Below are positions 1 to 64,000 of a DNA stretch of 64,000 nt, in pieces. The notes under the pieces are model-generated. The model did not search any database, had not been told where the DNA came from, and saw nothing but the letters and a program-made list of their open reading frames with translations. Origin of the DNA: Shewanella sp. c952 (lineage in GTDB: Bacteria; Pseudomonadota; Gammaproteobacteria; Enterobacterales; Shewanellaceae). The position numbers and the translations under genes are program-made. The DNA lies in assembly GCF_019654975.1 (NCBI RefSeq), contig NZ_BPEW01000003.1:228365-292364 (forward strand), read 5' to 3'. Positions within the stretch are counted from its first letter, which is position 1; every line of letters begins with the position of its first letter.

Positions 1-939
1 GTGGTGACAGCCCACGGCCAGATGCGTGAGCGTGAACTTGAGCGTGTGATGTCTGATTTTTATCATCAGCGCTTTAATGTACTGGTCTGCACCACCATTA
101 TTGAAACCGGAATTGATGTTCCATCGGCCAATACCATCGTCATAGAGCGAGCTGACAAATTTGGTTTAGCGCAATTGCATCAATTGCGAGGCCGCGTCGG
201 TCGCTCTCATCACCAAGCTTATGCTTATTTAATGACACCACATCCAAAACGCATGACCAAAGATGCCCGTAAGCGACTCGAAGCCATTGGCGCTTTAGAA
301 GATCTCGGTGCAGGCTTTATGCTGGCAACCCAAGATTTAGAGATTCGAGGTGCCGGTGAACTGCTTGGCGATGAGCAAAGTGGTCATATTTCCAAGATAG
401 GGTTTACCCTTTATATGGAGATGCTTGAAGATGCCGTTAAACTGCTTAAAGAGGGCAAAGAGCCTTCACTTGATCAAATGATGCGGCAGCAAAGTGAAAT
501 TGATTTGCGGATCCCCGCCCTACTGCCTGACGATTATGTTAGTGATGTCAACATGCGCTTGTCGCTGTATAAACGCATTGCTAATTGTAAATCAGAAAAA
601 GCTGTCGATGAATTAAAAGTCGAGCTAATCGATCGTTTCGGTATGTTACCCGAACCGACCAAAAACCTCATGGAGCTGACGCTCTATAAGCATCTGGCCA
701 CACAACTGGGGCTAAGAAAGATCGAGATGCATGCAAAAGGTGGTAGCATAGAATTTGGCGATGATAACAAGGTCGATCCGAGTTTTATTATTGGTTTATT
801 ACAGAACCAACCACAAGTATATCGAATGGATGGCCCGAATAAGCTAAAGTTTGCTATGCCATCTGAATCAGCCAAAGACAGGCTTGCACTCATTAAACTG
901 TTAATTGAACAGTTGTCTCAACATCGCATTGGAGAATAA
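1..939 (+). CDS. mfd: Transcription-repair coupling factor Mfd, C-terminal part
   Basis: This is the last 312 residues of a protein that is about 1150 residues in the family, so the gene begins upstream of the window and no start codon is visible. Mfd is the ATP-driven DNA translocase that displaces RNA polymerase stalled at lesions and recruits UvrA. The visible part has the end of the helicase core (TTIIETGIDVP, then QLHQLRGRVGRS, motif VI with its arginine fingers, and DLEIRGAGELLG) followed by the C-terminal D7 region (PSLLPDDY-like segment, KVELIDRFG). It closely tracks the E. coli protein along its whole length. The stop codon is two bases before the start of csiV. Confidence 0.97.
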   Translation: MVTAHGQMRERELERVMSDFYHQRFNVLVCTTIIETGIDVPSANTIVIERADKFGLAQLHQLRGRVGRSHHQAYAYLMTPHPKRMTKDARKRLEAIGALEDLGAGFMLATQDLEIRGAGELLGDEQSGHISKIGFTLYMEMLEDAVKLLKEGKEPSLDQMMRQQSEIDLRIPALLPDDYVSDVNMRLSLYKRIANCKSEKAVDELKVELIDRFGMLPEPTKNLMELTLYKHLATQLGLRKIEMHAKGGSIEFGDDNKVDPSFIIGLLQNQPQVYRMDGPNKLKFAMPSESAKDRLALIKLLIEQLSQHRIGE

Positions 940-941
940 AC

Positions 942-1955
942 GTGTTTAGACTTTCTACACATAAATTGATACTTGCACTAGCAGCAAGTCTGCTTTCGAG
1001 CCTGTCAACCACAGCTATCGCCCAAGAAGAGCGTTGGTTTGAGGTTGAGATCTATCTGTATGAGCATAACTCTCCTACAGTTGAGCAATGGTCAGATAAA
1101 GCCGTTAAGCCTCGTCAACGTAAAACCGTCGACTTTATCACTCCGATGGTAAGTACTGATCTAACAGCCGTTAATATGGGGCTCAACGGGTGTACCTCAA
1201 CAGATTGGGCAACCGATAGCCTTAACTGTAACGAGCAGCTTAACTCAAACAACCAAGTAAAATCCTTAACCGATATACCGATGGTCATTGCAGCAGCGGA
1301 ACCTGCAACTGCACATTTGGGAGACGGCGCGGTATTGCTGGCTGAAAGTCAAAGCCAGTTTAAAGAAATCATTGCAACGTTAAAGCGAGAGAAAGGCAAT
1401 AAGAGCCTAATGCATATGACATGGCAACAATCGATGTTGCCAAGAAATCGAGCAATTCCAATCAAGTTATACTCAGGCCATGACTTCTCAAATGAGTACG
1501 AACAAAACGGCCAACCGTTGCAAAGCAGCGATGATAGCAATGGACTGCCACAGTTTGACTTTATGAGTAGTGGTTTTTTAGCTGAGCCGCAAAAGCCTGT
1601 GTGGAAGTTAGATGGGACGTTAAATATCTACCTTGAACACTACCTGTTTATTGAAACGGCATTTAACCTGCGTGAAGAGGGAGAAAAAACCGTAACCTTA
1701 ATGCATCATGATAATCCCGCTTCAACAGGTATAGACTCAAAGCCAGAAATAGACTCGGTTACCAGTCCGTTTTTATACTCGATTCCGATGAAGCAAAATA
1801 GACGTGTGAGAAGTGATGAAGTGCACTATTTTGACCACCCTAAAATGGGGATGATCATTCAGATCAGAAAAATGGAGCATCCTACAGCCAAAAGCACTAA
1901 AGAAGAGAGTGAGTATATTAGCAACGCCAACACAGAAGCCTTGCTTTTAAACTAG
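942..1955 (+). CDS. csiV: CsiV-family peptidoglycan-binding periplasmic protein
   Basis: A 337-residue secreted protein with an N-terminal signal peptide (hydrophobic LILALAASLLSSL, likely cleavage after TTAIAQ near residue 28), followed by ERWFEVEIYLYE, typical of the CsiV family found directly after mfd in Vibrio and Shewanella. In V. cholerae CsiV binds peptidoglycan and is needed, with LpoA, for PBP1A cell wall synthesis. The start is a GTG two bases after the mfd stop with GGAG eight bases upstream, so the two genes are probably co-transcribed. The family call rests on position, signal peptide and the N-terminal sequence; the C-terminal 40 residues look disordered. Confidence 0.75.
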   Translation: MFRLSTHKLILALAASLLSSLSTTAIAQEERWFEVEIYLYEHNSPTVEQWSDKAVKPRQRKTVDFITPMVSTDLTAVNMGLNGCTSTDWATDSLNCNEQLNSNNQVKSLTDIPMVIAAAEPATAHLGDGAVLLAESQSQFKEIIATLKREKGNKSLMHMTWQQSMLPRNRAIPIKLYSGHDFSNEYEQNGQPLQSSDDSNGLPQFDFMSSGFLAEPQKPVWKLDGTLNIYLEHYLFIETAFNLREEGEKTVTLMHHDNPASTGIDSKPEIDSVTSPFLYSIPMKQNRRVRSDEVHYFDHPKMGMIIQIRKMEHPTAKSTKEESEYISNANTEALLLN

Positions 1956-1964
1956 TCACTGAAG

Positions 1965-2240
1965 CTAGAGCTGTACAATTGAAAAGTCGAGGTAGATATC
2001 GTCTGCCTCGTCATCTTCAACATAAACATTATCAACACTTGCCATCGGCGCGCCGGTTTCACACCAACTAATCAATTTGTCTACCGCTGGATAACTCCCC
2101 TGAGCAAGCACTTGCACCGAACCATCAGTCAGGTTACTCACATAACCGGTTAGACCTAGCGCCGTAGCTTGCGCCAGCGTACTTTGACGAAAAGAGACAC
2201 CTTGAACCTTTCCAGTGATCTTAATGATGACACGCTTCAT
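1965..2240 (-). CDS. acyP: Acylphosphatase
   Basis: A 91-residue small hydrolase that splits the carboxyl-phosphate bond of acylphosphates. The family signature is present: GKVQGVSFRQ near the N-terminus carries the phosphate-binding loop and catalytic arginine, and GYVSNLTDGSV carries the catalytic asparagine. Length is the normal 90 or so residues. I start at the ATG giving MKRVIIKITG; three further codons upstream from a GTG are open but do not match the family. The usual VQGVGFR glycine is a serine here, which is tolerated in the family. It is convergent with csiV. Confidence 0.9.
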   Translation of the reverse strand: MKRVIIKITGKVQGVSFRQSTLAQATALGLTGYVSNLTDGSVQVLAQGSYPAVDKLISWCETGAPMASVDNVYVEDDEADDIYLDFSIVQL

Positions 2241-2360
2241 AGTTAGCACCCACCTGTGTAAATCGTCCTTTGAAGAAGTAAATATTTTATCAACGCATTA
2301 CTTCGACTACTTTTAACAACTTAGCGCATACGAGCCAAATGAGCAAAGTGTTTGATGCAA

Positions 2361-2398
2361 TAAAAAGCCCACTGAAGATGACTGTCTTTAGCGGGCTA
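2361..2398 (-). terminator. Rho-independent terminator after ycfP
   Basis: On the minus strand a stem of AGCCC paired with GGGCT, extended through CTAAAGA/TCTTCAG with G-U pairs, is followed by TTTTTATT. It lies just after the ycfP stop. Confidence 0.75.
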
Positions 2399-2420
2399 GA
2401 AACTGACGACAAAATTTGAT

Positions 2421-2960
2421 TTAAGCAGACTTAAAGGCCTTAATCCTATTTAGCTGAGTCGCCAGTGAACTGAATTTATGACTCTGCTCTTCATCCCACA
2501 CAACACTGTAGTAATTTTGCAAACAGTCTGCGACTTCAACATTGTTATTAACCTCATCATTTCGCGCCAAAATACAAAGCGCTTTATCGCGATTAAGACC
2601 ACGGAAATCGTTGACGCATTTACTGGTGATATCGGCATACTCTTCGGGACGGTCAATTTTGTCGCTCATATTATGCTGAGGCGCCAAATTAGGATTAATC
2701 AACACTGACTTTATGCTATTTAAGAAACCAATCCTCTCAGCCCAAAAAGCCCCTAAACCAACACCAATAATCAATGGTGACTTATCATCAGAGGCTGAAA
2801 TATGCTTGCTCACTTCATTAAGTAAATACTGCATATCGTTTTTAGGATGCTGGGTACTGTAGCTCACCAAGCGTACGTCTTCGTCAATAAACTGCAATTG
2901 GCGCATTTTGTCGTGATTACCTGGACTAGTAGCATCAAATCCATGTAAATACAGGATCAT
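2421..2960 (-). CDS. ycfP: YcfP-family alpha/beta-hydrolase-like protein (UPF0227)
   Basis: About 179 residues beginning [16 protein letters not shown], which matches E. coli YcfP almost word for word (also [15 protein letters not shown]-like segment and WDEEQ.HKF near the end). The family has an alpha/beta-hydrolase-like fold of the YqiA/esterase type; its biological role is not established. The inner ATG is chosen because GGAG lies about six bases upstream and homologues start there; an in-frame ATG four codons earlier has no ribosome site. It follows nagZ on the same strand, as in E. coli, which suggests a shared transcript. Confidence 0.9.
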
Positions 2961-3038
2961 ATATGGCTCCATTGTTTATGCGAGTGTACTAATGATAGTT
3001 AACCTACCAAGCTAAGTAGGATAATTCGTTGCGCTAAA

Positions 3039-4052
3039 TCAATTTTCTAAAATTTGAGCCGCTATCACTTTAGCTTTTTCCCAACGGTCACTATTTTGTA
3101 GCGCATTAGCCACCATCGCAAAATCAGGTTTTAGCAGATTGGCCGTGACTTGTTGTTCAGCTACTGGCCAATTAACGCCATGCAGTACTTCAGTGGCACC
3201 GACACTGTCGTTACATACCAAAACCATGTTACAGCCGGCATCGATAGCCGCTTGTGCTCGCTCACAATAACCGCCAGCAACAGCCGCACCTTTCATTCCA
3301 AGATCATCTGAAAAAATTACCCCGTTAAAACCTAATTCTTTACGCAGAACATCTTGTAGCCAATAGGGGGAAAAGCCTGCAGGATTAGCATCTACATTGG
3401 GGTAGATAACATGCGCAGGCATGATCCCTTGTAACCTTTCTTTAGCGATAAGCTGCTTGAAAGGTTGAATATCATTAGCAAATATCTGTTCTTTACTTCT
3501 TAAATCAACGGGCTTGGCAACATGAGAATCAGCCTCAACACTGCCGTGTCCAGGAAAATGTTTGCCCACACTGGCCATGCCAGCTTGTTGCATGCCTTTT
3601 ATAAATGCTGTCGCTAGCTGTTCGACTTCAGCTTTATCACAACTAAAGCTGCGTTTGCCAATCACTTGGCTAATGCCATTAAGATCAAGTACTGGTGCAA
3701 AGCTCAAATCAATATCAACAGCTAACAACTCTATTGCCATTAAAAAGCCAAGCTCAGTAGCCCAAGACTTAGCTAAAGTCAGATCTCCTTGCGCTGCTGG
3801 CAATATATCTCCCATCGCAGGCAAAACAGTAAAGTCATCTCTAAAACGCTGCACTCGACCGCCCTCTTGGTCGACGGCAATTAAGATGTCAGCACGAACG
3901 GCTCTTATTGACTGAACAAGCTGTATAAGTTGGCTGCGGTTAGCGTAATTTCGGCTAAACAAGATAAGCCCACCAATCATTGGGTGGGACAACTGCTCTC
4001 GCTCTGCATCGCTCAAAATTGTTGATTCAACATCTAACATCAAATAACTCAT
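3039..4052 (-). CDS. nagZ: Beta-N-acetylhexosaminidase NagZ (GH3)
   Basis: A 337-residue cytoplasmic glycoside hydrolase of family 3 that removes N-acetylglucosamine from anhydro-muropeptides during peptidoglycan recycling; its products feed AmpR-type sensing where ampC is present. Seen directly: MLDVE start, VDQEGGRVQRF, the mobile catalytic loop KHFPGHGSVEADSHV with the Asp-His dyad, and FSDDLGMKGAA with the nucleophilic aspartate. Length agrees with single-domain NagZ of Gram-negative bacteria. It sits 66 bases upstream of ycfP on the same strand, the enterobacterial arrangement. Confidence 0.96.
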   Translation of the reverse strand: MSYLMLDVESTILSDAEREQLSHPMIGGLILFSRNYANRSQLIQLVQSIRAVRADILIAVDQEGGRVQRFRDDFTVLPAMGDILPAAQGDLTLAKSWATELGFLMAIELLAVDIDLSFAPVLDLNGISQVIGKRSFSCDKAEVEQLATAFIKGMQQAGMASVGKHFPGHGSVEADSHVAKPVDLRSKEQIFANDIQPFKQLIAKERLQGIMPAHVIYPNVDANPAGFSPYWLQDVLRKELGFNGVIFSDDLGMKGAAVAGGYCERAQAAIDAGCNMVLVCNDSVGATEVLHGVNWPVAEQQVTANLLKPDFAMVANALQNSDRWEKAKVIAAQILEN

Positions 4053-4455
4053 ATAACCTCAAAATAATTATCGTTAGTAATACATATAAAGAATAGCGGG
4101 GCTAAAAAAACTGCTTGAAAGATAAAAAACAACATTAAGTCGTTATTTAATATAGAAAATAATAAAACAGCCAAACCATAACCCGAAAACTAAAATCCAA
4201 ATAATAAAATTAGTTTATCTAATGCTTTTATCGTCAGTGCAAAAAATCTAATGCTAGATATAACGCTAAAGTATGGGATACTTTTTACACCAATCAATGC
4301 AAGCGACTAAGATTAGCATTAAGCTTAAGTTTTTTACGCCGAATAATCGACATAAACATCGATCAACTCAATTCGCGTGCAGCATATAGTCTAAGTCAAA
4401 TTGGTTAAAACAATAACAACTAAAGCAATAACAACGAGAGTAAAAAGGTTTTAGC
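4053..4455. other. AT-rich intergenic region between nagZ and serine deaminase gene
   Basis: This 403-base divergent spacer must hold both promoters. It is strongly AT-rich. The decamer ATCTAATGCT occurs twice as a direct repeat at 4217-4226 and 4246-4255, 29 bases apart, which could be a regulator site. No small ORF or RNA gene was recognised. Confidence 0.5.
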
Positions 4456-5832
4456 ATGATTAGTGTATTCGACATGTTCAAGATAGGCATTGGCCCATCA
4501 AGTTCACACACTGTAGGCCCGATGAAAGCGGGTAACATATTTATTGAAGACCTGACTAAACAAGGTCTTTATGACGCTACCGATGAGATGCGTTCAGAGC
4601 TTTTCGGCTCGTTAGGCCAGACCGGTAAAGGCCACGGTACAGGTAAAGCCGTGATCCTCGGCTTGATGGGAGAAGCACCTGATACCGTCGATACCGATAA
4701 GATTGACGCCATACTAGAAAACGTCAGCAATGATGAAAAACTAATACTGAACAATGGTCGTGAGGTACTATTTTCTCGCGCTAATGGTATTACATACCAT
4801 CGACGTAAAAGCCTGCCAGCTCATGCCAATGCAATGACCCTTTATGCTTATGCTGAAGGAAAATGCATTTATGAGCGCACCTACTACTCTGTTGGTGGCG
4901 GTTTCATTTTAGATGAAGATGAAATTAAAGCGCAAGATGCCTCCCCTGCTGCGCCTATTAAGTCAGCCCCTTATGATTTTGATTCTGCTCAGCAGCTACT
5001 TGAGTTGTGTACTGAGCATGGTTTTAGTATCTCATCGTTAATGATGGCCAACGAACTGAGTATTGCAGACACAGAAGCTATACAGCAGCAACTGTGGGAA
5101 ATTTGGCAGACCATGAAAACCTGTGTTGAACGCGGTTATCAAAAAGAGGGGATTTTACCCGGTGGTCTCAAATTGCGCCGCCGTGCACCGTCACTTTATC
5201 GCCGCCTAAAAGCAGAAGGTAAAAGTGTTGTCGATCCGTTGACTGCAATGGACTGGGTCGACCTATTTGCACTGTCCGTTAATGAGCAAAATGCTGCTGG
5301 TGACCGTGTTGTTACCGCACCGACTAACGGTGCTGCAGGCATTATTCCGGCGGTATTAAGCTATTACGACATGTTTGTGCAAGAGGTCGACATGGATGTG
5401 TGTTGCCGTTATCTATTAACTGCTGCTGCCATTGGTATTCTGTATAAGAAGAATGCCTCGATTTCTGGCGCTGAAGTAGGTTGCCAAGGCGAAGTGGGCG
5501 TTGCTTGTTCGATGGCAGCGGCTGCACTCACTGAAATTATGGGTGGTACGGTTGAGCATGTAGAGAATGCTGCCGAGATCGGTATGGAGCATAATTTAGG
5601 CTTAACCTGTGACCCTGTAGGCGGCCTAGTTCAAGTTCCATGCATTGAACGTAATGCTATGGGGGCCGTTAAAGCAATTAACGCCTCACGTATGGCTATG
5701 CGCGGCGACGGTAACCATAAGGTGTCTTTAGATAAAGTCATCAAAACCATGATGGATACCGGTAAAGATATGCGTAGTAAATATAAAGAAACTGCAAAAG
5801 GCGGTTTGGCTGTGAATATCGTAGAGTGTTAA
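4456..5832 (+). CDS. sdaA: L-serine ammonia-lyase, iron-sulfur dependent
   Basis: A 458-residue single-chain L-serine deaminase that converts L-serine to pyruvate and ammonia using a 4Fe-4S cluster. It opens with [23 protein letters not shown], the conserved beta-domain start, and ends with the alpha domain. The three cluster cysteines are C343 (EVGCQGEVG), C385 (LTCDPVGG) and C396 (VPCIERNA), the family spacing. Whether it corresponds to SdaA or SdaB of E. coli cannot be decided from sequence alone, so the symbol is provisional. It is followed by a strong bidirectional terminator shared with cysB. Confidence 0.95.
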
Positions 5833-5851
5833 ACACCCTATAATTTTCCAT

Positions 5852-5883
5852 AAAAAAACCTCGCATTCGCGAGGTTTTTTATT
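5852..5883. terminator. Bidirectional terminator between sdaA and cysB
   Basis: CCTCGC and GCGAGG pair around a four-base loop, with A7 on one side and T6 on the other, so it can stop transcription from both convergent genes. Confidence 0.9.
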
Positions 5884-5898
5884 GCCAGTTAATAGCGA

Positions 5899-6897
<999 letters not shown>

Positions 6898-7099
6898 TTA
6901 CAGATCTTTGAATAGATAAGCAATGACACATTTAAGTATAATTATTCGTTATAGTACAACGAAATAATTTAATCAAATGGAATATAGCACAATTGTCAAA
7001 CTCTGCGAACTGATAATCATCAAACCATGATGAAGATTACTATCCTAGAATGTTGATTTATAGTAGCATTAAAAGCATTAAAAAATATCTGGACCCTTT

Positions 7100-7876
7100 A
7101 TGATAATCGTTTCCGTCTTTGTTTTGATCGGTGTATTGCTACTCCTTATTATCGGCATTAGCATCATTCAACAACAAAAAGCCCGTGTTGAAGCTGAAAG
7201 GCGCACAGAGCTGGCTCGACAAAGAGCGATCATTGATGAAACCGAGGGCGTGCTTTCAAACACGGGGCTTATCCCCTGCTCCAGTAACATCGTATTAATA
7301 CTGTATAAAAGAATTGAAGAAGCGCTCGTTATTGCCGCCTCTTTGTCTCCAGCGCAAAAGAATGACTACGAACGTCGCTTATTTGATTTACGCGCACAAA
7401 TAGAAGCATTGAATAATGCGCCTAAGTCAGCACCTGCCATTGAGATGTTCAGACTGCCAGACAATGACAGGCAAGTGCTCACCTTAGTTCAAACACTTAA
7501 AAAGATGAAAGCGATACTAAGAGCTGAGCACAACAAAGGCAGAGTCGAGCCCAACACCTTTGCTCAGGAAGAGCTACGTATCGATAGCCTTCAACTGCGA
7601 ATTAACGTGGACTCTATGCTGGCGAGGGGCAGAGCCGCTTGTTTTATGAAACAATATGGCTCAGCTAAGCAGATGGTCACTAAAGCCTTATCAACCTTGC
7701 ACACTATAAAAGCCCAAACGCCAAACGACCCTTTCATTGCCAAGAAAGTAGATGAAGCTAAAACCATGCTCGATGAAATCATGGGCGCACAAAAAATGGC
7801 TCAACCTCAAGTTGCTGCGTTGAAAGAAGATGAAGATGACATTGATGTGCTATTTCAGCCCAAGCGTAAGTGGTAA
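7100..7876 (+). CDS. Conserved hypothetical membrane-anchored protein
   Basis: I do not recognise a named family for this 258-residue protein. It has one N-terminal transmembrane segment (IIVSVFVLIGVLLLLIIGISI, residues 2-22), then a charged, mostly helical cytoplasmic or periplasmic part with coiled-coil character (QQQKARVEAERRTELARQR) and two later helical stretches rich in Leu and Lys that could form TPR-like hairpins (around residues 140-230). The C-terminus is acidic then basic (EDEDDIDVLFQPKRKW). It is divergent from cysB and followed by its own terminator. Codon use resembles its neighbours, so it is unlikely to be recent foreign DNA. Confidence 0.8.
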   Translation: MIIVSVFVLIGVLLLLIIGISIIQQQKARVEAERRTELARQRAIIDETEGVLSNTGLIPCSSNIVLILYKRIEEALVIAASLSPAQKNDYERRLFDLRAQIEALNNAPKSAPAIEMFRLPDNDRQVLTLVQTLKKMKAILRAEHNKGRVEPNTFAQEELRIDSLQLRINVDSMLARGRAACFMKQYGSAKQMVTKALSTLHTIKAQTPNDPFIAKKVDEAKTMLDEIMGAQKMAQPQVAALKEDEDDIDVLFQPKRKW

Positions 7877-7937
7877 GTTGATTGGCCTTTGCCCTAGGTA
7901 TTAGTTTTATTCACTAAGCAGCACAAGATTACAGATA

Positions 7938-7969
7938 TAAAAAGCCCTGATATATTCGGGGCTTTTTAT
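7938..7969 (+). terminator. Terminator after the hypothetical gene
   Basis: AAAGCCC pairs with GGGGCTTT around TGATATATTC, followed by TTATT. A decayed form of the same hairpin (TATATTCGGCCT) recurs at the end of each unit of the adjoining 190-bp array. Confidence 0.75.
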
Positions 7970-7970
7970 T

Positions 7971-8945
7971 GACCTCAAAAACCTAACTGCTATTAAGATA
8001 AAATTCTTATCGTCAGCGAAAGCTTAAAAAGCCATAGGCAAGATAGGCAGTGATTATGCCAGCTCAATAACCTTAAAAAGAACCACTGACTCTCCTTAAG
8101 GAATTTGTTACTAACCACCCAGAAAAATATCTTAACAGCGGGTATATTCGGCCTGTTCTTGACCTCAAAAACCTACCGAAATTAAGATGAAATCCTTATC
8201 GCCAGCCAAAGTTTAAAGAGCCATCGGCAAGATAGGCAGTGGTTATGCCAGCTCAATAACCTTAAAAATAATCACAGACTCTCGTTAAGGAGTTTGCGAT
8301 TAGCCTACCCAGACAAATATCATAACAACTGACATATTCGGCCTAGTCTTGACCTCAAAAACCTAACTGCTATTAAGATAAAATTCTTATCGTCAGCGAA
8401 AGTTTAAAAAGCCATAGGCAAGATAGGCAGTGATTATGCCAGCTCAATAACCTTAAAAAGAACCACTGACTCTCCTTAAGGAATTTGTTACTAACCACCC
8501 AGAAAAATATCTTAACAGCGGGTATATTCGGCCTATTATTGATCTCAAAAACCTAACTGCTATTAAGATAAAATTCTTATCGCCAGCCAAAGCTTAAAGC
8601 TCCATAGGCAAGATAGGCAGTGATTATGCCAGCTCAATAACCTTAAAAAGAACCGCTGACTCTCGTTAAGGAATTTACGACTAACCACCCAGAAAAATAT
8701 CTTAACAGCGGGTATATTCGGCCTGTTCTTGACCTCAAAAACCTACCGAAATTAAGATAAAATTCTTATCGCCAGCCAAAGCTTAAAGCTCCATAAGCAA
8801 GATAGGCAGTGATTATGCCAGCTCAATAACCTTAAAAAGAACCACTGACTCTCCTTAATAAATTTGCGACTAGCCCCCCAGAAAAATATCATAACAGCCG
8901 ACATATTCGGCCTATTCTTGACCTCAAACTCCTAACAGCAGACAT
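7971..8945. repeat. Tandem array of five 190-bp non-coding repeats
   Basis: Units start with GACCTCAAAA (GATCTC in the fourth) at 7971, 8161, 8351, 8541 and 8731, so the period is exactly 190 bases; a short sixth start appears at 8920 (last period 189). Every unit holds the block GATAGGCAGT, a GGCA...TGCC mini-hairpin, and CAGCTCAATAACCTTAAAAA, and ends with TATATTCGGCCT. Units 1, 3 and 4 are one subtype (AACCTAACTGCTATTAAG) and 2 and 5 another (AACCTACCGAAATTAAG), giving the order A-B-A-A-B. Units 1 and 3 differ at only a few bases. No open frame runs through it. It fills the convergent gap before the topA stop. Confidence 0.95.
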
Positions 8946-8977
8946 TAAAAAGCCCCGATATACTCGAGGCCTTTTAC
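8946..8977 (-). terminator. Terminator after topA
   Basis: On the minus strand GGCCTCGAG and ATCGGGGCT form an imperfect stem followed by TTTTTAAT. It closes the 190-bp array on the topA side and resembles the hairpin at its other edge. Confidence 0.7.
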
Positions 8978-8995
8978 GCTTATAAAGCTTACAGA

Positions 8996-11689
8996 TTACT
9001 CAGCTTTAGGTTTTGCTTTCGCCTTTGGCTTAGCTTTTGGTTTAGCTTTAGCTTTCGGTTTTGCCTTCGCTTTTGCTTCAGCAACCCACTTACCGTCAAT
9101 AAACTTGGCGGTCCAGCCTGTCGCTTTACCATCGACATCCGTCGCGACATATTGTTCTTTGGTCTTACGACTAAAGCGCACTGACGCTAAGTTACCATCA
9201 TCATCAGCAACAGGTGCATCAGCAAGGTAAGCATACTTAGGCCACAACAGCTCACGATACTTCACCAACTCTTCGACCAATGGACCACGTGTTTCACGTG
9301 ATTTAGGGAAAGTGCTAGCAGCAAGGAAAATCCCCGCAGCGCCATCTCTTAATACAAAGTATGCATCTGACTTGGTACATTTAAGGTCAGGAAGATGAAT
9401 AGGATCTTCTTTTGGTGGCGCCGCTTCGCCGCTTTTCAGCAGTTTACGCGTATTCTTACATTCAGAATTGGTACAACCAAAATACTTACCAAAGCGGCCA
9501 TTTTTAAGTTCCATATCGTTTTGACAACGATCGCACTCAATAATTGGGCCTTCATAACCTTTGATCTTAAACTGACCCGCTTCAACTTCAAAGCCTTCAC
9601 ACGTCGGATTATTACCGCAGATGTGTAACTTACGGGTTTCATCGATAAGGTAGCTATCCATTGCTGTGCCACATATGCCACAACGATGTTTTGCTCTTAA
9701 CGCTTCAGTTTCGGCGTCTTCACCACTTTCACTTACCGCTTCTTCACCCGGTGTTAAGTTCAGCGTCGTCTTACAACGTTCTTTAGGTGGCAGCGCATAT
9801 CCTGAACAACCTAAGAATACCCCAGTACTACCGGTGCGGATCCCCATAGGGCGTCCACAGGTAGGGCATTTAATGTCAGTAATCACCATCTCATTCGGGC
9901 GCATTCCGCCCTCTTCAGGTGGTAACTCTGCATTCTCTAACTGCTTAGTGAAGTCTTTGTAGAATCCATTGAGTACTTTTTTCCAGTCAAGCTTACCTTG
10001 AGCAACATCATCCAATGTTTGCTCCATGCTTGCGGTAAAGTCATAGCTCATTAAATCCTGGAAACTACCGACTAACCTGTCGCTAACGATTTCGCCCATT
10101 TTCTCAGCGTAGAATCGGCGGTTATCGACTTTAACGTAACCTCGATCCTGAATGGTTGAAATAATGGTTGCATAGGTAGACGGACGACCAATCCCACGTT
10201 TTTCAAGCTCTTTAACCAAAGAGGCTTCGCTGTAACGAGCAGGTGGCTTGGTAAAGTGCTGCTTAGGCGTTAGCTCTTGCAGTGTCATCGCATCACCTTT
10301 AGCAACGACAGGCAGCGTATTGTCTTCTTCGTTCTTTTTCTTAATCGCAGTTTGTACGCGCGTCCAACCATCAAAACGTAGTGTACGCCCTGTTGCTTTT
10401 AGCTCGTAGTCACCCGCTTTAACAGTTAGACGCGTTGCATCATACTTTGCAGGTGTCATCTGACATGAAACAAACTGACGCCAGATCAACTCATATAAAC
10501 GTTGAGCATCACGCTCCATATCGCTTAGAGATGCTGCGGTTACTTTTACATTTGAAGGACGAATCGCTTCGTGCGCCTCTTGCGCGCCCTCTTTGCTACC
10601 GTAACGCAGTGGAGATTCAGGTAAATACTTATCTCCAAAATCTTTAGCAATCATCTCACGCACATTGTCTAACGCTTCTTGACTTAAGTTAGTCGAGTCA
10701 GTACGCATGTAGGTAATATGACCCGCTTCATATAAGCGCTGCGCCATCATCATGGTCTTCTTAACACCAAAACCTAAGCGCGTACTTGCCGCTTGTTGCA
10801 GTGTTGAAGTGATATATGGTGCTGATGGCTTACTTTGCGTTGCACGATCTTCTCGCGCTGCAACCACAAAGCTTGATTGCGATAATGCACTAACCGCACT
10901 GTCAGCTTGGGCTTGATTTACTGGATTAAAAGCTTTGTCTTGATACTTAACCACCTGCATTTTAAGCAGATCATTGGTTAAGGTATTTAGCTCAGCATGA
11001 ACATCCCAGAACTCTTCTGGTACGAACGCCTTAATTTCGCCTTCACGCTCAACAACCAAACGTACTGCAACAGATTGCACACGTCCCGCAGATAAACCTC
11101 GAGCAACTTTCTTCCACAACAGTGGTGATGCCATAAAGCCAACGACACGGTCTAAGAATCGACGTGCTTGCTGCGCATTGACCATATTAGTGTCGAGCAC
11201 AGATGGCTGACTAAATGCATCCTGAATGGCTGATTTAGTAATTTCGTTAAACACTACGCGTTGATAGCGAGATTCATCTCCACCAATAACCTGTTGAAGA
11301 TGCCAAGCGATCGCCTCCCCCTCTCTATCCAAATCGGTTGCGAGATAGATGTGGTCGGCTGACTCAGCAAGTGTTTGTAATTCTTTTACGACTTTCTCTT
11401 TGCCAGGAAGCGTTTGGTACTTCGCTTTCCAGCCTTTTTCGGGGTCTACTCCCATGCGGGCAACTAAAGCTTGCTTCGCTTTTAGACTCTTATACTCAGC
11501 CTTCTCCTCTGGAGACATCTTCTTGACTTCAGCAGGTGTTTTGCTCACCACCTTTGCGTCTGGACTCGACGATGTAGGCAGATCACGGATGTGACCTACA
11601 CTCGACTTAACGATGAAATCTTTGCCTAGATATTTATTAATAGTCTTGGCTTTGGCCGGTGATTCGACGATTACTAGCGATTTACCCAT
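8996..11689 (-). CDS. topA: DNA topoisomerase I
   Basis: Type IA topoisomerase of about 897 residues that relaxes negative supercoils. It begins [22 protein letters not shown] (Toprim domain, with [12 protein letters not shown] acidic motif), contains the catalytic tyrosine in [14 protein letters not shown], and has three C4 zinc ribbons (CPTCGRP..., CGICGTA..., CDRCQND...). The inner ATG is used because it gives the conserved family start; the frame stays open 16 codons upstream to an ATG at 11737, a possible alternative. The C-terminus ends in about 25 residues made almost only of Lys, Ala and Pro, a basic tail likely to bind nucleic acid. Confidence 0.96.
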
Positions 11690-12023
11690 ATATTTATTTG
11701 CGCCAACAAGTTTCAAAAATCTGAAAATTGGCTCCATATATAGAGGGTTGTGTAAAGACTTTCAAGCTAATCCCTCTTTTATTTGTACTGGAGTACCATT
11801 TTTTAACCGTTTTTGAAATAAATGTGAAAAAAATTAGTGCTTATTTAAAAACTAATATTTCATTATTAGTCATCAAGCAAGTATTAGTTGTGCATTTTGA
11901 TGCAAATACACTGTTTTGAGAAAAAACCCCTACCTTGTTTAGCCTTTGAGCTTAAGTATACTGAGCTCAATAATTACAACTCAGGAATGGAAATAACACC
12001 TGAGCTACCCTAAAGGATAAAGA
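11690..12023. other. Divergent promoter region topA-astB
   Basis: This 334-base AT-rich spacer carries the promoters of topA (leftward) and astB (rightward). It has the inverted repeat ACTAAT...ATTAGT at 11851-11870 and a candidate ArgR half-operator at 11891-11904. No further gene was seen. Confidence 0.5.
11891..11904 (+). promoter_or_regulatory. Candidate ArgR box upstream of astB
   Basis: TGCATTTTGATGCA is a palindrome close to the ArgR consensus TGAATWWWWATTCA, differing at three positions, two of which (C at 3, G at 12) occur in known ATGCA-type half sites. It lies about 120 bases before astB, an arginine-catabolism gene that ArgR controls in enterobacteria. No second box at the usual spacing is visible, so this is tentative. 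Confidence 0.3.
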
Positions 12024-13361
12024 ATGAAGCATTTTGAAGCCAATTTCGACGGACTCGTTGGCCCGACACATAATTACGCGGGTTTGTCATTCGGAAACGT
12101 TGCCTCTTTAAACAACGCTGCCGCGACATCTAGCCCTAAAGATGCTGCCAAACAAGGGATCAAAAAAGCCAAAGCACTTGCAGACTTAGGTTTAGTACAA
12201 GGCATGTTTGCTCCTCAAGAGCGCCCAGACCTTCACACACTGCGTAGAATCGGTTTTACCGGCTCTGATGCTGAAGTATTAAATAAAGCCGCCAAAGAGG
12301 CTCCTGCGCTGTTACGTGCATGCTGCAGTGCTTCAAGTATGTGGACAGCTAATGCAGCAACAGTATCACCTAGTGCCGATACTCACGATGGTAAACTGCA
12401 TTTTACCCCTGCAAACTTAGTCGACAAACTGCATCGTAGTATTGAGCCTGTCACTACTGGAAATATTCTGCAAGCTACGTTTAACGATAGCCGCTATTTC
12501 AAACACCACCAACATTTACCAGAACATACTAGTTTTGGTGATGAGGGCGCAGCCAACCATACACGTCTTTGTAGTGAGTATGGCCATGCAGGCATCGAGT
12601 TATTCGTTTATGGCCAAGAAGCGACGAATCCTTCGGCACCAAAACCACAAAAGTTTCCTGCACGCCAGACCCTAGAAGCCTCACAAGCCATTGCTCGTCT
12701 TCACCAGCTAGATGATGACGGTACGGTGTACATGCAACAAAATCCTGATATCATCGATCAAGGTGTATTCCATAACGACGTTATTGCTGTTGGTAACCAA
12801 AATGTACTGTTCTACCATGAGCAAGCATTTTTAAATACCCAAGCCAAACTTGAAGAGATAAAGCGTAAGTTTGGTGAATCACCACTGCATTTTGTTGAAG
12901 TGCCAACCGCTAAAGTGGCGATTCAGGATGCAGTTAAGAGCTACCTGTTTAACACTCAAGTAGTGACATTACCTTCAGGTGAAATGGCGATTATCGCGCC
13001 AACAAACTGTCAAGAAAACCCAGCAGTTCATGCATACTTAAATGAGCTAGTGACATTAGGCTCGCCTATCAAACAAGTGCACTACTTTGATGTGAAGCAG
13101 AGTATGCAAAATGGCGGTGGCCCCGCGTGTTTGCGTCTTCGAGTGGCGATGAATCAAGATGAAGTTGCTGCAGTAAACCAAAACACTATGATGAACGATG
13201 CACTATTCGCACGTCTTAACCTTTGGGTTGATAAGCATTATCGTGACCGTTTAAGCGTGGCGGATCTCGCTGATCCACAATTGGTAATGGAATCACGTAC
13301 AGCGCTTGATGAGCTTACCCAGATCATGAAGCTTGGCAGTGTTTATCAGTTCCAGAGATAA
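12024..13361 (+). CDS. astB: N-succinylarginine dihydrolase AstB
   Basis: A 445-residue enzyme of the arginine succinyltransferase pathway: it hydrolyses N2-succinylarginine to succinylornithine, CO2 and two ammonia. The start [22 protein letters not shown] is diagnostic, as are [25 protein letters not shown] and [12 protein letters not shown], which hold the His and Cys catalytic residues of this amidinotransferase-fold family. AAAGGATAAAG precedes the ATG. It stands alone here; the other ast genes are not in the window. Confidence 0.96.
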
Positions 13362-13744
13362 ATCTGTCTTAAACTTATTCGGATAAGTAGAGAGGGCACC
13401 GTGCGTCGATATATTCAGTACCTTCTCTTTATTATTAGTCATAAATAGCTTGGTCAAGCGTCGTTATAATTATCTATCAATTTAATTAGTATCCAGATAT
13501 TTTTGGCACGCCAACTAAAACGCGTACCAAAAAAACGCGACGTTCAAAATCAACGGTGTTCTAATAACACGTTATAGAATCACAAACCCTGCCCCCACAA
13601 CAGATTGAACTAATTAGCATTTCTATGGAATAAAAAATCCCTAACAGAAAACTGATAAGGATTTATTCTTCACCAACTAGGTAACTATATTTTCATCAAG
13701 CAATCTAGATATCTCAACTTACAAAGCTGCTAGGCACGAATCTA
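13362..13744. other. Convergent intergenic region astB-lipoprotein gene
   Basis: 383 bases with no gene recognised. It contains a probable leftward terminator at 13631-13668; no clear terminator for astB was found. Confidence 0.5.
13631..13668 (-). terminator. Probable terminator of the Ig-repeat lipoprotein gene
   Basis: On the minus strand AATCCTTATCAG pairs imperfectly with CTGTTAGGGATT around TTTT and is followed by TTTTATT. It sits about 75 bases after the stop codon. Confidence 0.5.
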
Positions 13745-16168
13745 TTAATGTATAGTCATAGGTATAGTGGCTATGAGTGTTATATCACCTTTCAGAGTTA
13801 CTGCTTCAATAACAAGTGAACCAGATTCGGGTTCATCAGCACCTTTTATCACAACACTATAAGATAAAGCGCCATTTCTGTTAGTAGAAGCAATCGTGAA
13901 CGTACCGTTACTTGCCAATTCGCCAATTGACGGTTTAAAGGTTAAAATAGTCCCCGACGGTAACGGTTGGTTATGTAAATCGCTCACTATAATAGATACC
14001 CCACCAGTAGACTTACCTATAATATCGAGTGTGCTATTGTCATTAAGACCGTCGCAAACATCATCTTCACCAGCTTCGTCGATACAACTATCGGATATCA
14101 CTGGAGTCGATGCATAGGCTGCACTACCAGCCATCACAATAACAGCGCTAGCTCGAACGTTTAATGACTTGTTTATTGAACATCCAGAATGAGCCGTCCC
14201 ATTGACATCAAGTGCACATAAACTACCGTTATACAAGCCATCTGCATTATCAAAAACGCCATTGTTATTAAAATCAACAAACGTTTCTAAATCACCACCT
14301 TCTTCGCGTGTTACTTTTGGGTTATAAACAGTATCTTCATTGTGATCAACAAATGCTTCTGATAAGTCGAAACTCTGACCTGAAACATCAGGTTTTGTTT
14401 TAAAATCAGATTCTTCAGCAGCATCAAAACGCCCATTACCATTTGTATCAGGGAACGATTCCTCTCCTATCGCTGTTGCTAGTATAGTAACACGCCCACC
14501 ATAAGGCTGACCTAATTGAGGAGCAAGTGAAGGTTCTCCATCTAATATTGCACCAGTCGGCCTTGGATTTTGACTCGTCCATTTAACAGAACATTTGCCA
14601 TTCAATGTCACACAAGATGGTTCAATTGAGCCACCTTCCGTTGTAAATGACACAGCAGTCCCGTCTGGTACTGGGTTATTAAAAGCATCTGCAAGCCTGG
14701 CAGTAACGTTAACTTCAGTACCGTCATAATCCCAAGCTTCTGGAGTAGCATTATCAACAGATAATGAAAAACTGTCTTGATCTGGCAAGCCTGTAGAAAT
14801 AACGAGGAGGTTTGACTGACTTGAAATTTCAGGTATTTTCCCCTCCACTAATGCTGTAACTCTCACAGATGTTGCAACTGAACCTGAGTTAACAACAGTT
14901 TGTGCAATACCGCTTGCATCTGTTGTAGCATATTCAGGATCTAATTCAATATTACCCGTCATAGTATTGAGTGAGAAATTAACACGCTGATTTTTAACCG
15001 GATTACCATTACTATCGAGCACTTTAAATTTGACAGTTGAAGCTTCTGTACCTCCGGTGCCCTTTAAGCGAATATTCTCCGGCACCGCTTCAACAAAATA
15101 GACACTTCCAACACTAGCAGGTAACACTGTTAATTGACCTGATGCCGACAGAGCTTTGCCTCCTACATTAGCGCTGACGTTTACGGTATCTTCACCAACA
15201 CAACCTTTAGATAGATATGTACTAGTAGCAATACCATTGACAGCGATAACAGGTGAGCTAATTTCAGCTTCTGGTGAAGATTTAGCAGAGCATACCGATG
15301 AAAAAATAACTTCGGCAGGCTCTGTAAATATCTTTCCTTCATCATCTTGGAGTGATACAGAAATACTTGCGGTACCACCAGCTGACACGCTAACTGGAGA
15401 AATCGAAGCTACGCCTGATTCAAAAGGGGTGCCACTACCCATAAGCACATTTGTGGCGCCAATAGTAAATGGTAAACTAGCGGTTTCACCTGATAACAAC
15501 GTCACAGTTGCATTAGCGGCCCCAGGATCTGCTCCTGCCAATATTTGCACTGATGCCTCTCCCTCTTTAGTTACTGCAGTGTTAATAGGGATCTCCCCAC
15601 GACTTGTAGAAAAAGTTACAATAGTTTCTTTAGAAAGCCCTGTAACTTTCGCGACTAAAAAACCAGGTGATAAACTGCTAATGCCCGATGTAAGTTCACC
15701 GTTTTCATCGACCAGTGTTATTGCAACGGAAGGGCCATTACCATCGGCCTCGCCGCCATTGCCAACCATAGTGACAGGGATTGTAGCCTTTTCACCCGAA
15801 GAGATAGTTGCAGTTATCTCTGCACCAGTAGCTATGGAACCGGTATTCAATTCAATCTTAGCTACTCCATCAGTGTCAGTTGACACATCTCCTGTAGCCG
15901 GATCAAATGTGCCATAGGTGTCATTATTTAGTTTAAAGGACACTAAAGTACTTATTGCAGTACCATTTGAGTCCGTTACTTTTGCCGTAATCTCAGCGTT
16001 ATTATCAACCGAAATTTTCGTGTTTGTAGTACTTAATGCTACCGATATTGTGACTGGGCTCGGCGTTCCTCCATCATCAGGATCAGCAGAAAGACTTCCA
16101 CCACCTCCACAACCAACGAGAAAAAACGACCATATTAACGCAATAAAAACACTATAAGCTGACTTCAT
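13745..16168 (-). CDS. Ig-like (Big_1 type) repeat lipoprotein with calcium-loop segments
   Basis: An 807-residue surface-type lipoprotein. Residues 1-20 form a lipoprotein signal (basic start, FIALIWSFF core, lipobox LVGC with Cys20), followed by a Gly/Ser/Asp linker. The rest is a chain of bacterial Ig-like domains with the recurring pattern of 'D.NG.a...' turns and 'TDadGvA.i.l.tGs.a...' strands seen in invasin/intimin group 1 domains, at least six of them. Between about residues 572 and 641 lie three Asp/Asn-rich loops (DTNGNGRFDAAE, DHNEDTVYNP, DFNNNGVFDNADG) resembling EF-hand or dockerin calcium loops. No enzyme domain is seen; an adhesive or structural outer-membrane role is inferred. 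It has no obvious operon partner. Confidence 0.85.
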   Translation of the reverse strand: MKSAYSVFIALIWSFFLVGCGGGGSLSADPDDGGTPSPVTISVALSTTNTKISVDNNAEITAKVTDSNGTAISTLVSFKLNNDTYGTFDPATGDVSTDTDGVAKIELNTGSIATGAEITATISSGEKATIPVTMVGNGGEADGNGPSVAITLVDENGELTSGISSLSPGFLVAKVTGLSKETIVTFSTSRGEIPINTAVTKEGEASVQILAGADPGAANATVTLLSGETASLPFTIGATNVLMGSGTPFESGVASISPVSVSAGGTASISVSLQDDEGKIFTEPAEVIFSSVCSAKSSPEAEISSPVIAVNGIATSTYLSKGCVGEDTVNVSANVGGKALSASGQLTVLPASVGSVYFVEAVPENIRLKGTGGTEASTVKFKVLDSNGNPVKNQRVNFSLNTMTGNIELDPEYATTDASGIAQTVVNSGSVATSVRVTALVEGKIPEISSQSNLLVISTGLPDQDSFSLSVDNATPEAWDYDGTEVNVTARLADAFNNPVPDGTAVSFTTEGGSIEPSCVTLNGKCSVKWTSQNPRPTGAILDGEPSLAPQLGQPYGGRVTILATAIGEESFPDTNGNGRFDAAEESDFKTKPDVSGQSFDLSEAFVDHNEDTVYNPKVTREEGGDLETFVDFNNNGVFDNADGLYNGSLCALDVNGTAHSGCSINKSLNVRASAVIVMAGSAAYASTPVISDSCIDEAGEDDVCDGLNDNSTLDIIGKSTGGVSIIVSDLHNQPLPSGTILTFKPSIGELASNGTFTIASTNRNGALSYSVVIKGADEPESGSLVIEAVTLKGDITLIATIPMTIH

Positions 16169-16386
16169 TGTCAGACTCCCTGTTACTCTGATTATAATAT
16201 CTGGTAATTATCTGATTACCTAGATGACAACACTACACAATTTACTAGCAACTTATCTACCACGAAAGGTAGTAAATTTCTAAATTTCATCAAAAACTTT
16301 AACTTTAACACCATTTCAACTGGGGCTCTTTCTTGCTAGGCTTTAATGCGCAAATTGAAAAGCATAAAAATTATACAGGAAGCACT

Positions 16387-17703
16387 ATGTCTGCTACGAA
16401 ATCAAAAAAGCTTGGGCTAACGAGTAAAATTTTACTCGGCATGTTCTCAGGTATTGTTTTAGGGTTACTTCTTCGTAATCTTTTCCCTGAAAGTGAATTC
16501 ATCAAAGATTACATCACCGAAGGCTTCTTAAATGTCATCGGTACTATCTTCATCTCAAGTTTGAAAATGTTAGTTGTCCCCTTAGTATTTGTATCGCTAG
16601 TTTGTGGTACATGTTCGTTAAGCGAACCGTCTAAGTTAGGTCGACTCGGTGGCAAGACCATCGCGTTCTACCTTTTTACCACCGCGATTGCACTTTCAAT
16701 GGCGATCCTCATCGCAATTGCAGTTCATCCAGGTCATGCGACCTTGGTAACTGAGAGCATGCATTTTGATGCTAAACAGGCGCCAAGCTTGGCTGATGTG
16801 ATCATTAATATCGTGCCAACCAACCCTCTGCAGGCGATGAGTGAAGGCAACATGCTTCAAATCATCATATTTGCGGTTATTTTTGGTTTTGCTATCTCAC
16901 ATATCGGTGAACGCGGAAAACGCGTTGCAGCGCTATTTACAGACCTTAACGAAGTTATCATGCGCGTAGTTACGCTAATCATGCAACTTGCGCCTTATGG
17001 TGTATTTGCTTTGATGGCAAAGCTAGCATTAACGCTCGGTATGGAAACCTTTGGTAGTGTGGTGCAATACTTCTTTGTGGTACTGGGTGTATTACTTATC
17101 CATGCCTTCATCGTGTATCCAACATTACTAAAAGTATTCTCTGGTTTAAGTCCATTTACCTTCATCCGTAAAATTCGTGACGTACAGCTATTCGCATTCA
17201 GTACCGCAAGTTCAAACGCAACCTTACCAGTAACGATTGAAACGGCTGAGCACCGTATGGGTGTCGATAATAAGATTGCTTCATTCACTCTGCCACTTGG
17301 TGCAACCATCAACATGGATGGCACCGCGATTATGCAAGGTGTTGCAACGGTATTTATCGCCCAAGTATTTGGTATTGAATTGACCATTACTGATTATGCG
17401 ATGGTCGTTGTAACTGCGACTCTTGCTTCAATCGGTACAGCGGGTGTGCCTGGTGTTGGTCTTATTATGCTGGCAATGGTGCTAAACCAAGTAGGTCTTC
17501 CTGTAGAAGGTATCGCATTGATTATCGGCGTGGACAGACTACTTGATATGGTGCGTACTGCGGTGAACGTTACTGGTGATACGGTAGCAACCGTGGTCAT
17601 TGCTAAATCTGAAAATGAGTTTGATGAAAAAGTTTTCAACGACACTCAAGCAGGTAAAGTTGCACCAGGTTTTAACGCACAGGTTCATGCTGAAGAAAAG
17701 TAA
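16387..17703 (+). CDS. Dicarboxylate/amino acid:cation symporter (DAACS family)
   Basis: A 438-residue inner-membrane carrier of the glutamate/dicarboxylate symporter family (GltP, DctA, GltPh relatives), with about eight membrane segments and two re-entrant hairpins. Diagnostic stretches are the serine-rich hairpin FSTASSNATLPVT, the cation-site motif NMDGTA, and the DRLLDMVRTAVNVTGD segment near the end that binds substrate. The ATG at 16387 is preferred because AGGA lies upstream and the conserved part begins soon after; an earlier TTG at 16333 is open but unlikely. Substrate is probably glutamate, aspartate or a C4-dicarboxylate; sequence alone does not settle it. Confidence 0.9.
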   Translation: MSATKSKKLGLTSKILLGMFSGIVLGLLLRNLFPESEFIKDYITEGFLNVIGTIFISSLKMLVVPLVFVSLVCGTCSLSEPSKLGRLGGKTIAFYLFTTAIALSMAILIAIAVHPGHATLVTESMHFDAKQAPSLADVIINIVPTNPLQAMSEGNMLQIIIFAVIFGFAISHIGERGKRVAALFTDLNEVIMRVVTLIMQLAPYGVFALMAKLALTLGMETFGSVVQYFFVVLGVLLIHAFIVYPTLLKVFSGLSPFTFIRKIRDVQLFAFSTASSNATLPVTIETAEHRMGVDNKIASFTLPLGATINMDGTAIMQGVATVFIAQVFGIELTITDYAMVVVTATLASIGTAGVPGVGLIMLAMVLNQVGLPVEGIALIIGVDRLLDMVRTAVNVTGDTVATVVIAKSENEFDEKVFNDTQAGKVAPGFNAQVHAEEK

Positions 17704-17716
17704 TACTAATTTAGCA

Positions 17717-17749
17717 TGAAAAAAGGCGCCTCTGTGGCGCCTTTTTTAT
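17717..17749 (+). terminator. Terminator after the symporter gene
   Basis: AAAAGGCGCC and GGCGCCTTTT pair around TCTGT and run into TTATT, a strong intrinsic terminator. Confidence 0.9.
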
Positions 17750-17945
17750 TGCGCTTTTTTAGCTGCGAGTTCCTCAATTTAGCGATATGACAATATTAAG
17801 CCTCTCAACAGTCAGGCTCATATGTCTCTTGCAGTAGCACTGTGCGCGACTTTAAAGACTATTGCGATAAACACTTATCAGTATGGTATTGCAGAGCGTG
17901 TAATGACCCCCTTCGCCCTAATGACTAGCATTAACTCTTAGATAC

Positions 17946-17983
17946 CAAAAAGGCATAACTTGTTCATCAAGTTATGCCTTTCA
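17946..17983 (-). terminator. Terminator after gsk
   Basis: On the minus strand AGGCATAACTTG pairs with CAAGTTATGCCT around ATGAA, followed by TTTTTGG. Confidence 0.85.
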
Positions 17984-18020
17984 ATTAATCTATCTCTAAC
18001 CCGTCAAAAAGACTGTAGTG

Positions 18021-19325
18021 TTAACGTTCCCAGTATGACTCTTCTAGGCTATCTTCACGCTCTGGTAAGCCGCGTGATAATCTTGGGCTGTGCTGTGCAA
18101 GTACCTCATATGCAACGCGGTTAGCGTACTTACAGATCTGCGAGAACGACGAATAGCATAGACCATCACGATTATGTTTACTTGAGCCCGGCACGTTGGT
18201 CTTATGGAATCGATTAGACGCTAGATCATGCAATAACGCTGCTAATGCACCATCTCCAGCACCATTAGTGTTACGGATTTTTTCTGGACCGCCCATATAC
18301 GGTGAAATATGCGCGTACACTTTAAGCGGTGACTCACAATCAGCTTTCAACTTAGGACGAGAGAACTCATAACGGTTGAACTCTGGAATTGCGCCAGGTA
18401 ACAAGGTATGACTTGTTTCACGTTTTTCTGAATCTTCAGTATAACCTGCAGTATAAAGCCCTAAAGGCCCTGCTGTGGTTAATACCATGTCACACCACTC
18501 TAAAGCAGCTTCACTGGCTTGTAGCGGATCTTTAAAGCCCGTTAATGCTTCGCCTTCATCTTCATTCATCGCAAGAATCGTTACATGTTCCTGAATAAAG
18601 CGCTGCCACCATTTAGGATCTTCTTCAATTAAGAAACGCGTGCCTAAAGTAAGGACTACTGGCACTTCGGCCGCTTTAGCGTATTCAATTGCTTTCATCG
18701 CTGCATCAGTGATTTTATCTTCACCACTGGCGCGCATTAGATATGCCGTTAAGATCAGTGCTGAACCACCTTGAACAATATCTTTATCGATATACTCTGG
18801 CGTCAATTTATCCATTGAACCTTTGCTGATAGCAAAAGTACGCTCACCGCATTCTGAAATCAAAGTGAAGCAACGGCCGATAGGACCTGCAACTGGCTGT
18901 AGTTGGTTCAAGTCGACTTTTGATGAAGTATTGCAAAGGTAGCGATAGGCGTAGCTACCGATCTCGATGTTTCGGCTCATAACGCCAAACAGAACAGAGC
19001 GATCATCGGCAAGAATCGAATAGTTGTGTACTGTGTTGCCGATGGTTCCACCCGCAAACTCGTCACTGACAAGTTCACGATCTTTTAATTCGTTATACAA
19101 AGCGTGCGCCTTGTCATCATCTATCAAAGTCGAATTGCCCTTCGGTAACTCATAGCGACTCAGTAACTCATCTTCCACTTTGGCTTCAATGTCTACTAAT
19201 GTTTGGTCGATACCAGACACATAGGTAGAAATTGGCTGAGGCTGCTGGATCAACTGTGCTAATAGCGGATCACGGTTTTTAACTGGAAAATAATGTTTAG
19301 ACTTACGCTGACCTGGAAACTTCAT
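18021..19325 (-). CDS. gsk: Inosine-guanosine kinase
   Basis: A 434-residue PfkB-family nucleoside kinase that phosphorylates inosine and guanosine in purine salvage. From MKFPGQRKSKHYFPV to LPEREDSLEESYW it tracks E. coli Gsk closely; the sugar-kinase signature is NTNGAGDGALAALLHD with the catalytic aspartate, and FAGGTIGNT is near the N-terminus. Start chosen at MKFPG, eight codons inside the longest frame, because GAGAG sits just upstream and homologues begin there. It is the last gene of the apt-to-gsk synteny block. Confidence 0.96.
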   Translation of the reverse strand: MKFPGQRKSKHYFPVKNRDPLLAQLIQQPQPISTYVSGIDQTLVDIEAKVEDELLSRYELPKGNSTLIDDDKAHALYNELKDRELVSDEFAGGTIGNTVHNYSILADDRSVLFGVMSRNIEIGSYAYRYLCNTSSKVDLNQLQPVAGPIGRCFTLISECGERTFAISKGSMDKLTPEYIDKDIVQGGSALILTAYLMRASGEDKITDAAMKAIEYAKAAEVPVVLTLGTRFLIEEDPKWWQRFIQEHVTILAMNEDEGEALTGFKDPLQASEAALEWCDMVLTTAGPLGLYTAGYTEDSEKRETSHTLLPGAIPEFNRYEFSRPKLKADCESPLKVYAHISPYMGGPEKIRNTNGAGDGALAALLHDLASNRFHKTNVPGSSKHNRDGLCYSSFSQICKYANRVAYEVLAQHSPRLSRGLPEREDSLEESYWER

Positions 19326-19577
19326 ATTGAGCTCTCTTTCATTCGGCATCCATGCAAAAGATAATTATACGGGTAAGTAATCACAAGTTATTGCGCTTAG
19401 CTTTAACAAATAACTCATGGTTTTAAAATTCTAGCAGCCTAAAATACTAACGCGTCTCATAAATTAACCATGACCAAACACTCTCAGTGCTAAATCATAA
19501 GCAGAGACAAAAAAGGCGGGGAATTCTACCATACCCAGCCTCTTACGCCAGTTGAAATCACTGACTAGCCATTAAAT

Positions 19578-20573
19578 TTAGCACCAACCTAAGGTTTGTT
19601 GCTTAACTATTTGCTGTAATAGCTCGATATGACCATCTGAATCGTTTAAACAGCCGATAAACTCGTAGCGCTCTCCGCCCGCGGATATGAAACTCTCTTT
19701 ACCCTCTTGTGAGATCTCTTCCAGTGTTTCTAAGCAATCAGAAGAAAATGCCGGACACATAATATCAACAGATTTAATCCCTTGCTCAGGTAGTGACTCA
19801 AGTAATTGATCCGTTGCTGGCGTTAACCACTCCTCTTTACCAAATTGAGATTGAAAGCAGATCCGCCATTGCTCAGCCGTTAAACCTAATGACTCGGCCA
19901 CCAGCTCGGCAGTGCTCTGACACTGCATTTGATAAGGGTCACCTTCCGTCACATAGCGAACAGGCACGCCGTGAAAGGACATGAGTAATACATCGCCTCG
20001 GCCTTTATCCGTCCAATGCTGTTTGACTGATTCAGCAAGCGCGGCAATATATGCAGGGTGAGCGAAGTATTCTTTGTTGATCCGTAGCTCTGGGAAATCG
20101 CGCTTAGTTTTATGTAGATCACTTATCGCGTCAAATACTGGTGCTACGGTTGAGCATGAGTACTGCGCATACAAAGGCAGCACAAAGACCTTACTCACGC
20201 CTTGGGCTTTCAGCTTATTAAGGCCTGAATCTAATGACGGATTACCGTAGCTCATGCCAAGTTCAACCGGCACATTAAAGCCAAAACTTGTTTGTAAAGA
20301 TTGCGCTAATTTGTCGCGCTGTTGCTGGCTGATCACCATTAACGGCGACCCATTATCCCACCAGATAGACTCGTAGAGTTTAGCGACTTTGGCTGGACGG
20401 GTATTTAAAATGATGCCATTGAGGATCGGCTTCCAGATCCAAGGAGAGATATCGACAACACGAGGGTCGCTAAGAAACTGCTTTAAGAATTTTTTTACAT
20501 CTGGTGCGGTTGGGGAATCTGGCGTGCCAAGGTTAACCAATAAAACACCGAATGGGGAGCTTGTGTCGTTCAC
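19578..20573 (-). CDS. hemH: Ferrochelatase HemH
   Basis: A 331-residue ferrochelatase that inserts ferrous iron into protoporphyrin IX, the last step of protoheme synthesis, at the inner face of the membrane. Visible motifs are GVLLVNLGTPDSP at the start, LLMSFHGVPVRYV with the metal-binding histidine, and CPAFSSDCLETLEEI with the catalytic glutamate region. Position between adk and gsk matches E. coli. It is separated from adk by a terminator and a MITE-like element, so it must have its own promoter here. Confidence 0.96.
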   Translation of the reverse strand: MNDTSSPFGVLLVNLGTPDSPTAPDVKKFLKQFLSDPRVVDISPWIWKPILNGIILNTRPAKVAKLYESIWWDNGSPLMVISQQQRDKLAQSLQTSFGFNVPVELGMSYGNPSLDSGLNKLKAQGVSKVFVLPLYAQYSCSTVAPVFDAISDLHKTKRDFPELRINKEYFAHPAYIAALAESVKQHWTDKGRGDVLLMSFHGVPVRYVTEGDPYQMQCQSTAELVAESLGLTAEQWRICFQSQFGKEEWLTPATDQLLESLPEQGIKSVDIMCPAFSSDCLETLEEISQEGKESFISAGGERYEFIGCLNDSDGHIELLQQIVKQQTLGWC

Positions 20574-20628
20574 ATTTTCTCTCTTTTAACCAAGATATTC
20601 TGCGTCAGGCTATCATTGGGAAAAGCAT

Positions 20629-20657
20629 AAAAAAAGCCCACTTACATGGGCTTTATT
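20629..20657 (-). terminator. Terminator, original end of the adk transcript
   Basis: On the minus strand AAAGCCCATG and a matching GTGGGCTTT form a stem followed by a T7 tract. It is now more than 300 bases from the adk stop because the MITE-like element lies between them. Confidence 0.8.
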
Positions 20658-20705
20658 AAATATGAGAACTAGCTCATGAACACACAGTTATTTTGTGTAA
20701 ATTCA

Positions 20706-20967
20706 TACCAATCAGTATAAAGATTTGATCCTTCGGTGAGATTTTAACGGCTCTGAGGTAAGCCAACGCGTGAAAAGCATAGTTACTCTACGTTTTAGCT
20801 CGTTAGCGCAGCATCATAGCCGCTAAAACTCACCAGTATGGAGTGTTTTGGCTTCCTACTTCGGTGTTGAATGAACTCATAAGGGAACAGCCATTATGTC
20901 ATTCATTCGCCTTGAATTAGTTCGCCAAAAACACTCTGAGTAGATCAACTTCTTATACTAATTGGTA
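20706..20967. mobile_element. MITE-like element, copy A (262 bp, TA-flanked)
   Basis: Terminal inverted repeats TACCAATCAGTATAA and TTATACTAATTGGTA (one mismatch) bound a 262-base segment without a gene. Its reverse complement aligns along its length with a second copy at 49927-50338, sharing blocks such as GAGTGTTTTTGGCGAACT, AATTCAAGGCG, GTTCCC, CAACACCGAA and GAGTTTTAGC. Both ends carry TA at the boundary, as expected for insertion at a TA target (IS630/Tc1-type). The right end directly abuts the adk stop codon at 20968-20970. Confidence 0.8.
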
Positions 20968-21678
<711 letters not shown>

Positions 21679-21800
21679 TCACGCGATTGGTATTATTATG
21701 TTTAGGGCGGCGATTTTCGCATAAATAGCCGCCATTTTGAAGCGATTTACCTTCGACTTTAGCCTCAGTCAGCGCAAATAAGTCGCGATATTGACCTTTA

Positions 21801-22646
21801 TCAGTAAAGTAAGGTGTAAAGTTTACGTCGATACTGGTTAGCTAGAGTGTTTCCCTGCCCTAGCGCGGTTAAGATCTCTAAAAATAATCCTTTGACCTTG
21901 CCATCTAACGCTGCCACATCTTTTTGCAGTGGCGTAAACAATAGCTCTAGCGCTTCATCATTACGTTTTGCTTGATGCAGTGCTTTAGCAAGCTCAAGCA
22001 ACGTCGCCATATCATTTGGCGCTTGGTCGAAATCTACTTGTAGCTTCCTGATCTCCGGCGTATCAGCAGCATCAAGTGCCAATGCTAACTTTGCCTTTAA
22101 GCTTTGGTAGTAGCTGTCTTGATCGGCAAGGCCGACACTATCGAGCAAGGCTTTGCCATCTTCTAACGCCCCTAAAGACAAATAAACATCCGCTAACGCC
22201 AGTGCTATCTCTGCTATGGGTTGGTCAGCGTAGGCATCTTTTAACAGTGGCAGTGCGCCAATAGCATTTTGCTCAGATAAAAACACCCGTGCTTGGTTTA
22301 GCTTTAACTGCCACTGTGCAGGCAGGTGCTTATCGAGCATTTCAGTAATTTGCGCCGCGTCTTGCACACCGGCAAAACCGTCTATCGGTTTTCCTTCATG
22401 CAACACTAAGGTGGTTGGCAAATTCTGGATCTGAAAATAGTTCGCTATCTCCATCTCTGTCTCGCAGTTGACTTTTGCGAGCACAAAACGGCCGTTTTGC
22501 TGTTGCGACAAGCTCTCAAGAGTTTGCATCAAGGTCAAGCTTTCAGGGCTTTGGCTCGCCCAAAACGCCAACACAATGACCTGCTCCATAGAAGCATCAA
22601 CAACTTGCTGTATGTTTTCTTTAGTCAGTTCTAGAATATTTTCCAT
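21801..22646 (-). CDS. cnoX: CnoX/YbbN-type thioredoxin-fold co-chaperone
   Basis: A 281-residue protein with an N-terminal thioredoxin fold (residues 1 to about 110) and a C-terminal TPR-like helical region. It matches the YbbN/CnoX family, a holdase that protects proteins from chlorine oxidation and hands them to GroEL and DnaK in E. coli. The redox site is degenerate: where thioredoxin has WCGPC this protein reads WASQSPES, with no cysteine, so it cannot act as a dithiol oxidoreductase. It sits between adk and htpG, a fitting place for a chaperone partner; a terminator precedes it after htpG. Confidence 0.85.
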   Translation of the reverse strand: MENILELTKENIQQVVDASMEQVIVLAFWASQSPESLTLMQTLESLSQQQNGRFVLAKVNCETEMEIANYFQIQNLPTTLVLHEGKPIDGFAGVQDAAQITEMLDKHLPAQWQLKLNQARVFLSEQNAIGALPLLKDAYADQPIAEIALALADVYLSLGALEDGKALLDSVGLADQDSYYQSLKAKLALALDAADTPEIRKLQVDFDQAPNDMATLLELAKALHQAKRNDEALELLFTPLQKDVAALDGKVKGLFLEILTALGQGNTLANQYRRKLYTLLY

Positions 22647-22663
22647 AACTTTCCTTTAGCCAT

Positions 22664-22693
22664 AAAAAAAAGAGGCAGATTAACTGCCCCCTT
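22664..22693 (-). terminator. Terminator after htpG
   Basis: On the minus strand GGGCAG and CTGCCTC pair around TTAAT, followed by an eight-base T run. It lies between htpG and cnoX. Confidence 0.85.
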
Positions 22694-22707
22694 ATTATAG
22701 TTAATTA

Positions 22708-24624
22708 CTACTTAACGTTTGCTAGCAACATCTGGTTCATTAGTTTAATGAACGCTGACGGGTCCGCTAAGCTACCCTTTTCAGACAGTAGTGCCTGTTG
22801 CAGTAATAGATCAGACCACTGTGCGAATGACTCTTCATCTTGCTCATCGTTAAGACGAGCAACTAATGGATGCTCTGGGTTAAGCTCAAAAGTAGGCTTA
22901 GACTCAGGAACTGCTTGACCAGCCGCTTGCATCAACTTAATCATCTGCGTCGACATTTCACCTTCACCGGCAACAACACACGCTGGTGTATCGGTTAGGC
23001 GTGTTGTCACCTTAACTTCAGACACTTTGTCGCCTAAGCTGTCTTTAACACGCTTAACTAGGCCTTCAGATTCTGTTTCAAGCTTCTCTTGCGCTTCTTT
23101 CTCACCAGCATCTTCTAGCTCACCAAGTTCAAGATCGCCACGAGTCACAGAGTGCATCTGCTTACCATCAAACTCGGTAAGGTGGTTAATCAACCACTCA
23201 TCAATACGCTCAGACATCAGTAATACTTCGATGCCCTTCTTACGCAGTAGCTCTAGATGCGGGCTATTTGCCGCCGCTTCATGGCTATCAGCAACGATGT
23301 AGTAGATCTTAGTTTGACCTTCTTGCATACGCTCAACATAGTCAGCTAATGCGACATCAGGCGTTGCTTCACCGGTGTGAGTTGATGCAAAACGCAGCAA
23401 ACCAGCAATACGTTCTTTGTTTGCAAAATCTTCTGCAGGGCCTTCTTTAAGTACTTGGCCAAATTCAGCCCAGAAAGACAGGTATTTTTCAGCATCGTTT
23501 TTAGCCAGTTTTTCTAACATGCCTAACACGCGCTTAGTCACAGCAGTACGCAGTGATGTCGTCACCTTGTTGTCTTGCAAAATTTCACGCGATACGTTCA
23601 ATGGCAAGTCATTTGAGTCAATCAAACCTTGCACAAAACGCAGGTAACTTGGCATGAATTGCTCTGCGTCATCCATTACGAATACGCGTTGTACAAACAG
23701 TTTTAGGCCGTGCTTACGATCGCGGTTCCACATATCAAATGGCGCTTTCGCTGGAATATAAAGTAGGCTGGTGTATTCCTGCTTACCTTCAACACGGTTA
23801 TGGCTCCACACTAGCGGATCGGTGTAGTCATGTGAGATATGTTTGTAAAACTCTTGGTACTCTTCTTTAGTCACGTCACTCTTGTTACGAGTCCAAAGTG
23901 CTGTCGCCTTGTTCATTGGCTTCCAGCTACCTTCAGTTGCAGCAACAGCTTCACTGTCTTCAGTCGCTTCAACTGCTGGCGTGCCATCTTCAAACATCTC
24001 AACGGCCACAGAGATATGATCTGAGTACTTAGTAACAATAGAGCGCAGACGGTAATCATCAGCAAACTCTTTCTCGTCATCTCTTAAATGCAGCGTAATT
24101 TCAGTACCACGAGTCTGCTTAGAGATAGTTTCGACGGTGAAGTCACCTTCACCAGCAGATTCCCACAGCACACCTTCATCGCTACTATGTCCTGCTGCGC
24201 GGGTGCGAACAGTCACTTTATCAGCAACAATAAATGCCGAGTAAAAACCAACACCAAACTGACCAATCAGCTGTGAGTCTTTTGAATCATCACCTGACAA
24301 GTTCTTGAAGAAATCAGCAGTGCCAGATTTGGCAATCGTACCTAAGTGTTCAATCACACCATCACGAGTCATACCAATACCATTATCAGAAATGGTCACA
24401 GTGCCTTTGTCTTTATCAGCACTGATGCGAACACGTAACTCGCCTTCACCTTCATAAAGGTCATTGTTTGTTAGTGCTTCATAGCGTAATTTATCTGCCG
24501 CATCAGCTGCATTAGAAACCAGTTCGCGTAAGAAAATTTCTTTGTTTGAATACAAAGAGTGGATCATCAAATGTAGTAGTTGTTTGACTTCAGTTTGAAA
24601 GCCATGAGTCTCTTGTTGTGACAT
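22708..24624 (-). CDS. htpG: Hsp90 chaperone HtpG
   Basis: A 638-residue Hsp90 homologue. [27 protein letters not shown] opens the GHKL ATPase domain; [15 protein letters not shown] and [15 protein letters not shown] are the ATP-binding motifs. The middle domain ([26 protein letters not shown] with the catalytic arginine) and the C-terminal dimerisation domain are complete. A short Glu/Ala-rich insert at roughly residues 210-228 ([15 protein letters not shown]) lengthens the linker region. Flanked by terminators on both sides, so probably monocistronic. Confidence 0.97.
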
Positions 24625-24727
24625 GAAATGTTCCCTTTAAAATTCGGTTTAAGTTGAGCTTGTAACTAGAAATGGGGCTATAAAAATACTTTTCAAGGGC
24701 TAAGAGGTACATTGATTTTGATTGCGC

Positions 24728-24766
24728 AAAAAAAATCCAGTTAAGGCGGTGCCATTAACTGGATTT
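24728..24766 (-). terminator. Terminator after recR
   Basis: On the minus strand AAATCCAGTTAA pairs with TTAACTGGATTT around TGGCACCGCC, then a T7 run. Confidence 0.9.
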
Positions 24767-24795
24767 GTTCTCACTAAGCAAGCAGTAAAGTCACA

Positions 24796-25395
24796 CTAGA
24801 TCGGCAAACGACCATTAAATGAAAGTGCTAAGGTAGTGCTATCAACATATTCAAGCTCGCCTCCCACGGGTACACCATGAGCAATACGGCTGACGGCTAA
24901 CTCATGATTCTTTGCCATATCTGCAATATAGTGTGCGGTAGCGTCACCTTCAACCGTTGGATTGGTGGCTAAAATAAGTTCTGTCACTTCCCCTGACGCT
25001 AAATGAGTCTCTAACAACGCCAACCCCAGTTCATCAGGTCCTACTCCATCAAGCGGTGACAGGTGGCCAAGCAGTACAAAGTAGCGACCACTAAAATGGC
25101 CTCCAGCTTCGATGGCAAGCACGTCTGCGGGCGTTTCAACCACACAAATTATACTTGAATGACCGCGTTTAGTGCTGACACATATCGGGCAGTAAGTTTC
25201 TTCGGTAAATGTACGGCAAGACTGACAATGACCCACCTCTGACATGGCTTTACCGAGCGAGTCAGCCAGTTTACTACCCGCCTTACGATCGCGCTCTAAT
25301 AGTTGAAATGCCATACGCTGCGCAGATTTAGGCCCCACGCCCGGGAGGCATTTAAGTGATTGGATAAGCTCATCAACAAGTGGACTAAATTTCAT
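24796..25395 (-). CDS. recR: Recombination protein RecR
   Basis: A 199-residue RecFOR component that loads RecA at gaps. It has the helix-hairpin-helix start ([17 protein letters not shown]), a C4 zinc finger (CQSC...YCPIC) and a Toprim domain ([26 protein letters not shown]). Length is that of the family. It follows ybaB with a terminator in the 270-base gap, unlike the tightly packed enterobacterial operon. Confidence 0.96.
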
Positions 25396-25587
25396 TTAAC
25401 ATTCCGTATAACAAGGCAGTTAGCAGCCTAAAATAATAATATTGATTTTGAAGTGGCACTGACGACGTTAAAGCCCTACGCACACCCAAACAAATGAGTC
25501 GCGAATATTAGCATAGAAAAATGCGACAGCAGCTAAATTCACAGCAAGCTAGTGCCCTCTATTGCAAAGAGCTTATGAAACAACCAC

Positions 25588-25615
25588 AAAAAAGCCCAAT
25601 CTAAATTGGGCTCTT
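25588..25615 (-). terminator. Terminator after ybaB
   Basis: On the minus strand AGCCCAAT and ATTGGGCT pair around TTAG, then T6. It separates ybaB from recR. Confidence 0.85.
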
Positions 25616-25665
25616 AACTTCAACAGACACATTTTGACTGTAATTAGCAGCCTATAAACCTTGCC

Positions 25666-25995
25666 TTAGAACGGCATCTTCATGCCTGGTGGAAGTTGCA
25701 TTCCGCCAGTCACTTCAGCCATTTTGTCTTTTTGATTCTCTTCAACACGACGAGCAGCATCGTTACATGCAGCTGCGATAAGATCTTCTAGCATCTCTTT
25801 ATCGTCTTCAAGCAAGCTTGCATCAATGTCGACTTTGCGCACACTGTGAGAACCTGTCATGGTGACTTTTACTAGGCCAGCACCAGCTTCGCCAGTGACT
25901 TCCATACGTGCAATCTCTTCTTGCACTTTAGCCATTTTGTCTTGCATCTGCTGGGCTTGCTTCATCAAGTTGCCCATACCGCCTTTTCCAAACAT
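25666..25995 (-). CDS. ybaB: YbaB/EbfC nucleoid-associated protein
   Basis: A 109-residue dimeric DNA-binding protein of the YbaB/EbfC family. It starts [28 protein letters not shown], has the core strand [17 protein letters not shown] and ends PPGMKMPF, all family hallmarks. It lies between dnaX and recR as in most proteobacteria. Exact role in chromosome organisation is not settled. Confidence 0.96.
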
Positions 25996-26095
25996 ACTCT
26001 GATTCTCTTCTATTATTTATCACAACAAATAAACTGCGCTAATCTTACTAAATATAGAACGATTAGCAATGAAAGCTGAAATTTCAATTGTAAAA

Positions 26096-28942
26096 TTATG
26101 ACTCAGGTAACCGCTTAAAGTTCGACATATCGACCAATTCTATCGATTTTCCCTTATTAACCAGCAATTCTGGCGCATAAGATAGTGAGTCTGGCGTCAA
26201 TTGTGCGCCCATGTGTTCGCTCAACCAGCGCACGTTATCATCGGTTATCATCCCGTGATGCGCTTGCGCTAATATCTCTTTGTGAAAACGACGTCTCACC
26301 TCAAGTGGAGTCTCACGCGAGCTATCGACTCCAACAGAGATCCGCACTTCACTTGGTTGCCCGAGTGCTTTACTCATCGCCTCTTCTAGCTGCTTAATAG
26401 CAACATCAGCGCTAAGATGCTTTTGATCCGGTTTGAGTAACAACGACAGAGGCTGCTCAAACTGGTGGCAAACGGAGTTAACCGCGAGTTGCCTTACTCG
26501 ACCACCCACTTCAAGGTCAGCCATGAACCGATACCATTTAAGGTCGATATCGTTACCAGTTATCTCACCACTAGGCAGTGCTGGTAAGTTTAACTCAACA
26601 TCCTGAACTGAAGTTGAATCAAGCGATGTAACTGGCGGTTTGCTCTGCTGCTCTGCTTGATTTTGTGGCTGAGCCGTTTGTTTCGATTCAACAGCGACAT
26701 TGTCAGCAGTTTTATTGACTGTTTTATCAGCTTCTTTGTCAACGGCTACGTCATCAAACCTAGGTGTGGGGTCCTGCGCGTGAGGTTCTTCCCAAGGTGG
26801 CCGGTCAACAGTCTCCTCTTGGCTGTTTACAGCCACTGCTTCTATATTTTCCTGCGGTTGATCGCTGCTAGCGCCAATTGTTGCAGGATCACTATCTTCT
26901 ATTTCAGATTCTGGTTTAGGCTTTTTGACAGGTGGTGCAAAAGGTTTTCGTTCAGCCACGGACTTTTTTGCTGAACTCTCCAGAGGATCTTCTTCACCTA
27001 TTCCGTCGAGTAATGAATCTCTAGCGGCTAATACAGCATCTAAAATGTCGTCACTTGCTGCGCTTGCAGCAGAGCTAGCTTCACTTTCAAGCGAAGTTGA
27101 TGCTGTTGATTGTGAACTCGATATTGCAGCACTTTGCGTTTCGGCCTCGATGTCCTGTTGTAAAGAATCAGGTTGAAGCGGCTGAAAATCAAAGTCGCTG
27201 TTATCAATGTCGGTATCGTATGCACCCGCGTATTGCGAGTATGCAGATAGATCATCGTCGCCATCAAATTGGCTATCTTGAATCTGCTTGCCCTGTTGTA
27301 CGTCCAATTTAACACTAGCATTGTCAACGACAGTGTTATTTAAAGTTGAGTCAGTGTCGCTTGGCTCAAGCAATTGCTCTTGAGTACTGCTTATTACTGC
27401 AGCGCCATCCGAAGTAGTCGTCGCAGCACGCTGTTGATCTTTAACAGGAAGCTTAACCTCGTTCAGGGTCTGCTCTGCACTAAGGTTTTTAGTCTCTGAC
27501 GTGTCTGAGTTTGAAAAGCCTTGGCTCTGTGCTTGACTGAGTATGACCGCCATTTCGCTATTCATACTCTCAAGCGTACTGGATACAGGCGCGGCTGCGC
27601 TGGCTTCAATGGCTGCTAACTCAGGATCTGGCTTAGTTGCAGCAACAGGATCTTGACTCGGCTGCTTACCATCGACGCTACTAGCGGTTAAAACTGTTTT
27701 TTTTTCTGCCACCTCTTCAGCTGGCACGACGTTAACTTGCGCCTTTGGAGCAACTATTGCTTGCGGCTCGGCAGGCTCAGACAATGGTGTTATTGCAGGT
27801 GTTGTTGCCTGTGGAATAGCTATCGATGCTGGACTTTCAGTCATCCATTTGCTAACAGGTTGCTCTGGCACAAATGTAACGGCTCTAAGTAGTGCCATCT
27901 CTAGCCCAGATTTAGGGTCTGGCGCATGAGGTAAGTCTTTACGCCCAGTCAGTAACAGCTGGTAATACAGTTGCACCTGCTCCGGTGATAGCTGCTGTGC
28001 AAATGCTTTTATCTGCTCACTATAAAGCGACATTTGTGCCGCGGCGGGAGCAAATTGGGTCAAAGTAATTTGATGCAGTAACTCTAATAAGCTGCGTAAT
28101 ACCTCTTCAGGTTCAGCGCCAAAAGACAATACACCAGCGCTGACTTGCATCAGTGCCATAACGTCAGCTTTTGCGAGTGCTTCAAGCAAGGCAATAACCT
28201 GCTTTTCATCAATGCTACCAAGCATTGTTTGCACCAACTCAAGTTTCACTTGCCCAGCACCAAACGCTATCGCTTGATCGGTCAAACTCAATGCGTCACG
28301 CATACTGCCGTTGGCGGCTTTTGCAAGTAGCGCTAATGCTGAGGCTTCAAATTCTAACGATTCAGCGGTTAACACATTGGCTAACTGAGCACTGATTTCA
28401 TCTTGGGTTAGACTTTTCAAGTTAAACTGCAAGCAACGTGACAATACCGTTACCGGTAGTCGTTGAGGATCGGTTGTCGCTAGCAGGAACTTTACATGTT
28501 CTGGGGGCTCTTCAAGCGTTTTGAGCAGTGCATTAAAACTACTGCGAGACAGCATATGCACTTCATCAATCAGGTAGACTTTATAACGGCCACGGCTGGG
28601 ACGATACTGAACATTATCAAGAAGCTCTCGAGTATCATCAACTTTGGTGCGCGACGCCGCATCAACCTCAATAAGATCAACAAAACGCCCTTCTGCGATT
28701 TCTACACACGCAGAACACTGACCACAGGGCGAAGCTGTGACACCTTGTTCACAATTTAAGCCTTTGGCGAAAAGACGTGCAAGACTGGTTTTACCAACTC
28801 CTCGTGTGCCAGAAAACAGATAAGCATGGTGCAATCTTTGCTGAGTGAGCGCATTGGTTAATGCATGTAAAACATGCGACTGACCAACCATTTGCTCAAA
28901 TTTGGCAGGGCGCCACTTTCTGGCCAACACCTGATATGACAT
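26096..28942 (-). CDS. dnaX: DNA polymerase III tau/gamma subunits
   Basis: 948 residues from the ATG giving MSYQVLARKWRPAKFEQMVGQ; a frame 24 codons longer exists but lacks similarity, and GGGGAG lies just before this ATG. Clamp-loader AAA+ ATPase: Walker A GTRGVGKTS, the CEQG...CGQC..C zinc module, DEVHMLS Walker B, and the LSRCLQFNL sensor/arginine-finger region. After the three clamp-loader domains comes an unusually long, acidic Ser/Ala/Gln-rich linker (roughly residues 370-800), then the tau C-terminal domain that binds the polymerase. A nine-adenine run at codons 413-416 (27697-27705) is a slippery site: shifted reading gives a product of 417 or 420 residues, the expected size of gamma. 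Confidence 0.96.
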   Translation of the reverse strand: MSYQVLARKWRPAKFEQMVGQSHVLHALTNALTQQRLHHAYLFSGTRGVGKTSLARLFAKGLNCEQGVTASPCGQCSACVEIAEGRFVDLIEVDAASRTKVDDTRELLDNVQYRPSRGRYKVYLIDEVHMLSRSSFNALLKTLEEPPEHVKFLLATTDPQRLPVTVLSRCLQFNLKSLTQDEISAQLANVLTAESLEFEASALALLAKAANGSMRDALSLTDQAIAFGAGQVKLELVQTMLGSIDEKQVIALLEALAKADVMALMQVSAGVLSFGAEPEEVLRSLLELLHQITLTQFAPAAAQMSLYSEQIKAFAQQLSPEQVQLYYQLLLTGRKDLPHAPDPKSGLEMALLRAVTFVPEQPVSKWMTESPASIAIPQATTPAITPLSEPAEPQAIVAPKAQVNVVPAEEVAEKKTVLTASSVDGKQPSQDPVAATKPDPELAAIEASAAAPVSSTLESMNSEMAVILSQAQSQGFSNSDTSETKNLSAEQTLNEVKLPVKDQQRAATTTSDGAAVISSTQEQLLEPSDTDSTLNNTVVDNASVKLDVQQGKQIQDSQFDGDDDLSAYSQYAGAYDTDIDNSDFDFQPLQPDSLQQDIEAETQSAAISSSQSTASTSLESEASSAASAASDDILDAVLAARDSLLDGIGEEDPLESSAKKSVAERKPFAPPVKKPKPESEIEDSDPATIGASSDQPQENIEAVAVNSQEETVDRPPWEEPHAQDPTPRFDDVAVDKEADKTVNKTADNVAVESKQTAQPQNQAEQQSKPPVTSLDSTSVQDVELNLPALPSGEITGNDIDLKWYRFMADLEVGGRVRQLAVNSVCHQFEQPLSLLLKPDQKHLSADVAIKQLEEAMSKALGQPSEVRISVGVDSSRETPLEVRRRFHKEILAQAHHGMITDDNVRWLSEHMGAQLTPDSLSYAPELLVNKGKSIELVDMSNFKRLPES
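27697..27706 (-). promoter_or_regulatory. Nine-A slippery sequence in dnaX (gamma production)
   Basis: The coding strand reads G followed by nine A then C, framed GAA AAA AAA ACA, which includes the A-AAA-AAA heptamer. A -1 shift, or one extra A in the mRNA, adds five residues and stops at TAG; loss of one A adds two residues and stops at TAA. AGAGG lies a few bases upstream, like the stimulatory Shine-Dalgarno element of E. coli dnaX; only a weak 4-bp hairpin follows. Confidence 0.7.
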
Positions 28943-28982
28943 GGAACTCCCCAACGTGTCATGAATATGATTACGGGAGCAC

Positions 28983-29048
28983 GCTCCTCGACTTATTTGA
29001 ACAATAGCATGCAAAGGTTTTACATGCTATATCAAGCGTTCAAGGAGC
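28983..29048 (-). other. Structured leader upstream of dnaX
   Basis: Three nested arms in order, GCTCC/GGAGC, TTGAAC/GTTCAA and TAGCATG/CATGCTA, can fold into one long interrupted hairpin whose inner edge is 41 bases before the dnaX start. The GGAG arm could instead pair with a nearer CTCC, giving a mutually exclusive small hairpin. No run of T follows, so it is not a simple terminator. Function unknown. Confidence 0.45.
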
Positions 29049-29077
29049 GGTTTGGCGGTGATTAAATCACCTTAATC

Positions 29078-29357
29078 TAGGGGCTGTGATCTTTCACGGT
29101 TGTTTTTGCCGCAGTTTATTGGCTATTTTGACAAGGCGGAGGCTATGCTGTTTAGTCATTCTCCACAAATAGTCTACAACACAGTAAAAATAGTCAAGAA
29201 ACGCGGCCCTTCGGGGTCGATTCAATGCTTCTATTACGGCGTTATGAGCTTTTCACTTAGCCAGCGAAGCTTCATCGCTCAAGCCTTGTACTAGAAACAT
29301 TATTCCTTACGGTAAAGAACCGAACAAAAACTAAGCTCGAAAGATCTACAGCCCCTA
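29078..29357. mobile_element. MITE-like element with AGGGGCTGT ends
   Basis: About 280 bases bounded by imperfect inverted repeats, AGGGGCTGTGATCTTTC on the left (29079-29095) and the complement of AGGGGCTGTAGATCTTTC on the right (29339-29356). AATC occurs at both flanks and may be a target duplication. The interior has no credible gene (a 64-codon frame inside looks spurious). The ends are unlike those of the TA-flanked family elsewhere in the window, so this is a second family. It sits between the dnaX leader and the apt stop. Confidence 0.6.
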
Positions 29358-29371
29358 ATCAATGTGTTTGA

Positions 29372-29923
29372 TTATTCGCCTTCGAATTCACACAGGCTGA
29401 GTAATTCTAAATCCATTGTCTCTAAACGCTTCTCACCACCAAGATCAGGCAGTGAAATAACGAATGCTGCATGATTAACTTGGCCGCCAAGATTACGAAT
29501 AAGCTTTACAGTCGCTTCAATCGTACCGCCAGTTGCTAATAAATCATCAACAACCAATACTTTATCTTCCTTGGTAATAGCATCAACATGTATTTCTAAC
29601 ACATCGTGACCATACTCTAGCTCGTAACTTTCAGAGATAGTCTCTCTTGGTAGTTTGCCAGGCTTACGTACGGGAACAAAACCTATACCTAACTCGAGTG
29701 CTAAAGGTGCGCCAAATAAGAAACCACGGGCTTCAGTGCCGACAACTTTAGTAAAACCTTGCTCCTTATAGTGTTCAACTAAAAGACCAATTGTAAGTTT
29801 ATACGCTTGTGGATCTTCTAATAAACTGGTCACATCTCTAAATAAAATACCCTCTTTAGGGTAGTTAGGGATGGTTTTAATGCTGTTCTTTATTAGTGCC
29901 AAGCTGTCAGTATTCATTACCAT
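29372..29923 (-). CDS. apt: Adenine phosphoribosyltransferase
   Basis: A 183-residue purine salvage enzyme making AMP from adenine and PRPP. It has [33 protein letters not shown] and the PRPP-binding loop [13 protein letters not shown]. Two ATG codons two codons apart are both possible starts. It precedes dnaX as in E. coli, though a MITE-like element now separates them. Confidence 0.96.
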
Positions 29924-30173
29924 AATTATTTACTTTATCTTATTTAGTTTTGCTGACAAACGCCAAAGTAACGCGTTGGCAGAATGTCATCGAAGTGTAA
30001 AAATCGGCATAAAGCTTAAGCCGCTTTATGTCCAGTTGCAACAATGGATCGCAAGAACTGTTGCCTAAGCCACTGCTAAATGTTGCTACTATTGTTCACT
30101 TTCAAAAAGAGCTATCTCGACTAGCTCGATTTAACTTTTATATTCAGTAGTATGCTGCAATACAGTAAGGTGC

Positions 30174-30542
30174 TTAATCTTCAATTTCTGGGATACTTCT
30201 TAAATAAACAATCAGTCCAGTACCAATACATACCAACATCACTTTTACCCAGATCAGCGGCACAATAGCGATACTCACAACAAAACTGAGGCTACTGACA
30301 ATGTATGCCTTCTTCTTTAAGCCTTTTTTAATCGCCCCCTTTGCTTGCCAATCTCGCAGCGCTTCAGAAAACCATGGATGGGTCATCAACCACTGATAAA
30401 GTCTGTCACTAGATCGAGCAAAACAGTACGCCGCCAACAAAATAAACGGTACCGTTGGCAGTATAGGTAGCAAAATACCAATCAAGCCTAATGCTAAACT
30501 GCAAAGACCAGCCAACAGAAAGAAACCACGTTTTAACGCCAT
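30174..30542 (-). CDS. ybaN: YbaN-family DUF454 inner-membrane protein
   Basis: A roughly 122-residue small membrane protein. LGLIGILLPILPTVPFILLAAYCFARSS is the DUF454 signature, with a second hydrophobic pair near the C-terminus. The ATG at 30542 has AGGTG upstream; a GTG three codons earlier overlaps that site. In E. coli ybaN also lies next to apt. Function is not known. Confidence 0.9.
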   Translation of the reverse strand: MALKRGFFLLAGLCSLALGLIGILLPILPTVPFILLAAYCFARSSDRLYQWLMTHPWFSEALRDWQAKGAIKKGLKKKAYIVSSLSFVVSIAIVPLIWVKVMLVCIGTGLIVYLRSIPEIED

Positions 30543-30613
30543 CAAAATCACCTAAAAACAAAAAGCCACTCATAAAGAGTGGCTAGTATACCTCAGCAAA
30601 AATTAAAGAGAGC

Positions 30614-30733
30614 TTAAATTAGCCCCATAATCTTTAGCCAAGACAAGCTTGCTGGCAATGTCGGTAACAACATCACTAGAATAAAACCAATAAAATAAAC
30701 AATGTTAAATGGGTCTTTAAACGGCTGACTCAT
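30614..30733 (-). CDS. 39-residue membrane micro-protein
   Basis: A short ORF (MSQPFKDPFNIVYFIGFILV then MLLPTLPASLSWLKIMGLI) with one transmembrane segment at about residues 11-27. AGAGGA stands six bases before the ATG, a strong ribosome site, and a TATAAT box plus an exact FNR-type palindrome lie in the 92-base gap behind hvfC. I do not recognise the protein. It could be the last member of the hvf cluster or an independent FNR-controlled gene. Confidence 0.6.
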   Translation of the reverse strand: MSQPFKDPFNIVYFIGFILVMLLPTLPASLSWLKIMGLI

Positions 30734-30766
30734 GACTTCCTCTACGACTGTTGTTAACGACATTTA

Positions 30767-30780
30767 TTGATCTAGATCAA
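30767..30780 (-). promoter_or_regulatory. Exact FNR/EtrA-type site before the 39-residue ORF
   Basis: TTGATCTAGATCAA matches TTGAT-N4-ATCAA perfectly. On the minus strand it falls just downstream of a TATAAT box at 30792-30797, where binding would repress rather than activate that promoter. Confidence 0.6.
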
Positions 30781-30825
30781 TTTTTTGCGCCATTATAGAG
30801 TTTCATCACGCCGATAGAAAGCCTA

Positions 30826-31590
30826 TTACCCAATAAACTGTCGAATAATCCCTTTATCACTCAGCTGAAGTAAAAGCTCAATGCAACCTTGCTGTAAAAC
30901 CTCAGATTCGATATTTGTGAAAGTCTCTAATAACCAATCAATTAGTTCGGAATATTGTACTGATTCAAATTGCGACATGTATGCCAATACTTGCGCCGTT
31001 AGTGGGTTGAGCTGTAAAAAGCTCACTTCATCATCGAAATCAGCGTAAATGCAGAAAAACTGTGGTGCTTCGGTGGGCGTATCTGGGCGATAATCTTTAC
31101 TAATATGCTGCACATCGAAAGTGTATTGGGCAATTTGTGACGTTGACGAAACACTGAGCGACATTTTAGTTATTGCATCAGTATCAATATCAGCCACATT
31201 AATGATCTTCTGCTGTGAGCTCTCTTGAGCGACAGCAACTACAAGTTCGAGCCACTCATAATGAGCCAGCTCAAGCATAAAAGCAGGGTCTTGCTCTGTT
31301 GCTGTATATTCTGTCTGCAAAAACAGTAAGAATTCTTGCGCGATTTCAATAAATATCGGTGTGTGACAGTCATGCTCAACAAAAAACAGCTGTACTCTTT
31401 GCTGCCAGTCTTGTTCACTGTATAAACTTTTCAATACAGGAAAAGCATTAGACACAAACCCATCAACATTATTAAAGAACAGTTCTCGGTAAATTTTCAT
31501 TCGCCGAGCTTCAATCCCCTCTGGTAAGGGATTTGATGGATCTTTAATGTAATCCATGAAGTTCTGCTGGGTTTCGATGAAACTCATCAA
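30826..31590 (-). CDS. hvfC: DUF2063 partner protein of the MNIO enzyme (HvfC/BufC-like)
   Basis: A 254-residue protein with an N-terminal putative DNA-binding-type DUF2063 domain (FIETQQNFMDYI, GIEARRMKIYRELFFNNVDGFVSNAFP, then 'VLKSL'), followed by a C-terminal half rich in acidic and hydrophobic residues. In MNIO (DUF692) RiPP pathways such as Haemophilus HvfABC and the bufferins, this protein is the partner that presents the precursor to the enzyme. It overlaps hvfB by four bases, so the two are translationally coupled. The DUF2063 call is from the N-terminal pattern and the context. Confidence 0.85.
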   Translation of the reverse strand: MMSFIETQQNFMDYIKDPSNPLPEGIEARRMKIYRELFFNNVDGFVSNAFPVLKSLYSEQDWQQRVQLFFVEHDCHTPIFIEIAQEFLLFLQTEYTATEQDPAFMLELAHYEWLELVVAVAQESSQQKIINVADIDTDAITKMSLSVSSTSQIAQYTFDVQHISKDYRPDTPTEAPQFFCIYADFDDEVSFLQLNPLTAQVLAYMSQFESVQYSELIDWLLETFTNIESEVLQQGCIELLLQLSDKGIIRQFIG

Positions 31591-32423
31591 GCACTCCTTT
31601 TTAAACTGGCGATATGACGATTTTGATAATCATGGATCTGATTAATCTCTAGCATCAACTCACTGGTGGCAGGAATATTAAAATCTCGCTCTAATAGCGT
31701 TGGAAAAGCGCCATGATATTGATGGCACGCATCAAGTAACTTCCACACGGGGTCAATGATATCAGCACCATGGGTATCAACCACTAGATCTTCTTCTTCT
31801 TCATAGTGACCCGCTATATGCAAGTACTGGATTCTATCCGTTGGCATCGCTTTTAAATATTCAAGTGCATCATATTGATGGTTGATGGAGTTAACATATA
31901 TATTATTAACGTCCAACAACATCTTACAATTAGCCTCTTGCAAGACTGCGCTGACAAACTCAAGCTCAGACATCTCTGCGCCTGGGGCTGCATAAAAAGA
32001 AACATTCTCTAATATTAGTGGTCGCTCAATAATATCTTCCACTTGTTTGACCCGCTGCGCCACATGTCGCACCGCTTCACCTGTAAACGGGATAGGCATT
32101 AAGTCATACATATGCCCGGAGCCAGAACAGTAGCTCAAATGCTCGGAGTATATTTTTATCTGATGTTGATCAAGAAAATTTTTAACATTTTTGACAAACT
32201 GCACATCAAGCGGTGCAGGACTACCTATTGATAATGACAGACCATGGCAGTAGAACTCATGCTTTTCTGTTAATTCTCGAAATTGACGGCCAAACTTACC
32301 ACCCAGCGTCATCCAATTTTCCGGTGCCACCTCGAAAAAATCGATGCCAGATGGAACACTTTGGCAGAACTCATCCAACATTTCTCGTCTAAGACCGAGA
32401 CCTACTTGTCCTTTATTTGTCAT
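31587..32423 (-). CDS. hvfB: MNIO-family (DUF692) multinuclear iron oxidase, HvfB-like
   Basis: A 278-residue TIM-barrel enzyme of the DUF692/MNIO family. These iron enzymes oxidise cysteines of a precursor peptide, in Haemophilus HvfB making oxazolone/thioamide pairs that bind copper. Candidate iron ligands seen: H60 (YCHGLSLS), E94 and H95 (SEHLSYCSG), E139-N140 (ILENVSFY), D171 and N173-N174 (LLDVNNIYVN), H202 and H206 (LHIAGH), D216/H218 (VVDTHG) and E245 (LLERDFNIP). Start MTNKGQVGLGLRREML is family-typical. It lies between the Cys-rich precursor gene and hvfC, the canonical order. Confidence 0.92.
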   Translation of the reverse strand: MTNKGQVGLGLRREMLDEFCQSVPSGIDFFEVAPENWMTLGGKFGRQFRELTEKHEFYCHGLSLSIGSPAPLDVQFVKNVKNFLDQHQIKIYSEHLSYCSGSGHMYDLMPIPFTGEAVRHVAQRVKQVEDIIERPLILENVSFYAAPGAEMSELEFVSAVLQEANCKMLLDVNNIYVNSINHQYDALEYLKAMPTDRIQYLHIAGHYEEEEDLVVDTHGADIIDPVWKLLDACHQYHGAFPTLLERDFNIPATSELMLEINQIHDYQNRHIASLKRSA

Positions 32424-32460
32424 ACCGCTCGCCCGTCAGTTTTGGGTTGAATTAACAAAT

Positions 32461-32483
32461 AGGGCCAGCAAACGCTGACCCCG
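32461..32483 (-). terminator. Attenuator-like hairpin between hvfA and hvfB
   Basis: In the transcript GGGTCAGC pairs with GCTGGCCC (one G-U) around GTTT, followed by the weak tract TATTTGTT. A partial terminator here would make precursor mRNA exceed enzyme mRNA. Confidence 0.5.
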
Positions 32484-32501
32484 TTTCACTATATAGAAAG
32501 C

Positions 32502-32939
32502 TTACTTAGAACCACCGCATTTACCTTCACCACACTTACCTTCTTTCTTAGCTTTTTTGTCGCCGCCGCACTTGCCTTCGCCACACTTACCTTCTTTGGC
32601 TTTTGACTTGGCTTTATCGCCGCCACATTTACCTTCACCACACTTACCTTCTTTGGCTTTCATCTTATCTTCGCCGCATTTACCTTCGCCACACTTACCT
32701 TCTTTGGCTTTCATTTTATCTTCGCCGCATTTACCTTCGCCGCACTTGCCTTCTTTGGCTTTCTTTTTGTCTGCGCCGCACTTACCTTCACCACACTTAC
32801 CTTCGCCTTCAACTAACTGGTAACCGGCTTGCATTTCACTAAAGCCGAATGGGCTTGCTTGAACAGATGCAGCCAAAGAGCTTCCAAGAACAACAGCGCC
32901 AACAGCAACAGTAACAGCAGTCTTATTAACTAGTTTCAT
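32502..32939 (-). CDS. hvfA: Cys-rich RiPP precursor with twelve EGKCG motifs (HvfA-like)
   Basis: A 145-residue secreted precursor. Residues 1-28 are a signal peptide (TAVTVAVGAVVLGSSLAA, likely cut after SVQA), residues 29-45 a short leader, and residues 46-145 six tandem copies of EGKCGEGKCG joined by Lys/Asp/Met spacers of the form .DKMKAK. The 12 cysteines (49, 54, 66, 71, 83, 88, 100, 105, 119, 124, 136, 141) are all in EGKCG motifs. This is the substrate type of HvfB in Haemophilus, where the cysteine becomes a copper-binding oxazolone/thioamide. GAAGGA precedes the ATG. The gene heads the hvfABC order with a hairpin before hvfB. Confidence 0.9.
   Translation of the reverse strand: MKLVNKTAVTVAVGAVVLGSSLAASVQASPFGFSEMQAGYQLVEGEGKCGEGKCGADKKKAKEGKCGEGKCGEDKMKAKEGKCGEGKCGEDKMKAKEGKCGEGKCGGDKAKSKAKEGKCGEGKCGGDKKAKKEGKCGEGKCGGSK
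32513..32804 (-). repeat. In-frame 51-bp repeats inside hvfA
   Basis: Six near-tandem units, mostly 51 bases (17 residues, one of 57 bases), each encoding a double EGKCG. Unit number could change by recombination or slippage without breaking the frame. Confidence 0.9.
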
Positions 32940-33323
32940 AATATCTTCCTTCTTGATTTAATCTACAGTATTTCGGTTACCAACAATGTATTTTGCTGGC
33001 TTGCTTAAAGAGACCTGAGCACCAACAATTTAATTTCATTTTTTCTACAACTATCACATTTATGGCGCAAAAAAGCTGATAGTGCAAACATTGTTTATAC
33101 CTATTAGCCGCAGTTCAGCACCATTTTTCGTTAAATTTGGTATATAACAGCAATGAAAAAGGCTTTCATAGCTATGAATACCAACCGAACAAAAAACAGA
33201 CAGTTTGCTGGCAATACGGAATTAGCTTGATTTAAGATCACGCTAAATTCACTTTCGTTTGGTACCACAGAGTGCATGATGTAGAATGCAGCGCCTTTTA
33301 AAACTTGATGAGTGGATAGTTCT
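32940..33323. other. Divergent promoter region hvfA-dusC
   Basis: 384 bases that must hold the hvfA promoter (leftward) and dusC promoter (rightward). The stretch TTGTTGGTAACCG lies about 45 bases before hvfA, but no confident sigma-70 or ECF promoter could be assigned. No operator of a known metal regulator was recognised. Confidence 0.4.
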
Positions 33324-34280
33324 GTGCGAATAATTTTGGCGCCTATGGAAGGTGTTGTTGATGATTTAATGCGTGAAATTCTTTCGGCTATTAATCCCTA
33401 CGATTTAATGGTGACCGAATTTGTACGTGTCGTTGACCAGTTATTGCCAGAAAAAGTGTTTTACCGGATCTGTCCTGAGCTTAAAACCAATGGCGAAACG
33501 GCATCAGGAACGCCTGTTAGAGTGCAATTATTGGGTCAAGAGCCTGGGTGGATGGCAGAAAATGCTATTAGAGCGATAGAGATGGGATCAAAAGGCGTTG
33601 ATGTTAATTTTGGTTGTCCTGCCAAAATGGTCAACCGCAGTAACGGTGGCGCAGTAATGCTGCAATACCCTGAACAACTCTATAACGTGGTTAAGGCCAT
33701 GCGGGAAGCGGTGCCAGAGCAGCACCCTGTTACCGCTAAAATCCGTCTTGGGTTTAACGATAAGTCTCTTTATATGGAAAATGCACAAGCGATATATGAA
33801 GCTGGTGCAAGTGAGCTTGCTGTACATGCAAGAAGTAAAGTTGACGGTTATAAACCACCCGCTTACTGGGAGTACATCACCGATATAAATGCCAAGCTGC
33901 CGATTCCGGTTATTGCTAACGGTGAGATATGGAATGCCAATGACGCACGTCGCTGTATGGAGCTTACCGGTTGTGACAGCATCATGGTTGGTCGCGGCGC
34001 CATTTCGCTACCTAACTTGGCTGCTAGTATTAAAGGTGAAACACCCTATACATGGCAGCAGTCACTAGCACTGATGCTTGAATACACCAATCGAGAGCTT
34101 GCTGGCCGTAAAAGTACCTATTACCCAGCTCGAATTAAACAATGGTTCAATTACCTAAATCGCCAATATCCTGAGGCTGATACGCTATTTCGTGAGCTTA
34201 GAATTTTTAAGACTGCCGAAGAAATTATTGATGCTCTGCAAACAGCTAATACCAATCTGTACCATCAACAGGTTGATTAA
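33324..34280 (+). CDS. dusC: tRNA-dihydrouridine(16) synthase DusC
   Basis: A 318-residue flavin enzyme that reduces uridine 16 in tRNA. It has MRIILAPMEGVVDDLMRE, TEFVRVVDQLLPEKVFYRICPEL (DusC rather than DusA or DusB), VDVNFGCPAKMVNRSNGGA with the catalytic cysteine, and HARSK/ANGEIWN/GRGAISLPNL for FMN. Start taken at GTG 33324, which gives the usual MRxILAPMEG and has GAGTGGA upstream; a GTG four codons earlier is also open. Confidence 0.93.
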   Translation: MRIILAPMEGVVDDLMREILSAINPYDLMVTEFVRVVDQLLPEKVFYRICPELKTNGETASGTPVRVQLLGQEPGWMAENAIRAIEMGSKGVDVNFGCPAKMVNRSNGGAVMLQYPEQLYNVVKAMREAVPEQHPVTAKIRLGFNDKSLYMENAQAIYEAGASELAVHARSKVDGYKPPAYWEYITDINAKLPIPVIANGEIWNANDARRCMELTGCDSIMVGRGAISLPNLAASIKGETPYTWQQSLALMLEYTNRELAGRKSTYYPARIKQWFNYLNRQYPEADTLFRELRIFKTAEEIIDALQTANTNLYHQQVD

Positions 34281-34395
34281 CAGAATAATTGGTAATTATT
34301 AGTAATAATGGCCGCAGATTTGATCTTAGTCATTACCTGCAATTGTAACGCGTTTAGACTGGTAAACCGTGAAATCAATAATTGTAGGCAGAACC

Positions 34396-34752
34396 GTGAG
34401 TACGAACCAAATCAAACAAACCCTTTCCGATATTGAATTGGAATTAAGGCAGAAGATTGGTGCGCACCCAGAGTTGCAAGCCAAGCTAATGGAACAGCAT
34501 AATTATTCCCTGTGTGAGCTCATCGAGATAATGACCCAAGCACATTTATGCGACCATCCATTATTTTTCAAGTTGATGCAACTAGACGCTGCGCGTTGTC
34601 AACTTGAAATTGGTTTGTATGGTGTGTGCTCAGACTGTGAAGAGAATATCGAAGCGGAACTTTTGGCTGCAGATCCTCTCGAGCAACGATGCTTAAGCTG
34701 TAATAACTTGCACAAGCGTGAGCACCGACAAGAACTGAGATTGAATCATTAG
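34396..34752 (+). CDS. DksA/TraR-type C4 zinc-finger protein
   Basis: A 118-residue small regulator-like protein. The C-terminal zinc finger reads CSDCEENIEAELLAADPLEQRCLSCNN, the TraR/DksA C4 pattern, and the N-terminal half is helical with a coiled-coil feel. DksA-family proteins act in the secondary channel of RNA polymerase, but this one lacks the DxxDxA coiled-coil tip of DksA as far as I can see, so its effect is uncertain. Start is the GTG with AGGCAG upstream; a GTG nine codons earlier is possible. Followed by a bidirectional terminator. Confidence 0.8.
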   Translation: MSTNQIKQTLSDIELELRQKIGAHPELQAKLMEQHNYSLCELIEIMTQAHLCDHPLFFKLMQLDAARCQLEIGLYGVCSDCEENIEAELLAADPLEQRCLSCNNLHKREHRQELRLNH

Positions 34753-34788
34753 CATTACTACATTCTATTATTTGATTAATCGAAGATA

Positions 34789-34821
34789 TAAAAAAACCTC
34801 CAATTAAGGAGGTTTTTTATT
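34789..34821. terminator. Bidirectional terminator between DksA-like gene and TonB receptor gene
   Basis: AACCTCC and GGAGGTT pair around AATTAA, with A6 before and T6 after. Confidence 0.9.
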
Positions 34822-34836
34822 GTCTAAAAAGTAACT

Positions 34837-37596
34837 TTAGAACTTAACACTTGCTCTTACGAAGAAGTAACGACCTAGTACATCATAAGTGTACGGATCG
34901 GTATTTGAGTCATTATTACCTGAGTAATATGGAGCATCTTCATCTAAGATGTTATTAACACCGCCAGATAGACGAACAGTATTAGTTACATCATAAGTCG
35001 CTGACAGATCGTGATACACGATGCTATCGACTGTAGGAGCGTAACAATCTGATGGATCATCTTGACATGCAAATGAATCCATTCCGTCAATATAACGCGC
35101 TTCGTATGTAGCACTCCAGCTATCGCCAGTAGCACTTAGGTTAAAGTTAGTTTTCAACTTAGCGTATGCACCTGAACCACCAGTAATGTAGCCACGGTAA
35201 TCAACAGCTACACCGTCTTGATCGAACTCTACATATTTATCAAGAATCGACGTATCTAAGCCTGCTTTCCAATCTAAACCTAATCCTTCAAATACGTATG
35301 CTACGTTGATGTCGTAGCCTGCTGCATTTGTTTGACCGATGTTTTGTAGACCGTTGTCAAACGATATGCGACCAGTACCATCGATTTCGATATTTGAAGA
35401 CTGACATAGCGCTGTTTCAGTATTAATCTTGTTACCGCTTGCATCAAGACACTGGTTAGCAATGTAGTTTGAATCTACTGCAGTAATAGTGTTACTGATT
35501 TCGATATCATAGTAATCAACAGTGAAAGATAGACCTTCTACAAAGCTTGGAGAGTAAACCAAACCTAGTGTGGTTATATCTGCTTGTTCAGGCGTTAAAT
35601 CAGGGTTACCACCAACAGTCACTTCAGCTTGTGTTTGATCTGTTGCTGGATGCTTGATTTGGTCAAATGATGGTGACTTTCCGCCGTATAGCTCACTTAC
35701 AGTAGGAGCACGGAATGCAGTAGACAAACCACCACGAAGCATCAAGTCATCCGTCATGCGCCATGTTAAACCAAGCTTCCAAGTATTATCTGAACCAAAT
35801 GTGCTGTAATCGAAGTAACGAATAGCTGCGCTTAGGTCAACCTGCTGTGCAAGTGGCAAATCGCTCAACAATGGAATTGCAATCTCAGCATATGCTTCGT
35901 TTACGTCGAACGAACCAGCAGTTGCTTCAACTCGTGGATCATTAGCAAGACCTTGTGAAGTCAACGAGTCAGGCGTGTAATGTGCAGATTCTTTACGGTA
36001 CTCATAACCTGCTGCAAAGCCAACAATACCAGCAGGAAGTTCAAAGATCTCACCAGAAAGTGTTGCTGCTGCAATATCTAGTTCACTTCCACCGCTATTA
36101 ATTTCAGTGTAGATGTATGGAGCAATGCTATCGCCTTCCCAAGAAGACTGAGTAAATGGATCAAAGCTTTTATCTAAAACTGCATCATTAATTGAACCTA
36201 GGTTATGCAGGTTTGCAAGGGTATCAACTGAATCGTTCTTACCTTTGTTGTATGATGCATCCCATGTCCAGCCATTGTCGAACTCACCTTCAAGGCCAAC
36301 AACTACACGAACTGTATCTACAACTTGAGAGAAATCACGAGTACCTGATTCAACCACACGACGACCATAATCTAACTTTTCGCCTTCTTGTACTGAACCT
36401 ACTAACTCTTTATTCATCCAAGAAGAATCGTATGCCCATGCAGTGCTGTTCCAAATTGGCTGCGGCGCCATTTGTTGATCAGACCAACGCTTAGAGTACA
36501 TCGCTTCAGAGAAGAACATGATTGAATCTGATAGCTCATAAGTACCAGAGAAAGATAGATTCAAGCGCTCCATTGGCGTTGAAAGGTAGCTATCTTTTGA
36601 ATAGTTGTATTTATCTTCATTGGTGAAATCATGGTATTCACCACCACGACCACTTAAGTCTGCTTCAGTCTTGTTTGGATCTAAGTACGCATACTTTGGC
36701 TTGCCATCGTCACCAGCAACATAGTGACCATAATAACCACTGTCTCCGATAGCGTAAGCACCATCTTCACCAGTACCTACGATGCCATGGTTTCTATCGC
36801 CCCAAATGTGTCCGCCTTGAGCGTATGAACTACCACCACAGTAAAGAGTCTTGGCTCCAGCATCACCAGTTTCAGCGATTGGACAATTTGAAAAATCACG
36901 ATCTGCTTGACTCGCTTCACCACGCTTAGTGTACTGAGCGTTAATGACAACGTTGCCTTTATCAAACGTGTTACCAACGGTAAAGTCGATGCTTGTTTCG
37001 TCTGCATCACCTTGACCAGACATACCTGTTTGAACGTTCATCTCAAAGCCTTCAAAATCACGCTTCAAAATAACGTTTACAACACCTGCGATTGCGTCAG
37101 TACCATATACCGCCGATGCGCCATCTTTTAGTACTTCAACACGTTGAATCATCGATACTGGAATAGTGTTCAAATCAACTGACGAAGCTGCACCTGTTCC
37201 AGATGCAATCATGCGGCGACCGTTTACTAATACCAAAGTACGGTTTGAGCCAAGTCCACGTAAGTTAACTCGAGCATTACCACCTGAGCCGTTGTTAACT
37301 GCGGCGTTAGTCATCGCGCCACCAGATGCAGTCATTTTCTGTAGAACATCATCAATAGATGTAGCACCAGATGCGATAATTGCGGAAGCATCAATCACAC
37401 TTACTGGGCTAGATGTTTCCATATCAGCACGCTTAATACGTGAACCGGTAACTTGTATACGTTCAACTTTCTCTTCCGCTGTATTTCCATCGACAGCGTC
37501 ATCAGCCAAAGCAAACCCCGATAAAGCGACACTACTTGCAGCTACCGCAATAAAACTTTTGCGAATGGCACTTGCAGTTAAGGTCAACGAGTTCAT
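34837..37596 (-). CDS. TonB-dependent outer-membrane receptor
   Basis: A 919-residue receptor. Signal peptide SFIAVAASSVALSGFALA is cleaved before DDAVDG; ERIQVTGSRIKR serves as the TonB-box region; the plug follows (SSPVSVIDA, VNLRGLGSNRTLVLVNGRRM, VEVLKDGASAVYGTDAIAGVVNVILKR), then a 22-strand barrel ending in VRASVKF with the terminal phenylalanine. The plug type and lack of cysteine-rich or Fur features resemble the oligopeptide/carbohydrate receptors common in Shewanella and Alteromonas rather than siderophore receptors; substrate unknown. The ATG has AAGGGG upstream. An unusually long AT-rich region precedes it. Confidence 0.93.
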   Translation of the reverse strand: MNSLTLTASAIRKSFIAVAASSVALSGFALADDAVDGNTAEEKVERIQVTGSRIKRADMETSSPVSVIDASAIIASGATSIDDVLQKMTASGGAMTNAAVNNGSGGNARVNLRGLGSNRTLVLVNGRRMIASGTGAASSVDLNTIPVSMIQRVEVLKDGASAVYGTDAIAGVVNVILKRDFEGFEMNVQTGMSGQGDADETSIDFTVGNTFDKGNVVINAQYTKRGEASQADRDFSNCPIAETGDAGAKTLYCGGSSYAQGGHIWGDRNHGIVGTGEDGAYAIGDSGYYGHYVAGDDGKPKYAYLDPNKTEADLSGRGGEYHDFTNEDKYNYSKDSYLSTPMERLNLSFSGTYELSDSIMFFSEAMYSKRWSDQQMAPQPIWNSTAWAYDSSWMNKELVGSVQEGEKLDYGRRVVESGTRDFSQVVDTVRVVVGLEGEFDNGWTWDASYNKGKNDSVDTLANLHNLGSINDAVLDKSFDPFTQSSWEGDSIAPYIYTEINSGGSELDIAAATLSGEIFELPAGIVGFAAGYEYRKESAHYTPDSLTSQGLANDPRVEATAGSFDVNEAYAEIAIPLLSDLPLAQQVDLSAAIRYFDYSTFGSDNTWKLGLTWRMTDDLMLRGGLSTAFRAPTVSELYGGKSPSFDQIKHPATDQTQAEVTVGGNPDLTPEQADITTLGLVYSPSFVEGLSFTVDYYDIEISNTITAVDSNYIANQCLDASGNKINTETALCQSSNIEIDGTGRISFDNGLQNIGQTNAAGYDINVAYVFEGLGLDWKAGLDTSILDKYVEFDQDGVAVDYRGYITGGSGAYAKLKTNFNLSATGDSWSATYEARYIDGMDSFACQDDPSDCYAPTVDSIVYHDLSATYDVTNTVRLSGGVNNILDEDAPYYSGNNDSNTDPYTYDVLGRYFFVRASVKF

Positions 37597-37661
37597 ATTT
37601 TTCCCCTTCAAATCCCAATAATCAATTTAGGAATAGTTATATTTTTTGTTTTGTTATTAAT

Positions 37662-37677
37662 AAGAAGTTAACTTCTT
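37662..37677. promoter_or_regulatory. Perfect 16-bp palindrome before the TonB receptor gene
   Basis: AAGAAGTTAACTTCTT is self-complementary over all 16 bases and lies 66-81 bases before the start codon, a normal operator distance. The binding regulator is not recognised. Confidence 0.45.
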
Positions 37678-37748
37678 GGTGCTAATACTGTTAAATACCA
37701 CAAAAAGAGTCAAGCTTTATTACAAAATAATAACCTTATTGATATAAA

Positions 37749-37762
37749 TTGATACAGATCAC
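37749..37762 (-). promoter_or_regulatory. CRP/FNR-like hybrid site
   Basis: TTGATACAGATCAC has nine of ten conserved FNR positions and, with the next base, a CRP-type ATCACA half. It is about 160 bases before the TonB receptor start. Confidence 0.35.
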
Positions 37763-38507
37763 AAAAGAAACAAACACAGAAAACAAGCAAAAAAACGATT
37801 AATATCAATAACTTAATAAGAAGGCTCGATAAGTTATTATTAAATAAAACTAAACCAACAACAAAATTTTAAGTATATCAATTTTAACATTTGATTAAAT
37901 ATCAAACTCCTAGCCGCCACAGTAAAACGCTCCTAACAATAAATTAAAACAACAGTCAACTTAAGTGACGAAATAAATTTAAAAAAATACTGAATAAAGA
38001 AAAGCATTCGCAACATTTTAATTACCTAATAAAGCAAATGCTTTTTGTATACAGTATTCATAATGAAAACTAGTTTTAAAACAAGTAGAAAAATAATACA
38101 AGTAAAATAAAAACAAAATACAGCTCAAATAAACAACAACCCCAAAGATACAAAACCAATCGTTTTGTAAATACCCTGTAAATGCTTTGCAATGAAAGAT
38201 GATGATATGGAGTTAAAGTAAAGTGACTGACTCATTGTTAAATACGAACAAGAGCAAATATAAAATGAGCATTTTTTATTCCAACCACTCTCAATCTAGC
38301 ACTCCAATTTATTTTAAAAATACAAATTTACAATAACTTAAATCAACAACCATAATTCTGAAACTGGAACTATCTAGTGTTTCCTTTATTAAAACATTCT
38401 TTAACAGTGTAAAGCTAGAGTTACACTGATTCACAATAAAAATAGGAAATGAAGGTGCTAAGTGGAGAAAAGGGTCTATGTGAGCATTCTAGTGAGCAAT
38501 ACCAATT

Positions 38508-38564
38508 GCATTCAGCATTCAGCATTCAGCATTCAGCATTCAGCATTCAGCATTCAGCATTCAG
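38508..38564. repeat. Heptamer microsatellite, eight copies
   Basis: GCATTCA repeated eight times without error, in non-coding DNA. The unit is not a multiple of three. Repeats of this kind are prone to slippage and can alter promoter spacing, though no promoter is seen beside it. Confidence 0.95.
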
Positions 38565-39077
38565 TCAATCCAGAATGCCCAGGATTTTCAATTCAATACA
38601 CATTAGAGCAAGAATGGTTATTTGCTTGGGGCTAATGTAAAGCAAAAGTGGATTCCTTTTGAGGACTGACCTTAACGGATAATAACAAAGCACTGTATGC
38701 TGCAACGAAAACTCATGATATACGGCTGCATGGATGCCGACGGTGGGACTAAGAGGTGCCAGAGCCGAGGATAACGCATGGCTTCAAGTTTTAGGCTCGC
38801 CTTCACTGCCTTGGATTCCCACTCAATAAACAGATACTTGATACGATTGGAATAATAATGACAGTGTGTAGAGAAGGTTCAGTGAAAATAACGATTGGTT
38901 GTCAAGTCAACATCTTGCATTGCCGTTTGTAACTGATACTGAGCGAGCGGAAACTTATTACATTTGTAACAAACTGAATTTCTATTGATACCAGCCTGAG
39001 AGCAACGGGGCGTTTGAGTTAAACTTAATCAATGATAATGATTGTGACCCCATTACGGGTTGCAAGAAAGAGCATCC

Positions 39078-39108
39078 ATAAAAAAGGAGCCATAAGGCTC
39101 CTTTTTTA
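39078..39108 (-). terminator. Terminator after ndk
   Basis: AAGGAGCC and GGCTCCTT pair around ATAA, with A and T runs on both sides. Confidence 0.9.
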
Positions 39109-39127
39109 AACTTAGCAACGCCTCATA

Positions 39128-39559
39128 TTAACGAGTACGTGGGCAAAGCTCTTCAGTGCTGAAGAAGTATGCAACTTCACGCTCAGCAGAAGCAACTGAA
39201 TCAGAACCGTGTGCAGCGTTCTCATCAATGCTTTCAGCGAAATCTGCACGGATAGTACCTTCCGCAGCTTCAGCTGGGTTAGTAGCACCTAGAATTTCAC
39301 GGTGTGCTAGAACAGCGTTCTCGCCTTCAAGAGTCTGAACCATGATAGGACCAGAAGTCATAAATGCAACTAGTGCACCAAAGAAAGGACGTTCGCTGTG
39401 CTCAGCGTAAAAGCCTTCAGCTTGTTCTTGGCTTAGGTGTACCATTTTAGAAGCGATGATTTTCAGGCCAGCAGTTTCAAAACGGTTGTAGATAGCGCCA
39501 ATGTGGTTTTTTGCAACAGCATCAGGCTTAATGATAGAAAAAGTACGTTCGATAGCCAT
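39128..39559 (-). CDS. ndk: Nucleoside diphosphate kinase
   Basis: A 143-residue enzyme that balances nucleoside triphosphate pools by phosphate transfer through a histidine. [15 protein letters not shown] opens the fold, [15 protein letters not shown] follows, and [20 protein letters not shown] carries the phospho-histidine. Length is standard. Own terminator; the next gene leftward is far away. Confidence 0.97.
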
Positions 39560-39773
39560 GAAAAGCTTCCTTCTTAGATAAACGGGTTTTAATTTCGCGC
39601 GGATTATACGAAATTAATGCCTAATTGCCTACCCTTATAGTGCTATCAAATAGAGATAAGTCGGTTTTAGAAATACAGAAAAGCCAAATGGATCACAATT
39701 CAATGCTGAACGTGGTCTAAATATGGCTTCAAACATAACGCTTTCGGATTAACAAGTTCCCTATTAGAGAGGG

Positions 39774-39944
39774 TTACTTGCGATTTTTAACCCACATAAC
39801 ACCGGCAGCAATGACGACTAACAATGCCAGGGCAGGAGCTAGATCCATAAAATGGTGGAATAACCCAACGCCACCATGACCTTCATGTGCAAATGCGAGA
39901 GTTGGAGTGAGTAAAGCAGTAGCAAGTATTAGAAACCTACTCAT
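39774..39944 (-). CDS. 56-residue exported/membrane micro-protein with HEGHG motif
   Basis: MSRFLILATALLTPTLAFA is a signal peptide or first membrane helix; then HEGHGGVGLFHHF, rich in histidine, and a second membrane helix (LAPALALLVVIAAGVMWV) ending in basic KNRK. AAGGGA stands eight bases before the ATG. A CRP-like and an exact FNR-like site lie 110-160 bases upstream. The family is not recognised; the histidines suggest metal or heme contact, which is inference. Confidence 0.7.
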   Translation of the reverse strand: MSRFLILATALLTPTLAFAHEGHGGVGLFHHFMDLAPALALLVVIAAGVMWVKNRK

Positions 39945-40048
39945 ATTGACGTCCCTTTATTTAACGGCTGAAACATATCACTTTTACTTTAATGCTCAGT
40001 AAAGTGCTTTCTATTTAGCTAGCCTAGAATTAAACAAAGTAAGTGAAC

Positions 40049-40062
40049 TTGATGTTGATCAA
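40049..40062 (-). promoter_or_regulatory. Exact FNR/EtrA-type site upstream of the 56-residue gene
   Basis: TTGATGTTGATCAA (reverse TTGATCAACATCAA) fits TTGAT-N4-ATCAA at every fixed base. Its centre is 111 bases before the start codon, so a transcript starting near 40014 would put it at the class II activating position. Confidence 0.6.
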
Positions 40063-40096
40063 TCCTACCATTCTTTCACTTATTAGATCCCAAGTT

Positions 40097-40114
40097 ACAT
40101 GATTTAGATCACAT
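40097..40114 (-). promoter_or_regulatory. CRP-like site upstream of the 56-residue gene
   Basis: The minus strand reads ATGTGATCTAAATCATGT, close to the CRP palindrome ATGTGATCTAGATCACAT. It lies 50 bases from the FNR-like site. Confidence 0.55.
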
Positions 40115-40142
40115 CCACTTAAGCAATTGATGACAATTTGTC

Positions 40143-40340
40143 TCACTTCTCATCAATCCAGCGAGCTTGGATTGCTTCTAATACACGCTCATTGCAATGA
40201 TTAGGATCATCGTCAAATGCCGCTAATTTGATCACCCATTCACAAAGATCAGTAAAACGAAGAGTCTCAGGTTCTGTATCCGGATAATGTTCTAAAAGTT
40301 CTAGTGCAATGTCTTGTGAGTCAACCCATTTAAGTCCCAT
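40143..40340 (-). CDS. iscX: Fe-S assembly protein IscX
   Basis: A 65-residue acidic protein, MGLKWVDSQDIALELLEHYPD...FTDLCEWV...FDDDPNHCNERVLEAIQARWIDE, matching IscX, which binds IscS and iron and tunes cluster assembly. Start is the conserved MGLKW; five upstream codons from a TTG are open. It lies beyond the terminator that follows fdx, so it may be expressed partly by read-through or from its own promoter. Confidence 0.93.
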   Translation of the reverse strand: MGLKWVDSQDIALELLEHYPDTEPETLRFTDLCEWVIKLAAFDDDPNHCNERVLEAIQARWIDEK

Positions 40341-40432
40341 ACCGTACCCCATCAAATCAACATAAATTGAGTATAAACCAAATTTAATACCGACAAGATT
40401 GCTTCTGTAGAATTATCAAAAATCTTGCAAAA

Positions 40433-40463
40433 AAAAACCAGTAGCTTCACTACTGGTTTTTAT
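40433..40463 (-). terminator. Terminator after fdx, before iscX
   Basis: On the minus strand AACCAGTAG pairs with CTACTGGTT around TGAAG and is followed by a long T run. Confidence 0.9.
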
Positions 40464-40478
40464 ATTGGTAATGACTGC

Positions 40479-40817
40479 CTAGTGGCCTTCACTTACCATG
40501 TTAATGGTGTACTTTGGTATTTCGACAACCAAATCACTCTCAGGGACTTTTGCTTGGCAAGACAAACGGCTCTCAGGCTCGAGCCCCCACGCTTTATCAA
40601 GCATGTCATCTTCTAGCTCATCACTCTCTTCTAGTTCATCGAATCCTTCACGCACGATGCAATGACACGTCGTACATGCACAAGACTTTTCACAAGCATG
40701 TTCGATCATTATTCCGTTACGTAGTGCAACATCTAAAACTGTTTCGCCTTCATTGGCTTCAACTACAGCGCCATCCGGGCATAAATCTTCATGAGGTAAA
40801 AAAACTATTTGTGGCAT
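40479..40817 (-). CDS. fdx: ISC-type 2Fe-2S ferredoxin
   Basis: A 112-residue adrenodoxin-type ferredoxin giving electrons for cluster assembly. Ligands C42, C48, C51 and C87 are in EHACEKSCACTTCHC and RLSCQ. It ends the main isc transcript, eight bases after hscA. Confidence 0.97.
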   Translation of the reverse strand: MPQIVFLPHEDLCPDGAVVEANEGETVLDVALRNGIMIEHACEKSCACTTCHCIVREGFDELEESDELEDDMLDKAWGLEPESRLSCQAKVPESDLVVEIPKYTINMVSEGH

Positions 40818-40825
40818 ATTGAAAC

Positions 40826-42688
40826 CTATATATTGTCAACAGACTGGCCTTTAAGCGCCAACTTGATTGAATTATCCATACGCTTAGCAGCAAAGTCCTG
40901 CGTCGCGGCATCTAATGCTTCGATTGCTTGTTCGATAGCATCGGTGTCTTTTTCATCTGCAAGCTGTGCAAGCGACGCCATAGCGCCCTGAATGGTGCTT
41001 AGTTCGTCAGCAGCTAACAATTGACCATCTTTATTTAACGCTGCATTCAACGACTCTAATACCCTTGCGGCTTCAACTTGCTTCTCGGCTAACATGCGAC
41101 GAGAGATATCCTCTTTTGCATTTGCCATTGAATCTTTAAGCATGCCACCGATTTCTGCATCTGATAGACCAAACGATGGTTTCACCTGAATGGTTGTTTT
41201 CACGCCGGTTGATTTTTCCATAGCCGTCACACTTAACAGACCATCAGCATCAACTTGAAAAGTCACTCGTATATGGGCTGCACCTGCCGCTAGCGGAGGG
41301 ATCCCATTAAGCGTGAATCTAGCAAGTGAACGGCAATCAGCAACGAGTTCACGTTCGCCTTGCACCACATGGAATGCCATTGCAGTCTGGCCATCTTTAA
41401 AAGTGGTGAACTCTTGAGCACGAGCAACGGGGATAGTGGTATTACGAGAAACCACTTTTTCCACCAGTCCGCCCATGGTCTCAATACCTAAAGACAGCGG
41501 GATGACATCTAAAAGTAATAGGTCTGAATCTGGCTTGTTACCGACCAAAATGTCAGCTTGAATTGCGGCTCCGATTGCAACGACTCTATCGGGGTCAATT
41601 GATGTTAACGGTGTTTTACCAAAGAAATTAGCCACTTCTTCCCGCACCAAAGGCACACGAGTTGAGCCGCCGACCATCACAGTCTCGATCACTTCATCAG
41701 TGCTAACACCTGCATCTCTAAGCGCACGGCGGCAACTTGAAACGGTCTTTTTGACTAACTTGCTAATCATCTCATCAAAGGTTGCACGAGAAACGTTCAG
41801 GGATAAGTCATTACCGTTATCATCGGTAACATTTGCAGTTGTGCTGTCGCTGTCAGTTAATGCTTCTTTGACCTTACGAGCTTCGATAAGCAGCATGCGG
41901 CTTAAACCTGCACTCACCTCATCTAATGACCACTGCTGTTGGAAATGCGCTTGTAACATATGATCGAAATCATCGCCGCCAAGCGCGCTATCTCCGCCTG
42001 TAGCCAGTACTTCAAACACGCCTTTATTCAATCGAAGAATTGAGATATCAAATGTACCGCCACCAAGATCATAAACAGCAATAACCCCTTCCTGACCAGA
42101 ATCGAGTCCGTAAGCAATTGCCGCTGCAGTTGGTTCATTGAGTAGTCTAAGCACTTTAACGCCAACAAGCGCCGCAGCATCCTTGGTACCTTGGCGCTGT
42201 GCATCATCAAAATACGCAGGCACAGTAATAACGACGCCTTCTAACGTGCCACCTAATGTAGATTCAGCACGTTCAACGAGCGGTTTAAGAATATCAGCAG
42301 ATACTTGTATTGGGTTAACTTTACCCTGAGGCGTAATAAAAATGGGCAATCCATTATCACTGGCTTCAAAGGTGTATGGGAATGTTTGGCTACCGGATTG
42401 AATATCATCAAGGCTGCGACCCATAAATCGTTTTACTGAAATGATAGTATTTTGTGGATCTTGCGCTGAAAAGGCTTCAGCTTCACGCCCAACAAATACG
42501 GAGTCTTGGGTATAGCGAACAACTGAAGGTAACGAATGCTGAGCACTCTCATCAGCCAATGTATTGGCTACACCACTTCTAACGGCGGCAACTAGAGAGT
42601 TTGTCGTGCCTAAATCTATACCCACCGCTAAGCGGTGCTGATGAGGAGCTGCGGTCAGCCCAGGCTCTGCTATCTGCAAAAGTGCCAT
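40826..42688 (-). CDS. hscA: Hsp70-type Fe-S chaperone HscA
   Basis: A 620-residue specialised Hsp70 that, with HscB, acts on IscU to release its cluster. Seen: [17 protein letters not shown] phosphate loop, [47 protein letters not shown]. Lacks the long C-terminal lid tail of DnaK, as expected for HscA. It follows hscB after a strong hairpin-plus-T-run signal (see 42702-42734). Confidence 0.96.
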
Positions 42689-42701
42689 ATATATCCAACT
42701 T

Positions 42702-42734
42702 AAAAAAATGTTGGCTCAAGCATATTGAGCCAAC
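42702..42734 (-). terminator. Intrinsic terminator inside the isc operon, hscB/hscA gap
   Basis: On the minus strand GTTGGCTCAA pairs perfectly with TTGAGCCAAC around a five-base loop and is followed by A then T7. It should stop a good share of transcripts before hscA. Confidence 0.75.
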
Positions 42735-42760
42735 AGAATTAGAAAATAACAACGAGTCTA

Positions 42761-43285
42761 TTAACCTAAGAGAGCATCTTCAGCTCTAGCTAACTCGTCT
42801 TGTAATTTTGCCATAAACTTAAGTTTACGAATTTGGTCAGCCGCCTGCAAATGTTCAGACGCTAAATCACTCTCCAACTGCACTTTTAGTACCGCTGTGA
42901 TCTGCTTTGCAAACGTGTCAAATGAGTCATAAAGCGCTTCTATTTCTGCATCGGGATCGTCGCTGTCGCTAATTTCTTCAAGCGATTCACGCCACTCCAT
43001 CTGTTGCATCAGAAACTGCGTGTCTTTAAGCGTAGTAGACTCATGACTTAACTCTAGCCCCTTAAGGGCGAGTATGTGCTCTGCACGTTGAATCGGGTTT
43101 TTCAATGTTTGAAAGGCATCATTGATCTGCGCAGTACGTTGTACAGATAATCGTTTATCTTGTTCGCTAGCGTTAGCAAATTTGTCGGGATGAACCGCCC
43201 TTTGCAGATCGCGGTAGCGCTCTGCAAGAATGGCGGTGTCGACATCATAGGAAGGAGATAAACTAAACAGCTCAAAATAATTCAT
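42761..43285 (-). CDS. hscB: J-domain co-chaperone HscB
   Basis: A 174-residue co-chaperone. [16 protein letters not shown] opens the J domain, HPD is at residues 32-34 (AVHPDKFAN), and the C-terminal three-helix domain binds IscU. It stimulates HscA ATPase. Standard length and place after iscA. Confidence 0.96.
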
Positions 43286-43302
43286 AGTTTAACTTTAAAA
43301 GC

Positions 43303-43626
43303 TTATACGGTGAAACTTTCACCGCAACCACATTCACCTTTCGCGTTAGGGTTATTAAATTGGAAACCTTCGTTAAGGCCTTCTTTAACGAAGTCCAACT
43401 CAATCCCTTGAAGATAGATAAAGCTTTTGGCATCGATAATGATCTTTACACCATCAATATCATAAAGTTCATCGTCGTCATTCAAGTCATCAACAAACTC
43501 AAGTACGTATGCCATACCTGAGCAACCTGATGTTCTTAGTCCTAAACGCAGACCTAGACCTTTGCCGCGGCTAACTAAAAAGCTTTTAACGCGTTCTGCC
43601 GCAGCGGGAGTGATACTAATTGCCAT
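43303..43626 (-). CDS. iscA: A-type Fe-S carrier IscA
   Basis: A 107-residue carrier with the three family cysteines in TSGCSGMAY and [26 protein letters not shown] start and the [15 protein letters not shown] end are typical IscA. Follows iscU within 15 bases. Confidence 0.97.
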
Positions 43627-43640
43627 CTTAACTCCAGGTT

Positions 43641-44024
43641 TTACTTCGATTGCTTTGTTTTATACTCATCCAGAGCCGCTTTAATGGCATCTTCAGCCAA
43701 AATCGAACAATGAATTTTAACCGGTGGAAGTGCCAGTTCTTCAGCGATATCGGTGTTTTTAATTGCACCCGCTTCTTCTACTGTTTTGCCCTTAACCCAT
43801 TCAGTCACTAGTGAGCTAGATGCAATCGCACTACCGCAGCCATATGTCTTAAATTTAGCATCTTCGATAATACCATTATCATCAATACGCAACTGCAGTT
43901 TCATTACGTCACCACAAGCCGGTGCGCCAACCATTCCAGTTACCACTGAAGAATCGTTTTTATCAAATGAACCAACGTTACGTGGGTTCTCATAATGATC
44001 GATTACTTTTTCGCTATAAGCCAT
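43641..44024 (-). CDS. iscU: Fe-S scaffold protein IscU
   Basis: A 127-residue scaffold. Ligand cysteines are in [25 protein letters not shown] and [15 protein letters not shown], the HscA recognition motif, is present just before the last. Complete and standard. Confidence 0.98.
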
Positions 44025-44064
44025 GATACTACTCCAATTTATCTATTCGTTAATGTCGTTAAGG

Positions 44065-45279
44065 TTAGTGATGTGCCCACTGGACTGAATCCAGATCTAC
44101 ACCGTCTTTGAACATTTCCCAAAGCGGAGACATTTCCCTTAAGTTACCAATAGATTCTTTAATTGTTTCTATTGCATGTTCGATCTCTTCATCAGTCGTA
44201 AAGCGACCAATTGAGAATCGAATTGAGCTATGTGCCATCTCATCATTTAAGCCAAGTGCGCGAAGAACGTAGCTAGGCTCAAGACTTGCAGAAGTACATG
44301 CTGAACCAGATGAAACAGCTAAATCTTTAAGTGCCATCATCAAAGACTCACCTTCAACGAAATTAAAGCTGACATTTAAGCTACCGCAATGTCTTTGCTC
44401 CATATCACCGTTAATATAAGTCTCTTCAATGTGGTTGATACCATTCCACAACTTGTCACGCAGACGACGGATACGCTCGTTATCAGAATCCATATCAGTT
44501 TTGGCAATAGCGGCCGCTTCACCGAAACCAACAATTTGATGAGTAGCTAAAGTACCGCTGCGCATACCACGTTCATGTCCACCACCGTGCATTGCTGCTT
44601 CTAGGCGAATACGAGGCTTACGGCTAACATACAATGCACCAATGCCTTTCGGCCCGTACATTTTATGAGCAGAAATCGACATCAAATCAACTTTTGTCTT
44701 CTGCACATCGACTGGCATTTTGCCAACACTCTGCGCTGCATCAACATGGAACACGATTTTGCGTGAACGACAAAGCTCACCGATTGCATCGATATCTTGG
44801 ATAACACCAATTTCGTTGTTAACCTGCATAATACTAACAAGCAAGGTATCTTCACGCATTGCAGCTTCAATCATTGCTACCGGAATTAGACCGTTAGCTT
44901 CAGGTTGAAGGTAAGTCACTTCATAACCTTCACGTTCTAACTGACGACAGGTGTCTAAAACAGCCTTATGTTCAGTCTTGCTAGTGATAATATGCTTGCC
45001 CTTCTTTTGATAGAAGTGAGCAACACCTTTAATCGCTAGGTTGTCAGATTCAGTCGCACCAGAGGTGAATACGATTTCACGTGGATCGGCGTTGATAAGC
45101 TCTGCAATCTGGTTACGAGCAATATCAACAGCTTCTTCAGCTTGCCAGCCGTAACGGTGAGAACGAGACGCTGGATTACCAAAAATGCCGTCCATAGTCA
45201 TACACTGCATCATTTTCTCTGCAACACGAGGATCAACCGGCGTTGTCGCAGCATAATCTAAATAGATAGGTAGCTTCAT
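44065..45279 (-). CDS. iscS: Cysteine desulfurase IscS
   Basis: A 404-residue PLP enzyme that removes sulfur from cysteine for Fe-S clusters and tRNA thiolation. [19 protein letters not shown] is the family start; [10 protein letters not shown] holds the PLP lysine; [19 protein letters not shown] holds the active-site cysteine. ATG chosen with GGAGTG upstream gives exactly the E. coli length; thirteen upstream codons are open but not family-like. Confidence 0.98.
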
Positions 45280-45362
45280 CACACACTCCGTACTTTGTGG
45301 TAGCCATTGTGCTACCACTTACAACGTACAAAAAATTATTTTTATATTAATAACAGAGACGG

Positions 45363-45824
45363 CTAAATGCTTATTCTCTGTTCCTGCTGCAATTTATCTT
45401 GTTTTACCGAGATAAATTGCACATCTCTCTTTCGCATTAATCCGGCAAGCGAAATGCCGTTTAAAAAATCAGAAATCTGTGAACTCAGGTCGCCCCATAA
45501 AGAATGAGTCAGGCATCGCGTTCCGCTCTGACAATTCCCCTGCCCTTGGCAGCGTGTGGCGTCAACTGATTCATCAACGGCTCGTACAACCATACCGACA
45601 GAAATTTCGCATGCATCTGTGCCCAAGCGATATCCGCCACCAGGGCCTCGGACGCTCGATACAAGACCATTTTTTCTTAGCTTAGCGAAAAGTTGTTCTA
45701 GGTAAGATAGAGAGATCCCTTGGCGCTCTGAAATGTCGGCTAATGGTACTGGACCATCAGTTGAGTGCATTGCAACGTCTAGCATTGCAGTGACTGCATA
45801 TCGACCTTTTGATGTAAGTTTCAT
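45363..45824 (-). CDS. iscR: Rrf2-family Fe-S regulator IscR
   Basis: A 153-residue regulator that binds a 2Fe-2S cluster and represses isc when the cluster is present. [18 protein letters not shown] opens the winged helix, [10 protein letters not shown] the wing, and [13 protein letters not shown] provides the three cluster cysteines. ATG chosen with GGGAGAC upstream; the longer frame would run through the operator. Two IscR-type sites precede it. Confidence 0.97.
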
Positions 45825-45864
45825 TGCTACTACGTCTCCCAAAAAAGCATAGGCTAATTTCATC

Positions 45865-45889
45865 ATACCCGAGTAATTTAGTCAAGTAT
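45865..45889 (-). promoter_or_regulatory. Type 1 IscR site, promoter-proximal
   Basis: The minus strand reads ATACTTGACTAAAT then TACTCGGGTAT, matching the enterobacterial iscR operator (TTGACYAAWTTACTCGGG type). It overlaps a TTGACT -35 element about 40 bases before iscR. Confidence 0.85.
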
Positions 45890-45914
45890 TAAACCTAGTG
45901 GTTTGGTCAAGTAT
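45890..45914 (-). promoter_or_regulatory. Second type 1 IscR site
   Basis: ATACTTGACCAAAC then CACTAGGTTTA is a second, weaker match exactly 25 bases upstream of the first. Confidence 0.7.
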
Positions 45915-45935
45915 TATTAAGGATCATGGCAGGAA

Positions 45936-45968
45936 TTAAATACCCCGTCATTTTGCTGGGGTATTTAA
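45936..45968 (-). terminator. Terminator after cysE
   Basis: AAATACCCC pairs with GGGGTATTT around a ten-base loop, followed by AATT. It separates cysE from the iscR promoter. Confidence 0.75.
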
Positions 45969-46021
45969 CCTGTTTATTAGGCAAGATTCAATGCCATTTA
46001 TCAAAAATGGCGCACATAAAG

Positions 46022-46843
46022 CTAGATAATGGGATCAAACTCATCTATTGACTTCTGACGTTTCTGCGCCGCGGCTAATTCGGCTTCACTAAACTCATCA
46101 ACTTCAAGTTCAGGGAGCTTCTCTGTGCAAACGCTACCGCCCAAAGTTTGTACAGCTTGACAGACTTCTTGCACTTTCGAGTCCATCAAGTGCATGTGAT
46201 CTAGCATTTGGCCAATCGCATTAGCTACAGGATCTGGATTGTCTGGTGCAACAGCATAGGCATCAAAGCCATACTTCTTTGCCATCTCTGTACGTCGGTC
46301 AGTCTGCTCTTTAGATTGCTCTGTAGGACTGGCGACAGCTCGGCCTGGGATCCCCACTACAGTGGTATCAATAGGCACATCTTTGACAACCACCGAGTTT
46401 GAGCCAACACGCGCCCCGTCATGCATCGTAATCGGGCCCAGAATCTTTGCACCTGCACCAATAACAACATTATTGCCTAACGTAGGGTGACGTTTTCCAG
46501 ACTGCCATGTGGTACCACCGAGCGTAACCCCATGGTAAAGCGTACAATCATTACCGATTTCTGCAGTTTCGCCAATCACGACGCCCATACCATGGTCAAT
46601 AAAAAAACGATCACCAATCGTGGCACCGGGATGGATTTCGACTCCAGTTAACCAACGAGAAAATGTTGACAAACATCGCGATAACAGACGCCATTTGCGA
46701 ACCCAAAGCTTATTACTGATCCTGTGGATCCATATTGCTTGCATTCCTGGGTAATTGAACAGTATTTCAAGTGTCCCATTTGCTGCAGGGTCTCTATGGT
46801 AAATAGACGCTATATCATCTTTTAGTCTCGCGATAACACCCAT
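46022..46843 (-). CDS. cysE: Serine O-acetyltransferase CysE
   Basis: A 273-residue left-handed beta-helix enzyme that makes O-acetylserine for cysteine synthesis. [56 protein letters not shown] and GVTLGG.TW..GKRHPT are the hexapeptide repeats with the active histidine. It clusters with trmJ and isc on the same strand. cysB in the same window regulates the pathway it feeds. Confidence 0.96.
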
Positions 46844-46858
46844 GCTAGCTACTTCCCT

Positions 46859-47623
46859 TTACTTATCGTTAGTGTCTTTTTTGGCAACAATCTTATCTAC
46901 CGAAGTCAGAATTCCGCGCAAGATATTCATCTCTTGACGCTCAATCCTTGCACGGCTAAACAGTCGGCGTAACTTGGTCATGACCTGACCGGGATGCTGT
47001 TTGACAATAAAATTGGTCGAAAGCAGCGTATTCTCCATGTGCTCGAAGAAATTTTCACGCTCTTTTGAGAATGGGTATTCATTATCAGGCTCAATAAACC
47101 CTTCAGGTTTATTACTTTCAAACTCTTTTTGCACTTGAGCTAAGTGTGCAACACGTGCTTCATAACAGATGATTTGAACTGCTTGAGCTAAATTAAGCGA
47201 AGTGTATTCAGGATTCGCAGGGATGGCGACATGATAATCACAGCGCTGCAGTTCTTCATTAGAAAGGCCATTATTCTCTCGACCAAACACGATTGCAACC
47301 GGGCCTTTAAGTGAAGATTCAACCAGTTTTTCCCCCGCTTCTCTCGGCTCCAACATCGGCCAATCTAACGTGCGACTACGTGCGCTTGTAGCAATCACTA
47401 AACTACAATCAGCAATTGCTTCTTCAACTGAGTTGACTGTAATTGCATGTTTTAAAATATCTGAAGCCCCCGCAGCTAATGCCACCGAATGACCATCAGG
47501 TGCGACCTTAGGTTCAGCTAGATATAACGTGGATAACCCCATGGTTTTCATAGCACGGGCAGTTGAACCTATATTCCCAGGGTGGGATGTACCGACAAGA
47601 ACGACGCGAATATTGCTGAGCAT
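46859..47623 (-). CDS. trmJ: tRNA (Cm32/Um32) 2'-O-methyltransferase TrmJ
   Basis: A 254-residue SPOUT methyltransferase acting on residue 32 of the anticodon loop. [24 protein letters not shown] at the start, [14 protein letters not shown] and [18 protein letters not shown] form the knotted SAM site. It ends 15 bases before cysE, so co-transcription is likely. suhB is divergent, as in E. coli. Confidence 0.96.
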
Positions 47624-47705
47624 GAAATTACTTTACTAATTGAGAGAACACTTGAAAAATATGTTACCACAAGCCTACTATTTTTACTTACACAAAAATC
47701 AGCAT

Positions 47706-47733
47706 TTGATATAACCGAAAAAACGCGTATAAT
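47706..47733 (+). promoter_or_regulatory. Sigma-70 promoter for suhB
   Basis: TTGATA and TATAAT are 16 bases apart, about 50 bases before the suhB start; one mismatch from consensus in total. Confidence 0.6.
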
Positions 47734-47781
47734 TCTGCTCCGATAATTTATATCTGTTCTTTTACATCCAGGGGATTTGCA

Positions 47782-48585
47782 ATGCTTCCAATGCATACTA
47801 TTGCTGTGCGCGCCGCTCGCGCTGCCGGCCAAACGATTATACGTGCTTATGCAGAATTAGACCGTATTGAAGTAACTTCAAAAGGGACTAACGACTTTGT
47901 AACTAACGTAGATAAAGAAGCAGAAGCTGCAATTACCTATCAGATCCGTAAAGCTTACCCAGACCACACTATCATTGGTGAAGAGACTGGTGAGAACAAA
48001 GGCGCTAACAAAGATTACGTCTGGATCGTTGACCCTCTGGATGGCACTAATAACTTCGTCAGAGGTATTCCTCACTTTGCTGTATCTATCGCGATGCAGT
48101 TTAAAGGCAAGACTGAAGTCGCTGTTGTTTATGACCCAATCCGTGATGAGCTGTTCTCAGCTGTTCGTGGTAAAGGCGCTAAACTGAATGACTTCCGTAT
48201 CCGTGTTAAACCTTCAAATGATCTAAGTGAAAACATCATCGCTACAGGATTCCCATTCAAAGCGAAGCAACACACCGAAACTTATATGAAGCTTTTTGCG
48301 TCAACATTCACGCAATGCGCTGATCTACGTCGTGCAGGCTCTGCAGCTCTTGATCTTGCTTACCTTGCCGCTGGCCGCGTTGATGGTTTCTTTGAGATTG
48401 GCCTTAAGCCTTGGGACATCGCTGCTGGTGATTTGATCGTTCGTGAAGCAGGCGGTACAGTGACAGACTTTACTGGCAACCACGGTTACTTAGCATCAGG
48501 TAATATCGTTGCTGGTTCGCCAAAGACAACCACTGCACTGGTTAAGTCATTCCGCCCATTATTGAGCGAAGCGCTTAAACGCTAA
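47782..48585 (+). CDS. suhB: Inositol-1-monophosphatase / Nus factor SuhB
   Basis: A 267-residue IMPase-fold protein. EEAGE-type metal ligands are GEETGE, then VDPLDGTNNFVRGIPHFAVS (DPxDGT), and WDIAAGDLIVREAGG near the end. In E. coli SuhB also joins the rRNA antitermination complex. A good promoter and a terminator suggest a single-gene transcript. Confidence 0.96.
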   Translation: MLPMHTIAVRAARAAGQTIIRAYAELDRIEVTSKGTNDFVTNVDKEAEAAITYQIRKAYPDHTIIGEETGENKGANKDYVWIVDPLDGTNNFVRGIPHFAVSIAMQFKGKTEVAVVYDPIRDELFSAVRGKGAKLNDFRIRVKPSNDLSENIIATGFPFKAKQHTETYMKLFASTFTQCADLRRAGSAALDLAYLAAGRVDGFFEIGLKPWDIAAGDLIVREAGGTVTDFTGNHGYLASGNIVAGSPKTTTALVKSFRPLLSEALKR

Positions 48586-49098
48586 AAATGCCTTCTGCGT
48601 CTAAGTCAATTTAGACGTCAGTGATGGGAAGCCGCCTCTATTGGCGGCTTTTTTATAACTGCAACATTTAGCTCTACCCTGTCGACTTGCACATAAACGC
48701 CCAGCTATACCATTCCATTAAATAGTTGTCCCTTCAGCTGCAGTTAAAATCACTTTAGACAATCAAGCCACTGGTATATTTATGTTATATCTAAAGCTAT
48801 ATGCGCTGTATTAAAAAATTTTGCTATACCTTATACAACAGTCGCATACAGTGAGCTTCTCAGGACATTCATGACTGCGTTGTGTTGTATCAAAAGCTAA
48901 GACCCATTTCTTCAACAACGAGCTTAAAATTGATAGTCCGCTGAGAATTTTTGAATTGATCAAACTTTTAGCTGAACAGAGATTAAAACACTGACTTCGC
49001 TATAAAAAACTCGCAACTGTGAAAAGCATCACATAGCCAATGTCGCATTTGCAGCAATTACTGGTACTCTTTATGAAACGACTGCATTAGGGAACAAC
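48586..49098. other. Intergenic region suhB-psiE
   Basis: 513 bases. After the suhB terminator no gene is recognised. A protein-like stretch without a start codon (ending ...LRIFELIKLLAEQRLKH then stop at 48994) might be a decayed gene fragment, but this is weak. No Pho box was recognised before psiE. Confidence 0.4.
48629..48657 (+). terminator. Terminator after suhB
   Basis: GCCGCC and GGCGGC pair around TCTATT, followed by T6. Confidence 0.9.
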
Positions 49099-49503
49099 AT
49101 GGATAAAATGTATCGAAAATACGGTATTACCAGTATTAAAGCCGTTGAACATTTAGTATTAATCATTATTGCCATCGCGACGATTGTTGCGATTGGACAA
49201 GAAATTGTACATATATTTAAAGCTGGCGAAGTAGCATTAGCAGATTTGCTATTGCTGTTTATCTATTTAGAAGTATTAGCAATGGTGTCTCATTACGCTG
49301 AGTCTGGCAAACTACCGATCAGGATGCCACTCTATATTGCTATTGTTGCGTTAGCCCGCTATCTCATTTTAGATATGAAAGCGATGGATGATTGGCGTAT
49401 AGCAGCAATCTCATTCTCTACGCTTATTTTAGCGTCCACCGTTATCGTGATCCGTTGGGGGCAATTGAAGTTACCTTATCCACGCCCAAAGGATGATGTT
49501 TAG
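49099..49503 (+). CDS. psiE: PsiE-family membrane protein
   Basis: A 134-residue inner-membrane protein with four hydrophobic segments (LVLIIIAIATIVAIG; LADLLLLFIYLEVLAMV; MPLYIAIVALARYLIL; AISFSTLILASTVIVIRW). Segment two and the HYAESGKLPIRMPLYIAIVALARYLI-like core match the phosphate-starvation-inducible PsiE family, whose function is unknown. It is followed by a long bidirectional terminator. Confidence 0.88.
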   Translation: MDKMYRKYGITSIKAVEHLVLIIIAIATIVAIGQEIVHIFKAGEVALADLLLLFIYLEVLAMVSHYAESGKLPIRMPLYIAIVALARYLILDMKAMDDWRIAAISFSTLILASTVIVIRWGQLKLPYPRPKDDV

Positions 49504-49525
49504 TCTTCACCTTACACTTTTGATA

Positions 49526-49564
49526 CAAAAATGCTCAAAGCTTCCGCTTTGAGCATTTTTTATA
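49526..49564. terminator. Bidirectional terminator psiE/yecH
   Basis: AAAAATGCTCAAAGC and GCTTTGAGCATTTTT form a 15-base stem around TTCC, serving both convergent genes. Confidence 0.95.
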
Positions 49565-49591
49565 CACTCATATAAGGTCTAGCCTGCTAGT

Positions 49592-49834
49592 TTAATGACT
49601 ACAAATGCGATCGGCAGCAGTTGCAATCCCCGCTTCAGAGTGAATAAACTTACCTTTCTTTTCTAGAAATGCAATGAGCGCGTCCGCATCCATCTCTTGA
49701 GCTGAACAAGTATGATAATGGGCGTCTGCACCAAACTTAGCATGCATTAACTCCTTTAATGCCTGTGGCGTTAACGACTCGCCATGCTCTAGCATCATTT
49801 CCATCACTTGGTGACCGTGTATTGACTCTGACAT
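49592..49834 (-). CDS. yecH: YecH-family metal-binding protein (DUF2492)
   Basis: An 80-residue protein with SIHGHQVMEMMLE, FGADAHYHTCSAQEM and KGKFI...RICSH, closely like E. coli YecH. Conserved His and Cys residues (HGH, HTC, CSH) suggest metal binding. Function unknown. Its far side is occupied by the larger MITE-like copy. Confidence 0.9.
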   Translation of the reverse strand: MSESIHGHQVMEMMLEHGESLTPQALKELMHAKFGADAHYHTCSAQEMDADALIAFLEKKGKFIHSEAGIATAADRICSH

Positions 49835-49926
49835 AATTCTCCGACAGTTAAGCTGTATTTATAAAGCACTTTATACGCGAAGTTTTACCAGCAAACTTTG
49901 ATCTAAGTAACAATGTTTAGTCATTA

Positions 49927-50338
49927 TATTAATCGACATAAGTAGGTGGTCTACTCTGAGTGTTTTTGGCGAACTCATTCAAGGCGGATAATTGACAGAA
50001 TGGTTGTTCCCTTTTGCCTTTATCCAACACCGAAATAGGGAGCCAAAAACGCTCCTTACAGGCGAGTTTTAGCAGCTCTGATGCTGCGTTAATGAGCTTG
50101 AACGTAGAATAACTATCTACTTTCACTCATTGCAAACCACATGGCCTAGCATGTTCCTGACATGCTTAAGGCATTCCCTCCATCCTTGGAGGTCAGATGT
50201 GGTGAATGTCATTCATGCACGACTATATTGATATAGGAGGTAGAGTAACGCAGGAGCGGTTACCGAGGAGCATTTAATGACCTTGCCTCAAAACCGCTAA
50301 ACTCTCGCTGAGCGAGCAAATCTTTATACCGATTGGTA
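49927..50338. mobile_element. MITE-like element, copy B (412 bp) with an extra internal segment
   Basis: Same family as 20706-20967 but in opposite orientation. The right end TTATACCGATTGGTA is well kept; the left end TATTAATCGACATAAG is worn. Shared blocks include CTACTC.GAGTGTTTTTGGCGAACT, ATTCAAGGCG and GAGTTTTAGC. Relative to copy A it has roughly 140 additional bases at about 50137-50278, rich in short inverted repeats (GCATGT/ACATGC, CTCCA/TGGAG, CCACAT/ATGTGG). A 65-codon frame at 49929-50126 lies wholly in the element and is not a gene. Confidence 0.75.
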
Positions 50339-50390
50339 TTAGATACCGATGAATCGTCGCCACTCGATAAGCCGGAGTACTTCAGACATT

Positions 50391-50423
50391 AAAAAGCCAA
50401 TCATATGACTGGCTTTCTTATTG
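50391..50423 (-). terminator. Terminator after yaeQ
   Basis: On the minus strand AAAGCCAGTCAT pairs with ATGATTGGCTTT; the T run continues into TTAATG. Confidence 0.75.
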
Positions 50424-50446
50424 GAAAGGAGTGACTAATTAGTCCA

Positions 50447-50992
50447 CTACAGTTCGCCTTTTAACCATTCAGGTTCAACTAACACGCTATCATTATCATC
50501 TGAGATCCAAATTTGCCCTTCACAGATATTGATCTGCAAAGCCATATTCTTACCCACTAGTTGCCCCATTGCTTTAACTGCATCTTCGGGAATATTGGTT
50601 ACCGTTAGATTATCATAACGCTCGAATGCGGCTTCGTTTTGCTTCCACCATATTGGTACGCTTCGGCCACCATAAGTAATAAGCAAAACCTGTTTAGAGC
50701 GACCACAAGCTTTACGTAACCATTTTTCATCACTTTGACCAAACTCGACCCAAAGATCAATTTCTCCAGATAGTGTTCTGTCCCAAAGCTCAGGCTCATC
50801 TTCAACACACATGCCTTTACTAAAAGCGAGTGATTCGCTGGCATTCATCGCGAAAGCAAGCAACCTCACCATCATGCGCTCGTCAGTCTCTGACGGGTGC
50901 TGCGCGAGCATAAGTTGATGATCATTATAGTAGCCACGATCTATATCGGCGATTTGAATAGAGACTTTGAATACGGTTGCTTTTAAGGCCAT
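50447..50992 (-). CDS. yaeQ: YaeQ family protein
   Basis: A 181-residue protein with MALKATVFKVSIQIADIDRGYY, ETDERMMVRLLAFA and LWDRTLSGEIDLWVEFGQSDEKWLRKACG, characteristic of YaeQ. The structure of this family is a variant of the PD-(D/E)XK nuclease fold; a catalytic role has not been shown. Single gene with own terminator. Confidence 0.94.
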   Translation of the reverse strand: MALKATVFKVSIQIADIDRGYYNDHQLMLAQHPSETDERMMVRLLAFAMNASESLAFSKGMCVEDEPELWDRTLSGEIDLWVEFGQSDEKWLRKACGRSKQVLLITYGGRSVPIWWKQNEAAFERYDNLTVTNIPEDAVKAMGQLVGKNMALQINICEGQIWISDDNDSVLVEPEWLKGEL

Positions 50993-51109
50993 GAGAGTTT
51001 TCGAGGAGATATTTGCGACTAAGTGTACCTTATATTTAGCCTTAATGGACTAAACATAAAGACTCTGTAGCCTTTGAGATAGTAATTAATTACTCGGACA
51101 CTGTAACCG

Positions 51110-52021
51110 TTAAATAGATCCCATTTTAAAACGTATTGCTTGTGGAAATAATACTGATAATCGGTTGATTTCATCAGGATCTGCATACACCAAGCAATGT
51201 TCCCCATTATCTAGAGTTTGTGCAAGTTCTCTATCTTTAACTGCCGTTTCTCTTGCTGCGTCACGTCGAAGCAACTCATTAAGCGCATCGGGTAACCTAA
51301 CACTGCTGAAAATGGTGTCTAGCTTTTGTAAATATGGCATCGCAGCGATAGGAAGCAGCTCGGCTTCTATTTCTGAGTCTAGCAGTATCAGCTCTCCTTT
51401 TACCTTAGATAGAGAAAAACTATCTTGATAATGCTTTGCGGTTTCAGCATCAAAACGAGACTGGTTAAGCTTGAAAAAACGTTCCCAAAATACTCGTCTT
51501 TCTTTAAACACGGGTAACCGTTGCTGAACATCGCTGCGACGCTCGGCGATAAAATCAAATAGCGGTGCAATAGATTGCGGTAACCATGACTCAAGCCTAG
51601 ATCTAAGCTCTCGAGCAAAAACGGGCGCAGCGCCAGCGGTGCTGATTGCTATCTGTAAACGACCCCTGTCTATAATTGACGGTGTTATAAACCGACAAAA
51701 TTCAGGGTTGTCGACAACGTTTACCCATATACCGCGCAGCTGTGCCAATGTTGCTAACTGTTCATTTAGCGCCTTATCTGCAGTCGCTAGATAGACTAAG
51801 TCCCAGCCATTAACATCCTCAGAGTTAACTTCGCGCTCCTCAAGGCTAATACGCCCCTTATGCTGATATGCCAGCACTTCATTGCTGCAATCTCTTGCTA
51901 TCACATGAATGTCTGCATCAGTCCGACACAGTAGATCAAGCTTGCGACTAGCCACTTCTCCTGCGCCAACAATCAAAACTTTTAAAGACTGGGTATCTAC
52001 AAACAATGGAAAATACTGCAT
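51110..52021 (-). CDS. Precorrin-2 dehydrogenase/sirohydrochlorin ferrochelatase with vestigial SUMT tail
   Basis: 303 residues. Residues 1 to about 210 match the N-terminal half of CysG: MQYFPLFVDTQSLKVLIVGAGEVASRK (NAD site, GAGEVA), VYLATADKALNEQ, VNVVDNPEFCRFITPSIIDRGRLQIAISTAGAAPVFARELR with the substrate site, and a helical dimerisation domain. This half makes siroheme from precorrin-2. Residues about 210-303 align with the beginning of the CysG uroporphyrinogen methyltransferase domain (GELILLDS..., ELLRRDA, HC....EIN) but the SAM loop GAGPGD is lost and the domain stops early. The methyltransferase step must be done by another protein (a separate CobA/SUMT, not in this window). Confidence 0.88.
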   Translation of the reverse strand: MQYFPLFVDTQSLKVLIVGAGEVASRKLDLLCRTDADIHVIARDCSNEVLAYQHKGRISLEEREVNSEDVNGWDLVYLATADKALNEQLATLAQLRGIWVNVVDNPEFCRFITPSIIDRGRLQIAISTAGAAPVFARELRSRLESWLPQSIAPLFDFIAERRSDVQQRLPVFKERRVFWERFFKLNQSRFDAETAKHYQDSFSLSKVKGELILLDSEIEAELLPIAAMPYLQKLDTIFSSVRLPDALNELLRRDAARETAVKDRELAQTLDNGEHCLVYADPDEINRLSVLFPQAIRFKMGSI

Positions 52022-52066
52022 TTAACTAAAATACCTCAGGGGCGATGTGATAGGTTTGTGGAAGAG

Positions 52067-52426
52067 TTAATCTGTTTCAAGCGGCAATTGTCTCTCAAGC
52101 CAAGCTTTATAACCACCCGCTACTGAGACGACTTCGGAATAACCCATAACTTGCAAGTTTAAAGCTGCCATCGCAGAGCGATAACCTCCTCCGCAATATA
52201 GTGCTAGTGGCATATCCTTATCTGGAAATCGAGTTTCAATATCTCTTTCGATAATCCCCTTCCCCAAATGGTGAGCTTTTGGTAGATGACCTTTATTCCA
52301 TTCATGATCTTCACGAACATCAATAAGCGTATATTTTTGATTAGCCTGGTAATGCTCAATCGTTACTTCAGTGATCTGAGGAAGAATACTCTCAACTAAA
52401 GCTAAAAATGCGGGGTTATGTTTCAT
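52067..52426 (-). CDS. Rhodanese-like domain protein
   Basis: A 119-residue single-domain rhodanese. IDVREDHEWNKGHLPKAHHL is the CH2A region and LYCGGGYRSAMAA the active-site loop with the catalytic cysteine. Such proteins transfer or carry sulfane sulfur. Its ATG overlaps the stop of the preceding DUF2007 gene (TGATG), so they are coupled, and it is adjacent to the siroheme (sulfite reductase cofactor) gene. Confidence 0.92.
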   Translation of the reverse strand: MKHNPAFLALVESILPQITEVTIEHYQANQKYTLIDVREDHEWNKGHLPKAHHLGKGIIERDIETRFPDKDMPLALYCGGGYRSAMAALNLQVMGYSEVVSVAGGYKAWLERQLPLETD

Positions 52427-52743
52427 CAGCTGTATTTCTCACTTCTTTCTGCGCTGCAATTCCAACAAAGCTCAAAACTGGCTTCATTAACTTCATGGCA
52501 ATTCACACATTTCCATTGTGGTCTCTCTGCATTAATAGAAGCCATCTGCGTTTTAGCATTCACGTAGTCAATTTCTGCTACCCAAAGCTCGACATTTTGG
52601 ATCCCTGTCGGTAATTCTCCTACACCACCTAACAGCGCCTCACCTTTTAGCTCTACTGCCATGCCACTTGATTCAAGCATGCCTTTCCAAGTGTGGGCTT
52701 CTAATAAATTCCCAGCTGCAAGTAACCGCATTTTGTCATCCAT
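52426..52743 (-). CDS. DUF2007 protein with C-terminal zinc ribbon
   Basis: A 105-residue protein. The first 70 residues (LLAAGNLLEAHTWKGMLESSGMAVELKGE, VELWVAEIDYVNAK) resemble DUF2007, a ferredoxin-like putative signal-transducing domain; the last 30 have CVNCHEVNEASFELCWNC, a two-pair zinc ribbon. The inner ATG four codons in is an alternative start. It is translationally coupled to the rhodanese gene. Confidence 0.8.
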   Translation of the reverse strand: MDDKMRLLAAGNLLEAHTWKGMLESSGMAVELKGEALLGGVGELPTGIQNVELWVAEIDYVNAKTQMASINAERPQWKCVNCHEVNEASFELCWNCSAERSEKYS

Positions 52744-52985
52744 GTTATTTCCTACTGCAATTGCTCTATTGGCATCTAATAACTACAACGGCTAATAACA
52801 CCCAGATTAGTGGTTATTATTAGTCAGGTTTCGCTATTTTAGATCGTCATAAAATAGCCTTCCATGCTACTGCTAAAACATTATCACTGTCGAGCGCTGT
52901 TTTAAGCTTTAATACAAATCACCACAATCAGCTAGATTCGTTAGCAACTTCAACTCATAAACAATAAGCATCCAGCACAAAAAAC

Positions 52986-53014
52986 AAAAAGGCCACCTAT
53001 ATTAGGTGGCCTTT
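52986..53014 (-). terminator. Terminator after secF
   Basis: On the minus strand AGGCCACCTA pairs with TAGGTGGCCT around ATAT-type loop bases, then T5. Confidence 0.85.
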
Positions 53015-53032
53015 GCAGATAATAGCAGTACT

Positions 53033-53980
53033 TTATGGCATCAAGGTGTCTTGATCTGCGCCCTCTTTTTCAATCTCTACTGGCATCATGTGTTCACGAT
53101 TGATCCCAAGTTTAATCGCTAAGAAACTTGCGACATAGATTGATGAGAACGTACCAACGAAAATACCCATAAGCAGAGCAGTTGCAAAGCCATGGATCAT
53201 TGTGCCGCCCTTAAGGAACAACGCAACAACAACGACAAGCGTGGTACCCGTAGTAATAATCGTTCGACTCATAGTCTGAGTGATTGAGGTATTGACCACT
53301 TCTTCAGGGCTACCTTTACGTAACTTGAGAAAGTTTTCACGAATACGGTCAAAAACAACAATGGTATCGTTGAGTGAGTAACCGACAACGGTTAACAAAC
53401 CAGCCAGTACGGTCAAATCAAACTCTAGTTGGAATATTGAAAATACCCCAAGCGTAATGATTACGTCATGAGCCAACGCCGCCACAGAACCTAACGCTAG
53501 GCGCCATTCGAAGCGGAAAGAGACATATATAAGAATACATATCAACGCCACTAGAACCGCTAAACCACCTTGTTCAGCAAGCTCTTTACCGACTTGAGGA
53601 CCAACAAACTCAACACGCTTTTGAATTACAGCAGGGTCGAGTTGAGTCACGCCTTCCATCACATGAGCAACTTGAGTGTCACTTTTTACGCCTTCCTTAA
53701 CTGGAAGTCGGATAAGTATGTCGCGGCTCGAACCGAAGTTTTGAACCACTGCACCGTCAGTTTCTTCTGTAGAAAGTCCTTCACGGATTGCCACTAAATT
53801 AGCTGGTTTAGAAAACTCGAGTTCAACAACCGTACCACCAGTGAAATCCAAGCCCCAATTAATACCTTTTGTCGCTAGAGACCCGAGGGATCCAAGCACT
53901 AATATCGCAGAAAGGATACTAATAGGTACAGCATGGCGCAGGAAGTTGATAGAGCCTTTGATATTTAAAATCTGAAACAT
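53033..53980 (-). CDS. secF: Protein translocase subunit SecF
   Basis: A 315-residue RND-like membrane protein of the SecDF-YajC complex that pulls preproteins through SecYEG using proton motive force. WGLDFTGGTVVELEF opens the periplasmic part; six membrane helices follow with GYSLNDTIVVFDRIREN, the family hallmark. It starts 12 bases after secD. Confidence 0.97.
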   Translation of the reverse strand: MFQILNIKGSINFLRHAVPISILSAILVLGSLGSLATKGINWGLDFTGGTVVELEFSKPANLVAIREGLSTEETDGAVVQNFGSSRDILIRLPVKEGVKSDTQVAHVMEGVTQLDPAVIQKRVEFVGPQVGKELAEQGGLAVLVALICILIYVSFRFEWRLALGSVAALAHDVIITLGVFSIFQLEFDLTVLAGLLTVVGYSLNDTIVVFDRIRENFLKLRKGSPEEVVNTSITQTMSRTIITTGTTLVVVVALFLKGGTMIHGFATALLMGIFVGTFSSIYVASFLAIKLGINREHMMPVEIEKEGADQDTLMP

Positions 53981-53992
53981 TTCAACTTCCCC

Positions 53993-55843
53993 TTAGATAG
54001 ACAGTTTCTTCACGCGCTTACCACCCCAGATCGCGTTCACAATAGAACGAGTTCCGACAATAGAGGTAAACATCGACGTGGCGATACCAATCATTAAGGT
54101 AACCGCAAAGCCTTTAACAGCACCCGTACCAACCGCAAATAAGATAAGTGCAGTCATAAAGGTCGTAATGTTAGCATCGGCAATGGTTGAAAACGCATTA
54201 CCGTAACCTTCATGAATAGCTTGCTGAACGCTACGACCATTACGCAACTCTTCACGAATACGTTCGTAAATAAGCACGTTACCGTCGACCGCCATACCAA
54301 CAGTTAGCACCATGCCTGCAATACCTGGCAGCGTTAATACCGCGCCTGGGATCATCGACATAACACCCACAACCATCACTAGGTTAGCTGTTAATGCAAG
54401 GTTAGCAATAAGACCAAAACCACGGTAGTAAACCAACATGAAGAGAAGCACGACTGCCATTCCCCAAATCATAGCTTGCACACCGTTTTCAATATTTTCC
54501 TGACCAAGGCTTGGACCAATAGTACGCTCTTCAACAATGTATACTGGCGCAATCAGCGCACCAGCACGCAGTAGTAACGCAAGATTTTGTGATTCAGCAT
54601 GACCAAGACCAGTGATGACGAAGTTACGACCAAGACGAGCTTGAATCGTAGCAACTGAAATTACTTCTTCAATCTTCTTCATTTTAACGCTGCCATCAGC
54701 GTTCTTCTCACCAGTATCTTTATACTCAATGAATAAAGTCGCCATAGGGTTACCTATGTTGTCTTTAGTCACATTTGAAAAGATAGAGCCACCTTTAGAG
54801 TCTAAGTTAATAGACACTTGTGGGCGACTGTACTCATCGTAGCTTGGTTGTGCACCTTGGATGTGATCGCCCGTTAGCATCACTGCCTTTTTAAGCACGA
54901 CCGGACCACCTTCACGGCGCTGATAAACTTCAGAACCAGCAGGAACACGACCACTTGCTGCGGCTTGAGCATCAGCATTTTGATCAACCATATGGAACTC
55001 AATTGACGCCGTCGCACTTAAAATCTCTTTTGCACGAGCTGTGTCTTGAACACCAGGAAGTTCTACAATAATACGCTCAGCACCTTGACGCTGTACTACT
55101 GGCTCGGCAACACCAAGTTCATTAACACGATTACGTAAAGTGGTAATGTTTTGCTGCAGTGCTTCTTCCTTGATCTGTTTTAAATAAACATCACTAGGAT
55201 TTGCAACAAGAAAATAATCACTACCAGAAGAGCGATCGGTAAAGACCATGTCAGCGCTACGTGATTTTAAGAAACGCTCAGCATTCGCTAACGTTTCTGC
55301 ATCACGGAACTTGATTTCGATGCCTTTGGCGCCGTTACGAATACCCGCATAGCGAATTCTCTCAGCGCGTAAATCAGTTCTGAAATCAGCGACTTTAGCT
55401 TCGGTCATTTTACGCACGGCTTCACCCATGTCGACTTCCATCAAGAAGTGAACACCACCACGTAAATCAAGACCAAGTTTCATAGGCGAACCGCCCATGG
55501 CTTCTAGCCACTCAGGTGTTGCAGGTGCAAGGTTTAGCGCTACAGTAAACTTATCGCCAAGAGCATCGGCAATAGCTTCTTTAGCAAGCAATTGATCTTC
55601 ACCATTGCCAACACGAACTAATAATTGACCATTTTCAAGCTCAGATCGCTTAACAGCAATACCTTGGCTTACTAATACATCATTTACTGCCGACTGAGTC
55701 GACGCTGTCACCTCAGCTCCACGGGTTGCAACCACCTGCACAGCATGGTCCTCACCGAAAAGGTTTGGTATCGCATAGAATCCACCTATGGCGATGATTA
55801 TCACCACCATAAGGTTTTTCCACATTGGGTATTTATTTAACAC
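53993..55843 (-). CDS. secD: Protein translocase subunit SecD
   Basis: A 616-residue partner of Sec[31 protein letters not shown] is the first helix, [16 protein letters not shown] the conserved periplasmic motif, then the P1 domains and five C-terminal helices with [19 protein letters not shown]. Complete. Confidence 0.97.
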
Positions 55844-55860
55844 GCCATAGCCCTCTTGGC

Positions 55861-56193
55861 TTAAAGTGACTTAATAGAGCCTTTAGGCAATACCGCCGCA
55901 ATGTAATCCTTTTTAATGGTGATTTCGCTAGTTTCGTTAATCGCCAACAAAACGTAGTCGTTCTCATCACTGATCTTAGCAATCTTACCTAAAATGCCAC
56001 CGCTGGTTAGCACTTCATCACCTTTGCTCAAAGAGCCCATCAGGTTCTTATGCTCTTTTACACGCTTAGATTGCGGGCGGAAAATCATAAAGTAAAAGAT
56101 AAGGCCAAAAATGACCAACATGAAAATAAGTTCCATAGTGCCGCCAGCGCCGCCTACAGGTGCATCTGCTGCATATGCATTTGAAATAAACAT
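55861..56193 (-). CDS. yajC: Preprotein translocase accessory subunit YajC
   Basis: A 110-residue single-helix protein: [12 protein letters not shown], then [31 protein letters not shown] and the soluble [14 protein letters not shown] domain. Stands between tgt and secD in the usual operon. Confidence 0.97.
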
Positions 56194-56223
56194 AGTTGTC
56201 TCTTCTTATTGTCTGAGTAAAAA

Positions 56224-57360
<1,137 letters not shown>

Positions 57361-57485
57361 TCACCTCGCCAGAGAAACAGTCTGACCTGAGTTAACTCAT
57401 CAAATGAGTTGTAGATTAACACTAGAGATAAGGGCGACAGATTAAGTATCAACCCTTATCAATAAAATAAGTACCAAAATGAGGA

Positions 57486-57526
57486 TAAAAAAATACCCAC
57501 CTCATCTGTTTGGGTGGGTATTTTAA
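57486..57526 (-). terminator. Terminator after queA
   Basis: On the minus strand AATACCCACC pairs with GGTGGGTATT around an eleven-base loop, followed by a T run. tgt therefore probably has a separate promoter. Confidence 0.85.
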
Positions 57527-57540
57527 AGCATATTTAAAGA

Positions 57541-58578
57541 TTAGTTCGCTTTTTTAGTCACAAACATGGCGTCGCCATAGCTAAAGAAGCGGTATTTTTG
57601 AGCAATCGCATGCTGATAGGCGTTTTTTACCTCATCGAAGCCAGCGAATGCACTAAGCAACATAATTAACGTCGACTCTGGCAGATGAAAATTTGTCACC
57701 ATTGCATCGACTACTTGGAACTGGTAACCCGGATAGATAAAGATATCAGTATCACCACTAAATGCCTCTAACTCTGCAGCTGATGCTCTCGCGGCACTTT
57801 CTAGTGAACGCACTGATGTTGTACCAACAGAAATCACTCGATGCCCCTTCGCTTTAGTTGACGCAATGAGGTCAACGACATCTTGCGAAACTTCAGCCCA
57901 CTCAGAATGCATTTTATGATCTAGGATCTCATCAACTCGTACAGGCTGAAAAGTGCCTGCGCCGACATGCAAGGTAACAAACGCCGTGTTTACACCTTTG
58001 TCTTTAAGTGCTGCTAGCATCGCATCATCAAAGTGCAACCCCGCGGTTGGTGCAGCCACTGCGCCTGGGGTTTGGTTGTAGACCGTCTGATAACGCTCTT
58101 TATCTGCATCCTCATCAGGTCTATCTATATAAGGTGGTAGTGGCATATGCCCTACTTCTTCCAATACCTCTAAAATAGTTTTATCTGATTGTAACTCGAG
58201 TTCGAATAAAGCATCGTGACGGGCACACATCTTCATTTCGTAACCGTTATCAAGACAAATGATATTATCGACTTTGGGTGACTTAGAGCAACGGACGTGG
58301 GCAAGAATACGCTTGTCATCAAGCATCCGCTCTACGAGCATTTCTAACTTACCACCAGACTGTTTTTTACCAAATAAGCGCGCAGGGATAACTCGGGTAT
58401 TGTTAAATACCATTAAATCACCAGGCTGTACTTTTTCTAGTATTGCGGTAAATTGCAAATCGGCTAATCTGCCGCTATTACCATCTAACGATAAAAGCCT
58501 CGAAGCTGTGCGCTCTGCCGTCGGATAACGCGCAATAAGCTCATCGGGAAGTTCAAAAGAAAAATCTGCAACACGCAT
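57541..58578 (-). CDS. queA: S-adenosylmethionine:tRNA ribosyltransferase-isomerase QueA
   Basis: A 345-residue enzyme that adds the cyclopentene part of queuosine. [19 protein letters not shown] start, [27 protein letters not shown] and [19 protein letters not shown] are signatures. It heads the queA-tgt-yajC-secDF set and is divergent from acpH, as in E. coli. Confidence 0.98.
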
Positions 58579-58717
58579 GGAAAGTCTCTACTGTCTCTAA
58601 ATCGGCGGCCAGTCTATGACTAGAGAGAATGAAGATCAACAATTGAAGTACATTTATTCCGCATAATTCTGCTAATGTAGAACTGCTAACGTTTTTTACT
58701 GGTATTTTGTTAGCTCT

Positions 58718-58879
58718 TTAAGCTTTATCCTGCTTAGGTTCTTCAACTGTTGTTTCAGAATCTATATCAAAATCCTCAATACGATAGCTATGCTGCTCAA
58801 AGGGTATATCTATGTCTACTTTTCTACGCTGTGGCCGCTCAGTACGAGCGATCTTTTTTGATAACCAGTTCCACATCAT
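58718..58879 (-). CDS. Small acidic/basic hypothetical protein (53 residues)
   Basis: MMWNWLSKKIARTERPQRRKVDIDIP start is basic; the rest is acidic (EDFDIDSETTVEEPKQDKA). GAGG lies six bases before the first ATG. No similarity known to me and no membrane segment. Charge segregation and ribosome site argue for a real gene, but it is short. Confidence 0.5.
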   Translation of the reverse strand: MMWNWLSKKIARTERPQRRKVDIDIPFEQHSYRIEDFDIDSETTVEEPKQDKA

Positions 58880-59033
58880 CCTTGATCCTCAAACCGTTAA
58901 TAGAAAGGGAAAATTGCTATAAAGCGATGCACATCCATGAAATCACTCTTCAAATTAAAATTTGTAATAAAGAATTTCCTTCGCATCGCGCTGCATGTTA
59001 CCGTGAAAGTACTCATATCACCAAGTATAAAAT

Positions 59034-59627
59034 ATGAACTTTCTTGCCCACCTACATTTAGCTGACGTCAGTCAGACCTCTTTAGCAGCAAACATTGCTG
59101 GCGATTTCGCCAAAGGCAGTATCGAACACTTTCCAAAACACCTACAGCAGGGGATCTGGTTACACAGGCAAATAGATCAACTAACCGATTCTCATGAGCT
59201 CACCAAAGAGTTGTTACAAAAATTCCCAAAATCACTCACTCGAGCAGCGCCAATTATCATTGATATCTGTTTTGATCATATGTTGGCGAAGTATTGGGAT
59301 GAGTATCATCATCTAAGCCTCGAAGCATTTGCGACTAAAGCCTATAATGCAATTGACGAATGTGACGATTTGCCCGAAGGATTGGTATCGATAGCGCCAA
59401 AGATACGCAAAGAGAACTGGCTGGTTGCCTACCAAAGCCGTAAAGGTCTAAATCAGACCCTAGCTTCTGTGGCTAAACGTGTTTCAAAGCCTGAAATATT
59501 TAATGGTGCGCAAGAAACGGTAAAAAAGTTAGATATCGAAATAGAGACAGCTTTCCGTACTTTTTATCCTCAACTGATGGCATATAGTCGTCTGTGGACA
59601 CGTAATACACCAACCGAGTATCTTTAA
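59034..59627 (+). CDS. acpH: Acyl carrier protein phosphodiesterase AcpH
   Basis: A 197-residue HD-like hydrolase that removes phosphopantetheine from holo-ACP. MNFLAHLHLADVS...NIAGDFAKGS, GIWLHRQIDQLTDSH and IDICFDHMLAKYW contain the conserved metal His/Asp residues. Next to queA in opposite direction, as in enterobacteria. Confidence 0.94.
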   Translation: MNFLAHLHLADVSQTSLAANIAGDFAKGSIEHFPKHLQQGIWLHRQIDQLTDSHELTKELLQKFPKSLTRAAPIIIDICFDHMLAKYWDEYHHLSLEAFATKAYNAIDECDDLPEGLVSIAPKIRKENWLVAYQSRKGLNQTLASVAKRVSKPEIFNGAQETVKKLDIEIETAFRTFYPQLMAYSRLWTRNTPTEYL

Positions 59628-59852
59628 CCTTAAGCAATGAAATAACTATTTGTAGCAGTGTCTTATATAACATGACTTGTTAAAAGGCGCTGTATCATAG
59701 TTTGACTCCATCACCTACAACACTCGAAACCCTACGTTAACCGTATTCCTTTCAAGATACAGACTCAAATCGATTGCATATGAACCATTAATGCAATAAC
59801 GGCTTGTCTTAGACCATCATTTTGCTAAAATCGCGGCGTAACAGGAGAACCC

Positions 59853-60506
59853 ATGCAAATATTTACTTATCAGCCCCCTACTATTCCTTGGTTAGATCTT
59901 CGTTATGTCGATCGGGACATTATCATCATAAATAAACCTTCAGGTTTACTGTCTAACCCCGGCATAGCTGATTATACCCATGACTGTGCATTGACTCGGA
60001 TCCAACAAAGATTCAAAGATGCTATTTTAGTGCATCGACTAGACTGTTCAACATCAGGGGTTATGGTATTTGCTCGTAATAAAAAGGCAGAATCCAACCT
60101 AAAAACTCAGTTTCAAGATCGAAAAACACAAAAAGCTTATATCACTGAAGTCAGTGGGCACCTAAGTGATGCACAAGGAGTGATTGAACTGCCTATTGCG
60201 GCCGATAAAGCCAATCCTCCAAAGCAGCAGGTCTCATCGACAGGTAAGGTGGCAATAACCCACTTCGAAACACTTGAAGTTCGAGCTAACAGCACTTTAC
60301 TAGCACTTAAGCCTGTTACAGGCCGTACTCATCAGCTACGTGTGCATATGTTAGCGATCGGCAATCCAATTTTGGGTGATGACTTTTATGCTGAACAGCA
60401 CATTGTAGATTCAGCTCCTAGATTAAAGCTCCATGCTCAGTCTTTAAGCTTTACTCACCCTTACAGTGGCAAGCCGATGCATTTTTCAAGTTATTGTTCT
60501 TTCTAA
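59853..60506 (+). CDS. rluA: rRNA/tRNA pseudouridine synthase RluA
   Basis: A 217-residue pseudouridine synthase making Psi746 in 23S rRNA and Psi32 in tRNAs. PPTIPWLDLRYVDRDIIIINKPSGLLSNPG, VHRLDCSTSGVMVFA with the catalytic aspartate, and PVTGRTHQLRVHMLAIGNPILGD place it with RluA and not the longer RluC/RluD (no S4 domain). Confidence 0.93.
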   Translation: MQIFTYQPPTIPWLDLRYVDRDIIIINKPSGLLSNPGIADYTHDCALTRIQQRFKDAILVHRLDCSTSGVMVFARNKKAESNLKTQFQDRKTQKAYITEVSGHLSDAQGVIELPIAADKANPPKQQVSSTGKVAITHFETLEVRANSTLLALKPVTGRTHQLRVHMLAIGNPILGDDFYAEQHIVDSAPRLKLHAQSLSFTHPYSGKPMHFSSYCSF

Positions 60507-60537
60507 TCCTATAAGTTATAACAGTATCGAATGCGCA

Positions 60538-60566
60538 CAAAAAAGGGGCTAAAAAGCCCCCTTTGC
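60538..60566. terminator. Bidirectional terminator after rluA
   Basis: AAAGGGGCT and AGCCCCCTTT pair around AAAA; A and T runs on both sides serve rluA and the convergent hypothetical gene. Confidence 0.85.
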
Positions 60567-60591
60567 ATTGAATCACCATAAACCTGCAGGT

Positions 60592-61005
60592 CTAGGCGGC
60601 TTCAACGTCATGTTTAACTGCGGTGTAATAACATAAGCTGGAATTGCAAAACATCAAATCGTTACTCGCGGTGAGCATAAAGTATTCGCCAAAAATATTG
60701 CCACCTTTATCCTCAAGCTTTACACCGTCATCTGTACGTTCGGAGATCATTTCATCCAAACTGTGGCAACCATCGTTATACCAAGTCTCTAAGTAATAGG
60801 TCTCAGCCTGCTTATAAACTGTAATTTTATCGCCGAGTAAGGGTCTTTCATCGACCCAACGGCCGACGACCTCTCGGTTTTCAACTGCGTCAACTTTCGA
60901 AAATAAACGCTTACGCTTTTCAACTACTGACATCTCCATCTCCTTGAGCTTGGTGCGATTCTCAATTTGAATAACTTCTTTTGCCTTATTGCGTACAACA
61001 GCCAT
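60592..61005 (-). CDS. Hypothetical protein (137 residues)
   Basis: No family recognised. The N-terminal third is highly charged and helical (RNKAKEVIQIENRTKLKEMEMSVVEKRKRLF), the rest has beta-rich sequence with aromatic pairs (YKQAETYYLETWYNDGCHSL, GEYFMLTASNDLMFCNSSLCYYTAVKH). No signal or membrane segment. It ends beside the shared terminator with rluA and is divergent from the GH109 gene. Confidence 0.75.
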   Translation of the reverse strand: MAVVRNKAKEVIQIENRTKLKEMEMSVVEKRKRLFSKVDAVENREVVGRWVDERPLLGDKITVYKQAETYYLETWYNDGCHSLDEMISERTDDGVKLEDKGGNIFGEYFMLTASNDLMFCNSSLCYYTAVKHDVEAA

Positions 61006-61314
61006 CGAATTATCTACCCCAGAACAGTTAACAAATCATTATTTTATTATGTAAATCAATTGTTATAGCAGGTGAGTTTATCGCTAAAGCGAATACCTTG
61101 TAACTTAAATTGTATCGCACAATTAAAATAAAAACGCGATTTAAGTCACTTTATATGCATTACTTTAGTAAATCTGAATAAAAACGCAAGCGCAACAAAC
61201 CGTAACGAGTTTTTTTAGCCTATTTATCGGAAAGTTTGATATAACTTTGTTTGATTATAAAAACAAAAATCAATATGGCGTGCAACACGCTTGCTCTACT
61301 CTATAGGACAGAAA
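61006..61314. other. Divergent spacer before the GH109 gene
   Basis: 309 AT-rich bases with promoters for the hypothetical gene and the GH109 gene. No operator or RNA gene was recognised. Confidence 0.45.
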
Positions 61315-62682
61315 ATGAAATTCAATCGCAGACACTTTCTAAAAACTGCCAGTATTGCGGCAGTAAGCCTAGCCAGTCCCTCTTTTGCTTCAAGCTCTAA
61401 TACCGTGCCAGCGCCTCCGCTTCAAGGAAAAAGCGTAATGGGCTTGATATCCCCAAAAATGGACACGGTTAGAGTGGGGTTTATTGGTGTTGGTCAACGT
61501 GGCTCGGGCCATGTGAAGCACTTTTGCCATTTAGAGGGCGTTGAGATTATTGCGATATGTGATACCGATACAGAAGTACTCGACAGATCGGTCGCATTTG
61601 TTACAGAACAAGGACTAAAGACGCCTGCGCGCTATAGCGGTAGCGAAAAATCTTACCTTGAATTACTCCGCCGCAAAGATATCGATATAGTGATCATCTC
61701 AACCCCATGGGAATGGCATGCTCCAATGGCTATCGATACCATGGAAAGTGGTAAGCATGCTTTTGTTGAAGTACCACTTGCACTCACCGTCGAAGAGTGT
61801 TGGCAAATCGTTAATACTGCAGAAAAAACTCAGAAAAATTGCATGATGATGGAAAACGTCAATTATGGCCGTGATGAGTTAATGGTACTTAATATGGTTC
61901 GCCAAGGCGTTTTTGGTGAACTACTGCATGGCGAAGCTGCATATATTCACGAGCTTCGTTGGCAGATGAAAGAGCTCGATCAAAAAACAGGTTCTTGGCG
62001 CACCTACTGGCATACAAAACGCAATGGCAATTTATACCCAACTCACGGTTTAGGCCCCGTATCGCAGTATATGAATATCAATCGCGGTGACCGTTTTGAT
62101 TATCTCACTTCTATGAGTTCTCCAGCGCTTGGTCGCGCACTATACGCACAACGTGAATTTCCAGCAGATCATGAACGCAATCAGCTCAACTATATCAATG
62201 GCGATATTAATACTAGCCTAATTAAGACCATAAACGGCCGAACCATTATGGTACAACACGACACGACAACCCCAAGACCTTACAGTCGCCATAACCTTAT
62301 CCAAGGCACTAACGGGGTTTTTGCAGGCTTCCCAAATCGAATTGCTATTGAAAAAGTAGGTAATGGGAACTTCCATAAGTGGGACATGGATATGAGCAAG
62401 TGGTATGACAAATATGACCACCCTCTTTGGCAACGAATGGGACAAGAGGCTGAGAAAAACGGTGGACATGGTGGCATGGACTTCTTAATGCTATGGCGCA
62501 TGGTGTATTGTTTGCGCAATGGTGAAGCCTTAGATCAAGATGTCTATGATGGTGCAGCATGGTCAGTGGTCAATATACTAAGCGAAGAATCTGTGAATAA
62601 CCGCAGTAATTCGGTTAATTTTCCTGATTTCACCCGCGGCGCTTGGAAAACCGGCAAGCCTCTAGGAATTATTGGCGCCTAA
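61315..62682 (+). CDS. Tat-exported Gfo/Idh/MocA protein, GH109 type
   Basis: A 455-residue NAD-dependent glycosidase-type protein. [22 protein letters not shown] is a Tat signal (RRxFLK), then [15 protein letters not shown] is the Rossmann NAD site, [10 protein letters not shown] follows the catalytic-face Glu-Val-Pro, and [29 protein letters not shown] is the GH109 hallmark with a catalytic histidine. GH109 members cleave alpha-N-acetylgalactosaminides with tightly held NAD, which is why the Tat route suits it. ATG chosen with AGGACAG upstream; a TTG eight codons earlier is open. Substrate here is inferred from the family. Confidence 0.88.
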
Positions 62683-62705
62683 CCCTACTTATCGTCTCGT
62701 TTATA

Positions 62706-62743
62706 AAAAAAAGCCCCACAACACTGTTGTAGGGCTTTTTTCT
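62706..62743. terminator. Bidirectional terminator GH109/sstT
   Basis: AAAAGCCC(C)ACAACA and TGTTGTAGGGCTTTT pair around CTG with runs of A and T outside. Confidence 0.85.
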
Positions 62744-62775
62744 ATAGCCATATTAGATATGAGACTAAATGATCA

Positions 62776-63996
62776 TTAGCTCTCTTTACGCTCCGCGGCT
62801 TCGCATGCTGCAGCGGTAAAAATCACGTCAGTAGAGCTGTTTAGGCCTGTTTCAGCTGAATCTTGGATCACACCAATGATAAAGCCTACCGCTACAACCT
62901 GCATTGCCACATCATTTGAAATACCAAACAAGCTACATGCAAGCGGAATAAGTAGCAAAGACCCCCCTGCAACACCAGACGCACCACAAGCAGATACTGC
63001 AGCCACAACACTCAGTAATATAGCGGTCAAGATATCAACCTGTACACCTAAGGTATTTACCGCGGCCAAGGTTAAAACAGTAATGGTGATTGCGGCTCCA
63101 CCCATATTAATGGTGGCACCTAATGGAATAGACACAGAGTAAGTATCTTCATGCAGCTTTAGCTTTTCGCACAACGCCATATTAACTGGAATGTTGGCTG
63201 CACTTGAGCGAGTGAAGAAGGCTGTAACACCACTTTCACGCAAGCAAGTAAATACTAACGGGTACGGATTACGGCGGATCTTGTAGTACACAATTGCAGG
63301 GTTAACCACAAGGGCAATAATAGCCATCGCACCAAGCAGCACAGCAAGTAACTGAGCGTAACCAGCAATCGCTGCAAAGCCCGTAGCTGCAAAGGTCGCC
63401 GATACTAGACCAAAGATGCCAATCGGCGCTAAGCGAATAATAAAGCGTACCATTTGAGAAACACCATGGCTTACGTCAGCAAAAACCTGCTTTGTTGAAT
63501 CACTCGCATGGTGCAGTGCAATACCTAAACCGACACCCCAAGCTAAAATACCGATGTAGTTGCCAGTCATTAACGCATTAACTGGGTTATCAACAACTTT
63601 GAACAATAAAGTATTGATGACTTCAGCAATGCCTTCTGGCGGCGTGGCACCTTCAGCGCCGGTCACTAGAACCAATGTGGTTGGAAATGCAAAGCTCATA
63701 AGCACTGCAGTTAATGCTGCACAAAAAGTACCAAACAGATACAACACCACAATTGGGCGCATATTAGTTTTGGCATTCTTTTTTTGATTGGCAATAGACG
63801 CCGCAACTAAGATAAAAACTAATATTGGCGCAATCGCTTTCAATGCTCCAACAAATAGCTCACCAAGAAAGGCGACATTTTCTGCACCCGTTTTCGAAAC
63901 GGTTGCCAATACAACACCAGCGATGATACCAACGAGAATTTGTAATACGAGACTGCCACTTGCCATTTTGGCAAACAGTGATGTTTTTTGATTCAT
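62776..63996 (-). CDS. sstT: Sodium:serine/threonine symporter SstT
   Basis: A 406-residue inner-membrane carrier of the DAACS family. Signatures are [16 protein letters not shown] (serine-rich hairpin), [24 protein letters not shown] and [22 protein letters not shown], which match SstT rather than GltP. Both ends are in the window; the start ATG is four bases from the window edge, so its promoter is not visible. Confidence 0.96.
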
Positions 63997-64000
63997 TACT

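Follow-up and report, generated by a model that had tools for sequence, protein, structure and literature searches.

The hvfABC operon of Shewanella sp. c952 is preceded by a promoter-like signal that also stands before an unlinked doxX gene and genes of thiol repair, and the operon probably belongs to a redox-stress regulon scattered over the genome. Because these genes have the signal in common, hvfABC is likely to be induced under stress together with doxX and the thiol-repair genes. The signal at hvfA, its presence at unlinked doxX and thiol genes, and a conserved hairpin between the precursor and enzyme genes are the new findings here; in the literature covered (titles and abstract openings, together with the fuller texts cited), no account of the signal or of such a regulon in Shewanella was found. 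In Microbulbifer, copper induction of EGKCG captophorins was absent, and a signal common with DoxX and glutathione genes suggests a concrete alternative trigger.

The hvfABC operon and its predicted product

The window, the whole 64-kb stretch of Shewanella sp. c952 DNA that was analysed, carries hvfA, hvfB and hvfC in that order on its minus strand, with the following features:

33011..33038, minus strand: TGAAAT-N17-GGTCT, the two-block promoter-like signal, located 71 nt before the ATG of hvfA
32502..32939, minus strand: hvfA, encoding the 145-aa captophorin precursor, whose 12 Cys all lie in EGKCG
32856..32939, minus strand: residues 1-28 of HvfA, a putative Sec signal peptide (...ASVQA/SP) assigned by eye
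32514..32804, minus strand: core of six EGKCGEGKCG doublets with Lys-rich linkers between them, periods 17, 17, 17, 19 and 17 residues
32461..32482, minus strand: terminator-like hairpin GGGGTCAGC-gttt-GCTGGCCCT, then ATTTGTT, found by folding in the hvfA-hvfB gap
31587..32423, minus strand: hvfB, MNIO (DUF692) maturase, 278 aa
30826..31587, minus strand: hvfC, DUF2063/NGO1945-like partner, 253 aa

These coordinates bear out the gene order given in the earlier note, and the ATG of hvfC overlaps the stop codon of hvfB (TGATG). At 30614, where the earlier note had the cluster begin, lies the stop not of hvfC but of a distinct 39-aa ORF (30614-30733).

Curated profiles place the locus among typical EGKCG captophorin (oxazolin/Buf_EGKCG) operons, and the proposed identity of the three genes holds, with HvfB, HvfC and the repeat domain of HvfA all passing NCBIfam cut-offs. 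HvfB scores 442.6 bits against the HvfB family model NF003818 (cut-off 360) and fails the BufB model (266.6 versus 310 bits); PF05114 spans the protein at 352 bits, and it has a relative in PDB 3BWW (E 4e-68). Lys-Cys MNIOs have an adjacent Arg pair and an Asp-Phe pair (R15, R16 and D249, F250 in FonB); HvfB has RR at 12-13 and DF at 247-248, aligned with the RR and DF of 3BWW. HvfC reaches 278.2 bits against NF050145 (cut-off 142), matches PF09836 and PF22106 above cut-off and is related to PDB 3DEE (E 2.5e-7).

The N-terminus of HvfA shows, by eye, a basic start, a hydrophobic stretch and VQA/S. As claimed earlier, every one of its twelve cysteines lies inside EGKCG in six tandem pairs (residues 49/54, 66/71, 83/88, 100/105, 119/124 and 136/141), with Cys-to-Cys gaps of 12, 12, 12, 14 and 12 between successive pairs. 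The repeat domain passes NF050137 at 155 bits (cut-off 19.5), while the full-length HvfA equivalog model NF050188 fails (84.2 versus 95 bits), and the precursor is therefore filed under the EGKCG repeat family, not as an HvfA equivalog.

A copper-binding, modified, exported peptide, as originally suggested, is the likely product, predicted to be secreted and to carry copper-binding thiooxazoles. The oxazolone/thioamide groups named at the time are outdated: two reports revise the modification of HvfA to 5-thiooxazole (PMC12668002; PMC13419390). HvfB and HvfC would convert the twelve Lys-Cys-Gly cysteines into 5-thiooxazoles, a change of about -48 Da in total, before Sec export. The modified peptide would then bind periplasmic Cu(I), which would oxidise thiols there if left free. 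The earlier estimate of up to twelve metal sites is probably too high, because native MS found at most four Cu on a seven-site product (PMC12668002). Since doubled motifs and larger cysteine counts are already published and the chemistry has been revised to 5-thiooxazole, the novelty first seen in them falls away; in view of published cases, neither the twelve sites nor any special status of the doubled architecture is upheld.

A conserved promoter-like signal upstream of hvfA

Within the window, TGAAAT-N17-GGTCT has a single match, the hvfA site. At 75 loci of relatives, a scan covered the 420 nt that precede the first KCG codon, with mononucleotide shuffling as the control: the exact form was present at 54 loci (0.00 expected), TGAAA[T/G]-N16-18-GGTCT at 63 (0.05 expected) and TG[ACT]AA[T/G]-N16-18-GGTCT, in which TGCAA and TGTAA are also allowed, at 71 (0.15 expected), although the counted loci are related and the counts are thus not independent events. 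Elsewhere in the same 75 loci, on both strands, the three patterns gave no match, and the flanks of the signal are less conserved than its blocks. The sequences themselves show the gene identities, the signal, the conservation of its position at hvfA and at doxX, and the terminator-like hairpin between precursor and enzyme genes. The signal is absent from 17 of the 29 loci L143-L171, so this wiring is a lineage trait; among Buf2 loci it occurs in 5 of 18 (7 of 18 with the wide pattern).

Judged from conservation, TGAAA and GGTCT could be the contact blocks of one protein, so that the signal would be bound by a transcription factor, for instance one that senses copper or redox state, and would not be a sigma-factor promoter. 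This seems unlikely, given that the blocks are neither inverted nor direct repeats of each other, that their spacing is fixed near 17 and that the signal mostly lies 30-90 nt before the ATG (one DoxX site lies at 141 nt).

The same signal at doxX and at thiol-repair genes

DoxX is frequent in captophorin clusters and not obligatory. The earlier note had reported that no DoxX or regulator gene is adjacent, which stands for the locus, DoxX being absent among the immediate neighbours of hvfABC; genome-wide it does not, as the one DoxX gene above the Pfam cut-off in this genome, on another contig (C12), carries the same signal 31 nt before its ATG. DoxX matches in 28 of 30 Shewanella genomes yielded 30 loci, of which 23 have the signal, every spacer being 17 (0.01 expected); four more are one change away, and the three loci without it are distant matches of 43-45% identity. 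The unlinked doxX with the same signal would explain how a cluster can manage with no DoxX next to it; the protein would work in trans, much as DoxX encoded within other captophorin clusters presumably works in cis.

Another candidate for the missing component was the 39-aa single-helix ORF, which follows hvfC and precedes a DUF454 gene, and which might be an overlooked fourth member replacing DoxX. In 21 of the 30 loci retrieved it is the next ORF after hvfC; it occurs in 41 of 60 genomes, this one included, and has a purine-rich ribosome-binding site. In the other nine loci, however, it stands before DUF454-apt-dnaX with hvf genes absent, and for that reason this membrane ORF is assigned to the apt/dnaX neighbourhood and rejected as a cluster component, the alternative being highly improbable.

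In the Shewanella sp. c952 genome, TGAAAK-N16/17-GGTCT has 18 matches, compared with three for the reversed pattern. Of ten matches with a spacer of 17, three are antisense within ORFs and seven precede a gene: hvfA, doxX, DUF417, gor, gshA, AhpC/TSA and a lipoprotein (YHS-like by eye), the gor and lipoprotein sites lying about 295 and 277 nt from the start codon; seven of the eight spacer-16 matches fall inside ORFs. Strict copies in single relatives precede MsrBA, MsrP, a DUF417-resembling protein and DoxX. The names rest on curated models above cut-off, including glutathione reductase (gor, 632 bits), glutamate-cysteine ligase (gshA, 567 bits), MsrBA (439 bits), MsrP (481 bits), DoxX, DUF417 and the peroxiredoxin-like AhpC-TSA. 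The sites at gor, gshA, the peroxiredoxin-like gene, MsrBA, MsrP and a TVP38 fusion come from one genome each, and single sites prove little, because strict TGAAAT matches across 16 Shewanella genomes hardly exceed the reversed control (56 versus 45).

That near-background frequency also fits an ordinary stand-alone copper EGKCG captophorin operon whose signal has no regulatory meaning outside the hvfA locus, as does the fact that all three genes belong to known families, with clusters of precursor, MNIO and DUF2063 protein, such as FonABC, described in PMC12668002. Such an operon is nevertheless improbable, since the signal recurs with fixed spacing at the non-homologous doxX (23 of 30 loci) and, in the operon's own genome, before functionally related genes.

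A putative ECF sigma factor

As expected of an ECF regulon, a two-block signal of fixed spacing stands at several unlinked loci; we infer that the captophorin operon belongs to a stress regulon of the ECF-sigma type. The signal would be a promoter read by a putative ECF-type sigma factor encoded away from the hvf locus. Envelope or thiol stress, a guessed trigger, would free this factor, which would then raise HvfABC, DoxX, the DUF417 protein, glutathione synthesis and reduction, and the peroxiredoxin-like protein together. Precedents are the Caulobacter sigmaF and neisserial sigmaE regulons compared below, and the genetic interaction of Gig with glutathione in Cupriavidus. Counting against this reading, a related Microbulbifer operon showed no induction by copper and gave slight protection, and the authors of that study were reluctant to name EGKCG captophorins copper protection.

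The classical envelope-stress sigma factor RpoE is quite unlikely to be the reader. The GGTCT block does resemble the GTCT of Shewanella RpoE promoters (PMC4336711), but those promoters have GAACTT with a TCTACA-type -10, and rpoE2 has TGATCC/CGTATT (PMC4336711), against TGAAAT/TGAAAG here; the spacer here is also about two bases longer, by a hand count over the listed rpoE and rpoH sites.

Among the ECF genes examined, none has a convincing upstream copy of the signal, though autoregulation would be expected, and a relaxed search upstream of eight ECF genes of this genome gave nothing beyond a rejected site. That site, with one mismatch, lies at the start of an ECF gene on contig C13 (L201); its orthologues at 30 loci (eight unplaced) include three near-matches at the same relative position. 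The site is read as coding conservation, not as a promoter, because the ORF in this genome is open through it (RNK...VSS.M, by eye). As a candidate regulator, the ECF gene at Buf1 was likewise discarded, as the Buf1 loci covered, that of this genome and two in relatives, lack the signal.

A tentative and more specific proposal, with slightly less than even odds, is an undescribed ECF sigma regulon of Shewanella and relatives, marked by TGAAA[T/G]-N17-GGTCT, in which captophorin production may be one arm of a thiol/oxidant defence with DoxX, DUF417, glutathione synthesis and reduction, the peroxiredoxin-like protein and methionine sulfoxide repair. Its trigger might be oxidised thiols or reactive chlorine more than copper itself, and its driver an orphan Shewanella ECF sigma factor. 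The orphans SO_3551, SO_3096 and SO_3840 are named in print with largely obscure roles (PMC4336711), and the signal provides a handle on them. Against an oxidant trigger, meningococcal sigmaE gave no response to peroxide, diamide or singlet oxygen, and Caulobacter sigmaF mediates a heavy-metal response with msrA homologues unchanged.

Comparison with known captophorin systems

The Haemophilus influenzae oxazolin HvfABC and the fontiphorin FonABC, captophorins of the Lys-Cys group, resemble the window operon in their secreted EGKCG precursor, HvfB-type MNIO and DUF2063 partner, as described in PMC12668002 and PMC13419390. The H. influenzae precursor has three doublets, against six here; the window operon differs further in lacking DoxX (HvfX) and in having its signal in common with a distant doxX.

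The Caulobacter sigmaF regulon places two bufferin operons, DoxX and YedY at separate loci under one ECF signal, and is thus similar in joining captophorin-type operons with DoxX and a YedY gene. SigmaF, however, reads GTAACC-N16-CGAA and its precursor is of DUF2282 type, whereas here the signal is TGAAA[T/G]-N17-GGTCT, the precursor carries EGKCG, and the set also takes in gor, gshA, DUF417 and a peroxiredoxin-like gene. Neisserial sigmaE (Ecf-MseR; msrAB; NGO1944-1948) governs msrAB together with the operon that encodes it, and this operon is taken to be the captophorin operon because NGO1945 is the captophorin partner protein (PMC12668002); a captophorin partner gene and MsrAB thus stand in one ECF regulon. 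Unlike in the window, the sigma and anti-sigma genes lie within that operon, and the deduced promoter, GTMAGBWTT-N12/13-CGTCTAAH, differs from the window signal. In the same genome as hvfABC, the Buf1 (DUF2282-like) locus on C22 likewise combines an MNIO, a DUF2063-type partner and a secreted Cys precursor; unlike hvfABC, it has its own ECF sigma gene and no signal match.

A conserved hairpin between hvfA and hvfB

A terminator-like hairpin lies between the precursor and enzyme genes in 66 of 76 loci, against 0.4 expected from shuffles. It would end most transcripts after hvfA, yielding far more precursor than enzyme.

A member of the captophorin class

Three genes on one strand make up the cluster; a small open reading frame after them, listed last, is not counted as part of it:

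32502-32939, minus strand: hvfA, captophorin precursor of 145 residues with 12 cysteines
31587-32423, minus strand: hvfB, MNIO (DUF692) maturase
30826-31587, minus strand: hvfC, DUF2063-type partner, its ATG overlapping the hvfB stop
30614-30733, minus strand: conserved small ORF of 39 amino acids, a single helix

The identities proposed for the three genes in the earlier note were borne out by profile searches, in which HvfB scored over the NCBIfam HvfB cut-off and under that of BufB, HvfC over the NCBIfam HvfC cut-off, and HvfA over that of the KCGExKCG_twice repeat-domain model and under that of the full-length HvfA equivalog model (both NCBIfam). Genome-wide, NF050137 gave five overlapping matches, all in the hvfA ORF. 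PDB 3BWW matched HvfB (E 4e-68) and 3DEE matched HvfC (E 2.5e-7). The window belongs to a Shewanella, as the nearest named relatives of HvfB show: that of S. kaireitica, at 95% identity, and those of S. gelidimarina and S. abyssi. As had been described, all twelve cysteines of HvfA lie within EGKCG, forming six doublets.

The cluster is a member of an already known class, named captophorins in PMC12668002. That paper shows that fontiphorin, oxazolin and gonophorin contain 5-thiooxazoles and corrects the earlier oxazolone/thioamide assignment, so that the oxazolone/thioamide chemistry first expected here is superseded. It also describes a substrate with two repeats that was modified by FonBC and one with a single repeat that was not, and at most four Cu on a seven-site product. 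About 2000 Buf_EGKCG proteins are reported in PMC12452194, including a type whose 17-residue repeats each contain two EGKCG and one protein with 58 cysteines. Microbulbifer carries two-Cys cassettes, with copper described as no inducer and protection as weak (PMC12538549). The H. influenzae precursor has three doublets, compared with six here, and the DoxX-like HvfX of that species is called still uncharacterised (PMC13419390). Since doublets and high-Cys precursors are published, the doubled motif is not the special architecture it was taken for, and having six doublets is a numerical variant.

Among the 75 of 80 named loci with a fully readable hvfA, the cysteine count ranged from 4 to 24 and was 12 in 25 loci; 449 runs of cysteines at five-residue steps comprised 374 doublets, 66 single, 8 triple and 1 quadruple. 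In a few Shewanella, among them S. canadensis (L058) and S. benthica (L060), many motifs are single with the 12-residue step unchanged, and pairing is thus common rather than obligatory. Loci L061 and L063 share these single EGKCG motifs and the constant step; with 9-12 cysteines in total, the four arrays would offer informative substrates, given the reported failure of FonBC on a single repeat.

A promoter-like signal common to hvfA and an unlinked doxX

Alignment of the upstream regions of 20 loci revealed two almost invariant blocks before hvfA. In the 64-kb window, TGAAAT-N16-18-GGTCT has a single match (0.10 expected). The 420-nt stretch upstream of the first KCG codon was then scanned in 75 relatives' loci, with expectations from mononucleotide shuffles: TGAAAT-N17-GGTCT (the strict form) occurred in 54 loci (0.00 expected), TGAAA[T/G]-N16-18-GGTCT in 63 (0.05) and TG[ACT]AA[T/G]-N16-18-GGTCT in 71 (0.15). 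Elsewhere in these loci, none of the three patterns matched on either strand. Loci L143-L171 (n=29), mostly from wider relatives, carry the signal in 12 cases and lack it in 17, making it a lineage trait and not a universal one. Three of these 12 (L157, L161 and L169; genus g34) combine the strict signal and an HvfB over the curated cut-off with precursors built of EGSCG, EGACG or EGGCG doublets, in which another residue takes the place of the Lys preceding the modified Cys.

The absence of DoxX remarked on in the earlier note holds for the neighbourhood but not for the genome. One DoxX over the Pfam cut-off is encoded in trans, on contig C12, and carries an hvfA-type signal, TGAAAG-N17-GGTCT, ending 31 nt before its ATG. 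DoxX matches were present in 28 of 30 Shewanella genomes (30 loci), and TGAAA[T/G]-N17-GGTCT lay at most 250 nt upstream in 23 of the 30 loci (0.01 expected). Four further loci differ from the signal by one change; the remaining three, which lack it, are distant matches (43-45% identity), one with stop codons. Unlinked as they are, hvfABC and doxX therefore have one conserved signal in common genus-wide.

In shape and spacing, and in how far it lies from the start codon, the signal fits an ECF-type promoter. It differs from the Shewanella RpoE (GAACTT/TCTACA) and RpoE2 (TGATCC/CGTATT) promoters given in PMC4336711. Of the fifteen sigma genes of this genome that exceed the TIGR02937 cut-off, nine were read as ECF-sized, and those checked have no convincing signal of their own upstream; one near-match at an ECF gene was rejected as a promoter, as it looks coding. 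The role of SO_3550/SO_3551 and other orphan ECF genes is called unknown in PMC4336711 and PMC8458880.

Other genes behind the signal

TGAAAK-N16/17-GGTCT matched 18 times in the window's genome, compared with 3 for the reversed pattern. Seven of the ten spacer-17 matches precede a gene and three are antisense within ORFs; seven of the eight spacer-16 matches lie within ORFs.

Genes behind the signal in the window's genome (names marked c confirmed by curated models)
hvfA: spacer-17 signal upstream
doxX (c): spacer-17 signal upstream
DUF417 protein gene (c): about 40 nt upstream
gor, glutathione-disulfide reductase (c): about 295 nt upstream
gshA, glutamate-cysteine ligase (c): at most about 115 nt upstream, the start codon being uncertain
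AhpC/TSA-family protein with signal-like start (c, AhpC-TSA): upstream
lipoprotein, YHS-like by eye: about 277 nt upstream, weak

In 16 other Shewanella genomes the strict form gave 56 sites against 45 for the reversed control, so single matches are mostly chance. Of the 56 sites, 30 were inspected; they precede hvfA in six genomes. Others, each in one genome, precede MsrBA (L240), MsrP (L264), DoxX (L254), a protein apparently similar to the DUF417 one (L266) and, by about 85 nt, an apparent fusion of TVP38 with a pyridine nucleotide-disulfide oxidoreductase-like protein (L256, by eye); the remainder lie inside ORFs, run opposite to them or have no clear gene downstream. The case for a putative regulon rests on the conservation at hvfA and doxX and on the contrast within the genome itself.

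Among fetched loci of other types, 5 of 18 Buf2 loci have the signal and 7 the wide pattern; the two Buf1 (DUF2282-like) loci have no match. Signals precede the 12-Cys Buf2 loci L268, L276, L279, L283 and L284 of relatives, and in L279 a thioredoxin-like gene stands between signal and precursor.

A hairpin between hvfA and hvfB

Folding of the 78-nt gap between hvfA and hvfB gives a GC-rich hairpin with a T-rich stretch after it. Hairpins with a stem of at least 7 pairs, at least 5 of them G-C, and at least 4 T at the end occur in 66 of 76 gaps, this one included (0.4 expected from dinucleotide shuffles), and the stem letters vary from lineage to lineage. Judged from sequence, this suggests partial termination after hvfA and hence an excess of precursor. 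Words starting with terminator, hairpin or attenuat are absent from the main texts of PMC12668002 and PMC12452194.

Proposed working and comparable regulons

Cu(I)-binding 5-thiooxazoles are made by HvfB-type MNIOs and their partners, as established in other systems. Here, stress would release an ECF sigma factor and the HvfA precursor would be produced in excess, modified in the cytoplasm and then exported, so as to retain Cu(I) in the periplasm; meanwhile, glutathione enzymes and DoxX would maintain reduced thiols. RclC, which takes part in the reactive-chlorine response of E. coli, belongs to DUF417 and MsrP is inducible by hypochlorite, and for these reasons chlorine oxidants are named as a possible trigger. 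Against an oxidant trigger, meningococcal sigmaE is reported as unresponsive to peroxide, diamide and singlet oxygen (PMC2893595), and Caulobacter sigmaF is described as a heavy-metal response with msrA homologues unchanged (PMC3511200).

This sigmaF reads GTAACC-N16-CGAA and has bufferin operons, DoxX and YedY in its regulon (PMC3511200), likewise bringing captophorin-type operons and DoxX together, but under another sigma factor. In Neisseria, sigmaE governs msrAB as well as the operon to which it belongs (PMC2893595); through NGO1945 we infer the latter to be a captophorin operon, a similar partnership, again under a different sigma factor. Copper resistance in Cupriavidus involves a genetic interaction between the gig cluster and glutathione (PMC10304878). 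New here is that hvfABC probably belongs, together with an unlinked doxX, to a scattered redox-type regulon, of which no published account was found in literature listings and the papers cited.

Neighbouring loci

A second MNIO locus of the same genome, of BufB type, lies on contig C22 (L002, 30421-31209) and comprises a DUF2282-resembling precursor, an MNIO, a partner and its own ECF sigma gene; it has no match to the hvfA signal. The 39-aa ORF after hvfC has no Pfam or NCBIfam family over cut-off. It was found in 41 of 60 genomes, and across the order its profile matched in 109 of 295 genomes; in the loci inspected it lies near apt, with or without hvf. A response-regulator-like ORF precedes it in hvf-less loci and, in Marinifaba (L092, from 5835), follows a degenerate copy of it, a placement hinting at rearrangement nearby.
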